Assembly (NCBI RefSeq): GCF_000816105.1
Contig: NZ_CP007140.1
Span: 1,576,388 to 1,640,387, forward strand
Source of the DNA: Thermococcus guaymasensis DSM 11113
GTDB lineage: Archaea > Methanobacteriota_B > Thermococci > Thermococcales > Thermococcaceae
Length of the DNA: 64,000 nt
Reading direction: 5' to 3'
Shown here: positions 1 to 64,000 of the stretch, piece after piece
How positions within the stretch are numbered: position 1 is the first letter of the stretch
How the letters are laid out: each line of letters opens with the position of its first letter
Made by a program: the position numbers and the translations under genes
The notes under the pieces: model-generated
The model's database searches: none
The model's input: the letters and a program-made list of their open reading frames with translations, nothing else
Told to the model about the DNA's origin: nothing

Positions 1-1248
1 GACGGTCTGGCCCATGTCACGGATAGCGAACCTGCCGAGCTGTGGGATCTCCTTGACCGGCTCGATGACCATGGCCTTGGTCGGCCTGAGGATGACGATG
101 GCGGAGTCACCGGTCTTGATGAACTGCGGGTTCTCCTCGAGGACGTTACCGGTCCTCGGGTCAAGCTTGGCGAGGAGCTGCTCGAACCTGACGGCAACCT
201 GGGTGGTGTGGGCGTGGAGAACCGGGGTGTAGCCGACGGTTATTGCAGTCGGGTGGTTGAGGACGATGATCTGGGCCTTGAAGGTGTCCTTCGGCCTGAC
301 GACGGTCGGCGGGTTGTTGGTGTGTCCGGCAACGTCACCGCGCTTTATGTCGTTCTTACCAACGCCACGGACGTTGAATCCGATATTGTCGCCCGGAAGG
401 GCTTCCTGGAGCGGCTCGTGGTGCATCTCGATGGACTTGACCTCACCCTGGATCGGCTTGTGGAAGATGGTGCTGGCCGGCTCGAAGATGACGACGTCAC
501 CGACCTTGAGGATACCGGTCTCGACACGACCGACCGGGACGGTACCGACACCCTTGATGGAGTAAACGTCCTGGATCGGTATCCTGAGCGGCTTGTCGGT
601 CGGCTTCGGCGGCTCGGGTATCTGGTCGAGGGCCTCGATGAGGGTCGGGCCGTTGTACCAGGGCATCTTGTCGCTCTTCTTAACGACGTTGTCGCCCTCC
701 CAAGCGCTGATCGGGATGACCGGGAAGTCCTTGTAGCCGAGCATCTTGAGGAGCTTCTCGACCTGAGCCTTGACCTTCTCGAAGACCTTCTGGTCGTAGT
801 TGACCATGTCCATCTTGTTGACGGCGACGATTATGTGGTTGATACCGAGGGTCCTGGCAAGGAAGGCGTGCTCCTTGGTCTGCGGCATGACACCGTCGGT
901 GGCGGCGACGACGAGAACTGCCGCGTCAGCCTGGCTGGCACCGGTGATCATGTTCTTAACGAAGTCCCTGTGGCCAGGAGCGTCGATGATGGTGATGTAC
1001 CTGTGCGGGGTCTCGAACTTGGTGTGGGCGACGTCAATGGTGATACCCCTCTCGCGCTCCTCCTTGAGCCTGTCCATGACCCAAGCGAACTTGAAGGACT
1101 TGCCCTTCTCACCCATCTCCTCGAACTTCTTGATGATCTGCTCCGGGATGTTGGCGGTGTCGAAGAGCAGCCTTCCGATGGTGGTGCTCTTTCCGTGGTC
1201 GACGTGGCCTATAAAGACTATATTAACGTGCGGCTTCTCCTTAGCCAT
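1..1248 (-). CDS. tuf: Translation elongation factor EF-1 alpha (aEF1A), C-terminus cut by window edge
   Basis: GTPase that carries aminoacyl-tRNA to the ribosomal A site. Reading the minus strand from the ATG at 1248 gives [22 protein letters not shown]. The G1 loop GHVDHGKST, the G3 motif DAPGH and the G4 motif NKMD follow, then the beta-barrel domains. 416 codons are present and the frame is open to base 1; the family is about 428 residues, so only about 12 residues are missing. The start is preceded by an aggtg-type ribosome site, and a TATA box lies near 1295-1304. The long plus-strand frame over this gene is a high-GC shadow. Confidence 0.97.
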
Positions 1249-1272
1249 TTTCAAACACCTCCAGTTTTTGGT

Positions 1273-1289
1273 CTAGTCTCGTTGACTAG
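1273..1289 (-). promoter_or_regulatory. Inverted repeat in the EF-1 alpha 5' leader
   Basis: Perfect 6-bp arms CTAGTC and GACTAG are separated by 5 bases. The repeat sits 6-22 bases downstream of the probable TATA box of the EF-1 alpha gene (TTTAAAAAG on the minus strand, near 1295-1304), so it falls at or just inside the mRNA start. It could form a small leader hairpin or be a protein site. No function is proven. Confidence 0.45.
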
Positions 1290-1316
1290 GACGGCTTTTT
1301 AAATCTTTCGAACCTC

Positions 1317-1357
1317 GGCCCCCTCGGGCGGGAAACCCGCCTTTTTTCGGGGGGACC
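1317..1357. other. Two-tier GC-rich hairpin upstream of the EF-1 alpha promoter
   Basis: An outer stem GGCCCCC (1317-1323) pairs with GGGGG-A-CC (1350-1357, one bulged A). An inner stem GGCGGG (1327-1332) pairs with CCCGCC (1336-1341) across an AAA loop. Read on the plus strand the inner hairpin is followed by six T's, like an intrinsic terminator. On the minus strand it lies downstream of a second TATA-like box at 1387-1400. It may be a terminator, a small structured RNA or a promoter-proximal element. Confidence 0.4.
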
Positions 1358-1460
1358 TCACGAGTTCCGTCCATAACTTAAAGAGCGGGTTTAAAAAGTT
1401 AACTAATCGGGTTTGGACTTGAATTTGTCAATTCTGAGTGATGCAAAAGAGGAGAACTCT

Positions 1461-3068
1461 TCAGTGCCCCACAATAGCAAACCCATCAATGACCAGAACG
1501 TCCAGCCCGGCCCTTCTAAAGGTTCTCAGCGCATCTTCTGGAGAGCAGACTATCGGCTCGCCGTGCATGTTGAAGCTCGTGTTCAGGACGGCCCCGATAC
1601 CGGTTCTCCTCTCGAAGGCTTTGATGACTTTGTAATAGCTCGGGTTCACCTCCTTCTTAACCGCCTGGGGCCTCGTCGTGCCGTCAACGTGAACAACGGC
1701 CGGAGCAAGCTCCCTGAAGACGTCGCTGGCGGTGTAGCTCATCGTCATGAACTCGTTCGGCCTGCCTTCAAGGTCTTCGAGGTAGTCTCCTGCCCTCCTC
1801 CAGAGCAGAGAGGGCGCGAAGGGCTGGAAGACGTCCCTCTTTAGCGCCAGATTAAGCCTCTCCTTGACGCTTTCATCGGAAGGGCTGGCTAAAATTGAGC
1901 GGTTGCCTAAAGCCCTCGGCCCGAACTCCATTGCCCCCTGGAAGAAGCCGACGAGCTTTCCCTCGGCAAGAACATCGGCGACAAACTTCTCGTCAACCTC
2001 CTCGAATTCGAGACCCTTATCTCTCAAGAAGTCCTCGACGTAGGCCTCATCATATGATGGGCCGAGGTAGACGTGCTCAAGCTTGAAGGGCCTCCATCTG
2101 CCGTCGAGCCTCTCGAACTGGGCTTTAACGAAGATTGCCGCGCCAAACGCTAATCCGCCGTCGTCCATCGCGGGGAAGACCCAGAGGTTGTCGTCCCCAA
2201 CGATGTGCCTCAGCACGGCGTTGGCCTTGACGTTCTGCGCAACTCCACCGGCATAGGCCAAGGGGAACCCCTTTGACCTGAGATTCATGCCTAACTCCTC
2301 AATGAGCTTCTCAAGGTGGGCCTGTGCGCTCGCGGCTATCTTGATGGCCTTCCTCTGGAGCTCGCCGTTAAGCTTTCCGTGCTTCATCTGGTTCGCAATC
2401 TCCTTTGCCCGGGAAAATGGGTAGCCAAAGAACTCCGCCAGCTTTCTGGTCGCTTCAACGCCGATTACCTTGAGATGGTTTTCAAAGCTCAGGCCGTTGA
2501 GCTCTATTATCGCGCTCAGGTCGTAGCTTGGCCTTCCGTAGGCGGCTAGGCTCATGACCTTGCCCTCGTGCCTCATCGGCCTGAAACCCAGAAGCTCGGT
2601 AACTGAGGCGTAAAAGTCGCCGAGGGAGTCTATGTAAGTGCTCTGCGCTATCCTGACCATCTCGCCGTCCCTCGCCACGTAAATGGAAGAGCTCAGACCG
2701 TCCCCGGCCGCGTCTATGCTCACTGCCAAAGCCTCGCGCCAGCCCGATGTATAGTAGGCGCTCGCGGAATGAGCGAGGTGGTGCTCCACGAAAAGCACCT
2801 TCCTCTTGAACTCTGGCCCAAAGATTGCCTTCAGCCTTTCTTCAAGCTCCAAAAGCCTCTTTTGCCTCCTGAAAATCCCGGCAACGGCTATTACATCAAC
2901 GTCTTCCGGCCTCGCGTCGGCCATTTCGAGAACGGTTTTGATGCTCAGCTCGGGGAAGCCCCTGTACTTCTTAACCCTATTAAGGCGTTCTTCGTTGACT
3001 GCGAAAATCCTCTCGCCGTCTATCAGCACCGCTCCCGCGTCGTGGCCGTCGTGAACCCCGAGAATCAT
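1461..3068 (-). CDS. Carbamoyltransferase, NodU/CmcH family
   Basis: Predicted carbamoyl-phosphate-dependent O-carbamoyltransferase, 535 residues, close to the usual family length. The N-terminus has the family pattern GVHDGHDAGAVLI. VEHHLAHSASAYY carries the conserved histidines of the Kae1-like domain, and FGPRALGNRSILA marks the C-terminal YrdC-like carbamoyl-transfer half. The ATG at 3068 is chosen because GGTGGT stands just upstream; a longer frame to 3080 is possible. The substrate is unknown. It lies 24 bases downstream of proS on the same strand and is probably cotranscribed with it. Confidence 0.88.
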   Translation of the reverse strand: MILGVHDGHDAGAVLIDGERIFAVNEERLNRVKKYRGFPELSIKTVLEMADARPEDVDVIAVAGIFRRQKRLLELEERLKAIFGPEFKRKVLFVEHHLAHSASAYYTSGWREALAVSIDAAGDGLSSSIYVARDGEMVRIAQSTYIDSLGDFYASVTELLGFRPMRHEGKVMSLAAYGRPSYDLSAIIELNGLSFENHLKVIGVEATRKLAEFFGYPFSRAKEIANQMKHGKLNGELQRKAIKIAASAQAHLEKLIEELGMNLRSKGFPLAYAGGVAQNVKANAVLRHIVGDDNLWVFPAMDDGGLAFGAAIFVKAQFERLDGRWRPFKLEHVYLGPSYDEAYVEDFLRDKGLEFEEVDEKFVADVLAEGKLVGFFQGAMEFGPRALGNRSILASPSDESVKERLNLALKRDVFQPFAPSLLWRRAGDYLEDLEGRPNEFMTMSYTASDVFRELAPAVVHVDGTTRPQAVKKEVNPSYYKVIKAFERRTGIGAVLNTSFNMHGEPIVCSPEDALRTFRRAGLDVLVIDGFAIVGH

Positions 3069-3092
3069 GGAGACCACCAAAAGGGAAAAGAA

Positions 3093-4538
3093 TCAGTAGG
3101 TCCTCGCAAACCTCGCGATGAACTTCGCCTCCCTTCCGCAGAGGGGGCACTTCTTGCCCTCTATCCTTGCCTTCTCCTCTGGATATGGGATTCCAAGCAT
3201 CTTGGCGTCGAGTTCCTCCTCCATCTTGAGGCCACACTCTTCGCTACCACACCAGGGAATCTCAACTATGCCACGCCTGTCCTCGAAGACCGCTTTTGCC
3301 TCTTCAATCGTGTCAACGCGCTTGATGTGGCCCTCAAGGAACTCCTTTGCTCTCTGATAGAGGTTTTCGTGAATCGCGTCGAGGGTCTTCTTCACTTCCT
3401 CGACGATGGCATCGCGCTCGACGATTACCTTCTCGAAGGTGTCGCGCCTCGCTAAAACCGCTTTCCTTCCCTCGACGTCCCTCGGGCCGACCTCTATCCT
3501 TAGGGGAACGCCCTTCAGCTCCCAGTCGTAGTACTTCCTGCCCGGCCTTATGTCGCGCTCGTCAACGTGGACGCGGAAGCCGGCTTCTCTGAGCTCTTCC
3601 GCTATCTCGCGGGCGTAGGCAAAGACGTCAACGTTCGCATCTTTCTTCGGAATCGGGACTATTACAACCTGAATCGGCGCTATTGTCGGCGGGAGAACCA
3701 TTCCGCTGTCGTCGCCGTGGACTGCTATGACCGCCGCGAGGAGCCTCTCGCTCATTCCGAAGGTCGTCTGGTGGACGTACTCGTGGTCTCCGGTCTCTGT
3801 CTCGTACTTGATGTCGTATGCCTTCGCGAAGTTCTGCCTGTAGTTGTGCATCGTGCCAATCTGGAGCGTCCTCCCGTCGGGCATCATTATCTCCGCTCCC
3901 AGCGAGTAGAAAGCTCCCGGGAACTTGTCCCACTCGGGTCTCCTGGAGACTATGTAGGGCAACGCCAAGAACTTCGCGAGGCGGTCGAATATCTCAAGGT
4001 CTTCCTTTATCTGCCTCTCGGCGTCCTCGAAGTCAACGTGAGCCGTGTGGGCCTCAAAGAATCTGCTGATTTCCCTAACGCGGATGAGGGGCCTCGTGTG
4101 TTTAGTTTCGTAGCGGTAGACGTTGACTATCTGATAGACCTTGAAGGGCAGGTCAGCGTGGGAGCGTATCCAGAGGGAGAACATCGAGTACATAGCAGTC
4201 TCGCTCGTCGGGCGGAGGATGAGCCTCACATCGAGGGGGTCGAGGCCTGCGTGGGTTACCCAGTAGACCTCGTCCTCGAAGCCCTTTATGTGCTCGGCCT
4301 CCTTCTGGAACTCGGTCTCGGGGATTAAAGCCGGGAAGAGGACTTCCTCGTGGCCGGTTCTCGCCATCTCGGCGTGTATGAACTTCTCAATGTTCCTCAT
4401 AATCTTCAGCCCATACGGGAGCCAGACGTTCATTCCCTTGACCGGATAGCGCTTGTCAACTATTCCAGCGGTCTCGATGAGCTCGTTGTACCACTCGCTG
4501 AACTCGTTGCTCCACTTCTCACGCTTAACCTTGGCCAT
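3093..4538 (-). CDS. proS: Prolyl-tRNA synthetase, archaeal/eukaryotic type
   Basis: Class II aminoacyl-tRNA synthetase that charges tRNA-Pro; 481 residues from [20 protein letters not shown]. Class II motif 2 is visible around residues 130-150 ([17 protein letters not shown]) and motif 3 around [19 protein letters not shown]. The anticodon-binding domain and the archaeal-type C-terminal zinc-binding domain follow, with CGSEECG and [10 protein letters not shown], and the chain ends with the typical Tyr. There is no bacterial INS editing domain, as expected for this subtype. The start at 4538 follows a GGTG site; an extra in-frame ATG lies at 4547. Confidence 0.97.
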
Positions 4539-4613
4539 AATCACCACCGGGCTGAAATCGAAAAGCGCCTTTTAAGGTTTTCAGTTAGTCAGAGAACAAA
4601 GAAGAGGCAGAGG

Positions 4614-5939
4614 TCAGAACTTTAGAACCCTTGCGAGGACTATGAGCGGGTCCCATACCGGGGCGAAGGGCGGTGCGTATGCCAAATCCGTGAAGAAAAC
4701 GTCCCTCGTGGTAAACCCGGCCTGGATCATAGCCGCCGTGGTGTCTATCCTGGGCAGTATCTCTCCACCAACCGCCTGGACGCCAAGGAGCCTGTTGGTC
4801 TCGTTGTCCACAACGCCTTTCAGCCAGACCTCCCTCGCACCGGGGTAATAGTGAGGCTTCGTTTTTGCCTTGATAAATGCAGTTCTTACGTCGTAGCCCT
4901 CCTTAATAGCCTCTGCCTCAGTTAAACCTGTCCTCCCGATCTCCAGGTCACGGAACTTCGTTACGCTCGTCCCAAGAACTCCCGGGAAGTGAATTTCCTT
5001 CCCAGCGATGTTGCTTCCGGCGACGTACCCCATCTTGTTTCCTGCCGGAGCGAGCGGAATCCAGACGCGCCTACCTGTGATGATGTGCTTTGTCTCGGCG
5101 ACGTCTCCAGCGGCATAGACGTTCTCAATGCTCGTCTGCATCTTCTCGTTCGTCCATATTGCACCGGTTTCGCCTATTCTAACTCCAAGCTCCCTCGCGA
5201 GCCCGGTATTTGGCTTTATTCCAGTCGCCACTATAACAAGGTCGGCTTTGTACTCCCCCGCGTCCGTGACAACTTTTTCAACCCGACCCCCGCCTTCAAA
5301 GCGCAGGGTGAGTTCCTCAAGACGAAGGTTGAGATTCTCCCTCAGCTTTTCCTCAACGATGTTGGTAATCTCTTTGTCAAAGGTCTTTCTCAGAACCCTC
5401 TCGCTCCTGCCTATAAGCGTTACGTTCTTGCCCCTCGTAACGAAGGCTTCTGCCATCTCAAGGGCTATGTAGCCAGTGCCGATGACAACGACGTCCTTAA
5501 CGTCGTGCTTCTCCATGTACTCGGTTATTGCCACTGCGTCGGGCGGGAGGTCTGCGGTGAAGACACCCGGGAGGTCAATTCCCTCAATCGCAGGAACCTG
5601 GGGTGAAGCACCGTTGGCAAAGACTAGGTAGTCCCACTCGTAGGTGTGCTCCCCGTCCTCTTCACGGACTCTAACGATCCCCTGCTCGACCTCGATGACT
5701 TCCGCCTTGAGGTGGAGGTCTATGCCGCGCTTCTTGATGAAGACCTCCGGCGGGTAATGCATAAGCTTCTCCTTCGGTGAAAGTCCTTCCACCACGTATG
5801 GGATTCCACAGGGGGCGTGGCTGACCCATTCCGTCGCCTCGAAGACCTTGATGTCCCATTCAGGCTTTAGGCGCTTGACACGCGATGCGGCACTCATTCC
5901 GGCGGCTCCACCGCCTATGATCACGACCGTCTTCTTCAT
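4614..5939 (-). CDS. CoA-disulfide reductase / NAD(P)H sulfur oxidoreductase family flavoprotein
   Basis: Flavoprotein disulfide reductase of 441 residues. An N-terminal FAD-binding [10 protein letters not shown] (about 9-18) is followed by the single redox cysteine in SHAPCGIPY (Cys44), the hallmark of the CoADR/NADH oxidase/NSR group. The NAD(P)H-binding [11 protein letters not shown] (about 157-167) and the second FAD motif YAAGDVAE come next. In Thermococcales, members reduce CoA disulfide or elemental sulfur with NAD(P)H. Which activity applies here cannot be read from the sequence. Start chosen at 5939 after a GGTGAT site rather than 5951. Confidence 0.92.
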
Positions 5940-5984
5940 TGATATCACCAAAAGGGGTTCAAAACCTAAGGTTAAAAATCTGTC

Positions 5985-6227
5985 TCAGGTCTTTCTGAGT
6001 ATGACTTCATAGGTAGCGCTTCCTTTCATGATGCTGAGCACAAGGCTTTTGTCGTAGTCTATGAACTTTGCGCCAGTGAGGGAATAGCCTTCTTTTTCAA
6101 GAAAGTCTCTCATCTTGAGGCCGAGGTCTCCGAAAAGCTCAGCCGCGAGGGTGGCAAGGCTGGGCTCCTCTATTTTCATTTCTCTATGATACCTCCTCGC
6201 CAGCTCAAAGACGTCGAGTTCTTCCAT
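5985..6227 (-). CDS. Small conserved-looking protein of unknown function (80 aa)
   Basis: A compact 80-residue protein with alternating helical and strand-like segments, no cysteines, no membrane segment and no motif I recognise. It begins with ATG after a GGTGAT site (MEELDVFELARRYHREMK) and ends VILRKT. It is 45 bases upstream of the CoADR-type reductase on the same strand, so it may be the first gene of a two-gene unit. It is divergent from the TFS gene, sharing the promoter region 6228-6306. Confidence 0.7.
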   Translation of the reverse strand: MEELDVFELARRYHREMKIEEPSLATLAAELFGDLGLKMRDFLEKEGYSLTGAKFIDYDKSLVLSIMKGSATYEVILRKT

Positions 6228-6285
6228 AAACCATCACCGTAAAACGTTCGTTGCAAAAGTTTTTATTCTCTTCCCCTATATCATC

Positions 6286-6299
6286 CCCCCAGCTGGGGG
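6286..6299 (+). promoter_or_regulatory. CCCCC-AGCT-GGGGG palindrome masking the TFS ribosome site
   Basis: A perfect 14-base palindrome lies 7 bases before the GTG start of the TFS gene. Its right arm GGGGG, followed by TGAG, is also the best ribosome-binding sequence. A TATA-like TTTTTATT at 6260-6267 would place the mRNA start close to the left arm. The hairpin could therefore hide the ribosome site in the mRNA, or be a DNA operator. Confidence 0.4.
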
Positions 6300-6306
6300 T
6301 GAGAGA

Positions 6307-6639
6307 GTGAAGTTCTGTCCAAAGTGTGGCAACATCATGCTTCCTGACAGGAAGAGGAAGGTCTGGGTCTGTCGTTCATGTGGTTACGAGGAGCCTTTCG
6401 ACGAGGAGAAGGACAGGGAAAAGACTAGGATAACCCAGAAAGTGGAGCACAGGCCGGATGAGGGCATAATCGTGGTCGAGCAGGACGTGAAGACCCTGCC
6501 AACTACGAAAGTCACCTGCCCCAAGTGCGGCAACGACACTGCGTACTGGTGGGAGCTCCAAACGAGGGCGGGAGACGAGCCGAGTACGATCTTCTATAAG
6601 TGTACCAAGTGCGGCTACGTCTGGAGGTCCTACGAGTGA
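6307..6639 (+). CDS. tfs: Transcription factor S (TFS, TFIIS-like RNA cleavage factor)
   Basis: Stimulates the intrinsic RNA-cleavage activity of stalled RNA polymerase. At 110 residues it is full length. The N-terminal zinc ribbon is MKFCPKCGNIM...CRSCGYEE. The C-terminal TFIIS zinc ribbon is CPKCGNDTAYWWELQTRAGDEPST...CTKCGYVWRSYE. The Asp-Glu pair in RAGDEP is the catalytic acidic tip that enters the polymerase funnel. The start is GTG. It overlaps the next gene by 4 bases and heads a TFS-small protein-PCNA-Gins51 cluster also found in other Thermococcales. Confidence 0.96.
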   Translation: MKFCPKCGNIMLPDRKRKVWVCRSCGYEEPFDEEKDREKTRITQKVEHRPDEGIIVVEQDVKTLPTTKVTCPKCGNDTAYWWELQTRAGDEPSTIFYKCTKCGYVWRSYE

Positions 6640-6806
6640 CGGAGAACCTTGAGCTGGAAGTCCTCAGGAGACTTGCCCAGAAGGCCCTTAAGGAGCTTGA
6701 GGAAGCCTACCTTAGAATACCCGATACGGACAATGGAAAAGCTTATCTATTCCGGGGAAAAGAAAGGGTTAGGCTCATGCTTGAGATACTCAATAAGGAG
6801 GTGTAA
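6636..6806 (+). CDS. Small helical protein between TFS and PCNA (56 aa)
   Basis: GTG start at 6636 overlaps the TFS stop by 4 bases (GTGA), so translation is probably coupled. The product, MTENLELEVLRRLAQKALKE onward, is 56 residues, charged, mostly helical, and ends RLMLEILNKEV two bases before the PCNA ATG. An upstream ATG at 6600 lies inside TFS and is less likely. I do not recognise the family. Its position suggests a role near transcription or replication, but that is inference only. Confidence 0.75.
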   Translation: MTENLELEVLRRLAQKALKELEEAYLRIPDTDNGKAYLFRGKERVRLMLEILNKEV

Positions 6807-6808
6807 AG

Positions 6809-7558
6809 ATGCCGTTCGAGATCGTTTTTGACGGAGCAAAGGAGTTTGCTGACCTCATAGCGACCGCCAGCAACCTTATTGACGAGGCTGCCTTTAAGAT
6901 CACTGAAGAGGGAGTCAGCATGCGTGCCATGGATCCCAGTAGGGTTGTTCTTATAGATCTGAACCTCCCTGAGAGCATCTTCTCCAAGTACGAGGTTGAA
7001 GAGCCCGAAACAATAGGAATTAACATGGATCACTTCAAGAAAATCCTCAAGAGGGGCAAGAGCAAGGACACGCTCATACTCAGAAAGGGAGATGAGAACT
7101 TCCTTGAAATAACCTTCGAGGGCACGGCCAAGAGAACCTTCCGCCTTCCGCTCATCGACGTCGAGGAGCTTGAGCTCGAACTTCCGGAGCTTCCATTCAC
7201 CGCAAAGGTTGTCCTCCTTGGCGAGGTTCTGAAGGAAGCTATCAAGGATGCCTCCCTCGTCAGCGATGCAATAAAGTTCATAGCAAAGGAAAATGAGTTC
7301 ATAATGAAAGCTGAGGGAGAAACCAACGAAGTAGAAATAAAGCTCACTCTTGAGGACGAGGGCCTGCTCGACCTCGAAGTTGAGGAAGAAACGAAGAGCG
7401 CCTATGGAATAAGCTACCTCGCCGACATGGTTAAGGGCATTGGAAAGGCCGATGAAGTTACTCTGAGGTTTGGAACCGAGATGCCGCTTCAGATGGATTA
7501 CTTCATAAGGGACGAGGGCAAACTGACGTTCCTTCTGGCTCCTCGTGTTGAGGAGTGA
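6809..7558 (+). CDS. pcn: DNA polymerase sliding clamp PCNA
   Basis: Homotrimeric ring that tethers DNA polymerases, ligase, FEN1 and other factors to DNA; 249 residues, the standard archaeal length. The chain opens MPFEIVFDGAKEFADLIATA and has the interdomain connecting loop region around residues 117-130 (DVEELELELPELPFTAK). It ends with the typical PCNA tail FLLAPRVEE. It is very close to known Thermococcus PCNA1 sequences. A GGAGGTG ribosome site lies just upstream. The gene for the GINS subunit follows after 32 bases, so replisome parts are made together. Confidence 0.98.
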   Translation: MPFEIVFDGAKEFADLIATASNLIDEAAFKITEEGVSMRAMDPSRVVLIDLNLPESIFSKYEVEEPETIGINMDHFKKILKRGKSKDTLILRKGDENFLEITFEGTAKRTFRLPLIDVEELELELPELPFTAKVVLLGEVLKEAIKDASLVSDAIKFIAKENEFIMKAEGETNEVEIKLTLEDEGLLDLEVEEETKSAYGISYLADMVKGIGKADEVTLRFGTEMPLQMDYFIRDEGKLTFLLAPRVEE

Positions 7559-7590
7559 TCCTCTTCTAATTTTTCTTGAGGGTGGTGGGC

Positions 7591-8172
7591 ATGGACATCA
7601 TTAAGCTCAGGGAAATGCTTGAGGCAGAGCTGTCAAACCCGGAGCTGGCACCCATTGATGAGGGCTTTTACACCGATTACGACAGCCTTGTCAAAACTCT
7701 CCGCCTCGGTGCTGAGAGTTCGAGGGAGAGAGGAGAGGACATTGAAGAGATGCTTTACTTGGAACAGCTCAAGATAGCTGAGGGACTTATGCGTGAGATT
7801 TTAAAGATAAGGCTCCACAAGCTCGTGGATATGGTGTTTTCGGGTACATCTCCTTCCGAGCTGTCGGGGGAGGAGAGATCAATTTTTCTGATCCTGAAGG
7901 AATTCATAGAGAGAGGAACTGTCCCAGCCCAGACCGTGGAGGTTGCGTTGGAAGAGAAGGAGAAAGAAACAGAATATTCAGAACCTTCAGCGGGCGCGAA
8001 ACGGCCGGTTCAGGAGGCATATTTGGTATCGATCGAACTGCCCAAGGTAGTGGATGAGGAACTAAATGAGTATGGGCCGATTAGAGCGGGCGATATCGTG
8101 GTGCTTCCTAGGACGATTGGTGATGTTCTCCTTAAACGGGGTGTGGCTCAGAGAGTCAAAATCCTGTTTTGA
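7591..8172 (+). CDS. gins51: Replication factor GINS subunit Gins51 (Sld5/Psf1-like)
   Basis: Subunit of the archaeal GINS complex, which joins MCM and the GAN/Cdc45-like nuclease in the replicative helicase. It has 193 residues: an N-terminal helical A domain, an acidic low-complexity linker around 125-140 (EEKEKETEYSEPSAGAK), and a small C-terminal B domain ending ILF, the order expected for Gins51. ATG at 7591 is preferred because GAGGGTGGTG precedes it; a GTG at 7576 would add five residues. It is the last gene of the TFS-PCNA cluster. Confidence 0.9.
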   Translation: MDIIKLREMLEAELSNPELAPIDEGFYTDYDSLVKTLRLGAESSRERGEDIEEMLYLEQLKIAEGLMREILKIRLHKLVDMVFSGTSPSELSGEERSIFLILKEFIERGTVPAQTVEVALEEKEKETEYSEPSAGAKRPVQEAYLVSIELPKVVDEELNEYGPIRAGDIVVLPRTIGDVLLKRGVAQRVKILF

Positions 8173-8216
8173 CTTTTGGCGACGATTATAAAGGACTCGG
8201 TGTGAAAATAAGCTGA

Positions 8217-8227
8217 TTCTTTTTATT
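8217..8227 (+). terminator. Oligo-T terminator after gins51
   Basis: A T-rich run, TTCTTTTTATT, lies 45 bases after the gins51 stop in a convergent intergenic gap. Archaeal RNA polymerase stops efficiently at such runs without needing a hairpin. Assignment rests on position and composition only. Confidence 0.4.
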
Positions 8228-8280
8228 GCGGCCATTTCTAGTTGAAGAACCGCTCCTTTCGTTGTTTCAAAAGGTGGAAA

Positions 8281-8293
8281 GAGAGAAAAAAGA
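8281..8293 (-). terminator. Oligo-T terminator after the subtilase gene
   Basis: On the minus strand this reads as CTCTTTTTTCTCTC, 11-23 bases past the subtilase stop codon. It is a T-rich run suited to archaeal termination. Confidence 0.4.
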
Positions 8294-8303
8294 GCTAAAG
8301 ACA

Positions 8304-11300
8304 TCATCCGTAGATGGCCAAGTAGTACTTCAGTGTGTATTCTGCGAGTACTGCGTACTTGTAAGCCTGTTTCATGTAGTACTTGCTGACTTGTGGGTCG
8401 TAGATGGCGTACTGCATTGCCTTGCCGCGGAACTCCTCAGATTTCTCTACATATGAACTAGTCACTGAGACAACTCTGATAACTGTTGTAGCAGGTAGTG
8501 TCTCTATTGCTTCTGCAACTTCTTCATAGTACCCTTCAATGATCTCTTCGTACTCCTGATCGAGTTTTTTGACCTCTTTGGTTTCTTCGATCTGTGGGCT
8601 TAGTGTGACAACAGTTTCATAAGCATAGCCGTATTCGGGGACTGCAACTTTGACATGTATCATTGCTGGTAGCTGTTCAACTGTGTACTCGAAGCTTAGG
8701 GCTCCATTTGCGTAGTAGTAAGCACCGTTAACGAATACTTTGGCTCCCTCGGTCAAGATGTCACCAGTCTTGGGGTCGCGGAGCTCCAGTGTGATGTTAA
8801 CCTTGTTGCCAACCTTGAGTTCTCCCGAAACATACGGAACTATTGCAACTTTCGGAGCACCAACGTCGACGATAACAGGGGCGTAGTCTATCACTTCACC
8901 GGTCGTTGCGTCGATCATCTTTATTACTCCGAGGTAAGTTCCCGGCTCCTCTACGTTAAGCTGCATGCTTACGCTGGCATCGTCGTTGTTTTGTATCTCC
9001 AGCGTTGAGGGGGATACTGCAACGTCACCATTGTCCCCGAAGACCTGGTAGTAGAAGGTGTAGTGTATCGGGTTGTATCCGACGGTGTCATAGCCGTAGA
9101 CCGCTATGAGGTAGTATCCGGGCTCCGGCATGAACTTCTCGAACTCCTCGTATGAGGTCGGACCGATCTGGTCTGTGTATTCTACGTAGTTCTCGAAGTT
9201 GACCAGATCCTCATAGGTCGGGAAGTAGTAGATGTAGAGGTCAAGGTCGGCGGTCGGGTCTTCTGGGTCTGTGATACCGACCCTGAGGTAGTAGTCGCTG
9301 GAAGTAACGGGTATGACTCCAATGATATCCCACTCGTCCTGGCCAACACTTCCCTCTACGGCGTTTGCAATGTCCATCCTGTTAAGTCCCAGCCCGGTAA
9401 GGTTGACCTCGACATTTCCGTATTCTTTGTTAACCACTGAAGCCGTTGTCTCGATGACCCCCGGCTTCTCTGAGTAAGTCCTGATTATGCCTGGGGAGAT
9501 GCTTAACGAGCTTGCAACGACCTCTATCTCGTAGTGGGACTCGTCGTAGCCGGTTCTAGCCTTGGCGAACGTGCTTGTGTAGGCAGTTATCTCCCAGTTG
9601 CCCGGCTCGGGGTCGTTGATCACCCAGGTGTACTCCGGTAGACCTGGGCCAACGAAGTAGTACCCCGGCACGTAAGAAGCGACGAGATCTCCATTGGGTT
9701 TGGCAATCATGAGGGTTGTCCTTCCCATTGGGTTACCGTTTTCGTCAAGCGGTACCCTGAGGGTAACGCGGAGCTCCTTGGTTCCCGGTGCAACCTGGAA
9801 GAAGTAGTGCTTTGCAACGCCCGGCAGAGCGGTGTCGCTGAGTGTTGCTTTGTTCTCTCCGTTCGGGTTCATGGGCATGTCAACGATTACCGGTATGAAT
9901 CCATCTATTACCTCAGTGTCCGGATCGTCAATGTAAACGAGGCCAATGTAGATATGACCCGGAGTGAGCTTGGAGTAGTCTATCCGGATGCCGAATGAAC
10001 CTGTGGTTTTCCCACCCGCAACGACGGTGTCGGTGCTTGGGATTATCCAATCAACGTTGGTGCTGATTCTGTACGCCTTCTCGCTCTCAGTGTACCAGAG
10101 GCCCAACTCGGAGTATTCCAATGGGTAGAAGTACAGCGGTATTCCCTCTGGCCTCTCGTTCCTGATGTAAACACCGCGGTAGAGGTACGGGAGACCAAAC
10201 ATACCATAGAAGTAGCTGTTGAACTCGACATAAGCCGAGCTGAGTGGGATCTTCCTCTTGTCTAGGTCTGTTCTGAAGCCGGTGTAAGTGGTACCGCCGT
10301 AGATGTACACGGTCTGCTCCTGGCTGAGCTCCTCAAGGGTTTCAATAGCCTTGTCCACCTGTATTAGACCGAATCCCTGGTCTATCATAGTGGCTCCCTC
10401 GACAGGCTTGGCACTGAGCTCAAGGGCACGCTTTATCATTATTGGGTTGTAGTTAAGGCCGTGTGCCTTTGCATAGCTTATCATCAGCGCAACAGCACCG
10501 CTGACGTGCGGAGTAGCCATCGAAGTACCGTCCCATATTCCGTAATACCCATACGGGTCATCTTCCATTACGGTGTTCCAGAGGGGCAGGCTTGAGAATA
10601 TCATCTCACCCGGAGCTATAACGTCCGGGTCGAGCATTCCATCCATCCTCGGGCCTCTGCTGGAGAAGCTAGCCAAGGTGTCCGCAACTCCCTCTGTACC
10701 ATAGAAGAACTGCCACCTCCAGCTTGAGCGGAAGGCGCCGACGGTTATGGCGAGGTCGCTGTTGCCTGGGGAACCGACGGTGTTTGTAGTGGGACCCTCA
10801 TTTCCAGCTGCTATTGAGAAGGTAACACCGTACACGTCGGTGATGTAGTTAACGTAGAATATCTCGGGGCTCTCAAGACCGTCATTGTATGTGTACAGAG
10901 CTCCAAGGGACATGCTTATGACGTCTGCCCCATTCTCCGCGGCATAGAACATTCCGTTGATTATCCAGCTGGTTCTTCCGAATCCTATTTCTCCAGGAAG
11001 AACCTTGACCTCCATGAGCTGGGCGTTGGGGGCAACACCATAGACGCCATAGAACACGGGGTCATCTGGGAGTCCAACACCTGCTATCGTTCCGCTGACG
11101 TGGGTTCCGTGTCCATGGGCGTCCCACATGAAGCTGACGTAGCCATAGTCGGGCTCAACTTCGGCGAGCACTATGGTAACCTTGGTGGTGGGAACCTGGA
11201 TGTAGGCACCGGTCTCATCGTACAGGGTGAGTGGCTCCTCATCTGTGAAGTCATTGTCGAGGTCGAGATCAATGTACACGGTGTAGGTTCCGTTCTTCTC

Positions 11301-12206
11301 GACGATGAGAACAGGATAAACGTCGCTGAGGTCTCCGAAGAGACCGAGGCCGTACGGGTCGTTGGGGGTTCCGGAGAAGTTGTTGAGGTCGAAGTACCTC
11401 TCGGGGAGAAGGCCAAGATAATACTCGGTTCCGTTGAGTCCCCCTACATAATAGGTGCCCATAGTATAGTTCGTGTACTCACTGTGCCCGTAGTAGTCAT
11501 AGTAGGCACCCCAGTAAACAGGAACGGTCATGTTAACAGTAATGTATCCATCGCTGGTGCTGTTTGTTTTGTAGTACAGCTGAGCGATGCCCTCATCGCT
11601 GGCATCGTAGATGTCAATTATCTTCTTCCTCCCGTCGAGGGTCGTCTGGAGGAACGGGTGGGCGACATCAACACCTGTGTCAAGAACAGCAACGGTGACG
11701 TTGTCGCCAAGGACACCATAGTTGACCCAGGTGTCATAGGCGTTGATTGTGTAAATGCTCTGGAACATTTCTGGTTTGGGGAGTTCTTGGCTCCCAACTG
11801 CGGGTGTGTCTGGCTCTTTGACTGGGTCTGGGAGCTTTACCGTCTTGTCTTCCCAGACACCAATGATTCCTTGGATCTGCCTCAGCTTCTCAAGGTTTTC
11901 ACGGGGAATCGTGGCAACTATGAAGCTGTCCTTTGGTCTGCTTATCGGGTCTATTTTGCCTATCTTAGCAATCTCCTCGTAAACTTCCATAGCCTTGTCC
12001 CTGGCCGGCGCAATGATCAGCCTCACTTCCTTTTCGTTGCCATTCAGGATGTTCTCGATTTGCTTGTCGACTGGAAGGAGCTTTTCACTTTCCTTTGGCT
12101 GAGAAACGGTGGGAACAGCAGTGGCTGAAGTGGGTGCTGAAGTTACTGGAACGATGGCCAGGGCCATAATTAAAACAACCAAGATACTTAGAGTCTTTCT
12201 GCTCAT
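8304..12206 (-). CDS. Secreted subtilisin-like serine protease, pyrolysin/stetterolysin type
   Basis: Large extracellular protease of 1300 residues. A signal peptide (about 1-24, ending PVTSA) is followed by a propeptide (about 25-150). The S8 catalytic domain has Asp176 in LDTGVD, His366 in HGHGTHVSG, oxyanion Asn469 in AAGNEGP, and Ser562 in DGTSMATPHVSG. The roughly 190-residue stretch between the catalytic Asp and His is the pyrolysin-type insertion, with acidic Dx[DN]xD segments that may bind calcium. The C-terminal 650 residues are beta-rich, as in pyrolysin. A strong TATA box precedes it at 12241-12250. It probably supplies peptides for growth. Confidence 0.95.
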   Translation of the reverse strand: MSRKTLSILVVLIMALAIVPVTSAPTSATAVPTVSQPKESEKLLPVDKQIENILNGNEKEVRLIIAPARDKAMEVYEEIAKIGKIDPISRPKDSFIVATIPRENLEKLRQIQGIIGVWEDKTVKLPDPVKEPDTPAVGSQELPKPEMFQSIYTINAYDTWVNYGVLGDNVTVAVLDTGVDVAHPFLQTTLDGRKKIIDIYDASDEGIAQLYYKTNSTSDGYITVNMTVPVYWGAYYDYYGHSEYTNYTMGTYYVGGLNGTEYYLGLLPERYFDLNNFSGTPNDPYGLGLFGDLSDVYPVLIVEKNGTYTVYIDLDLDNDFTDEEPLTLYDETGAYIQVPTTKVTIVLAEVEPDYGYVSFMWDAHGHGTHVSGTIAGVGLPDDPVFYGVYGVAPNAQLMEVKVLPGEIGFGRTSWIINGMFYAAENGADVISMSLGALYTYNDGLESPEIFYVNYITDVYGVTFSIAAGNEGPTTNTVGSPGNSDLAITVGAFRSSWRWQFFYGTEGVADTLASFSSRGPRMDGMLDPDVIAPGEMIFSSLPLWNTVMEDDPYGYYGIWDGTSMATPHVSGAVALMISYAKAHGLNYNPIMIKRALELSAKPVEGATMIDQGFGLIQVDKAIETLEELSQEQTVYIYGGTTYTGFRTDLDKRKIPLSSAYVEFNSYFYGMFGLPYLYRGVYIRNERPEGIPLYFYPLEYSELGLWYTESEKAYRISTNVDWIIPSTDTVVAGGKTTGSFGIRIDYSKLTPGHIYIGLVYIDDPDTEVIDGFIPVIVDMPMNPNGENKATLSDTALPGVAKHYFFQVAPGTKELRVTLRVPLDENGNPMGRTTLMIAKPNGDLVASYVPGYYFVGPGLPEYTWVINDPEPGNWEITAYTSTFAKARTGYDESHYEIEVVASSLSISPGIIRTYSEKPGVIETTASVVNKEYGNVEVNLTGLGLNRMDIANAVEGSVGQDEWDIIGVIPVTSSDYYLRVGITDPEDPTADLDLYIYYFPTYEDLVNFENYVEYTDQIGPTSYEEFEKFMPEPGYYLIAVYGYDTVGYNPIHYTFYYQVFGDNGDVAVSPSTLEIQNNDDASVSMQLNVEEPGTYLGVIKMIDATTGEVIDYAPVIVDVGAPKVAIVPYVSGELKVGNKVNITLELRDPKTGDILTEGAKVFVNGAYYYANGALSFEYTVEQLPAMIHVKVAVPEYGYAYETVVTLSPQIEETKEVKKLDQEYEEIIEGYYEEVAEAIETLPATTVIRVVSVTSSYVEKSEEFRGKAMQYAIYDPQVSKYYMKQAYKYAVLAEYTLKYYLAIYG

Positions 12207-12617
12207 AACCTAGAGCACCTCCATGCGGTATTGTGCAGTGATTTATATACTGGGGGGATTATTAAATTTTCCCCTAACGAACGAGGATAGAAGGGGTTCT
12301 ATGTTCCTAGAAGTCCTAAATGCAACCATCTCATAGCTCGAATTCCTTTCAATAATCATTGTTGTTTTGAGAGTGTGCATGATTCTGATTATGGGACTAC
12401 ACTATCCATTAACGTCAACAATAATTCATTGATCACCTAAAATTTAATCCAGAACGGGTGAATACAAAAGATCAGAAAAATATAGTTAGATCTGCCTAAA
12501 ATGTTTCCTGTGAGTTCGTTAATTGCCTTAAAAAGATATCCCTCCCTCGTTTGGGGTTAATTTTAAATAGGGTTCTTGGATATCACCTCCGGTAAGTACC
12601 CAAAGGAGGGAGATACT
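12207..12617. promoter_or_regulatory. Divergent AT-rich promoter region between subtilase and PEP synthase
   Basis: 411 bases without a gene. On the minus side a TATA box (TATATAAAT, 12241-12250) and a GGAGGTG ribosome site (12216-12222) serve the subtilase. On the plus side a TATA-like TTTTAAATAG (12561-12570) and an AAAGGAGGG ribosome site (12602-12610) serve ppsA. TATCAC-CTCCG-GTAAGT at 12581-12597 resembles one intact half of the TATCAC-N5-GTGATA motif bound by the Thermococcales glycolytic regulator TGR. The central part (12300-12540) is AT-rich, and I see nothing coding in it. Confidence 0.6.
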
Positions 12618-14999
12618 ATGAGCGAATACAGGTTTATAAGGTGGTTCGAGGAGCTCGGCAAGGAGGATGTCCCCCTTGTCGGAGGCAAGGGAGCCAACCT
12701 CGGAGAAATGACCAACGCGGGAATACCCGTCCCGCCCGGATTCTGTGTCACCGCTGAGGCCTACAAGTACTTTGTTGAAAACGTCAAGCTTGAGGACGGT
12801 AAGACCCTTCAGGAGTGGATTATGGAGGTCATAAGCAACACCAACGTTGACGACAGCAAGCAGCTCCAGGAGAACACTGCCAAGATAAGGCAGAAGATAA
12901 TCGAGCTCCCGATGCTCCCCGAGATCGCCGAAGAGATCGAGAGGGCTTACAAGGAGCTCAGCGCCAGGTTCAACAAGGACGCCGTTTACGTCGCCGTCCG
13001 CTCTTCTGCTACCGCCGAGGACCTTCCCGAAGCGAGTTTCGCCGGCCAGCAGGAGACCTACCTCGATGTCTACGGCGTTGACGACGTCATAGACAAGGTC
13101 AAGAAGTGCTGGGCCTCACTCTGGACCGCTCGCGCCACCTTCTACAGGGCCAAGCAGGGCTTCGACCACAGCAAGGTCTACCTCAGCGCCGTCGTCCAGA
13201 AGATGGTCAACAGCGAGAAGAGCGGTGTCATGTTCACCGCCAACCCGGTCACCAACGACAGGAACGAGATAATGATCAACGCCGCCTGGGGCCTCGGTGA
13301 GGCTGTCGTCAGCGGAAGCGTCACCCCCGACGAGTACATCGTCGAGAAGGGCACCTGGAAGATAAAGGAGAAGTTCATCGCCAAGAAGGAGGTCATGGTC
13401 GTCAGGAACCCCGAGACTGGCAAGGGAACCATCTACGTCAAGGTCGCCGACCACCTCGGCCCCGAGTGGGTTGAGAAGCAGGTTCTCACCGACGAGCAGA
13501 TTGTCGAGGTCGCTAAGATGGGCGCCAAGATTGAGGAGCACTACGGCTGGCCGCAGGACATTGAGTGGGCCTACGACAAGGACGACGGCAAGCTCTACAT
13601 CGTCCAGAGCAGGCCGATCACCACCCTCAAGGAGGAGGTCAAGACGGAGGAGGCCGAGATGACCGAGGAGATGAAGGTCCTCCTCAAGGGTCTCGGTGCC
13701 TCACCCGGCGTTGGTGCCGGTAGGGTTGTCGTCATACTCGACGCCAGCGAGATCGACAAGGTCAAGGAGGGCGACGTCCTCGTCACCACTATGACCAACC
13801 CGGACATGGTTCCGGCCATGAAGAGGGCTTCCGCTATCGTCACCGACGAGGGCGGAAGGACGTGCCACGCCGCTATCGTCAGCAGGGAGCTCGGCATCCC
13901 GGCCGTCGTCGGTACCAAGGAGGCTACCAAGGTCCTCAAGGACGGCATGCTCGTCACCGTCGACGGTACAAGGGGTGTCGTCTACGAGGGCATAGTCAAG
14001 AGCCTCGTCAAGAAGGAGGAGGAAGAGAAGGCTGCCGCTGCCGGAGGACAGGTCGTCGTTGCCGGCGCTCCGCTCGTTACAGCGACCGAGGTCAAGGTCA
14101 ACGTCTCAATGCCCGAGGTCGCCGAGCGCGCTGCAGCTACCGGCGCCGACGGTGTCGGTCTCCTCAGGGCCGAGCACATGATCCTCGGCATAGGCGCCCA
14201 CCCGATCAAGTTCATCAAGGAGGGCAAGGAAGAGGAGCTCGTCGAGAGGCTCGTCGAGGGCATCAGGAAGGTCGTTGAGGCCTTCTACCCGAGGCGCGTC
14301 TGGTACAGGACCCTCGACGCCCCGACCAACGAGTTCCGCGAGCTTCCGGGCGGCGAGGACGAGCCGGAAGAGAGGAACCCGATGCTCGGATGGAGAGGAA
14401 TCAGGCGCGGTCTCGACCAGCCGGAGCTCCTCAGGGCTGAGTTCAAGGCCATCAAGAGGCTCGTTGACGAGGGCTACGACAACATCGGCGTCATGCTCCC
14501 GCTCGTCAGCCACCCGGAGCAGATCAGGAAGGCCAAGGAGATTGCCATGGAGGTCGGTCTCATTCCGCACAAGGACGTCGAGTGGGGCGTCATGATCGAG
14601 ACTCCCGCTTCAGCTCTCATCATCGAGGACCTCATCAAGGAGGGCATCGACTTCATCAGCTTCGGCACCAACGACCTCACCCAGTACACCCTCGCCATCG
14701 ACAGGGACAACGAGCGCGTCTTCAAGCTCTACGACGAGAAGCACCCGGCAGTCCTCAAGCTCATCAAGCACGTCATCAAGGTCTGCAAGAAGTACGGCGT
14801 TGAGACCAGCATCTGCGGACAGGCCGGCAGTGACCCGAAGATGGCCAGGCTCCTCGTCAGGATGGGCATCGACAGCATTTCAGCCAACCCTGACGCCGTC
14901 GAACTCGTCAGGAAGACCGTCGCCAGGGAAGAGGCTAGGCTCAGGCTTGAGGCCGCCAGGAAGAAACTCTTCGAGGAGGAGGACGAGCTCGACTTCTGA
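12618..14999 (+). CDS. ppsA: Phosphoenolpyruvate synthase (pyruvate, water dikinase)
   Basis: Interconverts pyruvate + ATP with PEP + AMP + Pi at the pyruvate/PEP step of archaeal sugar metabolism. The 793 residues fall in three parts. The N-terminal ATP-grasp part has VGGKGANLGEM and VAVRSSATAEDLPEASFAGQ. The swivelling domain carries the phosphorylated His417 in GGRTCHAAIVSREL. The C-terminal PEP/pyruvate barrel has GVMIETPAS, FGTNDLTQYTL and the acid/base Cys733 in CGQAGSDP. ATG at 12618 follows AAAGGAGGG. Codon use is strongly biased to C-ending codons (GTC, CTC), as expected of a very highly expressed gene. Confidence 0.97.
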   Translation: MSEYRFIRWFEELGKEDVPLVGGKGANLGEMTNAGIPVPPGFCVTAEAYKYFVENVKLEDGKTLQEWIMEVISNTNVDDSKQLQENTAKIRQKIIELPMLPEIAEEIERAYKELSARFNKDAVYVAVRSSATAEDLPEASFAGQQETYLDVYGVDDVIDKVKKCWASLWTARATFYRAKQGFDHSKVYLSAVVQKMVNSEKSGVMFTANPVTNDRNEIMINAAWGLGEAVVSGSVTPDEYIVEKGTWKIKEKFIAKKEVMVVRNPETGKGTIYVKVADHLGPEWVEKQVLTDEQIVEVAKMGAKIEEHYGWPQDIEWAYDKDDGKLYIVQSRPITTLKEEVKTEEAEMTEEMKVLLKGLGASPGVGAGRVVVILDASEIDKVKEGDVLVTTMTNPDMVPAMKRASAIVTDEGGRTCHAAIVSRELGIPAVVGTKEATKVLKDGMLVTVDGTRGVVYEGIVKSLVKKEEEEKAAAAGGQVVVAGAPLVTATEVKVNVSMPEVAERAAATGADGVGLLRAEHMILGIGAHPIKFIKEGKEEELVERLVEGIRKVVEAFYPRRVWYRTLDAPTNEFRELPGGEDEPEERNPMLGWRGIRRGLDQPELLRAEFKAIKRLVDEGYDNIGVMLPLVSHPEQIRKAKEIAMEVGLIPHKDVEWGVMIETPASALIIEDLIKEGIDFISFGTNDLTQYTLAIDRDNERVFKLYDEKHPAVLKLIKHVIKVCKKYGVETSICGQAGSDPKMARLLVRMGIDSISANPDAVELVRKTVAREEARLRLEAARKKLFEEEDELDF

Positions 15000-15125
15000 T
15001 TTCCTCTCTTTTCTCCTGTATTCTGTTTTGGATTATTGCAAATGTTGCGCACTCCTCAGAAGTGTTGGCTCTTTTATCCACAATAAACTTTTTATACTAA
15101 CGTTTCGACAGTCATCTGATAGCTC

Positions 15126-16553
15126 ATGGACGGCGGGAAAATTCAGAGAATGCGCAACCAGATTCTCAACGGGCCGATAGTCAAAACACTCATCCTGTTA
15201 GCCTACCCTTTAATAATAAACCAGCTCGTCCAGGTTCTCTACAACCTCACCGATACATTCTGGCTCGGTAAACTTGGCAGAGAGGAGCTCGCGGCACCGG
15301 GGACGGCGTGGCCGCTGATCTCGTTCTTCATATCCATAGGGATGGGGTTTGCAAATGCCGGCTTCGCTTTCGTGAGCCAGTACGTTGGGGCTGGGAACTA
15401 TAAGAAGGCCAACCGCGCCGCCGGGGCGCTCTATTCACTCATGATGCTCTTTGCAATTGCCGTTGGGATGGTGGGTATAATTTTGGCTCCGTACCTTCTC
15501 AGATTCATGAACGTTAGCGATACGGTTTACCCGTACGCTCTGTCTTACACCCGCGTTATCTTCGCTGGAATACCTTTCTCGTTCACGCTCTTTGCATTCA
15601 ACTTCCTCCTCAGGGCCATTGGGGACACCAAAACACCGGTTAGGATAAACATAGCAACCGTTCTCCTTAACCTCGTCCTCGACCCGTTCTTTATCTTCGG
15701 CTGGGGGCCGTTTCCAGAGCTCGGAGTCGTCGGAGCGGCGGTTGCCACAATGCTTTCCAACAGTCTCGGCTCCCTCGTGGGTGGCTACCTCCTCTTCAGC
15801 GGGAAGGTAGGGATACACCTCACACTCCACAACCTCAAGCCGGACTGGCCTTTCTACTCCAGAATCTTCCGCGTAGGCATACCCTCAAGCATAGGATCAT
15901 CAACAACGGCCTTTGGCTTTGTAATCCTTACAAGGATAATTTTCACTATAGGCAAACTCTACGGCCAGGCACACGGCATTGAAAAGTTTGAAGATATTGC
16001 CTTCGCAACGTACTCGATAACCAACAGGCTGACTAGCTTCATGTTCGCGTTCTCCGATGGAATAAGCATGGCGATGGGAACGATGGTCGGCCAGGCCGTC
16101 GGCGCGAGGCTCTACCAGAGGGCCAAGGAAGTCGCGGAAAAAACCATGGCAATAAACTTCACGATCCTTGGCGTAGGCACGCTCCTCTTTATCCTCTTCC
16201 GCGTTCAGATTTTCAGGTTTTTCATCAACGACCCAGCAATAATAGCCGAGAGCGCCAAGGTCGTGAAGTACTTCGCAATATCGCTCCCGTTCTTCGGAAT
16301 CTTTGCCGCTGTGGAGAACGTCTTCAGGAGCGCGGGACACACCAAAAAGAGCATGGTACTCGACATGTTCCGCCTGTGGGTGCTCAGGCTCCCGCTGAGC
16401 TACGGGCTTGGAGTCCTCATGAGAGATACTGCTGGAATGTGGCTGGGAATGGGTCTGAGCAATATCCTGGGCGCGGTCGTTGCGCTGGCCTGGTTCCTGC
16501 GCGGCAGCTGGATGAAGGCGATAATCGAGGAGGAGCCAGGGGAGCATGGCTAG
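15126..16553 (+). CDS. MATE family multidrug/toxin efflux transporter (copy 1 of a tandem pair)
   Basis: Twelve-helix integral membrane protein of 475 residues, predicted to extrude organic compounds using a sodium or proton gradient. The family pattern is clear: helix 1 with QLVQVLYNLTDTFWLGKLG, the internal duplication RAIGDTKTPVRIN (first half) and RSAGHTKKSMVLDMFRLW (second half). A TATA-like CTTTTTATAC lies near 15087. Its stop overlaps the start of a second, clearly paralogous MATE gene by 8 bases. The substrate cannot be inferred. Confidence 0.93.
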   Translation: MDGGKIQRMRNQILNGPIVKTLILLAYPLIINQLVQVLYNLTDTFWLGKLGREELAAPGTAWPLISFFISIGMGFANAGFAFVSQYVGAGNYKKANRAAGALYSLMMLFAIAVGMVGIILAPYLLRFMNVSDTVYPYALSYTRVIFAGIPFSFTLFAFNFLLRAIGDTKTPVRINIATVLLNLVLDPFFIFGWGPFPELGVVGAAVATMLSNSLGSLVGGYLLFSGKVGIHLTLHNLKPDWPFYSRIFRVGIPSSIGSSTTAFGFVILTRIIFTIGKLYGQAHGIEKFEDIAFATYSITNRLTSFMFAFSDGISMAMGTMVGQAVGARLYQRAKEVAEKTMAINFTILGVGTLLFILFRVQIFRFFINDPAIIAESAKVVKYFAISLPFFGIFAAVENVFRSAGHTKKSMVLDMFRLWVLRLPLSYGLGVLMRDTAGMWLGMGLSNILGAVVALAWFLRGSWMKAIIEEEPGEHG

Positions 16554-17982
16554 TGAGAAGATTCAAAAGATGAGGGATCAGATACTGAACGGCCCGATAG
16601 AGAAGACTCTCCTCGTCTTGGCAGGCCCGTTGATAGTTAACAACCTGGTTCAGGTAGTCTACAACATAACTGACACATTCTGGCTCGGAAAGCTTGGAAG
16701 GGAGGCGCTCTCGGCCCCCGGAACCGTCTGGCCGATAATAGGAACCCTTATGGCACTTGGCATGGGGTTTGCAACTGCTGGCTTTGCCTTCGTTGGGCAG
16801 TATATAGGTGCTGAGAAGTATGAAAAGGCCAACCGTTCCGCAGGAGCGCTCTACTCACTTATGCTCCTCTTTTCCACGGCAACGGCCGTGATCAGCCTTG
16901 CAGTACTCCCATACGCGCTCCACTTCATGAAGGTAACCCCGAACGTATATCCCTATGCAAAGGCCTACGCTCAGGTTGTCTTCGCCGGTGTTCCGCTTTC
17001 CTTTGCCTTCATGGCATTCTCGGCACTTATGAGGGCTTCCGGCGACACTAAAACACCGGTAAAGATCAGCATGCTGACGGTGGGGATGAATATAGTCCTC
17101 GATCCGATTTTCATATTCTTTTTAGGTCTGGGCGTTGAGGGAGCTGCGATTGCCACTCTTCTCTCAAACGGTGTTGGGGCCATAATCGGCGCAAGGATCC
17201 TAACGAGCGGGAAAGCCAGTCTACATCTCACGCGCGAGACTCTTAAACCGGACTTCGAGTTCTACAGCAGGATATTCCACGTTGGCCTCCCTTCGGCAGT
17301 AGGACAGTCCGCGAACAGCTTCGGGTTCGTCGTCCTCACGAGGGTCATTTACGGCTACGGTGACGTGGTTTACGCTGCCTACACCATAACCACCCGCCTC
17401 GTCAACTTCATAACGAGCATAGCGAGGGGCGTTAGCATGGCCATGGGCACGATGATAGCCCAGAACGTTGGGGCGGAGAATTACGATAGGGCCAAGAAAA
17501 TAGCGGAGAGGGCCATGGTGATCAACTTCCTTATAGCCTCCTCAGCGATAATTATCGTAGGGCTCTTCAGGGTTCCTATTTTTAGGGTCTTTCTGGATGA
17601 TCCCGCGGTCATAGCCCAGAGCGAGTACGTGCTCAAATACTTCCTTATCTCCGTGCCCTTCTTCAATGGGATATTTGTCGTCGTGACGAGAACTTTCAGC
17701 TCCGCTGGCCACACCAAGAAGAGCATGATCCTCAGCATGTTGCGCCTTTGGGGTCTGAGGATACCGTTGAGCTACGTCTTCGGCTACGTTCCGGCGATAA
17801 TGCTCTCCTTGACGGTGCTCGGCCACGAGGTCAGCATAAGGATTCCGCTGGCGGAGCTCTTTGGAATGAGTAGCAAAGGCGTGTTCTTTGGTATGGGCAT
17901 GAGCAACTTTCTTGCGGCTCTGGTTGCATTTCTCTGGTTTATGCGCGGGAGCTGGATGAAAAGGATAATAGAGGAAAAATAG
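16546..17982 (+). CDS. MATE family efflux transporter (copy 2 of a tandem pair)
   Basis: A 478-residue paralogue of the preceding gene; both begin with near-identical segments (KIQ-R/K-MR-N/D-QILNGPI). It has the MATE repeats RASGDTKTPVKIS and SSAGHTKKSMILSMLRLW. Compared with copy 1 it has an extra segment before the last helix (about residues 420-445, LTVLGHEVSIRIPLAELFG). It starts inside the end of copy 1 and is surely cotranscribed. The pair may have arisen by local duplication and could act on different substrates or as partners. Confidence 0.92.
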   Translation: MASEKIQKMRDQILNGPIEKTLLVLAGPLIVNNLVQVVYNITDTFWLGKLGREALSAPGTVWPIIGTLMALGMGFATAGFAFVGQYIGAEKYEKANRSAGALYSLMLLFSTATAVISLAVLPYALHFMKVTPNVYPYAKAYAQVVFAGVPLSFAFMAFSALMRASGDTKTPVKISMLTVGMNIVLDPIFIFFLGLGVEGAAIATLLSNGVGAIIGARILTSGKASLHLTRETLKPDFEFYSRIFHVGLPSAVGQSANSFGFVVLTRVIYGYGDVVYAAYTITTRLVNFITSIARGVSMAMGTMIAQNVGAENYDRAKKIAERAMVINFLIASSAIIIVGLFRVPIFRVFLDDPAVIAQSEYVLKYFLISVPFFNGIFVVVTRTFSSAGHTKKSMILSMLRLWGLRIPLSYVFGYVPAIMLSLTVLGHEVSIRIPLAELFGMSSKGVFFGMGMSNFLAALVAFLWFMRGSWMKRIIEEK

Positions 17983-17984
17983 GA

Positions 17985-19835
17985 TCAACTCAGCGTCTTG
18001 ACCACGAAGGCGAGCAGATCGGTAAGCTCTCTTGCCCTCGTCTCAGGCGAAGCGCCCATGTGTCCGCTCTTGGTCTCGACGCGGAGGTAGACGGGCGCGC
18101 CTATCTCCTTCAGTTTCATGAAGAACTTGAAAGCGTGGGCCGGGTGGACGCGGTCGTCGTGGAGGCCGGTGTAGATGAGCGTTGGAGGATACTTTTTCTT
18201 AGGGTCAACGTTGTGGTACGGGCTGTACTTCAGCAGGAACTCCCTGTCCTCCGGGTCGTCGGGGTTTCCGTACTCCGGAATCCAGACACTGCCAATGTAG
18301 AGCTTGTGGAAGCGGAGCATGTCGATGACGGGGTAGCCTATCAGCGCGGCGTCCATGACGTCCGGCCGCTGGGTGAGAGTGGCCGAAACCAGAAGCCCGC
18401 CGTTGCTCCTGCCCCATGCCGCCACCTTGTAGCCCTCGGCCTTAAGCTTGCTGAGAACGGCTATAAAGTCGTCGAAGACGTTTTGCTTGTTCTCCCTCAT
18501 TCCAGCGCGATGCCACTCCTCGCCGTACTCGCTTCCACCGCGCAGGTTTGCCATGGCAAAGGTTCCCCCGCGCTTTATGAAGGGAACCGCCTGCGGGAAG
18601 AACCTTGGGGTTAATGAGATGTTGAAGCCACCGTAGCCAAAGACCCAGGCCTTCTTCTCGTCCCTCTCGCCCTTGACGAGGAAGTAGTGGATTTTAGTTC
18701 CGTCCTTCGAGACCGCGAAGTCCTCTTCAACATTGAAGTTCCCCTCAACTTCCTGCCCCTCGACAAGCTTAAGCTCACCGTCGAACTCGTAGAGCCTGTA
18801 AGGGACGGTGAAGCTCTCGTAGCGGAGTAAGACCTTCTTCCCGTCGGTGTCGAGCGGATAGACGCTGCCCGGAAGGTCAAACGTTACTTCATCCAGCTTC
18901 TCCCCGTCTAAGGAATAGACCTCAAGCCTGTAGCTCGCGTGGACGAGCCTGCCGGCGAGGATTTTTCCATTCACAATAACCGCCCACTCCAGCGGGAACT
19001 TACCTTCGGGGATTATCTCCCTGACTTCTTCGTCTTTCACTGCAATGACCTTTCCAAGCCCTCTCCCTTCCTTCGTGAGGAGGTAGATGGTGTCGTCAAT
19101 GACATCTATGGGTTGGACTGGGACCTCTGCGGAGTAAACCCTCTCCCACTTCTCGGGCTCATCTATCGGGCCCACGTAGATTTCCGCGCTGTTCCATCCG
19201 AAGGTAACAGTGAGGATTGCCCACTTTCCATCGGTGCTCTTTCCAAACCCGAGAAAGTAGCCAGAGCCAAGGCCCTCGCCAAAGACCATTTTTTCGCAGT
19301 TCTTATCCTTCCAGAAGAGCCTCACTGCCGGGGCCTTGACACCGTCGGGCGTTTCGCCGTGTCTGTAGAAACGGGAGAAGTAGTACCCGTTTTCAAGGAA
19401 GGTAATGTTCCACACTGAAGGCTTGAGCTCCTCAATGAGTTCGCCGGTTTCGAGGTCTATAATCCTCGTTATGCCCTCATCTGCCCCGCCTATCGAGAAG
19501 CTGTATGCGAGGAGCTTTCCTTTCTTGTCCGTAGTGAACCCCTGGAGGAGAACCTCGTCGTGGAGCTCCTTCTCAAGGGCTTTAGAGTCAACTATAATCT
19601 CTCCGCCGAGCCACCTGATGAGCTGCCTGTCCTTCTCCTTGTACATCGCGATTACTCCCTTCTCTGTGAGCCTCCCGGAGTGGAGCGTCGGCATCGAGTA
19701 GTACTCCCAGACCTCGGGGAAGAGTTTATCGCTCAGCTCTCCGATGAACTCTCTAAATCGCTTGTTCTCCTCTTCGACGAGCTTCAGAACGCGCTCGTCC
19801 TTCAGGTTCTCCGCCCAGATGTAAGGATCCTCCAT
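17985..19835 (-). CDS. Prolyl oligopeptidase (prolyl endopeptidase, S9A)
   Basis: Cytoplasmic serine peptidase that cleaves short peptides after proline; 616 residues, the same length as the characterised Pyrococcus furiosus enzyme. An N-terminal beta-propeller (about 60-370) gates a C-terminal alpha/beta-hydrolase domain. The nucleophile is Ser477 in AAWGRSNGGLL; the acid lies in YTGLHDDRVHP and the His in KSGHMGASPE. ATG at 19835 is chosen because MEDPYIWAENL matches the family start; the longer frame to 19868 is unlikely. It faces the MATE pair convergently, two bases apart. Confidence 0.96.
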   Translation of the reverse strand: MEDPYIWAENLKDERVLKLVEEENKRFREFIGELSDKLFPEVWEYYSMPTLHSGRLTEKGVIAMYKEKDRQLIRWLGGEIIVDSKALEKELHDEVLLQGFTTDKKGKLLAYSFSIGGADEGITRIIDLETGELIEELKPSVWNITFLENGYYFSRFYRHGETPDGVKAPAVRLFWKDKNCEKMVFGEGLGSGYFLGFGKSTDGKWAILTVTFGWNSAEIYVGPIDEPEKWERVYSAEVPVQPIDVIDDTIYLLTKEGRGLGKVIAVKDEEVREIIPEGKFPLEWAVIVNGKILAGRLVHASYRLEVYSLDGEKLDEVTFDLPGSVYPLDTDGKKVLLRYESFTVPYRLYEFDGELKLVEGQEVEGNFNVEEDFAVSKDGTKIHYFLVKGERDEKKAWVFGYGGFNISLTPRFFPQAVPFIKRGGTFAMANLRGGSEYGEEWHRAGMRENKQNVFDDFIAVLSKLKAEGYKVAAWGRSNGGLLVSATLTQRPDVMDAALIGYPVIDMLRFHKLYIGSVWIPEYGNPDDPEDREFLLKYSPYHNVDPKKKYPPTLIYTGLHDDRVHPAHAFKFFMKLKEIGAPVYLRVETKSGHMGASPETRARELTDLLAFVVKTLS

Positions 19836-19881
19836 GAAAATCACCGTCTTAACGTTAGTACAGAACATATAAAAGGGTTGC

Positions 19882-20529
19882 TCAGAGGCGCATCAGAAGC
19901 ACCTTTTGTTTGGCTATGTCTATGAGCGCGTAGTAACCCCTGAAGAGTGGGCCTGGGTTGACGACGAGGGTGCCACTTATCATGTCCACGCCCCTCGCCT
20001 CATGGATGTGGCCTGTCACTACTAATGGCGGTCTATTTTCTTCGATGAACCTCCTTAGGGCCTTACTCCCAACGTGGAGGCCCGAGCGGGTTAGGTCTAC
20101 CTTTGTTCCGTATGGGGGGGTGTGGGACAGGATAATGTCACCTGGACGGTAGTTCCTTTTGAGGATGTCCTCAATCTCCTCTTCCCTCAGCTCCCATATT
20201 GTGTTAAAGGGCGTGATATTAGACCCACCTATACCCACTATCCCGACCCCTTCAACTTCGACCCTCCGGTTGTGTGCACTTACGCCAAGTCTTTCTAGGT
20301 ACTCCGGGACGTCCCGTCCATCGCAATTGCCGTGAACTGCTATAACTGGAATTCTGAGATCAAGGAGGGGCTCTAGGACTCTCTCTGCTTCCCGGGAAGT
20401 TCCGAAGTTCGTAACGTCCCCTGCTATTAAGACCACGTCAGGTTTCTTCTCCATGTCCTTTATTTTTTCTGCCAGCTTCCATGAGGCCCTAGAGTCACCG
20501 TGGACATCGGTCACTGCAATCATCGGCAT
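19882..20529 (-). CDS. Calcineurin-type metallophosphoesterase
   Basis: A 215-residue protein with the complete two-metal phosphoesterase signature: DVHG (8-11), GDVTNF (about 38-43), GNCDG (about 68-72), SHTPPYGTKVD and GHIHEARG near the C-terminus. Such enzymes hydrolyse phosphomono- or diesters, and this subgroup (YfcE/MJ0936-like) often shows phosphodiesterase activity on small substrates. The physiological target is unknown. It is 46 bases upstream of the prolyl oligopeptidase start and may share its transcript. The start has a GAGGGATG site. Confidence 0.88.
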   Translation of the reverse strand: MPMIAVTDVHGDSRASWKLAEKIKDMEKKPDVVLIAGDVTNFGTSREAERVLEPLLDLRIPVIAVHGNCDGRDVPEYLERLGVSAHNRRVEVEGVGIVGIGGSNITPFNTIWELREEEIEDILKRNYRPGDIILSHTPPYGTKVDLTRSGLHVGSKALRRFIEENRPPLVVTGHIHEARGVDMISGTLVVNPGPLFRGYYALIDIAKQKVLLMRL

Positions 20530-20619
20530 TTTTCATCCCTCCAAATTTGTTCCACTCCCCACAATCCTTTTATATTTTCGGACTAGTTTTAATTCCAGAT
20601 TCCCTTCGAGGTGATCAAA

Positions 20620-22104
20620 ATGAGGAAGATGTCAACCCTGATGGCACTTTTAATAACGGGTTACGTTCTGGGAGTACTAAACTTTTTACTGATGCCGAAG
20701 TACTACATTGCCTTTGGTCTCAAGGGGTTCGTTCTCTCGCTCGGGGCCCTTGCCATAGGCCTTGTACTGATTTACAGTGAGTTCGAGGCAACGAGAAGAA
20801 CACGTTATTTGATTCACGAGTTCATGGTAAAGGTCTCAAGGCTCCCTGCGGTTACTATAATCCTGCTGATGTTCCTAATGTTGCTCGGAGCGGTGAACCT
20901 CTACTACTCCGGATTTGCCCTTCTCAAACTCTTGAACACAAGTACAACGGTCCTTCCGATCATTCTCTTGATGATAATAGCCCTGATATGGCTGTTTTTG
21001 ATAATACTAAGAGGCCGTTCCGTTGAGTTCATAGGAGCCCTCGCCGTGCTGTTCATAGTATTCGCATTCATCTCGCTTTTCCTCATGAGGGGACAGGTTT
21101 ATGACTTTGTTACGAGCGACACTGCGTTGGAGCAACTTAATTCATACAGAGACGCGGTATTCTCGTTTGACCACTCCCTCACAGTGAAGGGTGTCGTGCT
21201 GATGCTCACCACGGTCTTGCTGAGCCTCGGTCTTGGAGCGGGAGTGTACTACGTCCTTGGAAGCTTTGCCCCCTCCGAGATGGACTTCAAAAAGCTGCTT
21301 GCGGTTATAGTTCTCCTTCAGATACTGCTGAGCTTCACGGCGGCTTTTACTACCGTCTATTCAATTGGAGCCGCCTATCAGAGTTACGAGAACAACCAGG
21401 TTAGGTTTAAGCAGGTTCGTGCAGAGCTCCAGAACATACTCCTTAATCAAAGCCAAGACCCCAGCTCATCAGAGGCAGCCATGGAAAAATACCGCCAACT
21501 CCAGGGTGTCCTCAATGAAATTAATCAAACCCTCAACAACTTCCACAAAGTCCAGAGATACGCAAGCGTTGGCGATGAAAACCCGATCGAGGCCATTGAA
21601 ACGTTTTACCTTATCCCGGACATAATCCGTGAGAGCGGCATTAGGGGAAGCTCAGCAATAATCTTCCTGCTTATGGGATCGATTTTCCTTGCGGGATTTA
21701 CGACACTCATAGTGCTCGTTGAAATCGGAGCGCAAACCTCAATAGAAGCCTTCCAGATGAGCAGAAACGTTGGTGTCTCGTTCATCAGTGGGATCATCTT
21801 CGTACTGTCGGCAGCCATGATAGTGAGCGACATAAAAGTGATGCTGCTCTCTGCGGTACTGAGTGTTGGCGGGCTGGTGATAGCCCTAGAGGGGGTGCCC
21901 CTCTTGGTGGGGGTTTCTCCAGTGGATAAGAGACCAATAATGGTTGGGGTTGCGGTCTCGGTGTTAATCGGCCTGCTGACTCTGTGGACGATGCTCGGCT
22001 TCCCAGACTCTTACGTGAAGCTGGGTGTTGTAGTGGGGTTGCTTCTCCTCCTGCCACTAATCTTCAACAACTACCTGATGGTGGGCTCAAGGAGCGGGCG
22101 CTGA
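20620..22104 (+). CDS. Polytopic membrane protein of unknown function
   Basis: A 494-residue protein with several hydrophobic helices in the first 240 residues, a soluble, helical and glutamine-rich stretch at about 255-345 (RFKQVRAELQNILLNQSQDP), and further helices to the C-terminus. No catalytic motif or transporter signature is recognised. ATG at 20620 follows GAGGTGAT at a good distance, so it is preferred to the upstream codon at 20611. It stands alone, divergent from the phosphoesterase and upstream of aIF5A. Confidence 0.8.
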   Translation: MRKMSTLMALLITGYVLGVLNFLLMPKYYIAFGLKGFVLSLGALAIGLVLIYSEFEATRRTRYLIHEFMVKVSRLPAVTIILLMFLMLLGAVNLYYSGFALLKLLNTSTTVLPIILLMIIALIWLFLIILRGRSVEFIGALAVLFIVFAFISLFLMRGQVYDFVTSDTALEQLNSYRDAVFSFDHSLTVKGVVLMLTTVLLSLGLGAGVYYVLGSFAPSEMDFKKLLAVIVLLQILLSFTAAFTTVYSIGAAYQSYENNQVRFKQVRAELQNILLNQSQDPSSSEAAMEKYRQLQGVLNEINQTLNNFHKVQRYASVGDENPIEAIETFYLIPDIIRESGIRGSSAIIFLLMGSIFLAGFTTLIVLVEIGAQTSIEAFQMSRNVGVSFISGIIFVLSAAMIVSDIKVMLLSAVLSVGGLVIALEGVPLLVGVSPVDKRPIMVGVAVSVLIGLLTLWTMLGFPDSYVKLGVVVGLLLLLPLIFNNYLMVGSRSGR

Positions 22105-22172
22105 GCCCTTCAAAAATTTTTTAAATGGCCTCTCAGAGTTTGGATAGAACGCTTATAGGGAGGTATGTGAAG

Positions 22173-22583
22173 ATGGGAGACAAGACCAAAGTTCAGGTCA
22201 GCAAGCTCAAGCCTGGAAGGTACATAATTATTGACGATGAGCCATGCAGAATCGTCAACGTGACGGTTTCCTCGCCCGGAAAGCACGGTTCCGCCAAGGC
22301 AAGGATTGAGGCCGTTGGAATCTTCGATGGAAAGGTCAGGAGCATCGTTAAGCCGACCAGCGCTGAAGTCGAGGTTCCGATCATCGACAAGCGCGTTGGT
22401 CAGGTCATCTCCATAACCCCGGACACAGTCCAGATCATGGACATGGAGACCTACGAGCTCTACGACGTCCCGATAGAGAGTGGCGTTGAAGATGAAGTCA
22501 AGGATCAGCTCAAGGAAGGCATCACCGTCGAGTACTGGGAGACCCTTGGCAGGATTCAGATCAAGAAGGTCAGGGGCGAGTGA
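22173..22583 (+). CDS. eif5a: Translation initiation factor aIF5A
   Basis: Archaeal homologue of eIF5A/EF-P, which relieves ribosome stalling; 136 residues. The hypusination site Lys37 is in [12 protein letters not shown], followed by the OB-fold C-terminal domain. ATG at 22173 has a GGGAGGT site ahead of it; the longer frame from 22125 would add an untypical N-terminus. TATA-like TTTTTTAAAT lies near 22117. The enzyme that starts the modification of Lys37, deoxyhypusine synthase, is encoded at 39514-40524 in this window. Confidence 0.96.
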
Positions 22584-22650
22584 GCCCCTCTTTTTCTCGC
22601 TTCTTCAGAAAGCCTTAAATATCAATGCTTCTTTTATCGTTTAGATCGAT

Positions 22651-24045
22651 ATGGAAGAGAGCCTGAGAAAGAGACTGTGGTCTCTGGCGTGGCCCGCAAT
22701 AGTTGGCAACATTTCCCAGACTCTGCTCAACCTAGTGGATACTTTGATGGTCGGACACGTAAGCGTGATAGCTGTGGGGGCAGTTGGACTGGGCGGACAG
22801 ATAAGCTGGTTCATGTTTCCCATAATGATGGCGGTCTCTGTCGGGACGCTCGCCCTCGTTGCCAGGTTTGTGGGTGCCAAGGACTTTGGAAAAGCGGAAC
22901 TCGTCCTGGAACAGAGTCTCTACCTGTCGTTTCTTCTGGGCATTCCTGTGTTCCTCTTCGGCTGGTTCCTTGGAGATGACGTCCTGAGGATAATGGGCGC
23001 GGAAGGAGAAACCCTCAGCATCGCCTATTCCTACCTCAAAGTGCTTTTTCTGTTCTATCCCATAAGATTTGTTGGATTCACGTTCTTCTCGGCCCTTAGG
23101 GGTGCAGGGGACACCAAAACCCCAATGAAGTTAGGGGTGTTGATGAACGTCACAAACGCAGTTTTTGATTATCTCCTCATCTACGGCAAGCTCGGCTTTC
23201 CACGCCTCGGCCCGGTTGGTGCGGCCTGGGCATCCGGAATCGGAATAACCCTTTCTTTCTTAGTGGGGTTCTTCCTGCTGATCTCAGGCAGACTCGTTCT
23301 TCACTTCAGGCCGAGCTGGCAGTTTGATCCGTCCATAATAGAGCGGATCCTCCGGATCGGCGTTCCGGCACTGGTGGAACGCGGGCTCTTCAGCTTCTAC
23401 AACTTCCTTTACATGACGATAGTCACAAGGTTCGGCAGCGTTGCACTCAGCGCCCACCAGATAGGCCTCAGGATAGAGAGCATAGCCTACATGCCGGCCT
23501 TTGGGTTCAACGTTGCCGCCTCTGCGCTGGTTGGTCAGAATCTTGGAGCAAAGAGGCCCGATCTGGCCGAGAAAACAGTGAAGGAAGCCCTCAAAATGGT
23601 GACTGTATTCATGAGCGTCATGGCGGCCGTTCTAATTCTGTTCCCGCGCTACCTCGTCATGCCGTTCCTCAAACCGGACGACCCGAACTATTCGGAAGTT
23701 CTACGGCTTGCGAGCGTATACCTGATGATCGTCGGGATAAGTGAGATCCCGCTCGGGTGGGTCTTCGTCTTAAGCGGCGCCCTTAGGGGAGCGGGCGACA
23801 CAAAGAGCCCGATGTACGTTACTGCAGTCAGCAAGCTGCTCTTCAGGATTCTCCCAGCCTATCTCCTTGGATTCGGTTTTGAGGTACCCAGCTTCAAAGT
23901 TCTGGGCTTTACCTTCCCGGGCTTTACCTTCGAGGGAATGGGCGTCATAGCCGCGTGGGTAGCTATGAGCCTTGAAACGTTCACGAGTGCCGCGATGTAC
24001 TGGTGGATATTCAGAAGGGGACGCTGGAAGTACGTCAAGGTCTGA
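22651..24045 (+). CDS. MATE family efflux transporter (third copy)
   Basis: A 464-residue MATE protein of a different branch from the tandem pair. It starts MEESLRKRLWSLAWPAIVGN and has NLVDTLMVGHVSVIAVGAVG in helix 1. The internal repeats are RGAGDTKTPMKLG and RGAGDTKSPMYVT. It lacks the KIQxMRxQILNGPI amino end of the other two. Its 3' end overlaps the convergent MutS-like gene by 11 bases. Confidence 0.92.
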   Translation: MEESLRKRLWSLAWPAIVGNISQTLLNLVDTLMVGHVSVIAVGAVGLGGQISWFMFPIMMAVSVGTLALVARFVGAKDFGKAELVLEQSLYLSFLLGIPVFLFGWFLGDDVLRIMGAEGETLSIAYSYLKVLFLFYPIRFVGFTFFSALRGAGDTKTPMKLGVLMNVTNAVFDYLLIYGKLGFPRLGPVGAAWASGIGITLSFLVGFFLLISGRLVLHFRPSWQFDPSIIERILRIGVPALVERGLFSFYNFLYMTIVTRFGSVALSAHQIGLRIESIAYMPAFGFNVAASALVGQNLGAKRPDLAEKTVKEALKMVTVFMSVMAAVLILFPRYLVMPFLKPDDPNYSEVLRLASVYLMIVGISEIPLGWVFVLSGALRGAGDTKSPMYVTAVSKLLFRILPAYLLGFGFEVPSFKVLGFTFPGFTFEGMGVIAAWVAMSLETFTSAAMYWWIFRRGRWKYVKV

Positions 24046-25762
24046 AGGCCCGCAGAATCTTCTCGAATATCTCCCTTTCGACCCCTCCCCTCTTCCGGGC
24101 AAGCCTCTCCACTATGAGCTCCGGAGTGCTCCTGCCGATCCTCCCGAAGCGCGGCTGTCTGTCCACCACCAAGTTCAGCTGTTCGTCGAGTCCCTTGGCC
24201 TCTATCCCGTCCACCCTGGCGAAGGGGAGCTCTTTCTTCAGATCCTCGCCGAGGTGGGACACTATGACCACGTAAAAACCCTTCTCATGGGCTATCTTCA
24301 GGAGTTCGCCGATGATCTTCACGGCGGCACCGGGCTCTGTTATTGCCTCGAACTCGTCTATAAGTATTAGCTTCTTTCCGCTTCCCCGGAGAGCCCTAAC
24401 GAATGAGCGGAGGGCAGTTTCAAAGGCTCCTGCACCATAGACACTCCTCTTTCTTCTGAAGAAGAAAACCTCGTCGAGGGGTTCGAGCCAGGCCCTCTCA
24501 GCTGGGACTGGGAAGCCCATGTGGAAGAGCACCTCGATCTGCGTTATCAACTCAAGAAGGCTCGTTTTTCCACCGCTGTTTGCCCCCGTTAAAATGACCA
24601 CCCCCTCACCGGAAACGTTCTCTGAGCCAGGGGCATTGAAGGCAGGGGGCTTTGCCCCAACCACGTAGCTGACCGGCTGGGGATTCTCAATGAACAGGTG
24701 CCTTCCCCCTATAAATGCTACTCCTCCCCTCCAGAGTTCAGGGAAGGAGAAGCCCTTTGTGAAATCCTTAACGGCCCTCAAAAAGTCGAGCTCTTTAACC
24801 GATTCGAGCTCCTTCCGAAGTTCAGGAAGGAGGGGGGCAATCCTCTCAAGGATCTTCCTGCTTCTCAGGTAAAGCTCTACCTTGAGTTCCCTCTCAAGTT
24901 CCCGATAGAGCGCCTCGATACGCTCCGGGAGAGCCCTTATTGGATAGACTTCCTCGCGGGAGAACAGCTCAACAGTGATCCCAAGCCTTTTGGCCAGCCC
25001 TTCTTCGGCTTCGTTGATGAGCTCCAGGATCTCACCCTCTATCTCCCCGAAGTGCCTGAATATCGCCTCATAATTGCCCGCCCTCAGCTCGCTCAGAAAA
25101 GAAACGAGGTCTTTTCCGGTGAGTGTAAGGCTAAAGCTCTCCAGTTTTTTGGAGATCTTTTCGTTGAGCTCCTTCTCCTTTTCCGCCACGAGTTCATCGA
25201 GGCTCTCAAGAACTCTTCTCCTTTCCATGACCTCCTTGAGCGGGGCGAGCTCGCGCAGGATTTCCCGGGCGACGCTCTCCCTTCCGAGGCTCTCCCCTAT
25301 CCTCGCCAGGGCCTCCAACGTTTCCCGGTTCTCCCACAGGGGCAGGACGTAGAGCTCGGGTGCTATCTGGGAGGGGAGGAGCTCAACGTCGATGCCGTAA
25401 CCAACGGTGCTGAGAACGATATGATACTCATCAGACTCGACGGGCTCTGTGGTGACCTCACACAAACCGAGCCCCTCGACACTTTCCAACTCACTCGCAT
25501 CGACTACCAGCACTCTGTCGTGGAGGTACTCCCTCCTAAAACGGATCGGCTTCACCCTGGCTATGTACTCCCCGATACCCTCCTTGATGAGGGGGAGCTT
25601 TTCTCGGAAGTACTCCTGTCTCCTCAGTATCTCCTCAGGATCGGAGGTGGGTTCGAATTTCTCAAGAAGGGTCGAACTCTCCGGGAGGACCGTCCTTCTC
25701 CTTATCTCCTCCTTTATCGCCCGCAATATTGCCCTGGCTTCTGAGTTGAGTTTCAGCTTCAT
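24035..25762 (-). CDS. MutS-family ATPase without mismatch-recognition domain
   Basis: A 575-residue archaeal MutS-related ATPase. The N-terminal half is helical and charged (lever/core-like, about 1-360). The C-terminal ABC-type ATPase has Walker A TGANSGGKTS (about 395-404), a signature-like region, Walker B KKLILIDEFEAIT, and the H-loop VIVSHLGE. The MutS mismatch-binding domain I and the MutS2 Smr nuclease domain are both absent. Role in recombination or repair is inferred from the family only. The last bases overlap the facing MATE gene. Confidence 0.87.
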   Translation of the reverse strand: MKLKLNSEARAILRAIKEEIRRRTVLPESSTLLEKFEPTSDPEEILRRQEYFREKLPLIKEGIGEYIARVKPIRFRREYLHDRVLVVDASELESVEGLGLCEVTTEPVESDEYHIVLSTVGYGIDVELLPSQIAPELYVLPLWENRETLEALARIGESLGRESVAREILRELAPLKEVMERRRVLESLDELVAEKEKELNEKISKKLESFSLTLTGKDLVSFLSELRAGNYEAIFRHFGEIEGEILELINEAEEGLAKRLGITVELFSREEVYPIRALPERIEALYRELERELKVELYLRSRKILERIAPLLPELRKELESVKELDFLRAVKDFTKGFSFPELWRGGVAFIGGRHLFIENPQPVSYVVGAKPPAFNAPGSENVSGEGVVILTGANSGGKTSLLELITQIEVLFHMGFPVPAERAWLEPLDEVFFFRRKRSVYGAGAFETALRSFVRALRGSGKKLILIDEFEAITEPGAAVKIIGELLKIAHEKGFYVVIVSHLGEDLKKELPFARVDGIEAKGLDEQLNLVVDRQPRFGRIGRSTPELIVERLARKRGGVEREIFEKILRAFRP

Positions 25763-25793
25763 CGTTAAAAGGACGGGAAAAGGGATAAAAAGT

Positions 25794-27101
25794 TTATCCG
25801 CCGAAGAGCCAGGTTACGGCCTCACCAAAGTGCTTCCCCCAGTAAAGCTCGTTGTGTTCTCCACCCGCCTCAACAACGGCTTTGAGGTTTTCTCCCTCGA
25901 CGTATCCCTTTTCCTTCAGGATCTCAACAATCTTGAGGTTGTCCTCTGCTATTTTCTCCGGGTTGCTCCCTTCGGAGGTTCCCCAGTAGATGTAGATTTT
26001 CTCCGGGCCACCAGGAGCGTTCCTTACGAAATCGTAGATCTCCGGATTGAACCAGAAGGCTGAGCTCATCGCTCCAACGTACTTAAAGACGTCGGGATGC
26101 CTGAAGCCGGCGTAGATTGCCATCAGACCGCCGAGCGAAGAGCCCATTATCCCAGTTTCTTCACGTTCTGTTCGGTAGAGGGTGTCAATATACGGCTTGA
26201 GGTTCTCCACTATAAAATCAAGCGTGGCGTTGCCCAGACCACCCCTTCCGTACTCGGTGTTCACCCAGGGCCCATATTCGTCTATCCTCCTCTCCCCACC
26301 GTTGTCAATTCCAACCACTATTATCGAGAACCCCGTTTTGTTGTAGAGCTTTTCAAGGGTCTCGTCCACACCCCACTCTCCCACGAAGGACGTTGCATCA
26401 TCGAAGAGGTTCTGGCCGTCGAACATGTAGAGGACGGGGTACCGCTTCTTCTCGTTTTTGCCGTAGTCCGGTGGAAGGTAGACCCAGATGCGAACCGTCC
26501 TGTTGAGCTGGGAAGAGAACATCTTGAATATCTTCACATTGCCGCTTACCGTGTGAGCGACCCTTTCAACGTGGTCGTGCCAGTTATAGACCCTGAGCTC
26601 GTACACACCTCCCTTCCTGAAAATGAAGTGCCTGCTCGGGATTTCCCCGCCGGAAGGCCCAACTTCCACACTCTCCCATGAGCCCCGCGTAAACTTGAAG
26701 TTTATAACCGTCCCGTACGGAAAGGTGAGGTTTATCGCCCACCTCCCGTCCTGGAGCTTCTGCAGTCTGAAACGTTCATCCTTTGGATTCCAGCCGTTGA
26801 AGTCGCCCGCAATGTAAACGCTGGCGTTCTGGGGCGTGTATTCCGGCACGGAGACGACGAACGTCACGGTTACGTTTTTCTCACCCTGTGGAGGACGCCA
26901 GATGGTTGTTTCGACGCTTGAGGTACTCGAGCCCACACTTGAGGTCATTGGGGTAGTGGTCTTTGAGGGCGAGGATGTTCCCTCTGAGGAGGTCGTGGAT
27001 GAAGCTCCAGTACCGTTCGAGCCTCCGATGCATCCAAGGGACGCGATAAGAAGGATCACGATGAACAGCGTGAGGGCTTTCGTGTTCCTCAACTTCACCA
27101 C
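25794..27101 (-). CDS. Membrane-anchored esterase with N-terminal CBM48-like domain (lipoprotein)
   Basis: A 435-residue secreted protein. The signal sequence ends in a lipobox-like ASLGC (Cys24), suggesting lipid anchoring outside the cell, followed by a Ser/Thr-rich linker (about 27-65). The CBM48/AMPK-type glycogen-binding-like beta domain has VYIAGDFNGWNPKDERFRL (about 96-114). The C-terminal alpha/beta hydrolase of the esterase D / enterochelin esterase group has nucleophile Ser in MGSSLGGLMA and a late His in GGEHNELYWG. The substrate could be a sugar ester or another ester. It is on the opposite strand from MoaC. Confidence 0.85.
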   Translation of the reverse strand: MVKLRNTKALTLFIVILLIASLGCIGGSNGTGASSTTSSEGTSSPSKTTTPMTSSVGSSTSSVETTIWRPPQGEKNVTVTFVVSVPEYTPQNASVYIAGDFNGWNPKDERFRLQKLQDGRWAINLTFPYGTVINFKFTRGSWESVEVGPSGGEIPSRHFIFRKGGVYELRVYNWHDHVERVAHTVSGNVKIFKMFSSQLNRTVRIWVYLPPDYGKNEKKRYPVLYMFDGQNLFDDATSFVGEWGVDETLEKLYNKTGFSIIVVGIDNGGERRIDEYGPWVNTEYGRGGLGNATLDFIVENLKPYIDTLYRTEREETGIMGSSLGGLMAIYAGFRHPDVFKYVGAMSSAFWFNPEIYDFVRNAPGGPEKIYIYWGTSEGSNPEKIAEDNLKIVEILKEKGYVEGENLKAVVEAGGEHNELYWGKHFGEAVTWLFGG

Positions 27102-27181
27102 CGCTCGCAGATTGCCAAAGTTGTTTATAGCGTTAACCCAAAGGTTTTAGTCGAGAGGGACAAACCCATGTGGGTGATAGA

Positions 27182-27646
27182 ATGGAGCTGACCCACGTCG
27201 ATGAACGGGGAGTCAAGATGGTTGAAGTCGGGCACAAAGACGTCGTTTTTCGAAAGGCCGTTGCCAAAGGCAGGATAAAGCTAAAACCGGAGACGATAGA
27301 GCTCATTAAAGCAGGAAAGACCAAGAAGGGAAACGTCATAGCGACGGCTCAGATTGCCGGGATTCTGGCGGTTAAGAAGACGCCCGAGCTGATTCCCCTC
27401 TGCCACCCGATACCCCTCACTGGAGTTGATATCTCATTTGAGTTCGGGGAGGACTACATCGAGGCCACCTGCGAGGTTCGTGCCTACTACAAGACGGGCG
27501 TCGAGATGGAAGCCCTAACAGGTGTAACCGTTGCGCTCCTTACGGTATGGGACATGGTTAAAGCCGTCGAGAAGGACGAGAACGGCCAGTACCCGGTGAC
27601 AAGAATCGAGGACATCCATGTCGTTGAGAAGATTAAACAGAAATGA
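27182..27646 (+). CDS. moaC: Cyclic pyranopterin monophosphate synthase MoaC
   Basis: Second step of molybdopterin (tungstopterin) synthesis: forms cyclic pyranopterin monophosphate from the MoaA product. The 154 residues contain the conserved [11 protein letters not shown] and [20 protein letters not shown], plus [13 protein letters not shown] around the active site. ATG at 27182 follows GTGGGTGAT; a shorter spaced ATG at 27170 is less likely. Thermococcales use the cofactor for tungsten enzymes. No other moa genes are adjacent. Confidence 0.96.
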
Positions 27647-27706
27647 CCAGTTAAGGCTATAAGACTACATTGAGCGCGGCGGTTAAGCTGAAGAAGAATG
27701 AGGCCT

Positions 27707-27747
27707 GCCTCACCAGAGAGGGGTTCAGGAAGGCCCTCCCTAGAGGC
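27707..27747 (+). other. Strong hairpin downstream of moaC
   Basis: GCCTC (27707-27711) pairs with GAGGC (27743-27747), and AGAGAGGG pairs with CCCTCCCT inside it with one G-T, closing an 11-base loop. The plus-strand hairpin is followed by a T-rich stretch (GTTTGATTTTT), so it may terminate moaC transcription. It lies immediately before the TATA-like TTTTTAAG (27754-27761) of tiaS. It could equally be part of a small RNA. Confidence 0.4.
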
Positions 27748-27782
27748 GTTTGATTTTTAAGTCCCCTCTCCATTCTCCAACC

Positions 27783-29069
27783 ATGTTCCTCCACGTCGGA
27801 ATCGACGACACAGATTCGCCGAACGGCATGTGCACCACATACCTCGGCGCGCTCCTCTACCGCGAGCTGTCGAGGTTAGCGGAGCCTGTAGACCTGCCGA
27901 GGCTCATAAGGCTGAACCCGAACGTTCCCTACAAAACAAGGGGAAACGGAGCGGTGGCGATGACCTTCGAGGCCGACGAGGACATTATTCCAGATATTAA
28001 GAACACTGTCCTCTTCTACGTGAACCGGCTCGCGGACTTTACCCACGAGAACACGAACCCCGGAGTCGTCTTTTTCGAGGGTGAAATCCCCGAAGAGCTC
28101 CGCGAGTTCTCGCTTAAAGCCCTTCGGGAGCATGTAACCATCGAGGAGGCCGAAAAGGTCGCGAGAGAAGTCAGGGCGGAGTTCTTCAAGTTCAAGCTCG
28201 GCAGGGGAATAATCGGCGCGCTCGCCTCGATCGGCTACCCGCTGGAGCGCTTCACCTACGAATTGCTGGCCTATCGCGAGCCAGAGAACTGGGGAACGCC
28301 GAGAAAAGTTGACGCCGAGAGCGTGTTTTTAGCCGACAGGTGGAGCTACCCCTTCACCTACGACAACGTTGACCCCTACAAGCGGACGGTCTTAATAACA
28401 CCCCACGGCAAAGACCCCGTCCTCGTCGGCATCAGGGGGATTGACAGAGGGAAAGTCCTCCAGACCTTTGAGATGGTTCGCTTCGGCGAGCCCATCGCTT
28501 TTTACCAGCTCTACAAGACTAACCAGAACACCGACGACCACCTAACGCCCAAGAAAATCGGGGAGCTGAAGCTATACGACAGCGCTGTGGTAAGGGGAAG
28601 GGTCGCTGGCCCATACTGGGAGCGCGGGAGGCACGTTTTCTTCGAGCTTGAGGACGAGACTGGAAAGATACGTGTCGCGGCCTTCGAGCCTACGAAGAAG
28701 TTCAGGAACTACGTTAGGAAGCTTCTTCCAGGTGACGAGATAATCGCCGCTGGGGGCGTTAAGGAGCACGAAGGAGTCCTGACGCTCAACCTCGAAAAGT
28801 TCTACCCGGTGAAGCTCGTCCCCAAAATCGAGTATCAGAAGCCGAAGTGCCCGCGCTGTGGTGGGACGATGAAGAGCAAGGGCGACTACCTCAAGTGCAA
28901 GCGCTGTGGGCACAAGATGCCGAAACAGCTCATTCCCGTTGAAGTCCCGCGCGAACTGGAGAGGAAGATTTACGAGGTTCCACCGGATGCGAGAAAGCAC
29001 CTGTCGAGGCCGCTGGTGCTGCCGGGTGGAGAGGAAAGGATTTTGGGGGCACTGGAGGTTCTGAAATGA
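27783..29069 (+). CDS. tiaS: tRNA(Ile2) 2-agmatinylcytidine synthetase TiaS
   Basis: Makes agmatidine at C34 of the CAU-anticodon tRNA-Ile using agmatine and ATP, so that it reads AUA; essential in most archaea. The 428 residues show the N-terminal [15 protein letters not shown] kinase-like motif. An OB-fold domain lies around 285-345 ([20 protein letters not shown]), and the C-terminal zinc ribbon is [27 protein letters not shown] at 27783 is about 25 bases after the TATA box, so the mRNA is probably leaderless or nearly so. The stop lies inside an inverted repeat belonging to the next gene's promoter. Confidence 0.95.
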
Positions 29070-29089
29070 TAATCGCCGTTATGATAATC
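29066..29089 (-). repeat. Left copy of 24-bp inverted repeat at the AAA ATPase promoter
   Basis: The reverse complement of this segment matches 29130-29153 at 21 of 24 positions, sharing the core ATTATCATAACGG. It overlaps the last codons and stop of tiaS. Together the two copies bracket the presumed promoter at 29090-29129. Confidence 0.75.
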
Positions 29090-29129
29090 AAAATTCTCAC
29101 CCTGCCAAAAAGCTTAAAGTGATAACTGC

Positions 29130-29153
29130 AATTATCATAACGGTGGTTATCAT
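29130..29153 (+). repeat. Right copy of 24-bp inverted repeat, abutting the ATPase start codon
   Basis: Contains ATTATCATAACGG and GGTTATCAT, and ends at the base before the ATG at 29154. It covers the expected transcription start and the GGTGG ribosome site. An extra TGATAA half-site at 29120-29125 forms a palindrome with TTATCA (29132-29137). Likely a repressor or autoregulatory site. Confidence 0.75.
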
Positions 29154-30515
29154 ATGACCCATTTCGTGGACAGAGTGGAGGAGCTTAAAGCGATTAAAGA
29201 GAGACTTTCACGCGACGGGTTTGAGCTCATCGTCATCTACGGCAGGAGGCGAGTTGGTAAGACCCGCCTCGTCCTTGAGGCCATTAAAGAGTTTCCCCAC
29301 GTCTATTACCTCGCCGTTGAGGGGGACAACGTGAGGCACTTCAAGGAAACCGCCGAGAGGGTCTTCCCAGAGGTTAGGTACGCCCGCGAGGACTGGGAGG
29401 CGCTTCTCCACGCCCTCAGGGACAAAATCATCGTTATAGACGAGTTTCCGAACCTGATAAAGGAAGATCCCGGAGTCTTGAGCGTATTCCAGAGGACCAT
29501 TGACACTGACCTCTCAAGCTCAAACACGAAGCTCATTCTCCTCGGCTCCTCTGTGAGCATGATGACGGAGAAAGTCCTCAGCTATAAGAGCCCCCTCTAC
29601 GGCAGGAGAACTGGCTCCATGAAGCTCAAACCGTTGAAGTTCTTCCACCTCGGGGAGTTCTTTCCCCGCGCGAGCTGGGAGGAGCTTGTAGAGGTCTACG
29701 GTATGACCGATGGGATTCCGTTCTACATAGCTCAGGTCAGGCTTCCCTTCTGGGAGTGGCTTGATAAGGAGCTGAAGAACCCAGTGAGCTTCTTCCGCGA
29801 CGAGGTGGATTTCCTGCTGAGATACGAGTTCACGGAGACGAGGACGTACAGGAGGATACTTGAGGCGATAGCCCTCGGCAAAACGACGCCGAAGGAGATA
29901 AGGGACTTCACAGGCATGAGGCACTCGGAGATAACCCCATACCTCAGGAACTTAATCGAGACCGGGTTAGTAGTGAGGGAAGTTCCCATCACGGAAAAAC
30001 CAAACTCCAAGCTGGGCCGCTACTACGTTGCGGACAACTTTCTCGCCTTCTGGTTCCGCTTCGTTTACCCGAACCTCTCACTCATGGAGGAGGGCATATT
30101 TGACGTGAATGAGATACGAGGGGCATATAACCACTACCTTGGCCCAATTTTTGAGAAAATTGCAAGACAGTTCCTAATTGAGCTGAACCGGGCGGAAGAG
30201 CTGCCCTTCAAGTTCACAAAGGTTGGAAAATGGTGGAGGAAGGGAGAGGAAATTGACCTCGTGGCTTTGAACAAGCACGAGAAGAAGGTACTGTTCGCTG
30301 AAGTTAAGTGGAAGGAGTTGAGCGCGAGGGAAGCAAGAGGAGTTTTAAGAGACCTGGAGAGGAAAGCAGAGCTCGTTGGTTTAAAGGACTACGAGAAGAG
30401 CTACGGTCTTGTGGCAAAGAAGGTAAACGGGAAGGAAGCTTTGAGGGCCGAAGGCTGGCTGGTATGGGATTTAGAGGACTTCGAAAGGCTTATTTCTTTT
30501 GAGGGTGAAGTTTGA
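29154..30515 (+). CDS. AAA ATPase with C-terminal DUF234 nuclease-like domain
   Basis: A 453-residue archaeal ATPase. Walker A is GRRRVGKT (30-37) and Walker B IIVIDEF (92-98), with a sensor-like LLGSSVSMM. A winged-helix region follows at about 240-285 (TTPKEIRDFTGMRHSEITPY). The C-terminal domain has EIDLVALNKHEKKVLFAEVKWK, which carries the D...ExK spacing of PD-(D/E)XK nucleases. Such genes are abundant and variable in Thermococcales, and their role (defence, mobile-element related, or regulatory) is not settled. The start codon touches an inverted repeat, suggesting autoregulation. Confidence 0.9.
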   Translation: MTHFVDRVEELKAIKERLSRDGFELIVIYGRRRVGKTRLVLEAIKEFPHVYYLAVEGDNVRHFKETAERVFPEVRYAREDWEALLHALRDKIIVIDEFPNLIKEDPGVLSVFQRTIDTDLSSSNTKLILLGSSVSMMTEKVLSYKSPLYGRRTGSMKLKPLKFFHLGEFFPRASWEELVEVYGMTDGIPFYIAQVRLPFWEWLDKELKNPVSFFRDEVDFLLRYEFTETRTYRRILEAIALGKTTPKEIRDFTGMRHSEITPYLRNLIETGLVVREVPITEKPNSKLGRYYVADNFLAFWFRFVYPNLSLMEEGIFDVNEIRGAYNHYLGPIFEKIARQFLIELNRAEELPFKFTKVGKWWRKGEEIDLVALNKHEKKVLFAEVKWKELSAREARGVLRDLERKAELVGLKDYEKSYGLVAKKVNGKEALRAEGWLVWDLEDFERLISFEGEV

Positions 30516-30533
30516 GGGGTGGGATTGTGCGGT

Positions 30534-30695
30534 TTGGTGAAAAGGTTCGCCGGATCCATATACGGAGGAGTATGGGACGAGCCCGTCGGAATAATCACTA
30601 AGCATCGGGCGATTCTTGAGTGGGTGGAGAGGGAATTCCTAGGGAGGAAGGCCGTCGAGGCAAGAAAGAGGAAGTACATGCCGGGCCGTCATTAA
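30534..30695 (+). CDS. Small basic protein of unknown function (about 53 aa)
   Basis: A short frame, MVKRFAGSIYGGVWDEPVGI onward, ending KYMPGRH, follows the DUF234 ATPase by 18 bases. The TTG at 30534 is about 10 bases after a GAGGGGTGGG ribosome site; the GTG at 30537 is the alternative. It is basic, with a helix-like middle (HRAILEWVEREFLGRKA). I do not recognise the family. It could be a companion of the ATPase or an independent small protein; coding status is likely but not certain. Confidence 0.5.
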   Translation: MVKRFAGSIYGGVWDEPVGIITKHRAILEWVEREFLGRKAVEARKRKYMPGRH

Positions 30696-30718
30696 ATCGC
30701 TGGCAGTCATCTGCATAA

Positions 30719-31882
30719 TTAGCGGAGGTGGTAGAGGAACCCCGGAACCTCCGGGCCCTTCAGGACTCTAACGTCCCTCGGGTACCTCCCCCTTCTCTCC
30801 CTCGACTTCACCTCGACCTTCAGGGTTCCCGCTATCGCATCGACCTCGTAGGAGTTCCTGTAATAGTAAACCTCCCCAAGCTTCCTGTACAGGTGCTCCT
30901 GGACGAGCCACTCGTAGAGAACCGCTTTATCAATCCTCCTTCTCGTCCAGAGCTCCATGGCCCTCACGATGAGCGGGTCGCGGAGAATCAGCTTCCTTTC
31001 CTTCCGAGGGTAAACCTTCCCGTCGCCGCCGAGGTAGAGAACCTGCAGGAGGACGTGGAAGGCCTCGAAGAGCTCAACGTAATCCCTCGCGGTGTGGGGG
31101 GAGATTCCAACTGCCTTCGCTATCGCGTTGAAGGATGTAGGTGAGGGAGCCTTATCAAGTATCGCACCCATAACGTCCCTCGCAAGGTCGGTCGAGCGGT
31201 CTAAAGCTTTCAAGTCGGCCTTCAGGAAACCCACGAGCTCCTCGACTTTCAGCGTTCCGTTCAGGTATGCCAAGTACCCTCCGGTCTCAATGTAGTTCTC
31301 AAAGACCTCTTCCCCCTTTGAGGGAAAGAACTCGTCGTAGAAAAGGTTGTAGTAGTCGTGAAAACTCAGTGGCATGACCTCAATCGTTTTTCCGTTCCCC
31401 TTTCTGCCGCCGAAGGTCTCAAAATGCCTGCCTACCGTCAGGGAAATCGAGCCGGTCACCGTAACGACGTCTTTACTCAACTTTCCCCTGTCTATGAGGA
31501 ACTTCAGGGCGCGCCACCAGTCATCCACGAGGCTGACTTCGTCGAGGAATATAAAGGCCGTTTTAACGCTTTTTCGTCTCTTCAGCCTTAGGTACTCGTT
31601 TAGAACCTCCAAAAGCTCTTTGTAGTCCTCAAGCACGTCACAGCTGAAATAAAAAACGGCGTAGGGAGTGTGGACTTTCTTGAGGAGCTCTTTAATGAGA
31701 AGCTTTATTCCAAGGGTTTTCCCAACCCTTCTTGGGCCGACGACGAAGTTGAGAGAAAAAGGCTCCAATGAGAGCCCGTCGAGCCATTTCGGCCTGATTC
31801 TGTAGGTGAGCTTTTCAAAGAGCTCCCAGTCCCTGTCGGGTTCACCAATCCACCATGGGTTCTGTACCTCAAGCATGTGCAT
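30719..31882 (-). CDS. AAA ATPase with DUF4143-type C-terminal domain
   Basis: A 387-residue archaeal ATPase. Walker A is GPRRVGKT (49-56) and Walker B TAFIFLDEVSLV (about 108-119), with an arginine-finger/sensor region VTGSISLTVGRHFETFGGRKG. A winged helix follows (FNAIAKAVGISPHTARDYVELFE). The C-terminal domain keeps YEVDAIAGTLKVEVKS, the D...ExK pattern of PD-(D/E)XK nucleases. A TATA box on the minus strand (31895-31907) places the mRNA start near 31876-31882, so the message is likely leaderless. The second ATG at 31876 may be the real start. Three phased palindromes control the promoter region. Confidence 0.9.
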   Translation of the reverse strand: MHMLEVQNPWWIGEPDRDWELFEKLTYRIRPKWLDGLSLEPFSLNFVVGPRRVGKTLGIKLLIKELLKKVHTPYAVFYFSCDVLEDYKELLEVLNEYLRLKRRKSVKTAFIFLDEVSLVDDWWRALKFLIDRGKLSKDVVTVTGSISLTVGRHFETFGGRKGNGKTIEVMPLSFHDYYNLFYDEFFPSKGEEVFENYIETGGYLAYLNGTLKVEELVGFLKADLKALDRSTDLARDVMGAILDKAPSPTSFNAIAKAVGISPHTARDYVELFEAFHVLLQVLYLGGDGKVYPRKERKLILRDPLIVRAMELWTRRRIDKAVLYEWLVQEHLYRKLGEVYYYRNSYEVDAIAGTLKVEVKSRERRGRYPRDVRVLKGPEVPGFLYHLR

Positions 31883-31894
31883 TTATAGTGCAAA
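31876..31894. promoter_or_regulatory. 19-bp palindrome, site 1 of 3
   Basis: TGTGCA-N7-TGCAAA. It overlaps the start codon and predicted transcription start of the DUF4143-type ATPase gene. It shares arms and 7-base core length with two further sites 34 and 68 bp away. Confidence 0.75.
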
Positions 31895-31909
31895 GATATT
31901 TATAAAGAT

Positions 31910-31928
31910 TTTGCACTAGCACTACAAA
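31910..31928. promoter_or_regulatory. 19-bp palindrome, site 2 of 3
   Basis: TTTGCA-N7-TACAAA, just upstream of the TATA/BRE region of the ATPase gene. It lies exactly 34 bp from site 1 and 34 bp from site 3. Confidence 0.75.
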
Positions 31929-31943
31929 CAAATTTAAAAAGAG

Positions 31944-31962
31944 TTTGCAGTAGCGGTGCAAA
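31944..31962. promoter_or_regulatory. 19-bp palindrome, site 3 of 3
   Basis: TTTGCA-N7-TGCAAA with perfect 6-bp arms, the best copy of the three. It lies between the ATPase promoter and the 3' end of the kinase gene at 31991. Confidence 0.75.
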
Positions 31963-31990
31963 TTGATCCTTCATGATCAAAACAGAACCC

Positions 31991-33487
31991 TCAAAGCAAC
32001 CTTCCCATGAACTCCTCCCACAGCCTTCTGAAGTCCTCGTGTCTTTCCCCGCTCGGCTCGAAGACCCTCTCCACCACAGGTTTCTCCCACGCGCTCAGGA
32101 CGTCCCTTCCTTCGGCGACCGCGCGCGCAATCATGAAGGTTCCCTGCGCGGAGCCGTTTAGCTCCTTTGGCAGGAGTATTCTCTTTCCGCTAAAGTCGGC
32201 TATCAGCTGCAGGAGGGGGTGAATCCGAGAGGCCCCGCCGTCGGAGAGCAGGGAACCTATCTCAACCCTCGCCCCTGATTCCATGGCCTTCACTACCTCC
32301 ACGACCCTCATCGCTATCCCTGCCACGAGGGCCTTGATGATATCTTCCTTCCCCACGCTGAAGGAAAGGTTGAGGAGCGCACCCCTGAAGTCGGGCCTCA
32401 GGTAGGGCGTCGAGAGGCCGGCGAAGGCGGGTATGAAGAGCACCCTTGGAAGGGTGGGATCTTTAAACGCGTCGCTGATTTCGGAGTAGTCCTTGATGAG
32501 GCCAACGCTCAGGAGCCAGTCAACGGCCGAGCCGGAGGCGTTTATTATCCCCTCGAGGAGGTAGAGCGTCTTTTCCCGAGTTTTAAGGGCGACCATGGGA
32601 TAGAGGCCGGGCGATGCAGGCTTTGGCTTCTCGCCCACGTTCAGGTCAACGAACGTCCCGGTCCCGTGCGTCATCTTAGCACTTCCCGCTTTAACACCCG
32701 CGCGGTAGAGGGCCGCCTGCTGGTCAGCCACGATCGTGAGGAGAGGCGCCCCGTACTCCGTTTCCCCAACGGGAGAGTCGTTCGGCTGGAGCGCGGGGAG
32801 TATCTCCTTAGGAATCCCCACGATGCCTGTGATGTTGTCGCTCCACTTCAGGTAGAACGGGTCAAACAGGCCCGTCGCGGACGCGTTAGTGTAGTCCGTC
32901 ACGTGCTTTCCGGTGAGGTTCCACGCTATCCAGCTGTCCATCGTGCCGAACCTTGCGGTTCCCCTCTCGATGGCCCTCCTGACCTCGGGGACGTTGTCCA
33001 TCAGCCAGCGCAGGTGCATGGAGGAGTGAGTGGTGCCGAACCCCACGTGCGCGAGGGTGATTATGTACGCCCCCTTCGGGAGATTGGCTATTCCGGAGGC
33101 GGTGCGGTAGAGCCGGTAGAAGACCTGCCCGAGGGCCTTTCCAAAGCGGACGAGGAACTTCCGAGAGAACTCCTCCACGATGCTTTCAGTCCTCGTGTCC
33201 TGCCAGGTTATCATGTTGTACAGCGGCCCCTCATCGTCCCACACCACCGTGGAGCTCCGCTGGTTTGTGAGGCCAATCCCTACAGGCGTTCCAAGGGAGG
33301 AGACGACGTCGTTTATGAGTCGCCTGACGGTTTCGATGAGTTCTTGGGGGTCGAGCTCGGCCCATCCCGGCTCCGGGTAAACGGGCCGCGTCCTCATGCT
33401 CTTCTCCAGGAGCACCTCCCCCTCTTCGGAAAAGGCGTAGGCCTTGACGTTTGTGGTTCCAGCGTCGAGGATGAGGTAGTACTTCAT
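31991..33487 (-). CDS. FGGY-family carbohydrate kinase, glycerol-kinase-like
   Basis: Last gene of a six-gene operon; 498 residues. FGGY features are the ATPase motif DAGTTNVKAYA (8-18), catalytic-base Asp255 in VADQQAAL, MTHGTGTFVDL, and the C-terminal SDGGASRIHPLLQ. The operon context argues for glycerol phosphorylation. However, the segment that reads NQRETT in glycerol kinases, whose Arg-Glu pair binds glycerol, here reads NQRSST: Arg77 is kept and Glu becomes Ser78. Trp95 is kept. The substrate may thus be glycerol or another small polyol. ATG overlaps the preceding stop by 4 bases. Confidence 0.85.
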   Translation of the reverse strand: MKYYLILDAGTTNVKAYAFSEEGEVLLEKSMRTRPVYPEPGWAELDPQELIETVRRLINDVVSSLGTPVGIGLTNQRSSTVVWDDEGPLYNMITWQDTRTESIVEEFSRKFLVRFGKALGQVFYRLYRTASGIANLPKGAYIITLAHVGFGTTHSSMHLRWLMDNVPEVRRAIERGTARFGTMDSWIAWNLTGKHVTDYTNASATGLFDPFYLKWSDNITGIVGIPKEILPALQPNDSPVGETEYGAPLLTIVADQQAALYRAGVKAGSAKMTHGTGTFVDLNVGEKPKPASPGLYPMVALKTREKTLYLLEGIINASGSAVDWLLSVGLIKDYSEISDAFKDPTLPRVLFIPAFAGLSTPYLRPDFRGALLNLSFSVGKEDIIKALVAGIAMRVVEVVKAMESGARVEIGSLLSDGGASRIHPLLQLIADFSGKRILLPKELNGSAQGTFMIARAVAEGRDVLSAWEKPVVERVFEPSGERHEDFRRLWEEFMGRLL

Positions 33488-33852
33488 CCCACCGCCTCCA
33501 TATCGCGCTCCGCAATCACATCAACCCCTGTTCCGGCAACGTTCCTTACAATGACCTGACCGCGCCGAACCGGGGCCTCCACGACGACCCCCTTGAGGGC
33601 CCCTATAACGTCCCGGATTTTGTCCTTGGGCACGGGTTCCGCTGTTCTCACGGGAAGGCGGGGATAGCGGGCGTTGAGTATCCTCACGGTCGTTGTGACA
33701 ACCCTCTTAGGGTTCATGACCTCCTCTTCCCCGAACTTCTTGCCCTCAAGGCAGGCAAAGCCCGAGACGCGCACCTCGTCCCCTTCAACGGTGACCTTAA
33801 GCCTGCATCCTTTGGGGCACCGGATGCATAGAAACTCATATTCCCGCGACAT
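33484..33852 (-). CDS. DUF1667 protein with cysteine motif
   Basis: A 122-residue protein of the DUF1667 family, often found beside GlpA/GlpB-like flavoproteins. The N-terminus has CIRCPKGCRLKV, a C-x2-C-x3-C metal- or Fe-S-binding pattern, and a fourth cysteine in GFACLEGKKFG. The rest is beta-rich. Its gene overlaps its neighbours on both sides (17 and 4 bases), which ties it to the flavoprotein and kinase. Probably an electron-transfer or assembly partner of the dehydrogenase; this is inference. Confidence 0.85.
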   Translation of the reverse strand: MSREYEFLCIRCPKGCRLKVTVEGDEVRVSGFACLEGKKFGEEEVMNPKRVVTTTVRILNARYPRLPVRTAEPVPKDKIRDVIGALKGVVVEAPVRRGQVIVRNVAGTGVDVIAERDMEAVG

Positions 33853-35080
33853 CCACGTACACCTCTTCCGCCCCTTCTATAGCCTCCCGCGGAACCTCAA
33901 TCCGCTCAAGCGTCGAGGGCCTCACATACTGTCTGAACTCCTTCCGCAAGACCTGCCCTTTCTCATCCCTGATGACAATCCATGCGCGGCCTTCGATTGC
34001 AGGCCTGAGGAAGGCAACCACCGGCCTCTCGTCCTCCCATTCCAGCCGGTGAGGCGTCAGCGTCCGGACGTTGCTCCCGGGCTTGAAAGGTACTGGATTA
34101 TCAAGCCGTTCCTCGCCCGCCAGGTACTTCTCAACGCCGTCTGCCGCGATGTAAGCGCTCTCAACGGCGTCGTCAACGTAGTCGAATATCTGCACGAGGT
34201 TGCCCGCGGCGAAGACTCCTCTCACGGTGCTCTCAAAGAACTCGTTCACGACTGGCCCGCGGGTTCTCGGGTCTATCTCCGCCCCGATTTTCCCCATCTT
34301 CTCTGAGTAGGGCACGAGGCCGACCGAGAATATCACGGTGTCGCAGGGGTAGAACTCCTCCGTGCCGGGTATCGGCCGCCAGTTCTCGTCCACCCTCATG
34401 AGTATAGCTCCCTCGACGCGCTCCTTCCCCACTATCTCCCTGACAATAGTTCTCGGCCTGAATGGTATCTCGAAGTCGAGGATGCACTGCTGGACGTTTC
34501 TTGGAAGGCCAGCGAAGAACTCCTCCGGGAAGACGATCAGTATGGACCCGGTCCCCTCGAGGTAGAGGTGCCTCGCCACTATCATGCCGACGTCTCCGCC
34601 ACCCACAATGAGGATTCTCTTCCCGGGCAGGATTCCGTAGAGGTTCACGAGCCGTTGCACCATCCCAGCCGTGTAAACACCTGCCGGCCTTGTCCCACCG
34701 ACCTTTATCTCAAAGGGATGTCTCTCCCTGCAGCCTATGGCGTACACTATTGAGCGGGCCTTTATGCCCTCCACACCTCGAGGGCTAACCGTCACGAGCT
34801 CCTTTAGGTCTCCCTCAGCTTTTACATACTTGACGTAGGTGTTGAGGTGTACCTCAACGCCGAGTTTGTTGACCTCATCTACAAAATGACCAGCAAACTC
34901 GGGCCCGGATAGGGCCTTCCCGAATATTTTGGTTCCAAAGCCGTCGTGTATGCACTGGTCAAGAATGCCCCCAAGCTCCTCCTTCCTTTCGATGAGCGCG
35001 ACATCGTAGCCCTTTTCAGCGAGCTTAACCGCCGCGGCCATCCCGCTCGGCCCGCCTCCTATCACCACAACGTCCTTCAA
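33836..35080 (-). CDS. FAD/NAD(P)-dependent oxidoreductase, GlpB/HcnB-like
   Basis: A 414-residue flavoprotein. It has FAD-binding GGGPSGMAAAVKLAEKGYDV (8-27), a second nucleotide-binding motif VGGGDVGMIVARHL (about 158-171), and GVFAAGNLVQIFDYVDDAVES near the C-terminus for flavin contact. In glycerol-3-phosphate and amino-acid dehydrogenase complexes, such subunits pass electrons between the FAD dehydrogenase and NAD or ferredoxin. The start overlaps the stop of the GlpA-like gene by 4 bases, which is strong evidence for a joint complex. Confidence 0.88.
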   Translation of the reverse strand: MKDVVVIGGGPSGMAAAVKLAEKGYDVALIERKEELGGILDQCIHDGFGTKIFGKALSGPEFAGHFVDEVNKLGVEVHLNTYVKYVKAEGDLKELVTVSPRGVEGIKARSIVYAIGCRERHPFEIKVGGTRPAGVYTAGMVQRLVNLYGILPGKRILIVGGGDVGMIVARHLYLEGTGSILIVFPEEFFAGLPRNVQQCILDFEIPFRPRTIVREIVGKERVEGAILMRVDENWRPIPGTEEFYPCDTVIFSVGLVPYSEKMGKIGAEIDPRTRGPVVNEFFESTVRGVFAAGNLVQIFDYVDDAVESAYIAADGVEKYLAGEERLDNPVPFKPGSNVRTLTPHRLEWEDERPVVAFLRPAIEGRAWIVIRDEKGQVLRKEFRQYVRPSTLERIEVPREAIEGAEEVYVDVAGI

Positions 35081-36840
35081 GGCTCCTCCCCCCTGACGGG
35101 GCCGTTAAAGAGCCTTCCGCCGTTCTCCTTGAGAACCTGGGAGATCGGAACTCCCAGCTCCCTTGAGAGAATCTCCGCAGCCTTCAGCGTGCAGTAGCCG
35201 CCCTGGCACGTCCCCATCCCAAGCCTCGTGCGCCTCTTGATGGCATCCAGGGTTCTCGCGCCCCTACGTATCGCCTCCACAATTTCTGCCTCAGAGACCA
35301 TCTCGCAGGTGCACACAATGTTGCCCCAGCGCGGGTCTTCCCGAATCTTCTTTTCGAGCTCTTCGAGACTCATCTCGCTTGCACGGGGAATCGGCTCCCT
35401 GCGCGGATTGAAGTCGGGTCTTGGTTCGAGCTTGAGCCCCATCGAGCGCAGCTGCTCGACGGCGTACTCCGCTATCGCAGGCGCCGAGGCGAGACCGGGA
35501 GACTGTATCCCAGCAACGTGGAGGAGGTTTTTGACCCACTTCGCGGGCCTTATTATGAAGTCCTCCGTGAAGGTCGGCGCCCTGACGCCGGCAAAGTAGC
35601 GGATTATCCTGTGCTTGGGAAAATCGGGATATATCTCACCATAGTGCTCGAGTATCTCGTCGATCTCCTCTGGATGAACCGACGTGTCGGTCTTGTCAGG
35701 CACCTCGACCGCGGTCGGCCCCCAAAGGATGTTGCCGTGGACGGTCGGGTTTATGCCGCCGCCCTTGGTGTGGGCCGGCATCGGGTACCTCAGCTCGGCA
35801 ACACAGTGCCTCACCCATTCCTCAAGCTCCTTGTCGAAGAGCAGGATGACGCCTTTCCTCGGGTGTATGGTGTACTCCCTCGAGCCTGCAAGCTCGGCTA
35901 TCTCATCGGAGAAAACACCGGCGGCGTTCACGACGTATCTCGTTAGAAACGTCCCCCTGTTGGTTACGACGCCCTTGATGACGTCCCCTTCCCTGATGAA
36001 GCCAACAACCTCAGTCTCAAGGTGGAGTTCAACCCCATTGGCGGCAGCGTTTTCTGCCAGCGCAACAACAAGCTCATAGGGGTCGAGTATGCCGGTTGAG
36101 GGGACGTAAACCGCGGCCCAAGCATCTTTTGTCGCTTTGGGCTCAAGCTCCCATATCTTCTTTCCTCTGATTACACGTATTCCCTTGACGCCGTTCATCA
36201 CACCTTTGAGCTTCACCAAGTAGGGGAAAACGTACGCCGAGACGAACTTGTAAAGTGGGCCCGGGAGGTATTTCCTGTACTTCTGGAGCGTCCGAGGAGT
36301 TATGAACCAGAGACTCCCGACGCGTTTGAACTTAACCCCCAGCTCTTCGGCAAGTTTGTCGTACATCGCGTTCCCCTTGACGTTCAGTTTGGCCTTCAGC
36401 GTGCCGTGCTTCGCCGCCACACCAGGGTGTATCATCCCGTTGTTCGCCTTCGACGCCCCCACCGAGACGTCGGTAGCCTTCTCAATGAGGGCAACCTTCA
36501 GCCTGTACTTTGAAAGCTCCCTTGCTATCGCAGTCCCGCTGACACCGCCACCGATTATGACGACATCGTACTCCCCGACTACCCTGTCTTTGTTCTCCTC
36601 GTAAAGCTTCCTCCTGCGCTCTTCCTTACGTTTCAGCTCCTCCTCAGGATAGCCTTTCCACCGTATCCTGTTCACAACGCCCTCCACGCCCTTGATCTTC
36701 CCCACGGCAAGCCCTATCTCGACCCACTCCCCGTACGTCTCCACCTCCCCGTCGAGGAAGACAACCCCGTCCCTGACCTCGAACTTTATCTCATAGGGAA
36801 ATTCCCGAATGGCCTTCCTCACCTTTGATTCGAGACTCAT
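35077..36840 (-). CDS. GlpA-like FAD dehydrogenase with N-terminal BON-like domain and C-terminal BFD [2Fe-2S] domain
   Basis: A 587-residue protein in three parts. Residues 1-68 resemble a BON domain (REFPYEIKFEVRDGVVFLDG... GVEGVVNRI). Residues about 90-480 are a DAO-type FAD domain (VIIGGGVSGTAIARELSKY; VNAAGVFSDEIAELAG). The C-terminal BFD-like [2Fe-2S] region has CTCEMVSEAEIVEAI and GMGTCQGGYCTLKA. This order matches anaerobic glycerol-3-phosphate dehydrogenase subunit A except for the added BON-like part. Probable reaction: glycerol-3-phosphate to DHAP. Overlaps neighbours by 4 bases on each side. Confidence 0.87.
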   Translation of the reverse strand: MSLESKVRKAIREFPYEIKFEVRDGVVFLDGEVETYGEWVEIGLAVGKIKGVEGVVNRIRWKGYPEEELKRKEERRRKLYEENKDRVVGEYDVVIIGGGVSGTAIARELSKYRLKVALIEKATDVSVGASKANNGMIHPGVAAKHGTLKAKLNVKGNAMYDKLAEELGVKFKRVGSLWFITPRTLQKYRKYLPGPLYKFVSAYVFPYLVKLKGVMNGVKGIRVIRGKKIWELEPKATKDAWAAVYVPSTGILDPYELVVALAENAAANGVELHLETEVVGFIREGDVIKGVVTNRGTFLTRYVVNAAGVFSDEIAELAGSREYTIHPRKGVILLFDKELEEWVRHCVAELRYPMPAHTKGGGINPTVHGNILWGPTAVEVPDKTDTSVHPEEIDEILEHYGEIYPDFPKHRIIRYFAGVRAPTFTEDFIIRPAKWVKNLLHVAGIQSPGLASAPAIAEYAVEQLRSMGLKLEPRPDFNPRREPIPRASEMSLEELEKKIREDPRWGNIVCTCEMVSEAEIVEAIRRGARTLDAIKRRTRLGMGTCQGGYCTLKAAEILSRELGVPISQVLKENGGRLFNGPVRGEEP

Positions 36841-37973
36841 TTTTTCATCATCTCCAGCAGGAACTCAACTATGTCAATAACCTCCAGACCATCACCGTTG
36901 AGCGCCAGCTCACAGCTCGGACAGGCGGTCACGACTCTGGTAGCGCCGTCTTTGAGCTGCTCCCTTCTCTCCGCGGCAATCTCCTCAGCTAGCTTCGGCT
37001 TCAGTCTTGAGACTGCACTGCCGCCATGGCCACAGCAGAAGAGCTCCCTGCGCGGTGCCTTCACCTCAAGCCCCTCAACCCTCTCCAGCAGGCCCCTGAG
37101 GAGCTCTTTTTCTCCGAGGTGTATGGCGAGCTTGCAGGGGGTGTGGTACGTTACGGTGCCCTCTGCCCTGAGCTCCAGCTTTGGAATAACCTCCCCGATG
37201 AGCTCCGCTACGTGGAGGACGCGGGGCTTCAGGTTTATGCCGTGTTTGGGGTAGAGGACGCGGAAGGCGTAGGCGCAGGATGGGCACGAGGTGACTATCA
37301 GCTCCGCACCGGTTGCGTTGAGCTTGTCCGCAGTCTTTTTGGCGATTTTCTTAAAGAGCTCCGTGTTCCCGAGGTTGTACGCAGGTAAGCCGCAGCAGGT
37401 CTCCTTCACTGTAAAAACATCGTAGCCGAGCTTTCTGAGGAACTCCACTGTCTTTTCAGCCAGCTCCGGCCTCTCGTTCCTCACGGTGCACCCCCTGAAG
37501 TAGAGCACCCTTCCCGAGCCGTCCGCGCTTGAGTCGGCCTTTCCGCACACATCGCCCGACGTTTCGAGGTTTTCAAAGACTTCTCTGAATTCTTCAAACA
37601 CGACGCCTTTGCTAACGGCTTTCTCCTTCACAGGCCGGATGAGGTCTGCAACCGAAAACTCGAACGGACAGTAGAGAGAGCACAGGTCACAGCCGAGACA
37701 GGTGTAAAGGGGTTCGAGGTTGTCGAGGTTCAGTTCGAGCCGTCCCTCGCGTATCATCAGGGCGACCCGCGCCTTTCCTGCAGGGGAAGTCGTTTCGCGC
37801 CCCTCGATTATCGAGACGGGGCAGGCGTGGCGGCACATGTTGGGGCACAGGGCGCACTTGGTGAGGTCATCCACTGACAGTTTTCCCTGGATAACCTTGA
37901 AGAGCATCCTTCCGCCCGTTAAAAGGTTCGAGAGGCCTATTTCGTCCTTGAGCCAGTCCCATTTTCCGGGCAT
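36837..37973 (-). CDS. GlpC/GlcF-like iron-sulfur CCG-domain protein
   Basis: A 378-residue electron carrier. Two N-terminal [4Fe-4S] motifs are CALCPNMCRHACP (about 40-52) and CLGCDLCSLYCP (about 92-103). Two CCG domains follow, with cysteine clusters FRGCTVRNE...ETCCGLPAY...SCPSCAYAF and TPCKLAIH...FCCGHGG...ACPSCELA. This is the subunit C architecture of anaerobic glycerol-3-phosphate dehydrogenase, and also of glycolate and lactate oxidase Fe-S subunits. No membrane segment is seen. It starts on the base after the stop of the upstream FAD oxidase. Confidence 0.9.
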   Translation of the reverse strand: MPGKWDWLKDEIGLSNLLTGGRMLFKVIQGKLSVDDLTKCALCPNMCRHACPVSIIEGRETTSPAGKARVALMIREGRLELNLDNLEPLYTCLGCDLCSLYCPFEFSVADLIRPVKEKAVSKGVVFEEFREVFENLETSGDVCGKADSSADGSGRVLYFRGCTVRNERPELAEKTVEFLRKLGYDVFTVKETCCGLPAYNLGNTELFKKIAKKTADKLNATGAELIVTSCPSCAYAFRVLYPKHGINLKPRVLHVAELIGEVIPKLELRAEGTVTYHTPCKLAIHLGEKELLRGLLERVEGLEVKAPRRELFCCGHGGSAVSRLKPKLAEEIAAERREQLKDGATRVVTACPSCELALNGDGLEVIDIVEFLLEMMKK

Positions 37974-39404
37974 TCACACCACCATGTTGCCTGGGTTCAT
38001 AACGTCCTTCTCATCAATCGCGAGCTTAATCCTCCTCAGCACCTCGTAGGCGTCCCCCAGCTCCTCGGGGAGCCACCTTTTCCTATGGCGGCCTATCCCG
38101 TGGTGGTGGCTTATCGTGCCCCCGCTCTCAAGCGTGGCCCTCATAGCGGCGTCCCAGACCGCGTTGTAGAACTCTTCGGCGCTCTTGCCCTTCGGAGGAA
38201 CACCCGCGAAGGTGAAGTAGAAGCAGACGCCCTGATCGTAGAAGTGGGAGGCGTGGGCTGAAGCCATCAGTGTTCCCTTCACAGACTTCATGGCCCTAAT
38301 GACGTTTTCATAGAGATTCATCGCTCCGCTCCAGTTCACCGCAACCTCTATCGTGTCTATGACCACTCCCACCGGCGCAAATTCCGATATCTCCTTCACG
38401 TTGAACCTCGTCTCCAGCCAGTGCCTCACAGGTTCCTCCCCGGTAGGCACCCCTTTGAACTCCTCCTCAACGATTTCCTTTTCGGCCCTTGCCAGCTTTG
38501 AGTCCCCTTCCACTATCATTACCGTCCCTATCTTCCCGTACAGCTCTTCGAATTTGTAGAAGTGCCTCTTTGTCTCAACGCGGTCGTATATCCTCACCAC
38601 AGCCGGCCTCGCGCCGCGGTGGAGTATCCGTCTGACGGAGTCCAGAGCCTCCTCAAGGCTCTCCGATGCAAATGAGAGCAGATAGCGCTCCTCCGGATAG
38701 GGACGAACCTTCAGCCATACCTTCGTCACGATGCCGAGTATCCCCTCGCTCCCAACGAAGAGCTTCCGCAGGTCCGGGCCCGTTGCCGTTCTCGGATGGG
38801 GTTTAAGCTCGATGAGCTTCCCAGGCGGAATTACCGCCCTCAGGCCAAGCACCATATCCTCGATGCCCCCGTATTTGGTCGAGAACTGGCCTATGGCCTT
38901 GGTTGCGACCCAGCCGCCCACCGTCGAGGGATAGAACGACTGTGGGAAGTGGCCGAGCGTGTAGCCCTTCCTGTTGAGGTACTCCTCGATGTAATACCCG
39001 TTAACTCCCGCGCCCGCCTCGACCATGAGGTCGTCCTCATAAAGCCGCAAATCCCTGAGGCGCTTCAGGTCGATCACAATGCCCCCGTACTCCGGCACCG
39101 TCGCACCTAGAACACCGGAGCCACCGCCGTAGGGGTAGATGGGAACCCCGTTCTCGTACGCCACCTGGACTGCGTTCACAACATCTTCCTCGCTCTCCGG
39201 AAACACCACCGCATCGGGAAGCGCTGGAACTTTACCCTTCAGCAGCCAGTGGAAGGTTATGAGCCAGTAGTCGTGGCTGTACGAAAAGAGGTCAGCCGGC
39301 TTGGTCGAAACCTTGTCCCCAAGAAGGCTCTTGAGCTCTGCAACGGCTTTATCACTGCCGTCACGTTTAGGGCGTTTAAGGACTTCATCAAACGTCAGCG
39401 TCAA
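37974..39404 (-). CDS. FAD-linked oxidase (GlcD / alkyl-DHAP synthase-like)
   Basis: First gene of the operon; 476 residues. The FAD_binding_4 domain has ALPDAVVFPESEEDVVNAVQ, GGGSGVLGATVPEYGG and VGGWVATKAIGQFSTKYGG. The FAD-oxidase C-terminal domain has ISHHHGIGRHRKRW, the histidine-rich motif of this family. Relatives oxidise 2-hydroxyacids (glycolate, D-lactate) or build ether lipids from acyl-DHAP. The TTG at 39404 is chosen because GAGGTGGT lies right before it; the in-frame ATG at 39425 is too close to the promoter. Its pairing with a CCG Fe-S subunit suggests a 2-hydroxyacid dehydrogenase. Confidence 0.85.
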   Translation of the reverse strand: MTLTFDEVLKRPKRDGSDKAVAELKSLLGDKVSTKPADLFSYSHDYWLITFHWLLKGKVPALPDAVVFPESEEDVVNAVQVAYENGVPIYPYGGGSGVLGATVPEYGGIVIDLKRLRDLRLYEDDLMVEAGAGVNGYYIEEYLNRKGYTLGHFPQSFYPSTVGGWVATKAIGQFSTKYGGIEDMVLGLRAVIPPGKLIELKPHPRTATGPDLRKLFVGSEGILGIVTKVWLKVRPYPEERYLLSFASESLEEALDSVRRILHRGARPAVVRIYDRVETKRHFYKFEELYGKIGTVMIVEGDSKLARAEKEIVEEEFKGVPTGEEPVRHWLETRFNVKEISEFAPVGVVIDTIEVAVNWSGAMNLYENVIRAMKSVKGTLMASAHASHFYDQGVCFYFTFAGVPPKGKSAEEFYNAVWDAAMRATLESGGTISHHHGIGRHRKRWLPEELGDAYEVLRRIKLAIDEKDVMNPGNMVV

Positions 39405-39418
39405 GATACCACCTCTAA

Positions 39419-39445
39419 TGTACATGGAACATACACGAATAAAAG
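39419..39445 (-). promoter_or_regulatory. Promoter and possible operator of the polyol operon
   Basis: On the minus strand a TATA-like CTTTTATTC (39437-39445) precedes TGTATGTTCCATGTACA (39419-39435), an imperfect inverted repeat with TGTA/TACA ends that lies between TATA box and start. It is a candidate operator for a regulator responding to the operon's substrate. Confidence 0.4.
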
Positions 39446-39513
39446 CATTTTGTGATGTGGAGACTACAGAACAGACAAGAAGAAAGTCAAGAGAAACTGA
39501 AAGAAAAAGAAAA

Positions 39514-40539
<1,026 letters not shown>

Positions 40540-40693
40540 TTAGGTTATCATTGAGGGAATAATAAAACTATCTGCCATCTGATTTTGAATTAGTCGTATA
40601 GAGAGTATTACATCGTGAACGTAGTAAGGATACTAGCTCCTCTAAAGAAAAGTTTAAGTACTATTTAGTGCCTAGAAAACATGAGGAAACATA

Positions 40694-40800
40694 ATGGATA
40701 TGTTTCATAAGAAGATATGTCCTTTGGCAATAGCAATAGGGTTAATAGCCCTCTAGCATCAGCACTGATAATAATCATCAAGAATAAGGGGGTTGGATAA
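40694..40800 (+). pseudogene. Frameshifted tiny membrane peptide gene ahead of the ABC cassette (tentative)
   Basis: An ATG at 40694 encodes MDMFHKKICPLAIAIGLIAL, then stops at 40756. Another frame continues as LASALIIIIKNKGVG and stops with TAA at 40798-40800, sharing a base with the next ATG (TAATG). Removing one CT from the CTCT near 40751 would join them into a roughly 35-residue peptide with one membrane helix and coupled translation to the next gene. It may be a true frameshift, a programmed shift, or chance. A separate small frame from 40717 is the other reading. Confidence 0.35.
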
Positions 40801-41582
40801 TGAAGAAAGACGTCTATCAAATGGTTGCTATTGCTATGATATCCTTCGGTCTTCTCGTTAATTTTGTCCCCGCGGCTTCATACTATCTCAATACCTATAT
40901 CCACGTACCATATAAAGGCAATATTATCAAAAATAGCACTTTCTCGTATTATGCTTTTGTCGGATCCTTCCGTGATAATAAAAGTATGGAAGACTATGAT
41001 CTTGGCATGATCATTAATATCACTTATCTCGGTAACAGTAGATATCAAGTTAAATATGCACTTTATAAGCTCTTGCCAGATGGAGGAAAGGATGGTATTA
41101 ATCTGGATATTCTTCCCAAGTTCCCATTTTATGCAACTGGTGGGGTCGTAAGTATCTCTAAAGGCCAAAGAACTCTCACATCAGAGGACAGATTGATCAA
41201 GCTTCTTTTTCCATCCAATCCTCCATATGGATGTTTGCTGAACAACACAACTCACACATATCCAAACAGATTCTATGGCTTTCCAAAAGTCATAATTTGT
41301 ACGAGCAATCCTAATCATAGTATTTATGCAATCTATGGAAACTCCCGCCTAGTGGCGATTAACATCATGCCCAAGAACATGTCTCTCCTAACATCCATTG
41401 TTACTCTCCCAAAGACTACATCCTCACCCGTTATTGCAATATATCTCGGGAAAGGTAATACAGTTCCGCCTCAGGATTGGGAAGGATGGGTTAGGTATGG
41501 CTTTGGCATTTCCTTCCCTTTGAATGTAGGATTTGTCATTTTAGGAATACTCTTGCTAATAGTGGCATCCCGGAGGGGGTAA
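40800..41582 (+). CDS. Predicted membrane-anchored extracytoplasmic protein of an ABC cassette
   Basis: A 260-residue protein with a hydrophobic N-terminal helix (about 7-27, MVAIAMISFGLLVNFVPAA), a large Asn/Tyr-rich outer domain with several N-x-S/T sites, and a C-terminal helix (about 238-256, NVGFVILGILLLIVA) ending ASRRG. No family is recognised. It is far more AT-rich than the flanking genes and uses many AT-ending codons, a sign of recent acquisition. It starts four bases before an ABC ATPase gene ends its spacing and is probably part of the exporter or its target. Confidence 0.78.
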   Translation: MKKDVYQMVAIAMISFGLLVNFVPAASYYLNTYIHVPYKGNIIKNSTFSYYAFVGSFRDNKSMEDYDLGMIINITYLGNSRYQVKYALYKLLPDGGKDGINLDILPKFPFYATGGVVSISKGQRTLTSEDRLIKLLFPSNPPYGCLLNNTTHTYPNRFYGFPKVIICTSNPNHSIYAIYGNSRLVAINIMPKNMSLLTSIVTLPKTTSSPVIAIYLGKGNTVPPQDWEGWVRYGFGISFPLNVGFVILGILLLIVASRRG

Positions 41583-41585
41583 TCT

Positions 41586-42416
41586 TTGAAGATTAACATA
41601 AACGCAAAGAAAGTGAACTTTAGCTATGATTCAAAAACTTTAGCCCTAAAAGATATCACCCTCAATGTGAAGGCAAAGAGAATTGGTATAGTTGGGCAGA
41701 ATGGTAGCGGAAAAACTACCTTTCTCTCTCTTCTTATGGGATTTTTAAAACCAGACAAAGGCAGTATTAAAGTTAATGGATTAATTCCCCATAAGGATAG
41801 AGAGAAAATCCTGAGTACATTTGCTCCAGCTTTTGAAAAGAGCCGTCTACCCTATGGGATGAAAGTTCGAGAACTTATACAGCTTGTGGGAGAATTAACT
41901 GGAGACCCTTCTAACGTAGAGGAGTTAGCAAAAGATCTTGGTTTGCTTTCGTTTAAGGATAAGAAAGTTTACGCGTTGTCTTCTGGGCAAAGTCAGCTAT
42001 TGTGGATTTTCAATGCATTATCTGATAGAAAAAGAATACCCGTTTTGGATGAACCATTCGTCCATCTTGATATACATGCCTACAAGAGAGTTGCAAGGGT
42101 ACTACGAGATCACTTTGAGAGTTATATACTAACATCACACATACCTGAGGATGTTGAGCTCCTAACGGATTCCGTAATTGTATTAGAAGAGGGCGAAGTT
42201 CAATGGTATGGCAAGTTACCTCAGAGTGACTCAACCTATGAGGTTTTTATTCCCTCCAAGGCAAGAGTTAAGCTTCCAAATGTTTTGGCTGATTTTGGGA
42301 ACGTTATTGTCTGCAAATGCCCGAGAGATTTACTTGAGTCACTGATGAAGGAGGGATTGATAATAGGATACAAACGGGCAGGGGTGCGTTTGCTATATGC
42401 TAAAATACGCGATTAA
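41586..42416 (+). CDS. ABC transporter ATP-binding protein
   Basis: A 276-residue ATPase. Walker A is GQNGSGKTT (about 37-45), the signature is the degenerate LSSGQSQLLW, Walker B IPVLDEPFVHLD, and the H-loop ILTSHIPED. The resemblance is to ABC-2 type exporter ATPases such as CcmA/BcrA. It has a TTG start at 41586 with GGAGGGGG upstream. The chain has about 70 extra C-terminal residues after the ATPase core. AT-rich like its neighbours; overlaps the permease gene by 20 bases. Confidence 0.9.
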   Translation: MKININAKKVNFSYDSKTLALKDITLNVKAKRIGIVGQNGSGKTTFLSLLMGFLKPDKGSIKVNGLIPHKDREKILSTFAPAFEKSRLPYGMKVRELIQLVGELTGDPSNVEELAKDLGLLSFKDKKVYALSSGQSQLLWIFNALSDRKRIPVLDEPFVHLDIHAYKRVARVLRDHFESYILTSHIPEDVELLTDSVIVLEEGEVQWYGKLPQSDSTYEVFIPSKARVKLPNVLADFGNVIVCKCPRDLLESLMKEGLIIGYKRAGVRLLYAKIRD

Positions 42417-43083
42417 AATGTACCTCAGGGAGATTTTCATGAATACAACATACTGGGTTATCCTTGGGCTTCTACTTGGTGCTGAATATTTTGCAGCTAC
42501 TCAGTACGAAAGTTCTCTAGCCTTTGTTGAACTGCTTCAGTTCATCGCGATTCCCATTTATATATTTCTTGTCTCAACTGTGTTTTTCACAGAGGATAAA
42601 GTCCTGACGTTTGAACTGGTACTATTCAGAAAATGGTCCACTGTTGCACGTGGACGGTTGCTCTCGCTTTTGCTTTCTATTTTGCCCTTCATGATTTTCA
42701 CAGTCTTCCTAGCTGGGCATTATAATCGGAATGATTTAATAGCCCCTATTTCCGTGGCTATCCTGTTCTATAGTAGTGCCGTTCTGATCTCAACGACTAT
42801 TGGGGGAGGAAGCAGACTCTATGTTCTCTCAATGGGACTTCTCTTTATGTTGCCTTTTTCATCCCTTGTCTTGATACAAAATCAGGCAAATATTGGAAAT
42901 CCTGTTCAGGGTTTTATGGGGTACCTTACCTATTTGTTTGCTCCAATATACGGATCTTACGCTGTATCTTCCGGGATTTTATTAGTAAATGTAGACAAGG
43001 CAAATCTCGGTATTCTTCTTTTCTCGTTCTTGCTAGGGCTCGGCTATCTTTATATCTTTGAAAGAAGAGAGGTATATCCATGA
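42397..43083 (+). CDS. ABC-2-like membrane permease
   Basis: A 228-residue protein with about six membrane helices. It begins MLKYAIKMYLREIFMNTTYW with a short cytosolic stretch and ends with a helix and FERREVYP. No sequence motif beyond the topology and position supports the call, but the overlap with the ATPase gene makes it the likely permease partner. It ends four bases from the stop of the truncated oxidoreductase on the other strand, which marks the right edge of the AT-rich block. Confidence 0.78.
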   Translation: MLKYAIKMYLREIFMNTTYWVILGLLLGAEYFAATQYESSLAFVELLQFIAIPIYIFLVSTVFFTEDKVLTFELVLFRKWSTVARGRLLSLLLSILPFMIFTVFLAGHYNRNDLIAPISVAILFYSSAVLISTTIGGGSRLYVLSMGLLFMLPFSSLVLIQNQANIGNPVQGFMGYLTYLFAPIYGSYAVSSGILLVNVDKANLGILLFSFLLGLGYLYIFERREVYP

Positions 43084-43086
43084 TTT

Positions 43087-43644
43087 TCAGCACTTTCCAC
43101 TCAGGACAGAGCCTATCAGCCTGGCCGTAACCGGAACTGGGAAAACCTTTCTCGGCGCCTTCTTTGTGAGCCACTCCCCTATCTCCTTTGCCCTCGCCAT
43201 TCCCTCGCGCATCGCGGTTCCGATGTTCCTCGGCGCGACGACATCACCTGCGAAGAAGATTCCCGCCTCCCTAAGGATTTTCTCGTTGGCGCAGACCACC
43301 TCGCGAATCGGGCTCGTCGGCAACTGGCCGATGGCATAGGCCACTACGTCAGCATCAATGACGAACTTCTCATCCGTCGTAACGACGCTTCCCTCGACGA
43401 TTCTCGTCCTCGCGAACTCAACTCCCTGAGCCTTTTCCTCCCCAAGTATCCTAACGGGGGACGCGTATTCTATGAACTCAAGCCCTTCCTCGATGAGCTT
43501 TTTAATCTCAGCCTTCGCGTAGCTCTTCTCAAGGGAACGGCGGTAGACCATCGTGACCTTTTCAGCGCCGAGGAGCCTCGATTCAATTGCAACGTCAACG
43601 GCCGTGTAGCCCGCTCCAATTATGACAACGTGCTTGCCCTTCAA
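43087..43644 (-). pseudogene. Truncated NAD(P)H oxidoreductase (GltD/NfnB-like), C-terminal half only
   Basis: The 185-residue frame starts (as TTG) at MKGKHVVIIGAGYTAVDVAIE, which is the second, NAD(P)-binding Rossmann motif of glutamate-synthase small subunit/NfnB-type enzymes. It runs to the second FAD motif AGIFFAGDVVAPRNIGTAM and the natural-looking C-terminus. The N-terminal Fe-S and first FAD domains (roughly 140-250 residues) are absent. Homologous-looking sequence continues upstream only to RLPDL (43656), then a stop at 43663-43665. It is probably a remnant left by a deletion or insertion. Confidence 0.75.
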
Positions 43645-43705
43645 ATCGGGAAGCCTAATTTGTCAGGGGGACAAAGGTTATTAGTCGCTGGGGAAAGGTG
43701 CTACC

Positions 43706-44509
43706 ATGATTGATGTTGACCTCGGAGGAATGGGCGTAATAGTGACGGCCTCCTCACGCGGGATAGGCTTCAACGTCGCGCGGGAGCTGTTGAAGGGGAA
43801 CGCGAGGGTTGTTATAAGCTCCAGAAACGAGGAAAACCTGAGAAAGGCCCTCGACGAGCTCTCTGCCTACGGCGAGGTTCATGCCGTCAGGGCAAACCTT
43901 TACCGTCAGGAAGACCTTGAAAGCCTTGTGAAGAAGAGCTGGGAGCTCCTCGGGGGAGTTGACGCCCTCGTCTGGAACGCGGGGAACGTCCGCTGTGAAC
44001 CCTGCCTCCTGCACGAGGCGAGCTACATCGACTGGATAGAGGCTTCCGCTCTGCACACAGTTGCGCCTGGCTACCTGACGACGCTCCTCGTTCAGGCATG
44101 GCTGGAGAAGAAGATGAAGGGCGTTCTCGTGTACCTCAACTCCGTCTCGATAAAGGAGCCGATGCCCCCGCTCGTTCTGGCCGACGTGACGAGGGCCGGA
44201 CTCGTCCAGCTGGCGAAGAGCGTTTCGAGGACTTACGGTGGGAAGGGGATAAGGGCCTACAGCATCCTGCTCGGCAGTTTCGACACGCCCGGTGCGAGGG
44301 AGAACCTCAAGATGGTCGCCGAAGCGAAGGGAGAGCCCTTTGAGGAAACCTGGGAGAGGGAAGTGCTTGGAAGGACGCCCCTCCACAGGACTGGGAAGTG
44401 GAGCGAACTTGGCTCGCTCGTGGCATTCCTCCTGAGCGAGGAAGCTGAGTACATGCTCGGCTCGACGGTCGTTATAGATGGCGCGATGACGAGGAGCGTT
44501 GACCTGTGA
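43706..44509 (+). CDS. Short-chain dehydrogenase/reductase family protein with altered active site
   Basis: A 267-residue SDR fold protein. The cofactor loop TASSRGIGF (14-22) and NAG (91-93) are intact, and a Ser at the catalytic position (Ser146) is kept. The Tyr-x-x-x-Lys pair expected 13 residues later is Ala159...Arg163 (LADVTRAGLVQL). The C-terminal DGAMTRSVDL is normal for the family. The protein may be a non-standard enzyme or a cofactor-binding non-enzyme. It has its own start with a GGTG-like site and no obvious partner. Confidence 0.85.
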   Translation: MIDVDLGGMGVIVTASSRGIGFNVARELLKGNARVVISSRNEENLRKALDELSAYGEVHAVRANLYRQEDLESLVKKSWELLGGVDALVWNAGNVRCEPCLLHEASYIDWIEASALHTVAPGYLTTLLVQAWLEKKMKGVLVYLNSVSIKEPMPPLVLADVTRAGLVQLAKSVSRTYGGKGIRAYSILLGSFDTPGARENLKMVAEAKGEPFEETWEREVLGRTPLHRTGKWSELGSLVAFLLSEEAEYMLGSTVVIDGAMTRSVDL

Positions 44510-44595
44510 AGAAAGGTAAGGAAAACCTACACTTTTTACATAATCAAATAATTATTGAATTAAAGAATCGCACAAAAACGTAAATGTTGAAGAGG

Positions 44596-45471
44596 TCAGA
44601 AGTTGGGGACGTAGCCCATCTCCTCCGCTATTTTCCTGAGCCTCTCGATCCTCTTTTCGGTCGGCGGGTGCGTTGAGAACAGCTCTGCGATGCTCATCCC
44701 CCTGAAGGGGTTGACGATGAACATGTGTGCCGTTGCGGGGTTTCCTTCCCTCATCGGCCTGTACCTGACGGCCTGCTCGATCTTCATAAGGGCCCTCGCA
44801 AGCGCCCAGGGCTTGCCGCTGATCTTTGCACCTCCTTCGTCAGCCAGGAACTCCCTGGAGCGGCTTATCGCAGCCTGAATGAGCATCGCCGCTATCGGGG
44901 CCAAGACAGCCACGAGGATTGCCGCTAAAACGTTTCCTCCGTCATCCCTGTCGTCGTAGGAGCCGAATATGGCTATCCATCTTGCCCAGTAGGCGAGCTG
45001 CATTATTGCTCCGGCCATCGCGGCCGCCACAGTTCCTATGAGGATGTCGCGGTTCTTTATGTGGGTCAGCTCGTGGCCGATGACTCCTTCAAGCTCGTCC
45101 CTGTCGAGGATTTTGAGCAGGCCCGTGGTCACAGCGACAACCGCGTGCTTTGGATCCCTTCCAGTGGCGAACGCGTTGGGAGTCTCGGTCGGGATTATCG
45201 CTACCTTCGGCATCGGAAGGCCTGCTCTCTCCGCGAGGTTCCGGACTATCGCGTAGAGCTCCGGGGCTTCCATTTCATCAACTATCCTCGCGTTGTACCA
45301 GCTGAGGACGATTTTATCGCTGTACCAGTAGGTTATGAAGTTGAACAGCATGGCGAAGAGGAACATGATAAACGCTACCTGCGGCCCGCCGAAGAGGTAG
45401 CCTATCCCCATGAGCAGTCCCGTGAGGATGGCCATCAGCAGGCCGGTTCGAAGCCACATCACGAGTCCCAT
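44596..45471 (-). CDS. htpX: Membrane zinc metalloprotease HtpX
   Basis: M48B protease thought to clear damaged membrane proteins. The 291 residues have two N-terminal membrane helices (about 5-55), the zinc motif HELTH (about 134-138) in [14 protein letters not shown], two further helices (about 143-205), and the third zinc ligand Glu in [12 protein letters not shown]. The C-terminus ends in [14 protein letters not shown], typical for the family. A TATA-like TTTTAATATCC lies upstream on the minus strand. The 86-base gap to the SDR gene is AT-rich and empty. Confidence 0.95.
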
Positions 45472-45586
45472 TCTCCCACCCCAGAACTAAAATAACCGCA
45501 GGATATTAAAAGTTTTGGGTCTTAAGAACCGCAAGGGCACACACCTGAAAAGGCACCTCTCAGGGTTAGAAAGAGAAGAAAGGGCA

Positions 45587-47242
45587 TCACATGCCCATTT
45601 CCATGCCACCCATTCCACCCATGCCGCCGGGCATTCCTCCGCCCTGGCCGCCCTCGGGCTTGCTGAGCTTGGCGGCGATGACGTCGTCGATCCTGAGGAT
45701 CATGATTGCCGCCTCGCTGGCGCTCTTGATGGCCTGCTTCTTAACCCTCAACGGCTCGATGATGCCCTTTTCGAGCATGTCGGCCGGCTCGCCGGCAAAG
45801 ACGTCGATGCCTATGGCCTTACCCTTGTTCTTGTGCTCGCTTATGACCCTGACGAGCATCTCAACGGTGTCGAGACCGGCGTTCTCGGCGAGGGTCTTCG
45901 GGATTATCTTGAGGGCCTCCGCGAAGTTCTCGATGGCAAGGGCCTCTTTGCCGCCAACCTGCTTGGCGAACTCGTCGAGCTTGATGCTGAGCTCTATCTC
46001 ACCGGCACCTCCGGCCGGAAGAACGTAGCCGTCCTCCATGACGTCCTTGACGACCTTGACGGCGTCCTCAAGGGCGCGCTCAACCTCGTCGACGACGTGC
46101 TCGGTACCGCCGCGGATGAGTATGGTGACGGCCTTCGGATTCTTGCAGCCCTCAACGAAGATCATGCTCTCGCCGGCAATCTTGCGCTCCTCGACGAGGT
46201 CGGCGTGGCCGAGGTCCTCGGCGGTGAGGTCCTTAACGTTGGTAACGACCTTAGCACCGGTGGCTTTCGCGAGCTTCTCCATGTCGCTCTTCTTGACGCG
46301 CCTCACGGCCATTATGCCGTACTTGGCCAGATAGTGCTGGGCAAGGTCGTCAATACCCTTCTGGACGAAGAGAACGTTCGCACCGGTGGCGGCAATCTGG
46401 TCGACCATCTCCTTGAGCATCTTCTCCTCCTGATCGAGGAAGCTCATGAGCTGGTCGGGGCTGGTGATGTTTATCTTGGCGTCGGTCTCGGTCTTCTTGA
46501 CCTCGAGGGCCTCGTTGATGAGCGCGATCTTGGCGCCCTCGATTTTCTTTGGCATCCTGGGGTGGACGCGTTCCTTGTCGATGACGACGCCCCTGATGAG
46601 CTCGCTCTCCTCGACGCTCTCACCGGCCTTCTTCTCGATCTTGATGTTGTCGATGTCCACGGCAAACTTTCCGTCCTTCTTCTCGGCGACCTGCTTGACG
46701 GCATCGACTGCCAGCCTGGCGAGGAGCTCCTTGTGGCTCTCGGCACTCTTTCCGGTGATTGAGGTCATGGCTATCTTCATGAGGGTCTCCTCATCGTCCG
46801 GGGTGACCTCTATGGCGATGTCCTGAAGTATCTCCTGGGCTTTCTCAGCGGCCATGGTGTAGCCCTTGACGATGATGCTGGGGTGAATGTTCTGGTCGAG
46901 GAGCTCCTCGGCCTTCCTGAGAAGCTCACCAGCGATGACGACTGCAGTAGTAGTACCATCACCAGCCTCCTTGTCCTGAGTCTTCGCAACCTCAACCATC
47001 ATCTTAGCGGCAGGGTGCTGAAGGTCTATCCTGTCGAGAATCGTGGCACCGTCGTTGGTAACAACGACGTCACCGAGGCTGTCGACGAGCATTTTATCCA
47101 TTCCCTTCGGGCCGAGGGTGGTTCTAACGGTCTCGGCTATGATTCTTGCAGCCAGAATGTTAAGCCTCTGGGCGTCCCTACCAACGTACCTCTGGGTTCC
47201 CTCAGGCAGAATAACAACCGGCTGTCCGCTAAGCTGTGCCAT
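45587..47242 (-). CDS. thsB: Thermosome (group II chaperonin) subunit
   Basis: ATP-driven double-ring folding machine; 551 residues from [23 protein letters not shown]-site motifs are [11 protein letters not shown] and DGTTTAVV (about 90-97), with GGGTE-like and PAGGAGEIE segments further on. The C-terminal tail is Gly/Met-rich ([17 protein letters not shown]), which resembles the heat-induced beta-type subunit of Thermococcus rather than the alpha type with an acidic tail. The ATG at 47242 follows GGAGGAATG. A TATA box (CTTTAAATA on the minus strand, about 47296-47304) is preceded by tandem TTTGAACAA. Confidence 0.95.
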
Positions 47243-47295
47243 TTGACATTCCTCCAAATGTTTTGCAGTTTTGCAGGATCGCTTCGTCAGCGCTC

Positions 47296-47335
47296 TATTT
47301 AAAGCTTTTGTTCAAATTGTTCAAATTCTTGCCAT
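47296..47335 (-). promoter_or_regulatory. Thermosome promoter
   Basis: On the minus strand the sequence reads two TTTGAACAA-like repeats (about 47308-47327), then AAAGCTTTAAATAG, a good BRE/TATA pair, about 55 bases before the start codon. The TTTGAAC repeats may be a regulator site, for example for heat response. No match to a known site is claimed. Confidence 0.45.
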
Positions 47336-47418
47336 AATTTTGGTCAATCGACAGAAAAAGTTAGGAAGAGCTATAGAAAGGGCTAAAACGTTAAGTGAGA
47401 GCTGAGAGTGGTGGTAGA

Positions 47419-48084
47419 ATGAAGCTCATAGCCCAGGGTGCCGAGGCAAAGATCTACGAGGGGACTTTTGAGGAGGTCTTCGGCGTCCCTCTCCTCGATG
47501 AAAAAGTAATCGTGAAACACAGGATTCCAAAGCGCTACAGGATTCCAGAGATCGATGTGAAGCTCAGAAAGGAGCGAACCGTTAGGGAGGCGAGGATCCT
47601 CCACAGGGCGAAGGAGTTCGGCGTGAACTGTCCCTACGTCTACGAGGTTGATCTCAGGAATATGGTCATCGTCATGGAGTTCATAAACGGCGAGAGGCTG
47701 AAGGAGCACCTTGAGAATGTCTCAATAGAGGAGAGGCTTTCCCTCTGCCGCGAGATTGGGAGACAGATTGGAAGACTCCACAAAGCCGGCATTGTCCACG
47801 GAGATTTGACGACGAGCAACATGATCCTCCGCGGGGGGAAGGTATACCTCATAGACTTTGGCCTGGCGGACTTTGATTCAACTCTGGAAGCGAGGGGCGT
47901 TGACCTACACCTCCTCAAACGCGCCATGGAGAGCACGCACTACACGTGGTTTGAGGAGGGCTTTAAGGCCGTTCTTGAGGGGTACGGTGAGGTTCTTGGA
48001 GATGAAGCGAGGAAAGACATCGAAGAGAAGATAGAAGAGATAGAGAGCAGGGGGAGGTACAGGGAGAGGGGCTGGATTGGCTGA
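47419..48084 (+). CDS. bud32: KEOPS complex kinase/ATPase Bud32
   Basis: Part of the complex that makes N6-threonylcarbamoyl-adenosine at tRNA position 37, together with Kae1. The 221 residues form a minimal protein-kinase fold: GAEAKIYEG P-loop, KHRIPKRYRIPEID (the Lys and family signature), HGDLTTSNMIL catalytic loop (about 126-136) and LIDFGLADF (DFG). ATG at 47419 follows GTGGTAG. It is divergent from the thermosome gene. In many archaea Bud32 is fused to or beside Kae1; here it stands alone. Confidence 0.95.
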   Translation: MKLIAQGAEAKIYEGTFEEVFGVPLLDEKVIVKHRIPKRYRIPEIDVKLRKERTVREARILHRAKEFGVNCPYVYEVDLRNMVIVMEFINGERLKEHLENVSIEERLSLCREIGRQIGRLHKAGIVHGDLTTSNMILRGGKVYLIDFGLADFDSTLEARGVDLHLLKRAMESTHYTWFEEGFKAVLEGYGEVLGDEARKDIEEKIEEIESRGRYRERGWIG

Positions 48085-48244
48085 ATATTTTGAAAGTGAA
48101 CTCTTTCTCCCGTTTATAATTCGATTTTATAAAGAAATTTTTGAAAAAATTTTTGGAAAATTACAAAATAATCAAAAATGTATTGGGGTTAGCAAAAAGT
48201 GAGAGGAAGGTTTTTAAGGGAATCCCTATGAGCCGTGAGTGGTG

Positions 48245-48862
48245 ATGGGGTTGAAGTTTAAAGGTAGGGCCTTCGGCAGTACCGCGAGGATAGAGTTTGA
48301 CATAATGACCCTCGGCGAGCTTAGGGTAGAGGATATACGTGATTTTGACGTTGATTCCCTCAATTTGGAGTTCAGGCCGGCTTCTTCTGGTATAAAGATA
48401 GTTGGTATCTGGGAGGGGCCCATTGAGAAGGCTGGAGAGGGCATCAAGAAGGCCCTTGAGGAGAGTGCCAAGCTCCGTGAAAGGATAATGAGGCGGATAA
48501 AAGCCAAAACCGATTCAATCAGGAGTACCATGCTGAGGATGGGCTTTAGGGAGGAAGTCATGGGCTACGGCAACGCCCTCCGCTTCATAAAGCGCGTGGG
48601 AGAGTACGAGATAGTCGTCGTGGTGTCCACGACCGACAACGTTGTCAGGGTCGAGGTCTATGGCAATGAAGGCAAGATAATCGGCCCCGAGATACAGAGC
48701 ATCTTCGGGGATGTGGAGATAGAGGAGCTTGAGGTTTACGACCTCGAAGACGAGCGCGACGAGAGACTGGTCATAAACCTTGAGATACCCCAGGACGACG
48801 AGAGCCCGGACAGGAAGATAGCAGAGGCAATAAAGCTCATCGAGAATATGCTTATGACGTGA
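48245..48862 (+). CDS. Conserved-looking protein of unknown function (205 aa)
   Basis: Soluble protein with an alpha/beta N-terminal part (MGLKFKGRAFGSTARIEFDI), a long charged helix (about 60-95, EGIKKALEESAKLRERIMRR), and a beta-rich acidic C-terminal part ending AIKLIENMLMT. No cysteine or catalytic motif is recognised. ATG at 48245 has a GAGTGGTG site ahead. The upstream 154-base gap contains a very AT-rich promoter stretch (48110-48185). The IS605-type relic begins four bases after the stop. Confidence 0.75.
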   Translation: MGLKFKGRAFGSTARIEFDIMTLGELRVEDIRDFDVDSLNLEFRPASSGIKIVGIWEGPIEKAGEGIKKALEESAKLRERIMRRIKAKTDSIRSTMLRMGFREEVMGYGNALRFIKRVGEYEIVVVVSTTDNVVRVEVYGNEGKIIGPEIQSIFGDVEIEELEVYDLEDERDERLVINLEIPQDDESPDRKIAEAIKLIENMLMT

Positions 48863-48866
48863 CACC

Positions 48867-49510
48867 GACCTCCTCCCCCTCTTTGAGGGGTTAACCCCTT
48901 CAAGTCAGAGCGAGGTCAGATAGATTTCGTTTTCCAGCAAAAATTTATCAAGTAGTTTGTTCGTCATAATTATTGATGCCGTTACCCAACGAGCCTTTGA
49001 CTGAGAAAGCGAAACTATTTTAAGGCCTAAAATTCATGCTATATCTTGAAATGAAGCGGACAGTAACCATCAAACTCCAGCCCTCAAAGGAGCAGGAGAA
49101 AATCCCCCACCAGTTAGTAGACACTAGAGCAAAAGCCTGGAACAAGCAAAACTTCATTCTTTCTCACGTCTGGCGGTTTAATACTGTGATTAAACGTCTG
49201 ACCGAGGTTGTGGGGGAGTATGGTATTCGGGTTTTGATTGTTGGTGAGGTTTTTACTTCTAAGGTTTGCCCCGTTTGCGGGAAGCCTCATGAGGGGCTTG
49301 CTTCCTTAGGGGTTTATTTAAGTGTCCCGCAACGGGGTTTGCCTTGACCATAACCCCGAGCCTTCCAGGTTTGGTGGAGGGTAGGGGTAACTGACCGGAG
49401 GGTCGGCCAGAGGGGTTCGAAGAACCCGTTCTAACGGGTTCATTGATGAGAACCCCTCAAACCTCCCCGTCAATAGCGAGGGGTTAGCCTTCCAAGGCGG
49501 GGAGGAGGTC
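48867..49510 (+). mobile_element. Degenerate IS605/IS1341-type element
   Basis: The block starts with GACCTCCTCCCC (48867-48878) and ends with its exact reverse complement GGGGAGGAGGTC (49499-49510). Subterminal hairpins are present at the left (CCCCTC-TTT-GAGGGG, 48876-48890, and GGGGTTAACCCC) and at the right (CCTCCCCG...CGGGGAGG, 49472-49505). Inside is a deleted tnpB. The part 3' of tnpB folds well (AGGGGTTC/GAACCCCT outside AACCCGTT/AACGGGTT, about 49412-49457), as expected of a TnpB guide (omega) RNA scaffold. No tnpA is present, so it cannot move by itself. Confidence 0.75.
49051..49347 (+). pseudogene. tnpB remnant with internal deletion and frameshift
   Basis: The frame begins like TnpB (MKRTVTIKLQPSKEQEK... 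AKAWNK) and jumps after about 40 residues to the C-terminal part (WRFNTVIKRLTEVVGEYGIR... TSKVCPVCGKPHEG). Some 250-300 residues containing most of the RuvC-like nuclease core are gone. After the first CPxCG of the zinc ribbon the frame is lost. The second half (RGLFKCP...) is found in another frame from about 49305. It cannot encode an active nuclease. Confidence 0.85.
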
Positions 49511-49511
49511 A

Positions 49512-49569
49512 GGATATATACAGGCACAATAAATTGTCATCAAGTAATGAAGTTTAAGTAATGAAGTTT
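49512..49569 (+). repeat. TATA box and 14-bp tandem duplication before the RecA-like gene
   Basis: GATATATA at 49513-49520 is a likely TATA box right beside the relic's right end. AAGTAATGAAGTTT occurs twice in tandem (49542-49555 and 49556-49569), duplicating an ATGAAGTTT. The first copy gives only a four-codon frame (M-K-F-K-stop). Confidence 0.6.
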
Positions 49570-49602
49570 ATCCAAGTATTCGCGTCCTTGGGAGGGATGC
49601 CC

Positions 49603-50361
49603 ATGGAGGACATATTCGAGGTGCTCCCCCTAGAGAGAATTGCCGGGGTAACTGTCTCGGTAATATACGATGCCTATTCCTCCGCTTGGCAGGTTCTGTT
49701 CCTCTTCATCAGAAAAGCACTCCAGATGGGCTACTTCACGGTGATATCCAACTACAGCGTCCCCCTGAAGAGTTTAATGCACAGGTTTAACAGTGTTGGA
49801 GTAAACCCTCACGAGGCCCTAGAAAACGACAAACTAGCCATAGTCGACGTTTTTGGATCAAGATACTCCCCTGTTAGAGAAGAGATTAAAAACGTCTTCT
49901 ACCTCGACAAGGTTGATCCCGAGACTATAAACCCGAAGATTGATAGAATTTATCTCGGGCCATTGAGGGATAAGTTGACAGGAAATGCGATGAGAATGAT
50001 TTACACCCTCGACGGGGCCTCGATCATGCTCGGTGAAGAGCAGACGCTGAAACTGCTCAACCAGACGATAGCCCACAAGAGCATCAGCTTCCCCGAATCG
50101 ACACTCTTCCTGCCACTCAACGCCGACATGGTCTCGAAACGCTTCGTCGCGTGGATTTCAAACCTCAGCGACTACGTTCTCCTTGCTAAGTCCTGGATTC
50201 GCGAAGACCATGTCAAGGAGCTCCTTTATTTCATAAAAGCCCCCCATCCTGATTTTGAGCCAGCGGTTTACTCCCTCAGAGTCAGCAAGGGAAGAGAAAA
50301 AATAATGCTGAAAAAGCTCTCAGCCCCTGAACTTGGGTCTCCTGCTGAGGAGGAGCGGTAG
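49603..50361 (+). CDS. RecA/KaiC-like protein without a Walker A motif, function unknown
   Basis: A 252-residue protein whose order of strands and helices resembles the KaiC/RecA fold: [20 protein letters not shown] in the P-loop position, [23 protein letters not shown], then [11 protein letters not shown] as Walker-B-like strand. The P-loop GxxxxGKT is replaced by YDAYSSAW, so ATP hydrolysis is unlikely. ATG at 49603 has a GGGAGGG site six bases ahead; the frame is open from 49561, and an ATG there is the alternative. The last 42 bases overlap the convergent thrS gene. Confidence 0.7.
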
Positions 50362-52200
50362 GGGCCTCGGCTTGTACGGGAAGCCTTCGGTCTTCTGTCT
50401 TATCTCCCTGATGAGGTCTTCAAGCTGCATCTCAAGCTGTTTGCCGTCCTCCCTTCTCCTAACCGTTACGGTGTTCTGCTCCTTCTCGTTCTTGCCAACG
50501 ACGATGATATAGGGAATCCACTCCTTCTCGGCCTTCCTTATCTTCTTGTTGAGCCTGTCGCCGGTGTCGTCAACGTCCACCCTTATTTTAGCGCCTTCGA
50601 GCTTTCCTGCAACGTAGAGCGCGTAGTCCATGACGTCATCGCTGACAGGAATAACCCTGGCCTGTATCGGGCTGAGCCAGAGCGGGAACATCGGCTTCTT
50701 GCCCATAGCTTGAAGCTTCGCCTGCTTCTCAAGGATGGCGTACATAACGCGCTCGATGGCTCCGCTCGGCGAGCAGTGGAGTATGAGCGGGTAGCGCTCC
50801 TTGCCTTCCTCGTCGTAGTAGGTGATGCCGAAGCGCTCGGCGTTCTCGACGTCAATCTGAACGGTGCTTAGAGCGGCCGCCTTGTCGAGGTTGTCAACGA
50901 AGTTGAACTCGAACTTGAGGATGAAGTAGAAGAACCTCTGATCCCACATCTCGATGAGAACCGGTTTTCCGATTATCTTCGCCAGCTCGACGATGAAGTC
51001 CTTATTGGCTTCCCAGAAGTCGCGGGTGAACCTTATGGCAACCTCGTAGTCCTCCGGCGTGAGCCCAACGCCCTTAAGAACCTCCATGCTGAGCTTGTAC
51101 TGCTTCTTGAACTCGTCCATTGCCTGCTTGAGGTCTTTGGCAACGGTGTGCATATCGGGCATCGTGAAGGCCCTAAGGCGCCTCAGGCCTGAGAGCTCAC
51201 CGCTCTTCTCTCTCCTGAAGGAGTACCTTGTAAGCTCGTACATCCTGAGCGGGAGGTTGCGGTAGCTGATTATCGCGTCCTTCTTGATTAGGAACTGGCC
51301 AAAGCAGGCCGCGAAGCGCAGGAAGAACTTCTTGTCGCCGCTCTTGACTATGTACTGCCTCGCCGGGAAGCGGTTGAGGTACTTCTCCAGAGCCGGGTGC
51401 TCGAAGTCGTACATAATCGGGGTTTCAACTTCCATTGCCCCGTACTCGACGACCTTCTCGGTGACGTACTGCTCAAGCAAACCTTTGATGAGCCTGCCCT
51501 TCGGGTAGTAGCGGAGGTTTCCGGCGTCGCTTCCCGGTTCGTAGTCAACGAGCTCGTGCTCCAGCATGAGCTTGACGTGCGGTGGCTCCCTGTCGGCTAT
51601 CCTGTTCTTGGCTATCTCATAGTTCACGAACTTCCTCAGGTTCTCGTGGCCGGTGAAGTCGAACTTGTCAACATCGATGAGCTCTCCCTCTGGGGTGAGG
51701 ATGTACCAGTGGCTGACTAACTCTTTCTCCTCCTTCTCAAGGGCAATGTTGCGCTCCTCCTTGCTAACGCCCTCCTCCGGGACTATGGTTCTGCTGAGCT
51801 CGGCCAGCGGGTGTCCCTTGCAGGAAAGCTTGAAGGCCTTGTAGTAGCCGAACGGAGCGCGCTTGACCTCGTATCCCTTCTCCTTAAGCTTCTCCTCTAT
51901 CTTCTGGAGTATCTCAAGGGCGACGCTCGGACTGGCAAGCTCGCTACTGAGGTGGGCGAACGGGTAAACGAATACCCTCTCAGCCTTGACCTGCTTCACG
52001 ACGTCCTCTATCTCAGCTACCGCCTTCTCGACGACTTCCTCAGGGTTGGACTCATCGACCTTTTCAACGCTTATGAAGACCGCCAGAACTTCGTCGAGCC
52101 TGTCCTTCTTCCGCTCATCGCTTATCGGCTCAGGGTTCTTCAGAGCTTTGTCCTTGACCTCGTACTCGAGGTAGTCTGAGTGTATAAGGAGCATTCTCAT
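50320..52200 (-). CDS. thrS: Threonyl-tRNA synthetase, archaeal type
   Basis: Charges tRNA-Thr; 626 residues. The N-terminal archaeal editing domain (about 1-140, [17 protein letters not shown]... [15 protein letters not shown]) resembles D-aminoacyl-tRNA deacylase and removes serine from tRNA-Thr. The class II core has motif 2 [21 protein letters not shown] and motif 3 [16 protein letters not shown]. The anticodon-binding domain ends the chain. ATG at 52200 follows GGTGGT; it overlaps the MscS stop by 4 bases, so the two are cotranscribed. Confidence 0.97.
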
Positions 52201-53351
52201 TTCTGACCACCACCATTCCATAGAGTCGACTTACTAAAACTTTTCTCATCGTTTATAAAAGTGCTTGAAGAACCGGCACCTTCGAGTTTTACCTTAAGCT
52301 CCTCCGCGAACCAGTTGACCCTCTGCGGGAACGGGATCTCAATTCCGGCCTCGTCGAGGGCCCCCTTTACCCTCTGGACTATCTGAGTCCTGACGTCAAA
52401 CCACTTCTCGCTCGGTGCCCACGCCCTAATTGCTATGTTGACGCTGTTGTCTCCAAGGTTGTCCACGAAGACCGTAGGCTCGGGCTCCGCGAGTACGTAG
52501 GGCATCTCATCGAGGGTCTTCTTTATGACTTCTATGGCCTTCTCTGCGTCTTCCTTGTAGGCTATGCCAACAACTATGTCAACTCTCCTCGCTGGATATT
52601 TCTGGAGGTTCTTTATTTCGCTGTTGAAGAGCTTCTCGTTTGGAATCCTAACGAGGAGTCCGTCCCACGTCCTTATTCTCGTGGAGAGAATCCTGATGTC
52701 GTGGACGATCCCGGAGTAGCCGGCAACCTCCACAGGGTCACCTATCTCAAGGGGCTTATCGAAGTACATGAATATGCCCGAGATGAAGTTTGAAACGACA
52801 GTTTGTGCCGAGAAACCGAGGACGATACCCGTTATTCCCGCCGCAGCTAGGAGCGTCGTTAGCTTACCGGTGAGGCCCGCTATGTTAAGGGCAATGAAAA
52901 ACGCCAGCGTGACTATTGCATAGTAGAATAGCTTCGCCTTTATCTGGACTTCGGGGAGCTTTTCCTTGGGGGAGTTCATTATCATGTAGTCCTTTGACTT
53001 CTTGGCAAGAAGGTAAGAGAAGTAAAACACCAGAAAGGCTGTTAACAGGTTGCTTATGCTCGTCCCGGCGATTTCGTAGGAGAGCACTCCCAGGGAGTCG
53101 AGGCTGTAAACGATTGCTATAACAACTATCAGGTTGTGAAGCGTTAAAGCTGTATCCTCATTGATTATCCAAACGTACTTGGTGCTTCCGGAGAGGGCGA
53201 GAATGTATCTTTTTAGAAGCCTCGCTATCAGAATACCTATTATAAGGATCAGGAGTGCCTTTAGAACCGTGCCCACGGTCAACGTGAGGAAAAGCTTCTC
53301 CCCGAGAAGCCCCTGCTCCCAGAATGATGTAGAGTTTGCCGTCGTGTTCAT
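52197..53351 (-). CDS. Small-conductance mechanosensitive channel, MscS family
   Basis: Releases osmolytes under membrane tension. The 384 residues include an N-terminal helix, about four further membrane helices, and the pore helix pattern [20 protein letters not shown] with the Gly/Ala packing of TM3. The cytoplasmic beta domain follows ([37 protein letters not shown]). ATG at 53351 follows GAGGTG; a GTG at 53360 is possible. It sits between DUF432 and thrS with nearly touching ends. Confidence 0.93.
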
Positions 53352-53353
53352 GT

Positions 53354-53995
53354 TCACCACCTCATCAGGAAGTTTGGAAGCGAGAGCACTTCTCCCACCG
53401 CGTTTAGCCCGTCTTTGGGGGGCTTTCCGGTGTTGTTCACGTAGGGAACGTTGTCTCTTATCGTGACTATGAGGAGGGGGTAGTAAGCCCTTGAACTTTC
53501 ATAGTACATTGGGGTCTTCCATATCGGGATCACCACCCTCTCAAGGGACTCCCACTCGAGGGAAGGATTTGAAACGGTGAGCTTGGCAACTCCGAGGGAA
53601 TCCGGCTCCTCCGCATAGAAGGGACTGATGTGGTAGCGGCAGATCACACCGGCTTCCAGCGTTCCGTAGAGGGCGTATTTCTCCTTTCCCACAATGAAGT
53701 GGTCTATGGTCAGTTCACCGATTTTAACGTCTATTTCTATAGGGGCCTCAATAAACCCCGTCAGAGAATCTTGGGGTGGCACGACGAGGGGCTCCTTGAA
53801 CTTTATCATGAGGAGCCTCACGCCGTAGCCGGTTGCAGGAGCTGGAAGAATCTTAAGTTTTTCCCCGTTGTTCTTGATTATCCTTTCCACCTCGTCCCGC
53901 CGGTACCTCACGAGGTTTTCGCTTTCCTCAATGAGGTGGATCTTCTTGCCCCCTACTTTGATGAACTGGGTCTTGAGCTCGTGTGCTCCAAACAT
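53354..53995 (-). CDS. DUF432 family protein
   Basis: A 213-residue protein assigned to DUF432 by the run of family features YGVRLLMIKFKEPLVVPPQ and GVICRYHISPFY. It is mostly beta-rich and without membrane segments. DUF432 genes are commonly found next to mscS, as here, which suggests a joint role in osmotic response, but the molecular function is unknown. It is the first gene of the DUF432-mscS-thrS unit. Confidence 0.8.
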   Translation of the reverse strand: MFGAHELKTQFIKVGGKKIHLIEESENLVRYRRDEVERIIKNNGEKLKILPAPATGYGVRLLMIKFKEPLVVPPQDSLTGFIEAPIEIDVKIGELTIDHFIVGKEKYALYGTLEAGVICRYHISPFYAEEPDSLGVAKLTVSNPSLEWESLERVVIPIWKTPMYYESSRAYYPLLIVTIRDNVPYVNNTGKPPKDGLNAVGEVLSLPNFLMRW

Positions 53996-54083
53996 AGTTC
54001 CCAGTTCACGTAGAACGATTTAAGGTTATCGGACTGGCAAAGACTTAAAAAATCTTTGAGAGAATTTCAACGGAGGTGGGGGA

Positions 54084-54671
54084 ATGGAGACTAAAAAGCC
54101 GGCTAAAGAGGGAGAGCTTGTTCTCCCGGGAGATTATTTAGGTGTAATCGAGGAGTACCTGCCGAGTGATGGCGTTAAGGAAGAAAACGGTAACCTCATT
54201 GCGACCCGAGCCGGGAGGGTCAGGATAAACATGGAAAAGATGGAAATAAGCGTTGAGCCCGTCACGGACACTCCACCGCTCCCACAGGTTGGTGACACCG
54301 TGCTGGCCCAGGTTCTGGAGGTGAAGCCTCAGGTGGTCATAGTCCAGCTCCTCAGGATAGAGGGCAAGGGGAACAGGGAGATAGCGACATCGAAGCTTGC
54401 TGGAATCCACGTCTCACAGGTGAAGAACGGTTTCGTTGAGGACATGAGCAAGGAGTTCAAGGTCGGCGACATAGTAAGGGCGAGGGTCATTTCAAACGAA
54501 AAAACTCCTATTCAGCTTACGACAAAGGGTCCCGACCTTGGCGTGGTGTACGCCTTCTGCTCGCGCTGCAGGACGCCCCTCATACGGCGCGGGGACAGGC
54601 TCATCTGCCCCAAGTGCGGCAACGTAGAGATGAGAAAAATGTCAAACCTCTACCGCAAGATGGTGATCTGA
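54084..54671 (+). CDS. csl4: Exosome RNA-binding subunit Csl4
   Basis: Cap protein of the archaeal RNA exosome that helps recruit substrates and DnaG. The 195 residues comprise an N-terminal domain (about 1-65, LVLPGDYLGVIEEYLP), an S1 RNA-binding domain (about 68-150, PQVGDTVLAQVLEVKPQ... FKVGDIVRARVIS), and a C-terminal zinc ribbon CSRCRTPLIRRGDRLICPKCGN. The ATG follows GGAGGTGGGGG, a strong site. It leads the csl4-DUF2067-rpoL operon. Confidence 0.95.
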   Translation: METKKPAKEGELVLPGDYLGVIEEYLPSDGVKEENGNLIATRAGRVRINMEKMEISVEPVTDTPPLPQVGDTVLAQVLEVKPQVVIVQLLRIEGKGNREIATSKLAGIHVSQVKNGFVEDMSKEFKVGDIVRARVISNEKTPIQLTTKGPDLGVVYAFCSRCRTPLIRRGDRLICPKCGNVEMRKMSNLYRKMVI

Positions 54672-55307
54672 ATGAGGGCAAAGCGCGTCATAACCATTCA
54701 CGTGCGCGATGACAGGGAAAAGGAGGAGTTTATGAAGGAGCTCCAGCGGCTTTCCCTGCCCGCTTTCATCTACGTCCACGGTAAGCTTGACTCCATAAAG
54801 GTGAACGTCCAGGGCACAAAGGACGAGATAAGGGAGGCGATAGCCAAGATCAGGGCTATACACAACAGGGTTAGGGCAAAACTTTATCCAGACAGGCGCG
54901 GTCTCTACCACTACTCTCCAGACGACATATTCCGCGAAGCGGGAACGAGCGTTTCCCTCCCCGTTATCGTGAAAACCATTGAGTTGATCGGTGAAAGGGT
55001 TGAACTCGACGAGGCGAGGGGAGAGATCATTACATCCCTTCCCTGGGAGGAGATGATTGAACTTGTGAAAAAACTCGGCAATGTACTGTCCGAGATCGCC
55101 CTTCAGACTACGAGACAGATCAGGGAGGTCGTTCTCCCCGTTTCGGTGGCGTTCGATATGGACCCCCAGGAAGTTCTGGAGCTTCTCGTTGATCTCGGCC
55201 TGGCCGAGTGGAAGGAGGATAAGTTTAAATACGAACTCATCAAGAACAAGGAGCAGGCTCTGAAAGAGGCATTAAAGCGTCTCAGGGGTGATGCTGATGA
55301 AGATTGA
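54672..55307 (+). CDS. DUF2067 family protein
   Basis: A 211-residue soluble archaeal protein matching DUF2067 by length, context and start ([20 protein letters not shown]). A ferredoxin-like first part ([20 protein letters not shown]) is followed by helices. It starts on the base after the csl4 stop and overlaps rpoL by 11 bases. The fixed position between an exosome and an RNA polymerase subunit hints at RNA-related function, which is inference. Confidence 0.82.
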
Positions 55308-55584
55308 GGTCATCAAGAGGGAAGGGAACACCTTTGAGTTCTATCTTGAAGGGGAAGACCACACGTTTGCCAATCTCCTCGTTGAGACCCTCCACGAGGA
55401 CAAGCACGTCAAGTTCGCCGCTTACACCATAGAGCACCCGATTCTTATGGCCAGAAAGCCGCGCTTCAAAGTCGTGACCGACGGAAAGGAGAGCCCGGAG
55501 GAGGCACTTGAAAAGGCCGCCCAGAGGATCTTCGACAGGGCAAGGGCCGTTCTTGAGGCGTGGAAATCTGTAATTGAAGGGTGA
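55297..55584 (+). CDS. rpoL: DNA-directed RNA polymerase subunit L
   Basis: Homologue of eukaryotic Rpb11/AC19, which pairs with subunit D in polymerase assembly. The 95 residues ([20 protein letters not shown]) carry the hallmark [17 protein letters not shown] at 55297 has an AGGGGTGAT site ahead and overlaps the DUF2067 gene; the frame also opens at 55288. Confidence 0.95.
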
Positions 55585-55651
55585 TATGTTTTACTAAATC
55601 CCTGCCGAAATTCTTTTAAGGTCTTTTTAATATTCCTTCTGGGGGTTGCTA

Positions 55652-57022
55652 ATGAGAGGGAATACCTGGAAAAAAATACGCAGTAGCTTTTTCAGAAGCT
55701 TTTCCAAAAAGAGTGTTCAAGCTTTAGCTGTTCTAATCCTGCTCGGTCTTGGAATCAGGCTTTACTTGGCTCCCAACTCAACGGGGAGCGACATTCCCCA
55801 GTTTTATGGATTCGCGGGCACTATGCTGAAACACCCTCTAGACTTTTACTCCTATGCCACCGGTGAAATGTGGAAAAGTGAGGGCTGGCCCTACGGCTGG
55901 CCTTACGTCTACGGTCCCGTTCTAGCATATCTTCTAGCCCTGGTGAGACTCTTGGTTGGAGGCGATGTAAAGTTTTACTGGGACTCGACAGGTTACCACG
56001 TCTTCGCTTCAAGGTCATGGATTATGGGGGTTAAGGCTCTCTTCATCTTGGCCGACGTCGGAATAGCCGTGATGATATACAAGCTGACTAAGAGAAGATC
56101 CGAGTGGGGAGCAGTTCTCCTGTCGGCCCTCTACATCTTCAACCCCATGGTGATCTACGTTTCCTCGATCTACGGCATGTTCGATGGCCTCGCACTGCTA
56201 CCTTTTCTAGTAGGGTTATACTTCATAGAAACTGGCAGAGAAGGGCCCGGTTATGCGCTGGTGGGCTTCAGCCTGGCGGTCAAACACACGCTTCTGTTTC
56301 CGGCCCTCATAGTCCTTTGGGATCTCCTCCTGAAGGGCTGGAAAAATCTCCACAGTATTAAACGGCCCCTTGCGGCCTTCTTCAGCGGTGCGCTCCTCCC
56401 GTTTGCACCTTTCTTGCTTCATCCTTCATCGCTCCTCAACCTGCCTGATCTTCTTGAGGGGATGAAGCCCGGCTACACGTATCCCATAGCCTACAACCTG
56501 AACGGAGTAGTAGCGCTCTTGACGTTCATCCACGACAAAACTGGTTTGGACACAATGTTCTACATGGAGCACTGGGAAATTTTTGCCCTCCTTTGTCTCG
56601 TAGGGGTTCTCTTCATCCATTCGAGATTGAAAAATTTAAGGATCAGCATTGCCCTTGCCTATGCTGTCTTTCTTCTGACGTACTGGAGAGTCAATACCCA
56701 GTACATCCTTCCCCTTGTTGGCCTAACCCTAATTGCCCTCCCCGAGCTCGACTGGCCCTCACGTGTCGTTGCATTCTTACCGCTGGTTCCCTCTTCCCTC
56801 TGGCCAATAATGTTCCCGACGAGCTTCTGGTTCCATGTTCACATCGAGAACCCAAACGAGCACATGATCTACCTGATAGACAGGCTTACACTCATGATAT
56901 TTGAGACGGGGCCATTCATAGTGCTCTCCGTGCTCTTCACGCTTTCTCTCTTTGCATATTTGGTCTGGATGCTCAGGGTTGCCTTTGAGAGGGGTGGTTA
57001 CTGTGATAACCTACCGGCGTGA
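55652..57022 (+). CDS. GT-C type membrane glycosyltransferase (mannosyltransferase-like)
   Basis: A 456-residue membrane protein with about ten helices. The first loop carries acidic residues typical of GT-C enzymes (APNSTGSDIPQFYGFAGT). A Trp/Tyr/Gly-rich loop (SEGWPYGWPYVYGP) and a long loop with NPMVIYVSSIYGMFDGLALL follow. GT-C enzymes use lipid-linked sugars to build glycans at the outer face. The sugar and acceptor are unknown. ATG at 55652 follows GGGGGTTGCTA. It overlaps the RNase III-like gene by 20 bases. Confidence 0.8.
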   Translation: MRGNTWKKIRSSFFRSFSKKSVQALAVLILLGLGIRLYLAPNSTGSDIPQFYGFAGTMLKHPLDFYSYATGEMWKSEGWPYGWPYVYGPVLAYLLALVRLLVGGDVKFYWDSTGYHVFASRSWIMGVKALFILADVGIAVMIYKLTKRRSEWGAVLLSALYIFNPMVIYVSSIYGMFDGLALLPFLVGLYFIETGREGPGYALVGFSLAVKHTLLFPALIVLWDLLLKGWKNLHSIKRPLAAFFSGALLPFAPFLLHPSSLLNLPDLLEGMKPGYTYPIAYNLNGVVALLTFIHDKTGLDTMFYMEHWEIFALLCLVGVLFIHSRLKNLRISIALAYAVFLLTYWRVNTQYILPLVGLTLIALPELDWPSRVVAFLPLVPSSLWPIMFPTSFWFHVHIENPNEHMIYLIDRLTLMIFETGPFIVLSVLFTLSLFAYLVWMLRVAFERGGYCDNLPA

Positions 57023-57392
57023 TTTCAAGGACAAAGGCCTTTCAACCCTCGGCGATTCCCTCATCAACTTCATCTACTCCCTCGCACTGAGTGAGTTTAC
57101 GGGCCGGCCAACGGGGGGAAGGGTTCCGAACTCATCACTGGCCATCGCGATAGAACGGGCGAAGCTGAGGCACCTCGTCCCGCCGAGGACGGACAAACAC
57201 GGGAGAGGCGACATAGCGGAGGCGATAATAGCGTACGCATGGCTGGAGGGAGCGTTCACGATAGAGGAAGCCGTTGAAGTGCTCAGAGCAAACTTCACCG
57301 AGGACGTCCTTCACCCGTACAGGAGCAAAGAGGCCCTTGGTATGGCCCTCGGGGAACTGCTAAGGTTCATCGGGGAGAGACTGTCCCTTTAA
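57003..57392 (+). CDS. RNase III-like domain protein
   Basis: A 129-residue protein, start GTG at 57003 with GGTGGT upstream. The segment STLGDSLINFIYSLALSEF matches the RNase III signature helix (LGDxxL), and the acidic GDIAEAIIAYAW stands where a second catalytic acidic cluster is found. It lacks a dsRNA-binding domain, like bacterial Mini-III. Predicted to process structured RNA, but not shown. It overlaps the preceding gene by 20 bases and the convergent ASCH gene by 4. Confidence 0.82.
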   Translation: MITYRRDFKDKGLSTLGDSLINFIYSLALSEFTGRPTGGRVPNSSLAIAIERAKLRHLVPPRTDKHGRGDIAEAIIAYAWLEGAFTIEEAVEVLRANFTEDVLHPYRSKEALGMALGELLRFIGERLSL

Positions 57393-57958
57393 ACTTTCGG
57401 CCCCATGATTCCCTTCTTTTTCAGCTCCTCGTAGGCCCTTCTCAGCGCTTCCCTTATCAGGTAGCGCTTATTCAGACCGCCAAGTCTGTAGGCCGCTTTC
57501 CTCAGGCTTCCGGTCTTGAGGAAGAGCTCTATCAGTTTCCTGTCCTCCTCGGGCAAGTCGAGGTACTTCAAAGCATTCTCGGCTATCTCCACCGGTAGGT
57601 TGCCCTCATAGGCGTAGTCGGAGCTCATCACGGGTTTGTCAAACTTCTCCACGAGGCGGAAGACTATGACGTGGGCCTTCGAGTCGTCGTTTACGTACTT
57701 GTAGTGCTCTTTCAGGGCTTTAATCAGCTCCTCTCTGCTTGAAAAGCCGTCGAGGAAGGCATCTTCATCGGTGAGCTCCTTCACGGTCTTGGTCTCGACC
57801 CTCTCTATTACCGCCTTTCCCAGGGCGTAGCCGCCGGCGTGGATTAGAACGGTATCGCCTTTCCTGAGGTTGGGCCTTCTGCCGAGCCTTACCGTCGCCC
57901 TCTTCTTCCCCCTCAGTATCGCCTCCGCGTATCTTCCGTCGAATTCGAGGTGCTTCAT
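57389..57958 (-). CDS. ASCH (PUA-like) domain protein with C-terminal helical region
   Basis: A 189-residue protein. The ASCH fold spans about 1-105 ([47 protein letters not shown]), with the family's G-KK-T-R pattern for nucleic-acid or nucleotide binding. The C-terminal 80 residues form helices with an HTH-like stretch ([23 protein letters not shown]). It is the second of two overlapping ASCH genes. RNA binding is likely from the family; no target is known. Confidence 0.8.
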
Positions 57959-58293
57959 CTCCCCTCACCGATGAGCCTGAACTTTATGGCTATCACGCCG
58001 TAGCGGTTCTCCTTCCACTTGGGGTAGAGGTTGTGGAACCTCTTAACGGCCCTCTCGAAGCTCGGCTCGTCCGGGAAGATTTTCTTTATCGGCTCCTGCC
58101 GGAGAACCTGGCGGAAGGTCTCGTAGCGCTTGACCTCCGTAACCACTGCCGGAACCGAGTCGTTGAAGATTATCTTGTCCCCGGGCTGGATTTTCCTGAG
58201 CTGTGGGTAAGCGACGCGAACCTCTATTCTCTTCTCACCCGACTTTATGAAGTCGAGGTACTCGTCGCGAACGAACAGTCTGTAAACCCTCAT
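57955..58293 (-). CDS. ASCH domain protein, single domain
   Basis: A 112-residue protein consisting of one ASCH domain: [42 protein letters not shown] and [13 protein letters not shown]. The open frame runs up to 58587, but the ATG at 58293 fits the family start and a TATA-like box (58324-58336); the upstream part reads antisense to a pilin gene. It overlaps the next ASCH gene by 4 bases, so the two are probably made together. Confidence 0.82.
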
Positions 58294-58366
58294 TTTCGCT
58301 CCCGGAAAAAGTCTCGGGGAAACTTTTAAATCTAATGATCCCGAAAATAGGTTTGGAGGGAAAAAT

Positions 58367-58531
58367 ATGAGAAGGGCCCAAACTGCACTGGAATACCTGT
58401 TCATGCTTGCTGCCGCACTGATACTCGTGGCAATAGCTATCAGGACAGTTCTAGACACAACTAAACAGCTCCAGCAGACAGTCTCTGAGTACACAAAGGC
58501 CGTCCGCCGGAAGGTATTAGAGGATCTCTGA
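58367..58531 (+). CDS. Tiny class III signal peptide (pilin-like) protein, 54 aa
   Basis: Starts ATG at 58367 after GGAGGGAAAAAT. The 54-residue product begins [20 protein letters not shown], the pattern of an archaeal type IV pilin: short basic leader, then Q-x-A-L-E-Y-hydrophobic helix. The rest is a short charged helix ending KVLEDL. Cleavage is expected just before the Gln. It is 16 bases before a prepilin-peptidase-like gene. Its small size suggests a minor pilin or a regulator rather than a main fibre subunit. Confidence 0.88.
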
Positions 58532-58547
58532 TTCTGGAGGTAGGGAC

Positions 58548-59774
58548 ATGGACGTGGAGGTTCTTCTCGTCCTGTTAGTGGGTTCACTTGCCGGTGTTCT
58601 CACATCTTATACTGATCTTAAGACGGGTTTTATCTTTGACAACCACGTCTTTCCCCTCCTGGCCTTGGTCGAAAAGCTCAAAGGGCTCGAAGAGGAAGAC
58701 GATAACCTGCCCCTCAACCCGTTCCTTCTGAAGATACCCGTACCCGCTGTAGAAGTTGGCATACTCCTTTACCTCTACCTCGGCTTAAAGTCAGGGGACG
58801 TTATGCTGGCCCTCTCCGGGATAATCGGATTCCTCCTCGGCCTAGTCCTTGGTCTGGTTCTTTACTATGCTGGGGCCTGGGCCTCAGGTGACGCCCTCCT
58901 TCTCGCCGGCTTCTCGGCCCTCTTACCGTATCCCCTCCATTACGCCAGTGTTGTTGCTCCGTATGAGACAAAGTACCCCCTCTACCCCGTTGCGATCCTT
59001 TTCAACAGTGTCCTTGCCATATTCCCCTTCCTGTTCCTCTACGCCCTGGGAGTGCTGATCGTCCGGAAAAAGACCGAGAGGCTCAAGCAGGTACTTTTTG
59101 AGAAGGCCAACCTCTCAGTTGAAGTCGCTCTCTGGCTCGTTGCGGGGATAGCGGTTTCAATAGCCCTCCAGAATGCGGGAATAGCTCTTCCCTCTGTCGT
59201 AAGGTACCTACTGACGATAGTCCTCATAGCCGTCTTTGGAAAGTACAGGAGGGCCGGCGATGTGATAGGGCTGGTTTCTTTCGCTTACCTCGTCTATCTC
59301 CTACGGACGGATGCAGTTTACAGCTTCATCAAGCTGGCCATCGTCCTGTACCTGTTCAAGGTGTTCTTCTCTGTTGTTAAAGTTCTTCGTGAAGAAGCCC
59401 TCGTTGAAGAAGTTACCGTCGATGAACTCAGAGAGTGGGACATTCTCGGAGAAACGATTTACATTGAGGACGGTGAGGTCAAAAGAGACCGTTCGGGCTT
59501 TTTTGAGCTGCTCGTGAGGGCCATTAGGGAGGGAGATCTAAGCGTGCTCACATCCCCGGTGAGGGGTGAAGTGATCGCGTCCCCTACGGCCGAGGGGCTG
59601 TCCAGGGAGCAGATTGAAAGGCTGAAGGGACTCGTTGATGAAGGAAAGATCGAGAACAGGTTCCTCAGGAAAAAGGCCATGCCCTTCGCACCGAGTATCT
59701 TCATCGGCTTCCTCATTGCCTTCTTCTGGGGCGATATATTCTGGTGGCTGGTACTTAAAACCGCTGGACTTTGA
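58548..59774 (+). CDS. Prepilin/preflagellin peptidase, A24 family, with extended C-terminus
   Basis: Membrane aspartic peptidase of 408 residues that should cut class III leaders. The catalytic aspartates are Asp23 in YTDLKTGFI and Asp115 in ASGDALLL. About eight helices span 1-265. A soluble segment (about 275-385, [19 protein letters not shown]... [18 protein letters not shown]) and a last helix (about 385-402) are extra compared with FlaK-type enzymes of about 230 residues. The small pilin gene just upstream is the likely substrate. Confidence 0.88.
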
Positions 59775-59830
59775 GGGTCAGGGAAGGGCGTGATCGTCAC
59801 AGCTCGGCAAAGCAAAAGGTCATCATCCCC
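59773..59830 (-). ncRNA. C/D box guide sRNA
   Basis: On the minus strand: terminal GGGG, box C AUGAUGA (59820-59826), a 12-base guide CCUUUUGCUUUG (59808-59819), box D' CCGA (59804-59807), spacer GCUG, box C' UGACGA (59794-59799), a 12-base guide UCACGCCCUUCC (59782-59793), box D CUGA (59778-59781), then CCC pairing with the 5' GGG. Both guides being exactly 12 bases and the total of about 58 are those of archaeal 2'-O-methylation guides. D' and C' each differ from consensus by one base. The 3' end overlaps the peptidase stop codon region on the other strand. Confidence 0.78.
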
Positions 59831-59890
59831 TGTAGGCCCGACCGGAACCCCCGCATCACTCCTCAGCGGAGAGGGCGGGCAGCCGGGCCC
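59828..59890 (-). ncRNA. H/ACA box guide sRNA
   Basis: A 63-nt RNA numbered from 59890. Lower stem 1-7 (GGGCCCG) pairs with 51-57 (CGGGCCU), followed at once by ACA (58-60). The upper stem 20-25 (CUCCGC) pairs with 37-42 (GCGGGG) and ends in a k-loop: U26/U36, then tandem G27-A35 and A28-G34, the L7Ae site. The upper stem base is 14-15 nt from ACA, as the rule for pseudouridine guides requires. Pocket strands are about 8-19 and 43-50. A TATA box lies about 25 bp upstream of base 1. Confidence 0.85.
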
Positions 59891-59910
59891 GGGGAAAGTT
59901 AGGCCGGAAC

Positions 59911-59920
59911 CTTAAAAACC
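59911..59920 (-). promoter_or_regulatory. TATA box for the guide-RNA locus
   Basis: On the minus strand GGTTTTTAAG, centred near 59915. The expected start about 25 bases downstream falls at 59890, exactly the first base of the H/ACA lower stem. It lies between the phosphatase stop and the RNA genes. Confidence 0.65.
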
Positions 59921-60553
59921 TCACCCCTCCCCAAGCAGACCCTCAATTATCTCCTTGACTTCGTGGAGGCTCTCAACGACATGGTCGCCCTCAACGCCCT
60001 CATGGGGGTTTATCGCTATGCTAACGTCAGCCTCTCGGAACATCGGTATGTCGTTGTAGCCGTCCCCAACCGCAACCGTGAGTTCTGGTTTAAGCTCTTC
60101 CTTGAGTCTGCGGAGAATCGTTCCCTTTCCCTCGAAGTCCACGTGTGGTATCACTTTCCCCGTTATTCTCCCCTCTTCATCAAATTCAAGCTCGTTGGCG
60201 AAAACGTAGTCCGCTCCAAGCTCCCCTCCAACTTTTCTGGCCAGACACATCAGTCCACTGCTCAGGATCGCTATCTTGAAGTTCCTCTCCTTCAGGAACT
60301 GGAAGAGCTCAAAGGCCCCGTCCATGTACTCAACGCTCTCCACCCATTCCATTATCTCCTCCCGCCTGCGCCCCCGCCAGAGGGAAGCGTCGAGGTCTGC
60401 CCACGTGGGGTAGTCTATCTCACCCCGAAAGAACATCTCGGCGTATTCCTTGCCCTTTTCCCACGTCCCAAAGCGCTTGTGGAGCTCCACCCATCCTGAG
60501 ACTGATTTCACGAGCGTCCCCTCTAGGTCAAAAGCTATCAACCTGACGGGCAT
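59921..60553 (-). CDS. HAD-family phosphatase, phosphoserine-phosphatase-like
   Basis: A 210-residue HAD hydrolase. Motif I is FDLEGTLV (8-15, nucleophile Asp9 and Glu11), motif II ILSSGLM, the Lys of motif III is around GKGTI, and motif IV VGDGYNDIPMF. The order and C1-type cap match SerB. The second acidic residue of motif I is Glu instead of the usual Asp, which occurs in some archaeal members. Substrate is phosphoserine or a similar small phosphate ester. ATG at 60553 follows GGGGGTGAG. Confidence 0.88.
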   Translation of the reverse strand: MPVRLIAFDLEGTLVKSVSGWVELHKRFGTWEKGKEYAEMFFRGEIDYPTWADLDASLWRGRRREEIMEWVESVEYMDGAFELFQFLKERNFKIAILSSGLMCLARKVGGELGADYVFANELEFDEEGRITGKVIPHVDFEGKGTILRRLKEELKPELTVAVGDGYNDIPMFREADVSIAINPHEGVEGDHVVESLHEVKEIIEGLLGEG

Positions 60554-60649
60554 TCTCTCACCCCCTAACCAGTTGAGGTTTGGTGTTATAAATCGAGCGG
60601 AGCTTAAGCTTAAATACGTGGAGTGCGTATCTCAAACCGGTGACGTGAA

Positions 60650-61363
60650 TTGTACGTGGGTGAGATCCTTAAGAGCCTTGACCGCGTTCCCTCGGGAGTC
60701 CCGGGCCTTGACGACATAATAGGAGGGGGCTTTCTGCCCGGCAGGGTTTACCTGATAACAGGCCCCCCCGGAAGCGGAAAGACCACGATGGGGGTTCAGT
60801 TTCTGGTCGAGGGTGCAAGAAACGGCGAGAAGGGTGTTTTCGTGTCCCTCGTTGAGGATCCGAGGATAATCCTTCAGGATATGCTGAGGTACAACTTCGG
60901 CTTACTTGGCTACGTCAAATCAAAGACCATAACTTTTCATGACCTCGGCAGGATCCTCCTCAGGGCCGAGTACCGCCTAACCTGGAACGAGCTCTTCAAC
61001 AGCATCCTCCAGATAATAAACGAAGAAGGAGTAAAACGGGCCGTTGTAGATTCCTTCACATCAATGGAACACCTGGTCAAGGATCCCGAGAACAAGCGCT
61101 GGGCACTTGGGAGATTCATTAGGGCCCTCCAAGAGCTTGAGACGACCACGCTAATAACCTCAGAAATGCTCCAAGGTGATGCCTACACTGACGAGCACTA
61201 TCTTGTGGACGGTGTTCTTGTAATTCACCACTTCATGCGCAACTATCAGATGGTTAGGGCCCTTCAGGTGCTGAAGATGAGGGGTGTTCCCCATGACAGC
61301 AATCTTAAGAGGATACGCTTCACGGATGAAGGTATTCGGGTCTATAACGAGGCGCCTTTCTGA
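60650..61363 (+). CDS. Single-domain KaiC-like ATPase
   Basis: A 237-residue RecA-family ATPase with the KaiC hallmark RVPSGVPGLDDIIGGGFLPG (12-31), Walker A GPPGSGKTT (38-46) and Walker B-like KRAVVDSFTSM. KaiC-like single-domain proteins of archaea often work in signalling, but targets are mostly unknown. Start TTG at 60650 with a CGGTGACGTG site. TATA-like CTTAAGCTTAAATA lies upstream (60603-60616). It heads a KaiC-unknown-peptidase run with gaps of 9 and 3 bases. Confidence 0.88.
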   Translation: MYVGEILKSLDRVPSGVPGLDDIIGGGFLPGRVYLITGPPGSGKTTMGVQFLVEGARNGEKGVFVSLVEDPRIILQDMLRYNFGLLGYVKSKTITFHDLGRILLRAEYRLTWNELFNSILQIINEEGVKRAVVDSFTSMEHLVKDPENKRWALGRFIRALQELETTTLITSEMLQGDAYTDEHYLVDGVLVIHHFMRNYQMVRALQVLKMRGVPHDSNLKRIRFTDEGIRVYNEAPF

Positions 61364-61372
61364 GGTGGTACC

Positions 61373-61828
61373 ATGGGGAAGAGCGAAAACAGCGGGAAGG
61401 CCGAGATAAAGAAGCTCCTGCAGGAGGCCTACGAGTTCGGCTATTTCATCGGTTACAGGGGCCACAGCGAGTGGATATCATGGGTTAGAGAGAGAAGGGA
61501 GGAGATCTACAAAAAGGCCGAGGAGCTGGGCGTCTATAAGCTTGTTAAAAGTGCGTATAACCGCGGCAAGACCGAGGGCTCCAAAAAGAGACAGGAGGAA
61601 ATCAACCTCGGTCTGATAGAGAAGGGCCGGCTCACCGAAGAAGTCGAAACCAAGCCTCAGGTGGAGTTAAGAGAGGAGGTCGGTGAGGAAACCACAGAGG
61701 GCAGAGAAAGGTTTGAAGTCGAGTTTGCCCGGTTCCTTCAGACCACAAAGCTTATCCTTCCCCCCGAGTTTTTAGACACCCTTAAGCACCTGGAAATTCC
61801 AAAGATGTTAAAACTTAGGGAGGAATGA
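61373..61828 (+). CDS. Charged helical protein of unknown function (151 aa)
   Basis: A soluble, very charged protein beginning MGKSENSGKAEIKKLLQEAY. It has an aromatic- and glycine-rich segment (EFGYFIGYRGHSEWISWVRE) and a Glu-rich middle (about 85-115), and ends HLEIPKMLKLREE. No family is recognised. It starts nine bases after the KaiC-like gene and ends three bases before the M28 peptidase gene, so it probably belongs to their unit and may be a partner of the ATPase. Confidence 0.75.
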   Translation: MGKSENSGKAEIKKLLQEAYEFGYFIGYRGHSEWISWVRERREEIYKKAEELGVYKLVKSAYNRGKTEGSKKRQEEINLGLIEKGRLTEEVETKPQVELREEVGEETTEGRERFEVEFARFLQTTKLILPPEFLDTLKHLEIPKMLKLREE

Positions 61829-61831
61829 GGC

Positions 61832-63529
61832 ATGGCGCTGCAGCTATTTCTCCGTGAATCTGAAGTTTTAAGCTCCGAGCGTATTCTCCAGGATATCGTT
61901 GCGATAAGCCAGTTTCACAGGATACAGGGTTCAAAAGAGCTTGTTGAGGCAGTTAATTACATAGAAGAGGAGCTTTCTGCCTGGGGAGTTTCAAGCAGGC
62001 TTATCCGCAAAAAATACGACGGTAGGAGCTGGTACCTCACCCTGAAGTCCCCTATAGCTTGGGATCTAGTTAGGGCTGAGATTGAAATCGGAGAACATCG
62101 GCTGGACTCATCGAGGACCCCACTTGTTGCAATGGCCCACAGTCCCTCCGGGGAGGGAGAAGGAGAGATCCTCCCAATACTCCGCGAGGAGGACTGGGAG
62201 AAGGCGGAGGGAAAGGTAGTCCTAGTTGGAGAGAAGTGGAGGAAAGCCTACAAGAAGGCCAACGAGAGCGGTGCAGTTGGGTTTATTGCATACAGAAAGG
62301 GAACGGGAAACGCCGTTCCATACATAGGCCTCTTCCTCTCCAAAGACGACCTCAGATGGGCCAAGATTCCGGCTCTTGCAGTTCCGGAAACGTGGGCAAA
62401 CGAAATCATAAGAAAACACCTCTCCAGGAAGTCCCCAAGGGCAAAGTTCGCCGTTGAGGTTGAGATAAAGGATAGGGAAACCCTTCCAATCCTCTATGCC
62501 AAGATTGGCGAGCCACCTTACATTCTCTTCACTGCTCACATCTGTCACCCCAAGCCTGGAGCCAACGACAACGCCTCCGGGAGCGCAATGCTGATGGAGC
62601 TCGCGAGGGTTCTGAACCGTCTTTGGGAGAGTTCCTTCCGCTTTGGCTTTGCATTCCTCTGGGTTCCCGAGTACTACGGCACGCAGGCGTTCATCGAAAA
62701 ACATGCGGAGATCGAGCAGTACTACGGTGTCATAAATCTCGATATGGTCGGGGGAAGTGCTGACCGTTCGGGTTCAACGCTCATGCTCGTGAGGACGCCC
62801 CTTTCAAACTTCTCTATGTTATCGGGGGTTCTTGAGGCCTCGCTCTCTCTGGCCAATATGGGTGCCAGGAAGAGCTTTTCTGGATCTCCCCTACCGGTGC
62901 TCCCACTCAAAGCGTCCTCTTATGAGATGGGGAGTGATCATGACGTCTTCAACTTCTTTGGCGTTCCCGCGGTAATGCCCATAACGTGGCCGGATCGCTT
63001 CTACCACTCCAGTGAAGACAGTCCGGAGAAGATAAGCAGGGAAACCCTTGAGATAGTAGAGAGAGGAGTCCTCTCAGCGGCGCTTTTCCTGGCCAAAGCT
63101 AAAGGAAAAGAACTCCAGCGTTTTGCCAGGGGCTACGCCATGAAGTACCTTGGAGAGCTTGCTATGGAAAGGACCACAGAAGAGGCGGAGAAGCTTGTGA
63201 TGGGCGGCCTTGCAAGGGACTCCGAGTTCCTTGGAATTGAGCTTGGTCACCGCTTCGAAAAGGAGCCCTGGCTTGAGTGGAAGGTTCGGGGCGGGATTTC
63301 CTCTGAGATCCTTAGAGAGAAGGATCCAGCACTGGCAGAGAAGTTTGAAGAACTTACCGCTGATAGGATGACAGCAACCCATCTCCATGAGCTCTTAATG
63401 CTTGGAGAAAAACTGTCTCAGGAAAGAGCCTATGGCGCATTGAGGGAGGAGTTTGGGAGCGTCGATGAAGAAAAGCTCAAAGAGCTCGTGGATATCCTGC
63501 TCAAAGCGGAGGTTATTGAAGGGGTTTAA
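61832..63529 (+). CDS. M28-type metallopeptidase (aminopeptidase-like, DUF4910 group)
   Basis: A 565-residue cytoplasmic protein without signal peptide. An N-terminal part and a PA-like insert (about 100-200, EGKVVLVGEKWRKAYKKANESGAVGFIAYR) are followed by the zinc peptidase domain. Candidate ligands are the His in TAHICHPKPG, the Asp in GANDNASG, Glu in WVPEYYGTQ, Asp in DMVGGS, and a late His in RFYHSSED. The last 130 residues are helical and look like an added domain. It resembles the DUF4910 aminopeptidases. Overlaps the convergent HTH gene by 4 bases. Confidence 0.85.
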   Translation: MALQLFLRESEVLSSERILQDIVAISQFHRIQGSKELVEAVNYIEEELSAWGVSSRLIRKKYDGRSWYLTLKSPIAWDLVRAEIEIGEHRLDSSRTPLVAMAHSPSGEGEGEILPILREEDWEKAEGKVVLVGEKWRKAYKKANESGAVGFIAYRKGTGNAVPYIGLFLSKDDLRWAKIPALAVPETWANEIIRKHLSRKSPRAKFAVEVEIKDRETLPILYAKIGEPPYILFTAHICHPKPGANDNASGSAMLMELARVLNRLWESSFRFGFAFLWVPEYYGTQAFIEKHAEIEQYYGVINLDMVGGSADRSGSTLMLVRTPLSNFSMLSGVLEASLSLANMGARKSFSGSPLPVLPLKASSYEMGSDHDVFNFFGVPAVMPITWPDRFYHSSEDSPEKISRETLEIVERGVLSAALFLAKAKGKELQRFARGYAMKYLGELAMERTTEEAEKLVMGGLARDSEFLGIELGHRFEKEPWLEWKVRGGISSEILREKDPALAEKFEELTADRMTATHLHELLMLGEKLSQERAYGALREEFGSVDEEKLKELVDILLKAEVIEGV

Positions 63530-63858
63530 TCCGAGATTTCCTTTTCTATTTCGTTTATTTTTCGCATTATGCTCTCTTTTATGTGCTCTATAAGTTCCTT
63601 TGGGGACGCGGCGGTATAGACGTATCCGAGCCAGCCCTTTTCTATGAGAGTTCTTTTCAGGACACCTTTCCGGTACAGGCTGAGGACGTGCTCCCTAACT
63701 GAACGTTCACTGAGCCCCAGCTCCTTCTGGATCTCTGTGATTCTCATTGGTCTCTTCTTTTCAAGGAGTAGCTGGTAAACCCGGAGTTCTGTCTTCTTGA
63801 AGCCGAGGCTTCTGAGCAGTTCTCCTAGCTTCTCGTTGATGTCGTCCCGTGTAGTCAT
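63526..63858 (-). CDS. Winged-helix transcription regulator
   Basis: A 110-residue DNA-binding protein. A winged HTH spans about 12-85: RSLGFKKTELRVYQLLLEKK, RITEIQKELGLSERSVREHVL (recognition helix) and YRKGVLKRTLIEKG. The end is a short helical dimerisation tail (ELIEHIKESIMRKINEIEK). It resembles TrmB/ArsR-type regulators without an effector domain. ATG at 63858 is favoured: TATA-like CTTTTTAAG lies at 63888-63900 and the longer frame to 63996 crosses it. It may control the convergent peptidase operon, but this is not shown. Confidence 0.85.
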   Translation of the reverse strand: MTTRDDINEKLGELLRSLGFKKTELRVYQLLLEKKRPMRITEIQKELGLSERSVREHVLSLYRKGVLKRTLIEKGWLGYVYTAASPKELIEHIKESIMRKINEIEKEISD

Positions 63859-64000
63859 GGCTTCATCCCTATGAATGTTTCTCTTCAGATGCTTAAAAAG
63901 TTTTTGGCAAATACCCGATAAAACGCCGAGGGTTTTTTGAAAAAACTCCAGCTTCTCCACTAATCTGTCGGAAAATCCTTGGTGTGGGCCGGGCACAGAG

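Follow-up and report, generated by a model that had tools for sequence, protein, structure and literature searches.

A 64,000-nucleotide stretch of the Thermococcus guaymasensis DSM 11113 genome (the window) encodes an ATPase that very likely binds its own promoter via its winged helix and represses itself, with private operators being used family-wide, as judged from sequence comparison. The family to which it belongs very probably controls its own production, with nearly every copy having a private palindromic address that changes in step with the recognition helix. The window protein is a member of the AAA_14, winged-helix and DUF4143 (PD-(D/E)XK) family, i.e. the PADLOC defence candidate PDC-S01. 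PDC-S01 is reported to be the fourth commonest defence across prokaryotes, most such candidates still being without validation, and both PDC-S01 and PDC-S27 are described as an ATPase fused to PD-(D/E)XK (PMC12988326).

Phased palindromes at the ATPase promoter

The promoter region contains the following elements, listed in their order along the minus strand, where the three sites alternate with two spacers, the first holding a TATA-like stretch and the second the TATA box:

31944..31962, minus strand: candidate operator site 1 (distal), TTTGCA-N7-TGCAAA, TTTGCAGTAGCGGTGCAAA; from sequence, phased-pair score and retention in orthologues
31929..31943, minus strand: spacer of 15 bp that separates sites 1 and 2 and holds a second TATA-like stretch (CTCTTTTTAAATTTG); from sequence and orthologues
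31910..31928, minus strand: candidate operator site 2, TTTGTA-N7-TGCAAA, TTTGCACTAGCACTACAAA; from sequence and orthologues
31899..31906, minus strand: TATA box TTTATAAA, within the 15-bp spacer that separates sites 2 and 3; same place in orthologues
31876..31894, minus strand: candidate operator site 3, TTTGCA-N7-TGCACA, TGTGCATTTATAGTGCAAA; from sequence and orthologues

Each site is a 19-bp palindrome with six-base arms and a seven-base centre, and the three recur at a period of exactly 34 bp, an arrangement which a preceding sequence-only reading had described and which the coordinates confirm. The best phased pair at the locus scores 22 out of 24, compared with a mean of 15.8 and a maximum of 18 in dinucleotide shuffles of the same region, i.e. 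far above chance. Upstream of the TATA box, the inner arm of site 2 abuts the BRE and extends into it, and site 3 spans both the expected start of a leaderless, or near-leaderless, mRNA and the first start codon; the earlier placing of one site on the mRNA start and another just upstream of the TATA box was thus seen in both respects. Translation may in fact begin at the second ATG (31874–31876), given that CTG replaces the first in several orthologues.

With at most one mismatch, TTTGCA-N7-TGCAAA occurs at four places in the 1.92-Mb genome, comprising the three sites and one isolated, unphased copy. The check for random recurrence elsewhere in the genome thus left the motif private to this locus but for that single one-mismatch copy, and on this basis the regulon of a global transcription factor, with the motif present at many promoters, was rejected. 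The sequence-only reading had also placed the bound units on the same face of the DNA. This fails because, at 10.5 bp per turn, 34 bp corresponds to 3.24 helical turns, so the sites do not lie exactly on one face; the wrapped complex that it had suggested was not borne out.

Conservation of the sites in orthologues

Clade-A orthologues, at 75–95% identity, retain two or three of the sites. At least three kinds of neighbour lie upstream of them (glpK, a second gene family and VapBC-like remnants), such that conservation upstream of orthologues holds in differing gene neighbourhoods. When 41 genomes were surveyed with a 53-bp two-site pattern, allowing at most three mismatches, matches were found in 11, nine of which carry the ATPase at that place and constitute all nine clade-A genomes in the sample; the reversed pattern, used as a control, gave no matches in the 41 genomes. 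In the remaining two genomes with matches (G001 and G014), the ATPase has been lost and sites 1 and 2 are kept as a scar. These site pairs in genomes that lack the ATPase could reflect either recent loss or another binder. Both scars (L078:3920-4006 and L079:3957-4051), from which both ATPases are gone, lie between TiaS and a PIN-domain (VapC-like) gene, and retain TGATAA-type palindromes along with two TTTGCA-type sites.

Across the orthologue loci we found no other gene that travels with the sites. A two-gene toxin-antitoxin operon was considered and rejected, there being no conserved linked small gene across these loci, as was the end repeat of a mobile element, with no matching array in the first 260 bp downstream of the gene and no linked transposase. 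In G009 (L075:8543-8716) the same operator array is located between the ATPase and a divergent gene, which may be co-regulated.

The ATPase and its predicted winged helix

The following features of the gene and its product are relevant to DNA recognition and to the proposed effector function:

30719..31882, minus strand: ATPase with AAA_14, winged helix and DUF4143, 387 amino acids (385 from the second ATG); from Pfam, PADLOC PDC-S01 and a model of pLDDT 91
31715..31738, minus strand: Walker A motif GPRRVGKT, residues 49-56; invariant positions
31061..31132, minus strand: predicted helix-turn-helix, residues 251-274, with the recognition helix SPHTARDYVE; from the model, family alignment and specificity scan
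30983..31051, minus strand: predicted wing, residues 278-300, with the second specificity-scan peak at 286-296; from the model and scan
30806..30847, minus strand: PD-(D/E)XK-type motif E-V-D...E-V-K, residues 346-359; from conserved columns and the PDC descriptions in PMC12988326

Both Pfam domains are detected above their cut-offs (PF13173, 74.9 bits against 27; PF13635, 34.1 bits against 28.1), and the protein matches the PADLOC PDC-S01 profiles with a best E value of 6e-29. In the family alignment GPxxVGKT, LDE, E346, D348 and K359 are invariant, and E357 is present in at least 90% of members. In the AlphaFold2 model, which is confident (pLDDT 91), the ATPase is separated from the PD-(D/E)XK-like domain by the helix-turn-helix (251–274) and the wing (278–300).

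Sequence search found no solved homologues of the ATPase. The structural matches in VIA are with CED-4, NLRs and the archaeal proteins 2qen and SSO1545/2fna, with Z values of 15-16 across approximately 260-290 residues, and span the nucleotide-binding and winged-helix domains (CED-4, Z 16.1 over 284 residues, rmsd 5.2; 2qen, Z 15.3), i.e. the arrangement of nucleotide-binding, helical and winged-helix domains of STAND NTPases is present. The best Foldseek match is 2qby_B (Cdc6/Orc1 on origin DNA; E value 9e-9), for which the VIA Z value is 12.1; VIA thus ranks STAND NTPases above Cdc6/Orc1.

Shared geometry and differing operators across the family

Relatives of the ATPase differ in the sequence of their palindromes and agree in geometry. 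In the T. guaymasensis genome itself, the clade B paralogue (48% identity; C1:911672) has two TGAGAA-N7-TTCTCA sites at 34 bp around its TATA box, L082 has three TGCCAA-N6-TTGGCA sites at 33 bp, L083 has two TGGTAC-N8-GTACCA sites at 35 bp, and L084 has three TGCCAGTATGGTGGTA-like sites at 34 bp, all of which are upstream of the TATA box; two further AAA_14 members in this genome (L080 and L081) are without a clear phased pair. The spacing is also 34 bp for TTGATA-N6-TATCAA in clade C and for the TGTAAA-N7-TTTACA-like sites of clade D, and arrays of two to four phased sites occur in the family. In every member seen, the sites bracket or adjoin the TATA box or start of the gene's own promoter.

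A scan of 43 non-redundant members, in which the period was left free between 20 and 60 bp, found a strong pair (score of at least 20) in 35, every one with a period of 32–35 bp (exactly 34 bp in 24 cases); the other eight fall below the threshold. Outside Thermococcus, a score of at least 20 with a period of 32–35 bp was obtained for 12 of 20 archaeal promoters of the family, compared with a background of 0.5%; the signal is weaker in bacteria (5/36, compared with 0.6%). As a promoter control, the window and 14 related loci supplied 225 upstream regions for scoring, a set smaller than a whole genome; all 12 that reach at least 21 belong to AAA_14/ATPase_2 ATPases, one of them via a divergent neighbour sharing the sites, and none of the other 213 is above 20. 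The possibility that the TATA box alone sets the 34-bp spacing was rejected, because L084 and the first L082 spacer keep 33–34 bp without a TATA box; since the L084 spacers hold none, the promoter alone does not fix the period.

Two groups of relatives have other types of upstream palindrome. The clade with an NRDT helix (L028-L031, L047, L048, L253 and L255) has GC-rich palindromes of the CTTGCCGAAC-N3-GTTCCGCAAG type at 35-bp spacing, together with two or more TATA-like boxes, its site boundaries being fuzzier than those of other clades. Bacterial relatives (L191, L167, L168, L152, L188 and L202) often have AAAGTC-NN-GACTTT-like upstream palindromes, some of which sit between phased palindromes 32 bp apart.

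The adjacent ATPase in the window, at 29154-30515 on the plus strand (ATPase_2 and DUF234; PADLOC PDC-S27), has its own, different palindromes upstream (29067-29153), comprising TGATAA-N6-TTATCA at 29120-29137, an overlapping one that ends at the start codon, and a copy at 29067. In this genome, 8 of the 11 genes examined of the DUF234/ATPase_2 type have a perfect palindrome with 6-bp arms between -45 and +15 of the start, compared with 24 of 214 control genes; at these eight loci (L110, L112-L115, L117, L118 and L120) the sequence is gene-specific and the layout over the start codon is compact. There may thus be a parallel self-operator rule for PDC-S27.

Matching of recognition helix and operator

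In the family alignment the recognition helix is constant inside clades and varies among them, and its core pairs with the operator arm across phyla. SPHT occurs with TTTGCA in Thermococcus and in Bathyarchaeota L140 (TTTGCATTTTTATTGCAAA), as well as in L138 (also with TTTGCA sites), SHKT-VF with TTGGTA in Thermococcaceae and Culexmicrobium L143, SHVT with TTGA(T/C)A in Thermococcaceae and Thermoproteota L148, and [ST]HPT with TGAAA in Thermococcus and the bacterium L145; SYKV occurs with TGAGAA. The cross-phylum pairing holds at 32–38% overall identity, and distant pairs in this range that share the same four-residue helix core have an operator similarity of 0.73, compared with 0.52 for other distant pairs. 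Agreement is also seen at loci retrieved once the pairing had been noticed, for SPHT (L222, L223 and L226–L230) and for SYKV (L237, L238, L239 and L256); the register of the scan is shifted at L239, whose promoter is identical to that of L134, where visual inspection shows TGAGAA sites at 34 bp.

We then scanned 377 nine-residue windows of the protein for correlation with operator similarity, with overall identity partialled out. The partial correlation, calculated over protein pairs that are not independent of each other, is strongest at residues 254–270 (the recognition helix) and next strongest at 286–296 (the wing). On permutation of the operators the observed peak was reached in 1 of 1000 cases, and removal of the SPHT clade leaves the peak standing. 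When redundancy is cut at 60%, its position is unchanged and it is reached by 507 of 1000 permutations, i.e. it is not significant, the test losing power because 17 proteins remain.

Proposed mechanism of self-repression

The earlier suggestion that the ATPase itself binds through its winged helix is strongly supported, at the level of sequence, by the private operator, its conservation in orthologues and its change with the recognition helix, and the indirect case for binding of its own operator by the ATPase is a strong one. We propose that the three palindromes act as operators for the ATPase encoded just downstream, each being bound via the winged-helix domain, probably by a dimer, with helix 261–270 reading the arm TTTGCA. 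Protein–protein contact would keep adjacent sites approximately 34 bp apart; the constancy of the spacing, together with the varied sequence, suggests contacts between adjacent bound units, and, because 34 bp is 3.24 turns, such contact would be a fixed screw relation rather than a same-face stack. The 34-bp period of L084, whose spacers are without a TATA box, makes cooperative or higher-order binding plausible. The bound complex would cover the BRE at site 2 and, at site 3, the start of transcription, thereby blocking basal factors and polymerase; because the sites cover these elements, their occupancy should repress. We infer repression, as the direction of control, from site position only, and likewise infer the dimer stoichiometry and release by a trigger.

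The pattern is general in the archaeal AAA_14/DUF4143 family, with a clade-specific arm matched to the recognition helix of the clade, so that paralogues in one cell would avoid cross-regulation. A likely purpose of the self-repression would be to hold down the level of an ATPase–nuclease that could do harm, until the winged helix is freed from DNA by a trigger or by nucleotide exchange; plausibly, activation may shift the winged helix off DNA, with expression rising as the effector is armed. We put forward tentatively, as a serious possibility rather than a probable one, that, in a STAND-like ATPase–nuclease, one winged helix serves as molecular switch and also as sequence-specific DNA reader, with every paralogue having its own operator at a fixed 34 bp, in a readable code against cross-talk. 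If true, a single protein, on being triggered to leave its promoter, would link sensing to derepression and to effector activity.

Alternative explanations

That the ATPase binds its own sites and activates, e.g. via the distal site and a second upstream promoter, is unlikely. The position of site 1 upstream of the BRE, the TATA-like stretch in the first spacer of most orthologues and the upstream location of all three L084 sites are consistent with activation, but one site lies on the start region in nearly all members, which is where repressing sites usually lie. Binding to palindromes beside the TATA box is common among archaeal regulators, and control of the ATPase by a separate host transcription factor would fit both this precedent and the retention of sites without the ATPase in G001 and G014. 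We consider such a factor very unlikely, however, given that the motif has no other target in the genome and that no other gene travels with the sites; moreover, the operator type tracks the ATPase's own helix across phyla, with the link localised to helix and wing, and approximately five private motifs in one genome would require equally many dedicated, unlinked factors.

The sites might instead be a platform for ATPase assembly, in an initiator-like or recombination role (cf. the origin boxes of Cdc6/Orc1, or a transposition regulator), with repression being incidental. The Foldseek match to Cdc6/Orc1 on origin DNA (2qby), the existence of phased arrays of two to four sites and the occurrence of the gene with its promoter block in differing neighbourhoods all point in this direction. 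Yet the sites always flank or adjoin the TATA box or start of the gene itself, the first 260 bp downstream contain no matching array, no transposase or replication gene is linked, and VIA favours STAND NTPases over Cdc6/Orc1, which together make a platform role highly improbable. The probability of chance or low-complexity sequence is negligible, this being refuted by conservation and by the controls (motif rarity, shuffles, the 41 genomes, the promoter controls and the 43-member scan).

Implications and comparison with known systems

Private self-operators, bound by the ATPases that they control, would provide a direct and cheap handle on PDC-S01, since the binding site of almost any member would be readable from its promoter. 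The putative DNA-reading residues are mapped, and derepression could be used as a reporter of PDC-S01 triggers. The results also bear on how the winged helix of the STAND/NLR type is related to DNA-binding ancestors such as Cdc6/Orc1. Operator autoregulation is a known kind of control; in the open-licence literature searched, we found no report of promoter operators or self-regulation in the AAA_14/DUF4143 family, nor the combination of private operators, a 32–35-bp geometry, a helix code and a regulator–effector fusion.

The window protein shares with PDC-S01 the AAA_14 ATPase with DUF4143/PD-(D/E)XK, and matches its PADLOC profiles. Its best structural matches in VIA are STAND/MNS NTPases (CED-4, Apaf-1, plant NLRs, 2qen and SSO1545/2fna). 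The winged-helix domain of most NLRs works as a switch within the protein, whereas that of the window ATPase appears, from its sequence, to read specific DNA sequences. DNA binding and bending have been described for the potato NLR Rx1 (PMC4599002). Cdc6/Orc1 initiators likewise combine AAA+ with a winged helix and bind repeated DNA sites, but here the sites, fully palindromic and different from one paralogue to the next, lie at the promoter of the gene itself, and the protein has a C-terminal nuclease fold. Defence autoregulators of a like kind are the C proteins of restriction-modification systems. CapK/CapS (PMC13373217), another defence autoregulator, likewise restrains a defence gene that could do harm, acting at that gene's own promoter. 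In both CapK/CapS and the C proteins the regulator is a separate protein, whereas here regulator, ATPase and putative nuclease are one polypeptide.

What the first reader, a model, noticed from the sequence alone, without database searches (positions are those of the whole stretch)
59773..59890. Tandem H/ACA and C/D guide RNA genes on one strand behind one TATA box
The gap between the prepilin peptidase and the phosphatase encodes, on the minus strand, an RNA with a complete H/ACA layout: 7-bp lower stem directly followed by ACA, upper stem with k-loop (UU plus tandem GA), and 14-15 nt from stem to ACA. It runs straight into a C/D RNA with 12-base guides on both sides. A TATA box predicts the start at the first paired base of the H/ACA RNA. 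The two share about three bases (GGG), so one transcript must be cut or the RNAs overlap. A dicistronic H/ACA-C/D arrangement is unusual.
Basis: partly seen in the sequence, partly recalled or inferred. Interest (0 to 1): 0.8.

Follow-up and report, generated by a model that had tools for sequence, protein, structure and literature searches.

The report
Known paired archaeal RNA guide gene

Summary
Window 59764-59890 (minus strand) is a full-length match to Rfam RF00065, snoR9 (108.4 bits, E 5.7e-26). [quoted passage not shown] the Pab21 RNP is active in vitro (PMC3726423). My H/ACA model finds the P. abyssi copy at 230517-230575, exactly the published Pab21 coordinates.

Of 121 genomes searched, 63 carry a match. 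The lower stem covaries. A TATA-like box lies 26-33 bases upstream of the H/ACA RNA in 33 of 34 intact cassettes, with no room for a second promoter. Both C/D guides pair with 23S rRNA (predicted targets G55, G207). The best conserved H/ACA target is 16S U871, a prediction.

Corrections: the lower stem is 9 bp, not 7; the guides pair over 11 and 10 bases, not 12.

By-products not seen in the papers read: the H/ACA half is lost or decayed about six times while the C/D half stays, and the cassette has flipped in place between the same two convergent genes.

The parts
59911..59918 (-). TATA-like box TTTTTAAG, just behind the phosphatase stop codon
   Evidence: first base at -28 from the first H/ACA base; a TATA-like element at -26 to -33 in 33 of 34 intact cassettes
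59831..59890 (-). H/ACA guide RNA (ortholog of Pab21): lower stem 59890-59882 with 59842-59834; left pocket 59881-59873; upper stem 59872-59866 with 59854-59848; k-loop 59865-59855; right pocket 59847-59843; ACA 59833-59831
   Evidence: Rfam match; pair counts; own model R2, E 2.2e-16 here and 4.0e-19 at P. abyssi Pab21
59775..59829 (-). C/D guide RNA sR9: terminal GGG/CCC stem, C box AUGAUGA 59826-59820, D' guide 59819-59808, D' box CCGA 59807-59804, C' box GUGACGA 59800-59794, D guide 59793-59782, D box CUGA 59781-59778
   Evidence: Rfam match; boxes and guides conserved in 44 aligned cassettes; pairing with 23S rRNA
   Evidence: ORF list; a flanking gene in all 50 genomes (window included) where flanks were recognised, but on the other side of the cassette in most
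   Evidence: ORF list; flank survey

Best explanation
This is the Thermococcus ortholog of the known Thermococcales gene snoR9 (Pab21 + sR9). One promoter makes one short transcript that starts at the first base of the H/ACA hairpin and runs into the C/D RNA. The H/ACA part binds L7Ae, Cbf5, Nop10 and Gar1 and guides pseudouridylation of rRNA; the best conserved target here is 16S U871 (GGAA[U]UGGCGGG), which is an inference. The C/D part binds L7Ae, Nop5 and fibrillarin and guides 2'-O-methylation of 23S rRNA at G55 (D guide) and G207 (D' guide), predicted by the fifth-base rule. Shown here: sequence anatomy, conservation, TATA position and complementarity. Shown by others in P. abyssi: the joint transcript and the in vitro activity of Pab21. 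From general knowledge of the families: the protein partners and the chemistry. Not shown anywhere in what I read: how the two halves are separated.
For: Rfam RF00065 full-length match. Matches in 63 of 121 genomes, 50 above cut-off. Published identity of RF00065 as Pab21 plus snoR9 in one P. abyssi transcript 230,449-575(-), Pab21 at 230,517-575 (PMC4652768); my searches place the P. abyssi copy at exactly these coordinates. LeARN paper states that sR9 holds both a C/D and an H/ACA RNA (PMC2241582). Pab21 binds L7Ae at a k-loop and its RNP modifies its substrate in vitro (PMC3726423). Covariation: 95.6% of cells paired, 5 pairs with changes on both sides, 26 such cells against 9.6 in shuffles; sliding the partner by one column drops pairing to 58% or less. 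TATA-like box at a fixed distance from the H/ACA start, and near the C/D start in most genomes where the H/ACA part is gone. Guides complementary to 23S and 16S.
Against: No expression data for this organism. D' (CCGA) and C' (GUGACGA) boxes deviate slightly from consensus. The H/ACA target is not unique by complementarity: 16S U1260 and 23S U1583, U1066 and U1316 score nearly as well in many species, and the paper with the tested targets (Muller 2008) was not held.
Confidence: 0.96

Rival explanations
1. The transcript is never cut: H/ACA and C/D halves stay joined as one bifunctional RNP, as in eukaryotic composite scaRNAs such as U85.
For: In most aligned cassettes only zero to two bases lie between ACA and the C/D terminal stem. 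P. abyssi RNA-seq reports one transcript over both parts (PMC4652768).
Against: In G011, G021 and G042 a few extra bases separate the parts, and the C/D part stands alone in several genera, so joint function is not required. Many P. furiosus C/D RNAs are circularised, which would need release (PMC7994747; not shown for sR9).
Confidence: 0.2
2. Chance match: a G+C-rich hairpin next to C/D-like motifs without function.
For: None beyond the G+C-rich sequence.
Against: Rfam E 5.7e-26; conserved guides, boxes and stems in dozens of species.
Confidence: 0.005
3. In this species the H/ACA half is decaying and only the C/D half works.
For: The H/ACA half is absent or decayed in ten relatives.
Against: Here both stems, the k-loop, ACA and both pocket arms are intact and score 75.4 bits with the family model, and the conserved guide elements UUCC and CCCGCC are kept.
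Confidence: 0.03

Closest known systems
snoR9 (Rfam RF00065) = Pab21 H/ACA sRNA plus sR9 C/D sRNA of Pyrococcus abyssi
   Same: Full-length covariance-model match; same order and strand of the two RNAs, same guide cores, same fold
   Different: Small sequence changes (one extra base in the left pocket, D' box CCGA, compensatory stem changes); the three Pyrococcus loci showed no match to the two flanking genes of the window, unlike the Thermococcus loci
Other Thermococcales H/ACA sRNAs: HgcE/Pab105, HgcF/Pab35, HgcG/Pab40, Pab91
   Same: K-loop or K-turn hairpins with ACA that guide rRNA pseudouridylation
   Different: Not joined to a C/D RNA in the descriptions read; only weak cross-matches to the Pab21 model
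Eukaryotic composite C/D-H/ACA scaRNAs such as U85 (from general knowledge)
   Same: Both guide types in one RNA
   Different: Eukaryotic, in Cajal bodies, snRNA targets; homology not tested

Membership tests
snoR9 (RF00065) | score above the curated gathering cut-off over the whole model | tested here: met
   108.4 bits against 90, model 1-128/128
snoR9 (RF00065) | ortholog of the described P. abyssi gene | tested here: met
   P. abyssi copy found at the published coordinates by both models; conserved order and guides
archaeal H/ACA sRNA | lower stem, pocket, upper stem of 10 layers with k-loop, ACA 14-15 bases from upper stem | tested here: met
   9-bp lower stem, 7 bp plus three k-loop layers, 14 bases to ACA; rule from PMC4652768
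archaeal H/ACA sRNA | guides pseudouridylation of a defined rRNA uridine | tested here: inconclusive
   best conserved candidate 16S U871, but rivals score close; activity of the ortholog Pab21 shown in vitro by others (PMC3726423)
archaeal C/D sRNA | C, D', C' and D boxes with guides of about 10-12 bases and a terminal stem | tested here: met
   all present and conserved in register
archaeal C/D sRNA | guides complementary to rRNA | tested here: met
   11 and 10 contiguous pairs with 23S rRNA; target cores present in all 30 23S copies read
archaeal C/D sRNA | 2'-O-methylation of the rRNA base opposite the fifth guide base | not testable with these tools
   predicted G55 and G207 of 23S; no modification data
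dicistronic sRNA gene | one promoter and one transcript for both RNAs | tested here: inconclusive
   a single TATA-like box and no room for a second; the transcript itself is shown only in P. abyssi by others

The most novel reading that the evidence does not exclude
The H/ACA and C/D halves stay joined as one archaeal bifunctional guide RNP that couples 16S pseudouridylation with 23S methylation, with the H/ACA half as a removable 5' module that has been lost about six times, the promoter then serving the C/D half directly.
Probability: 0.12. Interest if true: 0.5.

Novelty: already known. Interest (0 to 1): 0.18.

Why it matters
As a gene it is a known member of a known family, so it mainly confirms annotation. 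The comparative by-products could interest specialists: a joint guide gene whose H/ACA half has been lost repeatedly while the C/D half is kept gives a natural test of whether one rRNA pseudouridine is dispensable in Thermococcales, and the in-place inversion of a promoter-plus-RNA unit between two convergent genes is a neat case of modular sRNA evolution.

Tried and rejected
23S U1066 as H/ACA target: strong in Thermococcus, but the 5' side is poorly complementary in Pyrococcus (GGGGGGAG), so it was set behind 16S U871. The first structure string for the H/ACA alignment was off by one column, so model R1 was discarded and replaced by R2. Weak second snoR9 hits in G062 and G042 (L046, L047): these are the known H/ACA families HgcE and HgcF, not paralogs; the third, in G023 (L048), was not scanned but its sequence is nearly the same as L047. 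Muller 2008 and the RNA-at-92-C paper are not in the library.

Full report
What is there. Rfam scores the whole stretch 59890-59764 as one member of RF00065, snoR9, at 108.4 bits (E 5.7e-26).

Anatomy. The H/ACA RNA has a 9-bp lower stem, a 9-base left pocket arm, an upper stem of 7 bp plus U-U and two G-A layers of the k-loop (10 layers), a 5-base right pocket arm, and ACA 14 bases from the upper stem. In 25 orthologs 95.6% of pair cells are standard pairs, 5 pairs show changes on both sides, and slides of the partner by one to three columns fall to 58% or less. The C/D RNA has boxes C, D' (CCGA), C' (GUGACGA) and D in register with 44 aligned cassettes.

Promoter. TTTTTAAG begins 28 bases upstream of the first paired base. 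In 33 of 34 intact cassettes the best TATA-like site begins 26-33 bases before the H/ACA RNA; P. abyssi is the exception, with its best-scoring site at -19. In G063, G065, G067 and G069, which lack the H/ACA part, a TATA-like site lies about 31-37 bases before the C box region; G062 has one at -31 as well as one at -9; G029 and G060 have no convincing one. The two RNAs are separated by only a few bases, so no second promoter fits.

Targets. The D guide pairs over 11 contiguous positions with 23S 52-62, placing G55 opposite the fifth base from the D box; the D' guide pairs over 10 positions with 23S 204-213, placing G207. The target cores are present in all 30 23S copies read, from the window's genome and 28 relatives. 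For the H/ACA RNA, 16S U871 in GGAA[U]UGGCGGG is the 16S site with the best conserved complementarity across 19 species, and guide changes in G028, G034 and G021 keep the pairing by G-U wobbles. Other sites come close (16S U1260; 23S U1583, U1066, U1316), so this is a prediction only.

Known status. PMC4652768 says that RF00065 is Pab21, that the gene was annotated as C/D RNA snoR9 at 230,449-575(-) in P. [quoted passage not shown] My searches return exactly 230449-230575 and 230517-230575 in genome G066. PMC2241582 says that sR9 contains both a C/D and an H/ACA RNA. PMC3726423 reports L7Ae binding to the Pab21 k-loop and about 50% modification of its substrate in vitro. Membership is therefore met and the arrangement is not new.

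By-products. (1) The H/ACA half is missing or decayed in G062, G063, G064, G065, G067, G069, G029 and G060, and degenerate in G038 and G052. The H/ACA model finds no good second Pab21 in these genomes; four of the weak matches it does find there (G062, G065, G069, G029) were scanned and belong to HgcE, HgcF and HgcG, while the weak one in G064 was not scanned. A simple parsimony count on a rough two-protein tree gives about six changes. (2) The cassette lies between the same two convergent genes in 50 genomes (window included), but in 10 of them, the window among these, it is inverted in place relative to the other 40; the same tree gives three orientation changes. The tree is unrefined and midpoint-rooted, so the counts are approximate. 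I did not find either point in the papers I could read, but key early papers were not held.

Open point. Whether the transcript is cut, and by what, is not answered by sequence. The GGG behind ACA would serve both as the H/ACA tail and as one strand of the C/D terminal stem here, but in G011, G021 and G042 extra bases separate the two.

Noticed in passing
window 59764-59918 and loci L001-L030, L036-L045, L120-L139: The whole sRNA cassette is inverted in place between the same two convergent genes: window orientation in 10 genomes, the opposite in 40; roughly three flips on a rough tree.
   Followed up: partly
L037-L045 (genomes G064, G069, G065, G038, G029, G067, G063, G060, G062) and L036 (G052): The H/ACA half is deleted, decayed or degenerate in several lineages while the C/D half is kept; in G064 only the 5' half of the hairpin remains.
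   Followed up: partly
L033, L034, L035 (genomes G013, G004, G031): The C/D RNA carries an extra G+C-rich hairpin-like stretch of about 16-17 bases between D' and C' boxes, lengthening the internal loop.
   Followed up: no
window 1272-1368, minus strand: Rfam match to SscA RNA (RF00063), 87.6 bits, a known RNA family.
   Followed up: no
Rfam RF00065 as matched at window 59764-59890: Rfam labels the family only as C/D-box, and its consensus structure pairs the H/ACA hairpin differently (3-base bulge in the upper stem) from the fold with a 10-layer upper stem.
   Followed up: partly
L064, L077, L079, L102 (genome G063): This relative has two copies of both 16S and 23S rRNA genes, whereas the other relatives searched show one.
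   Followed up: no
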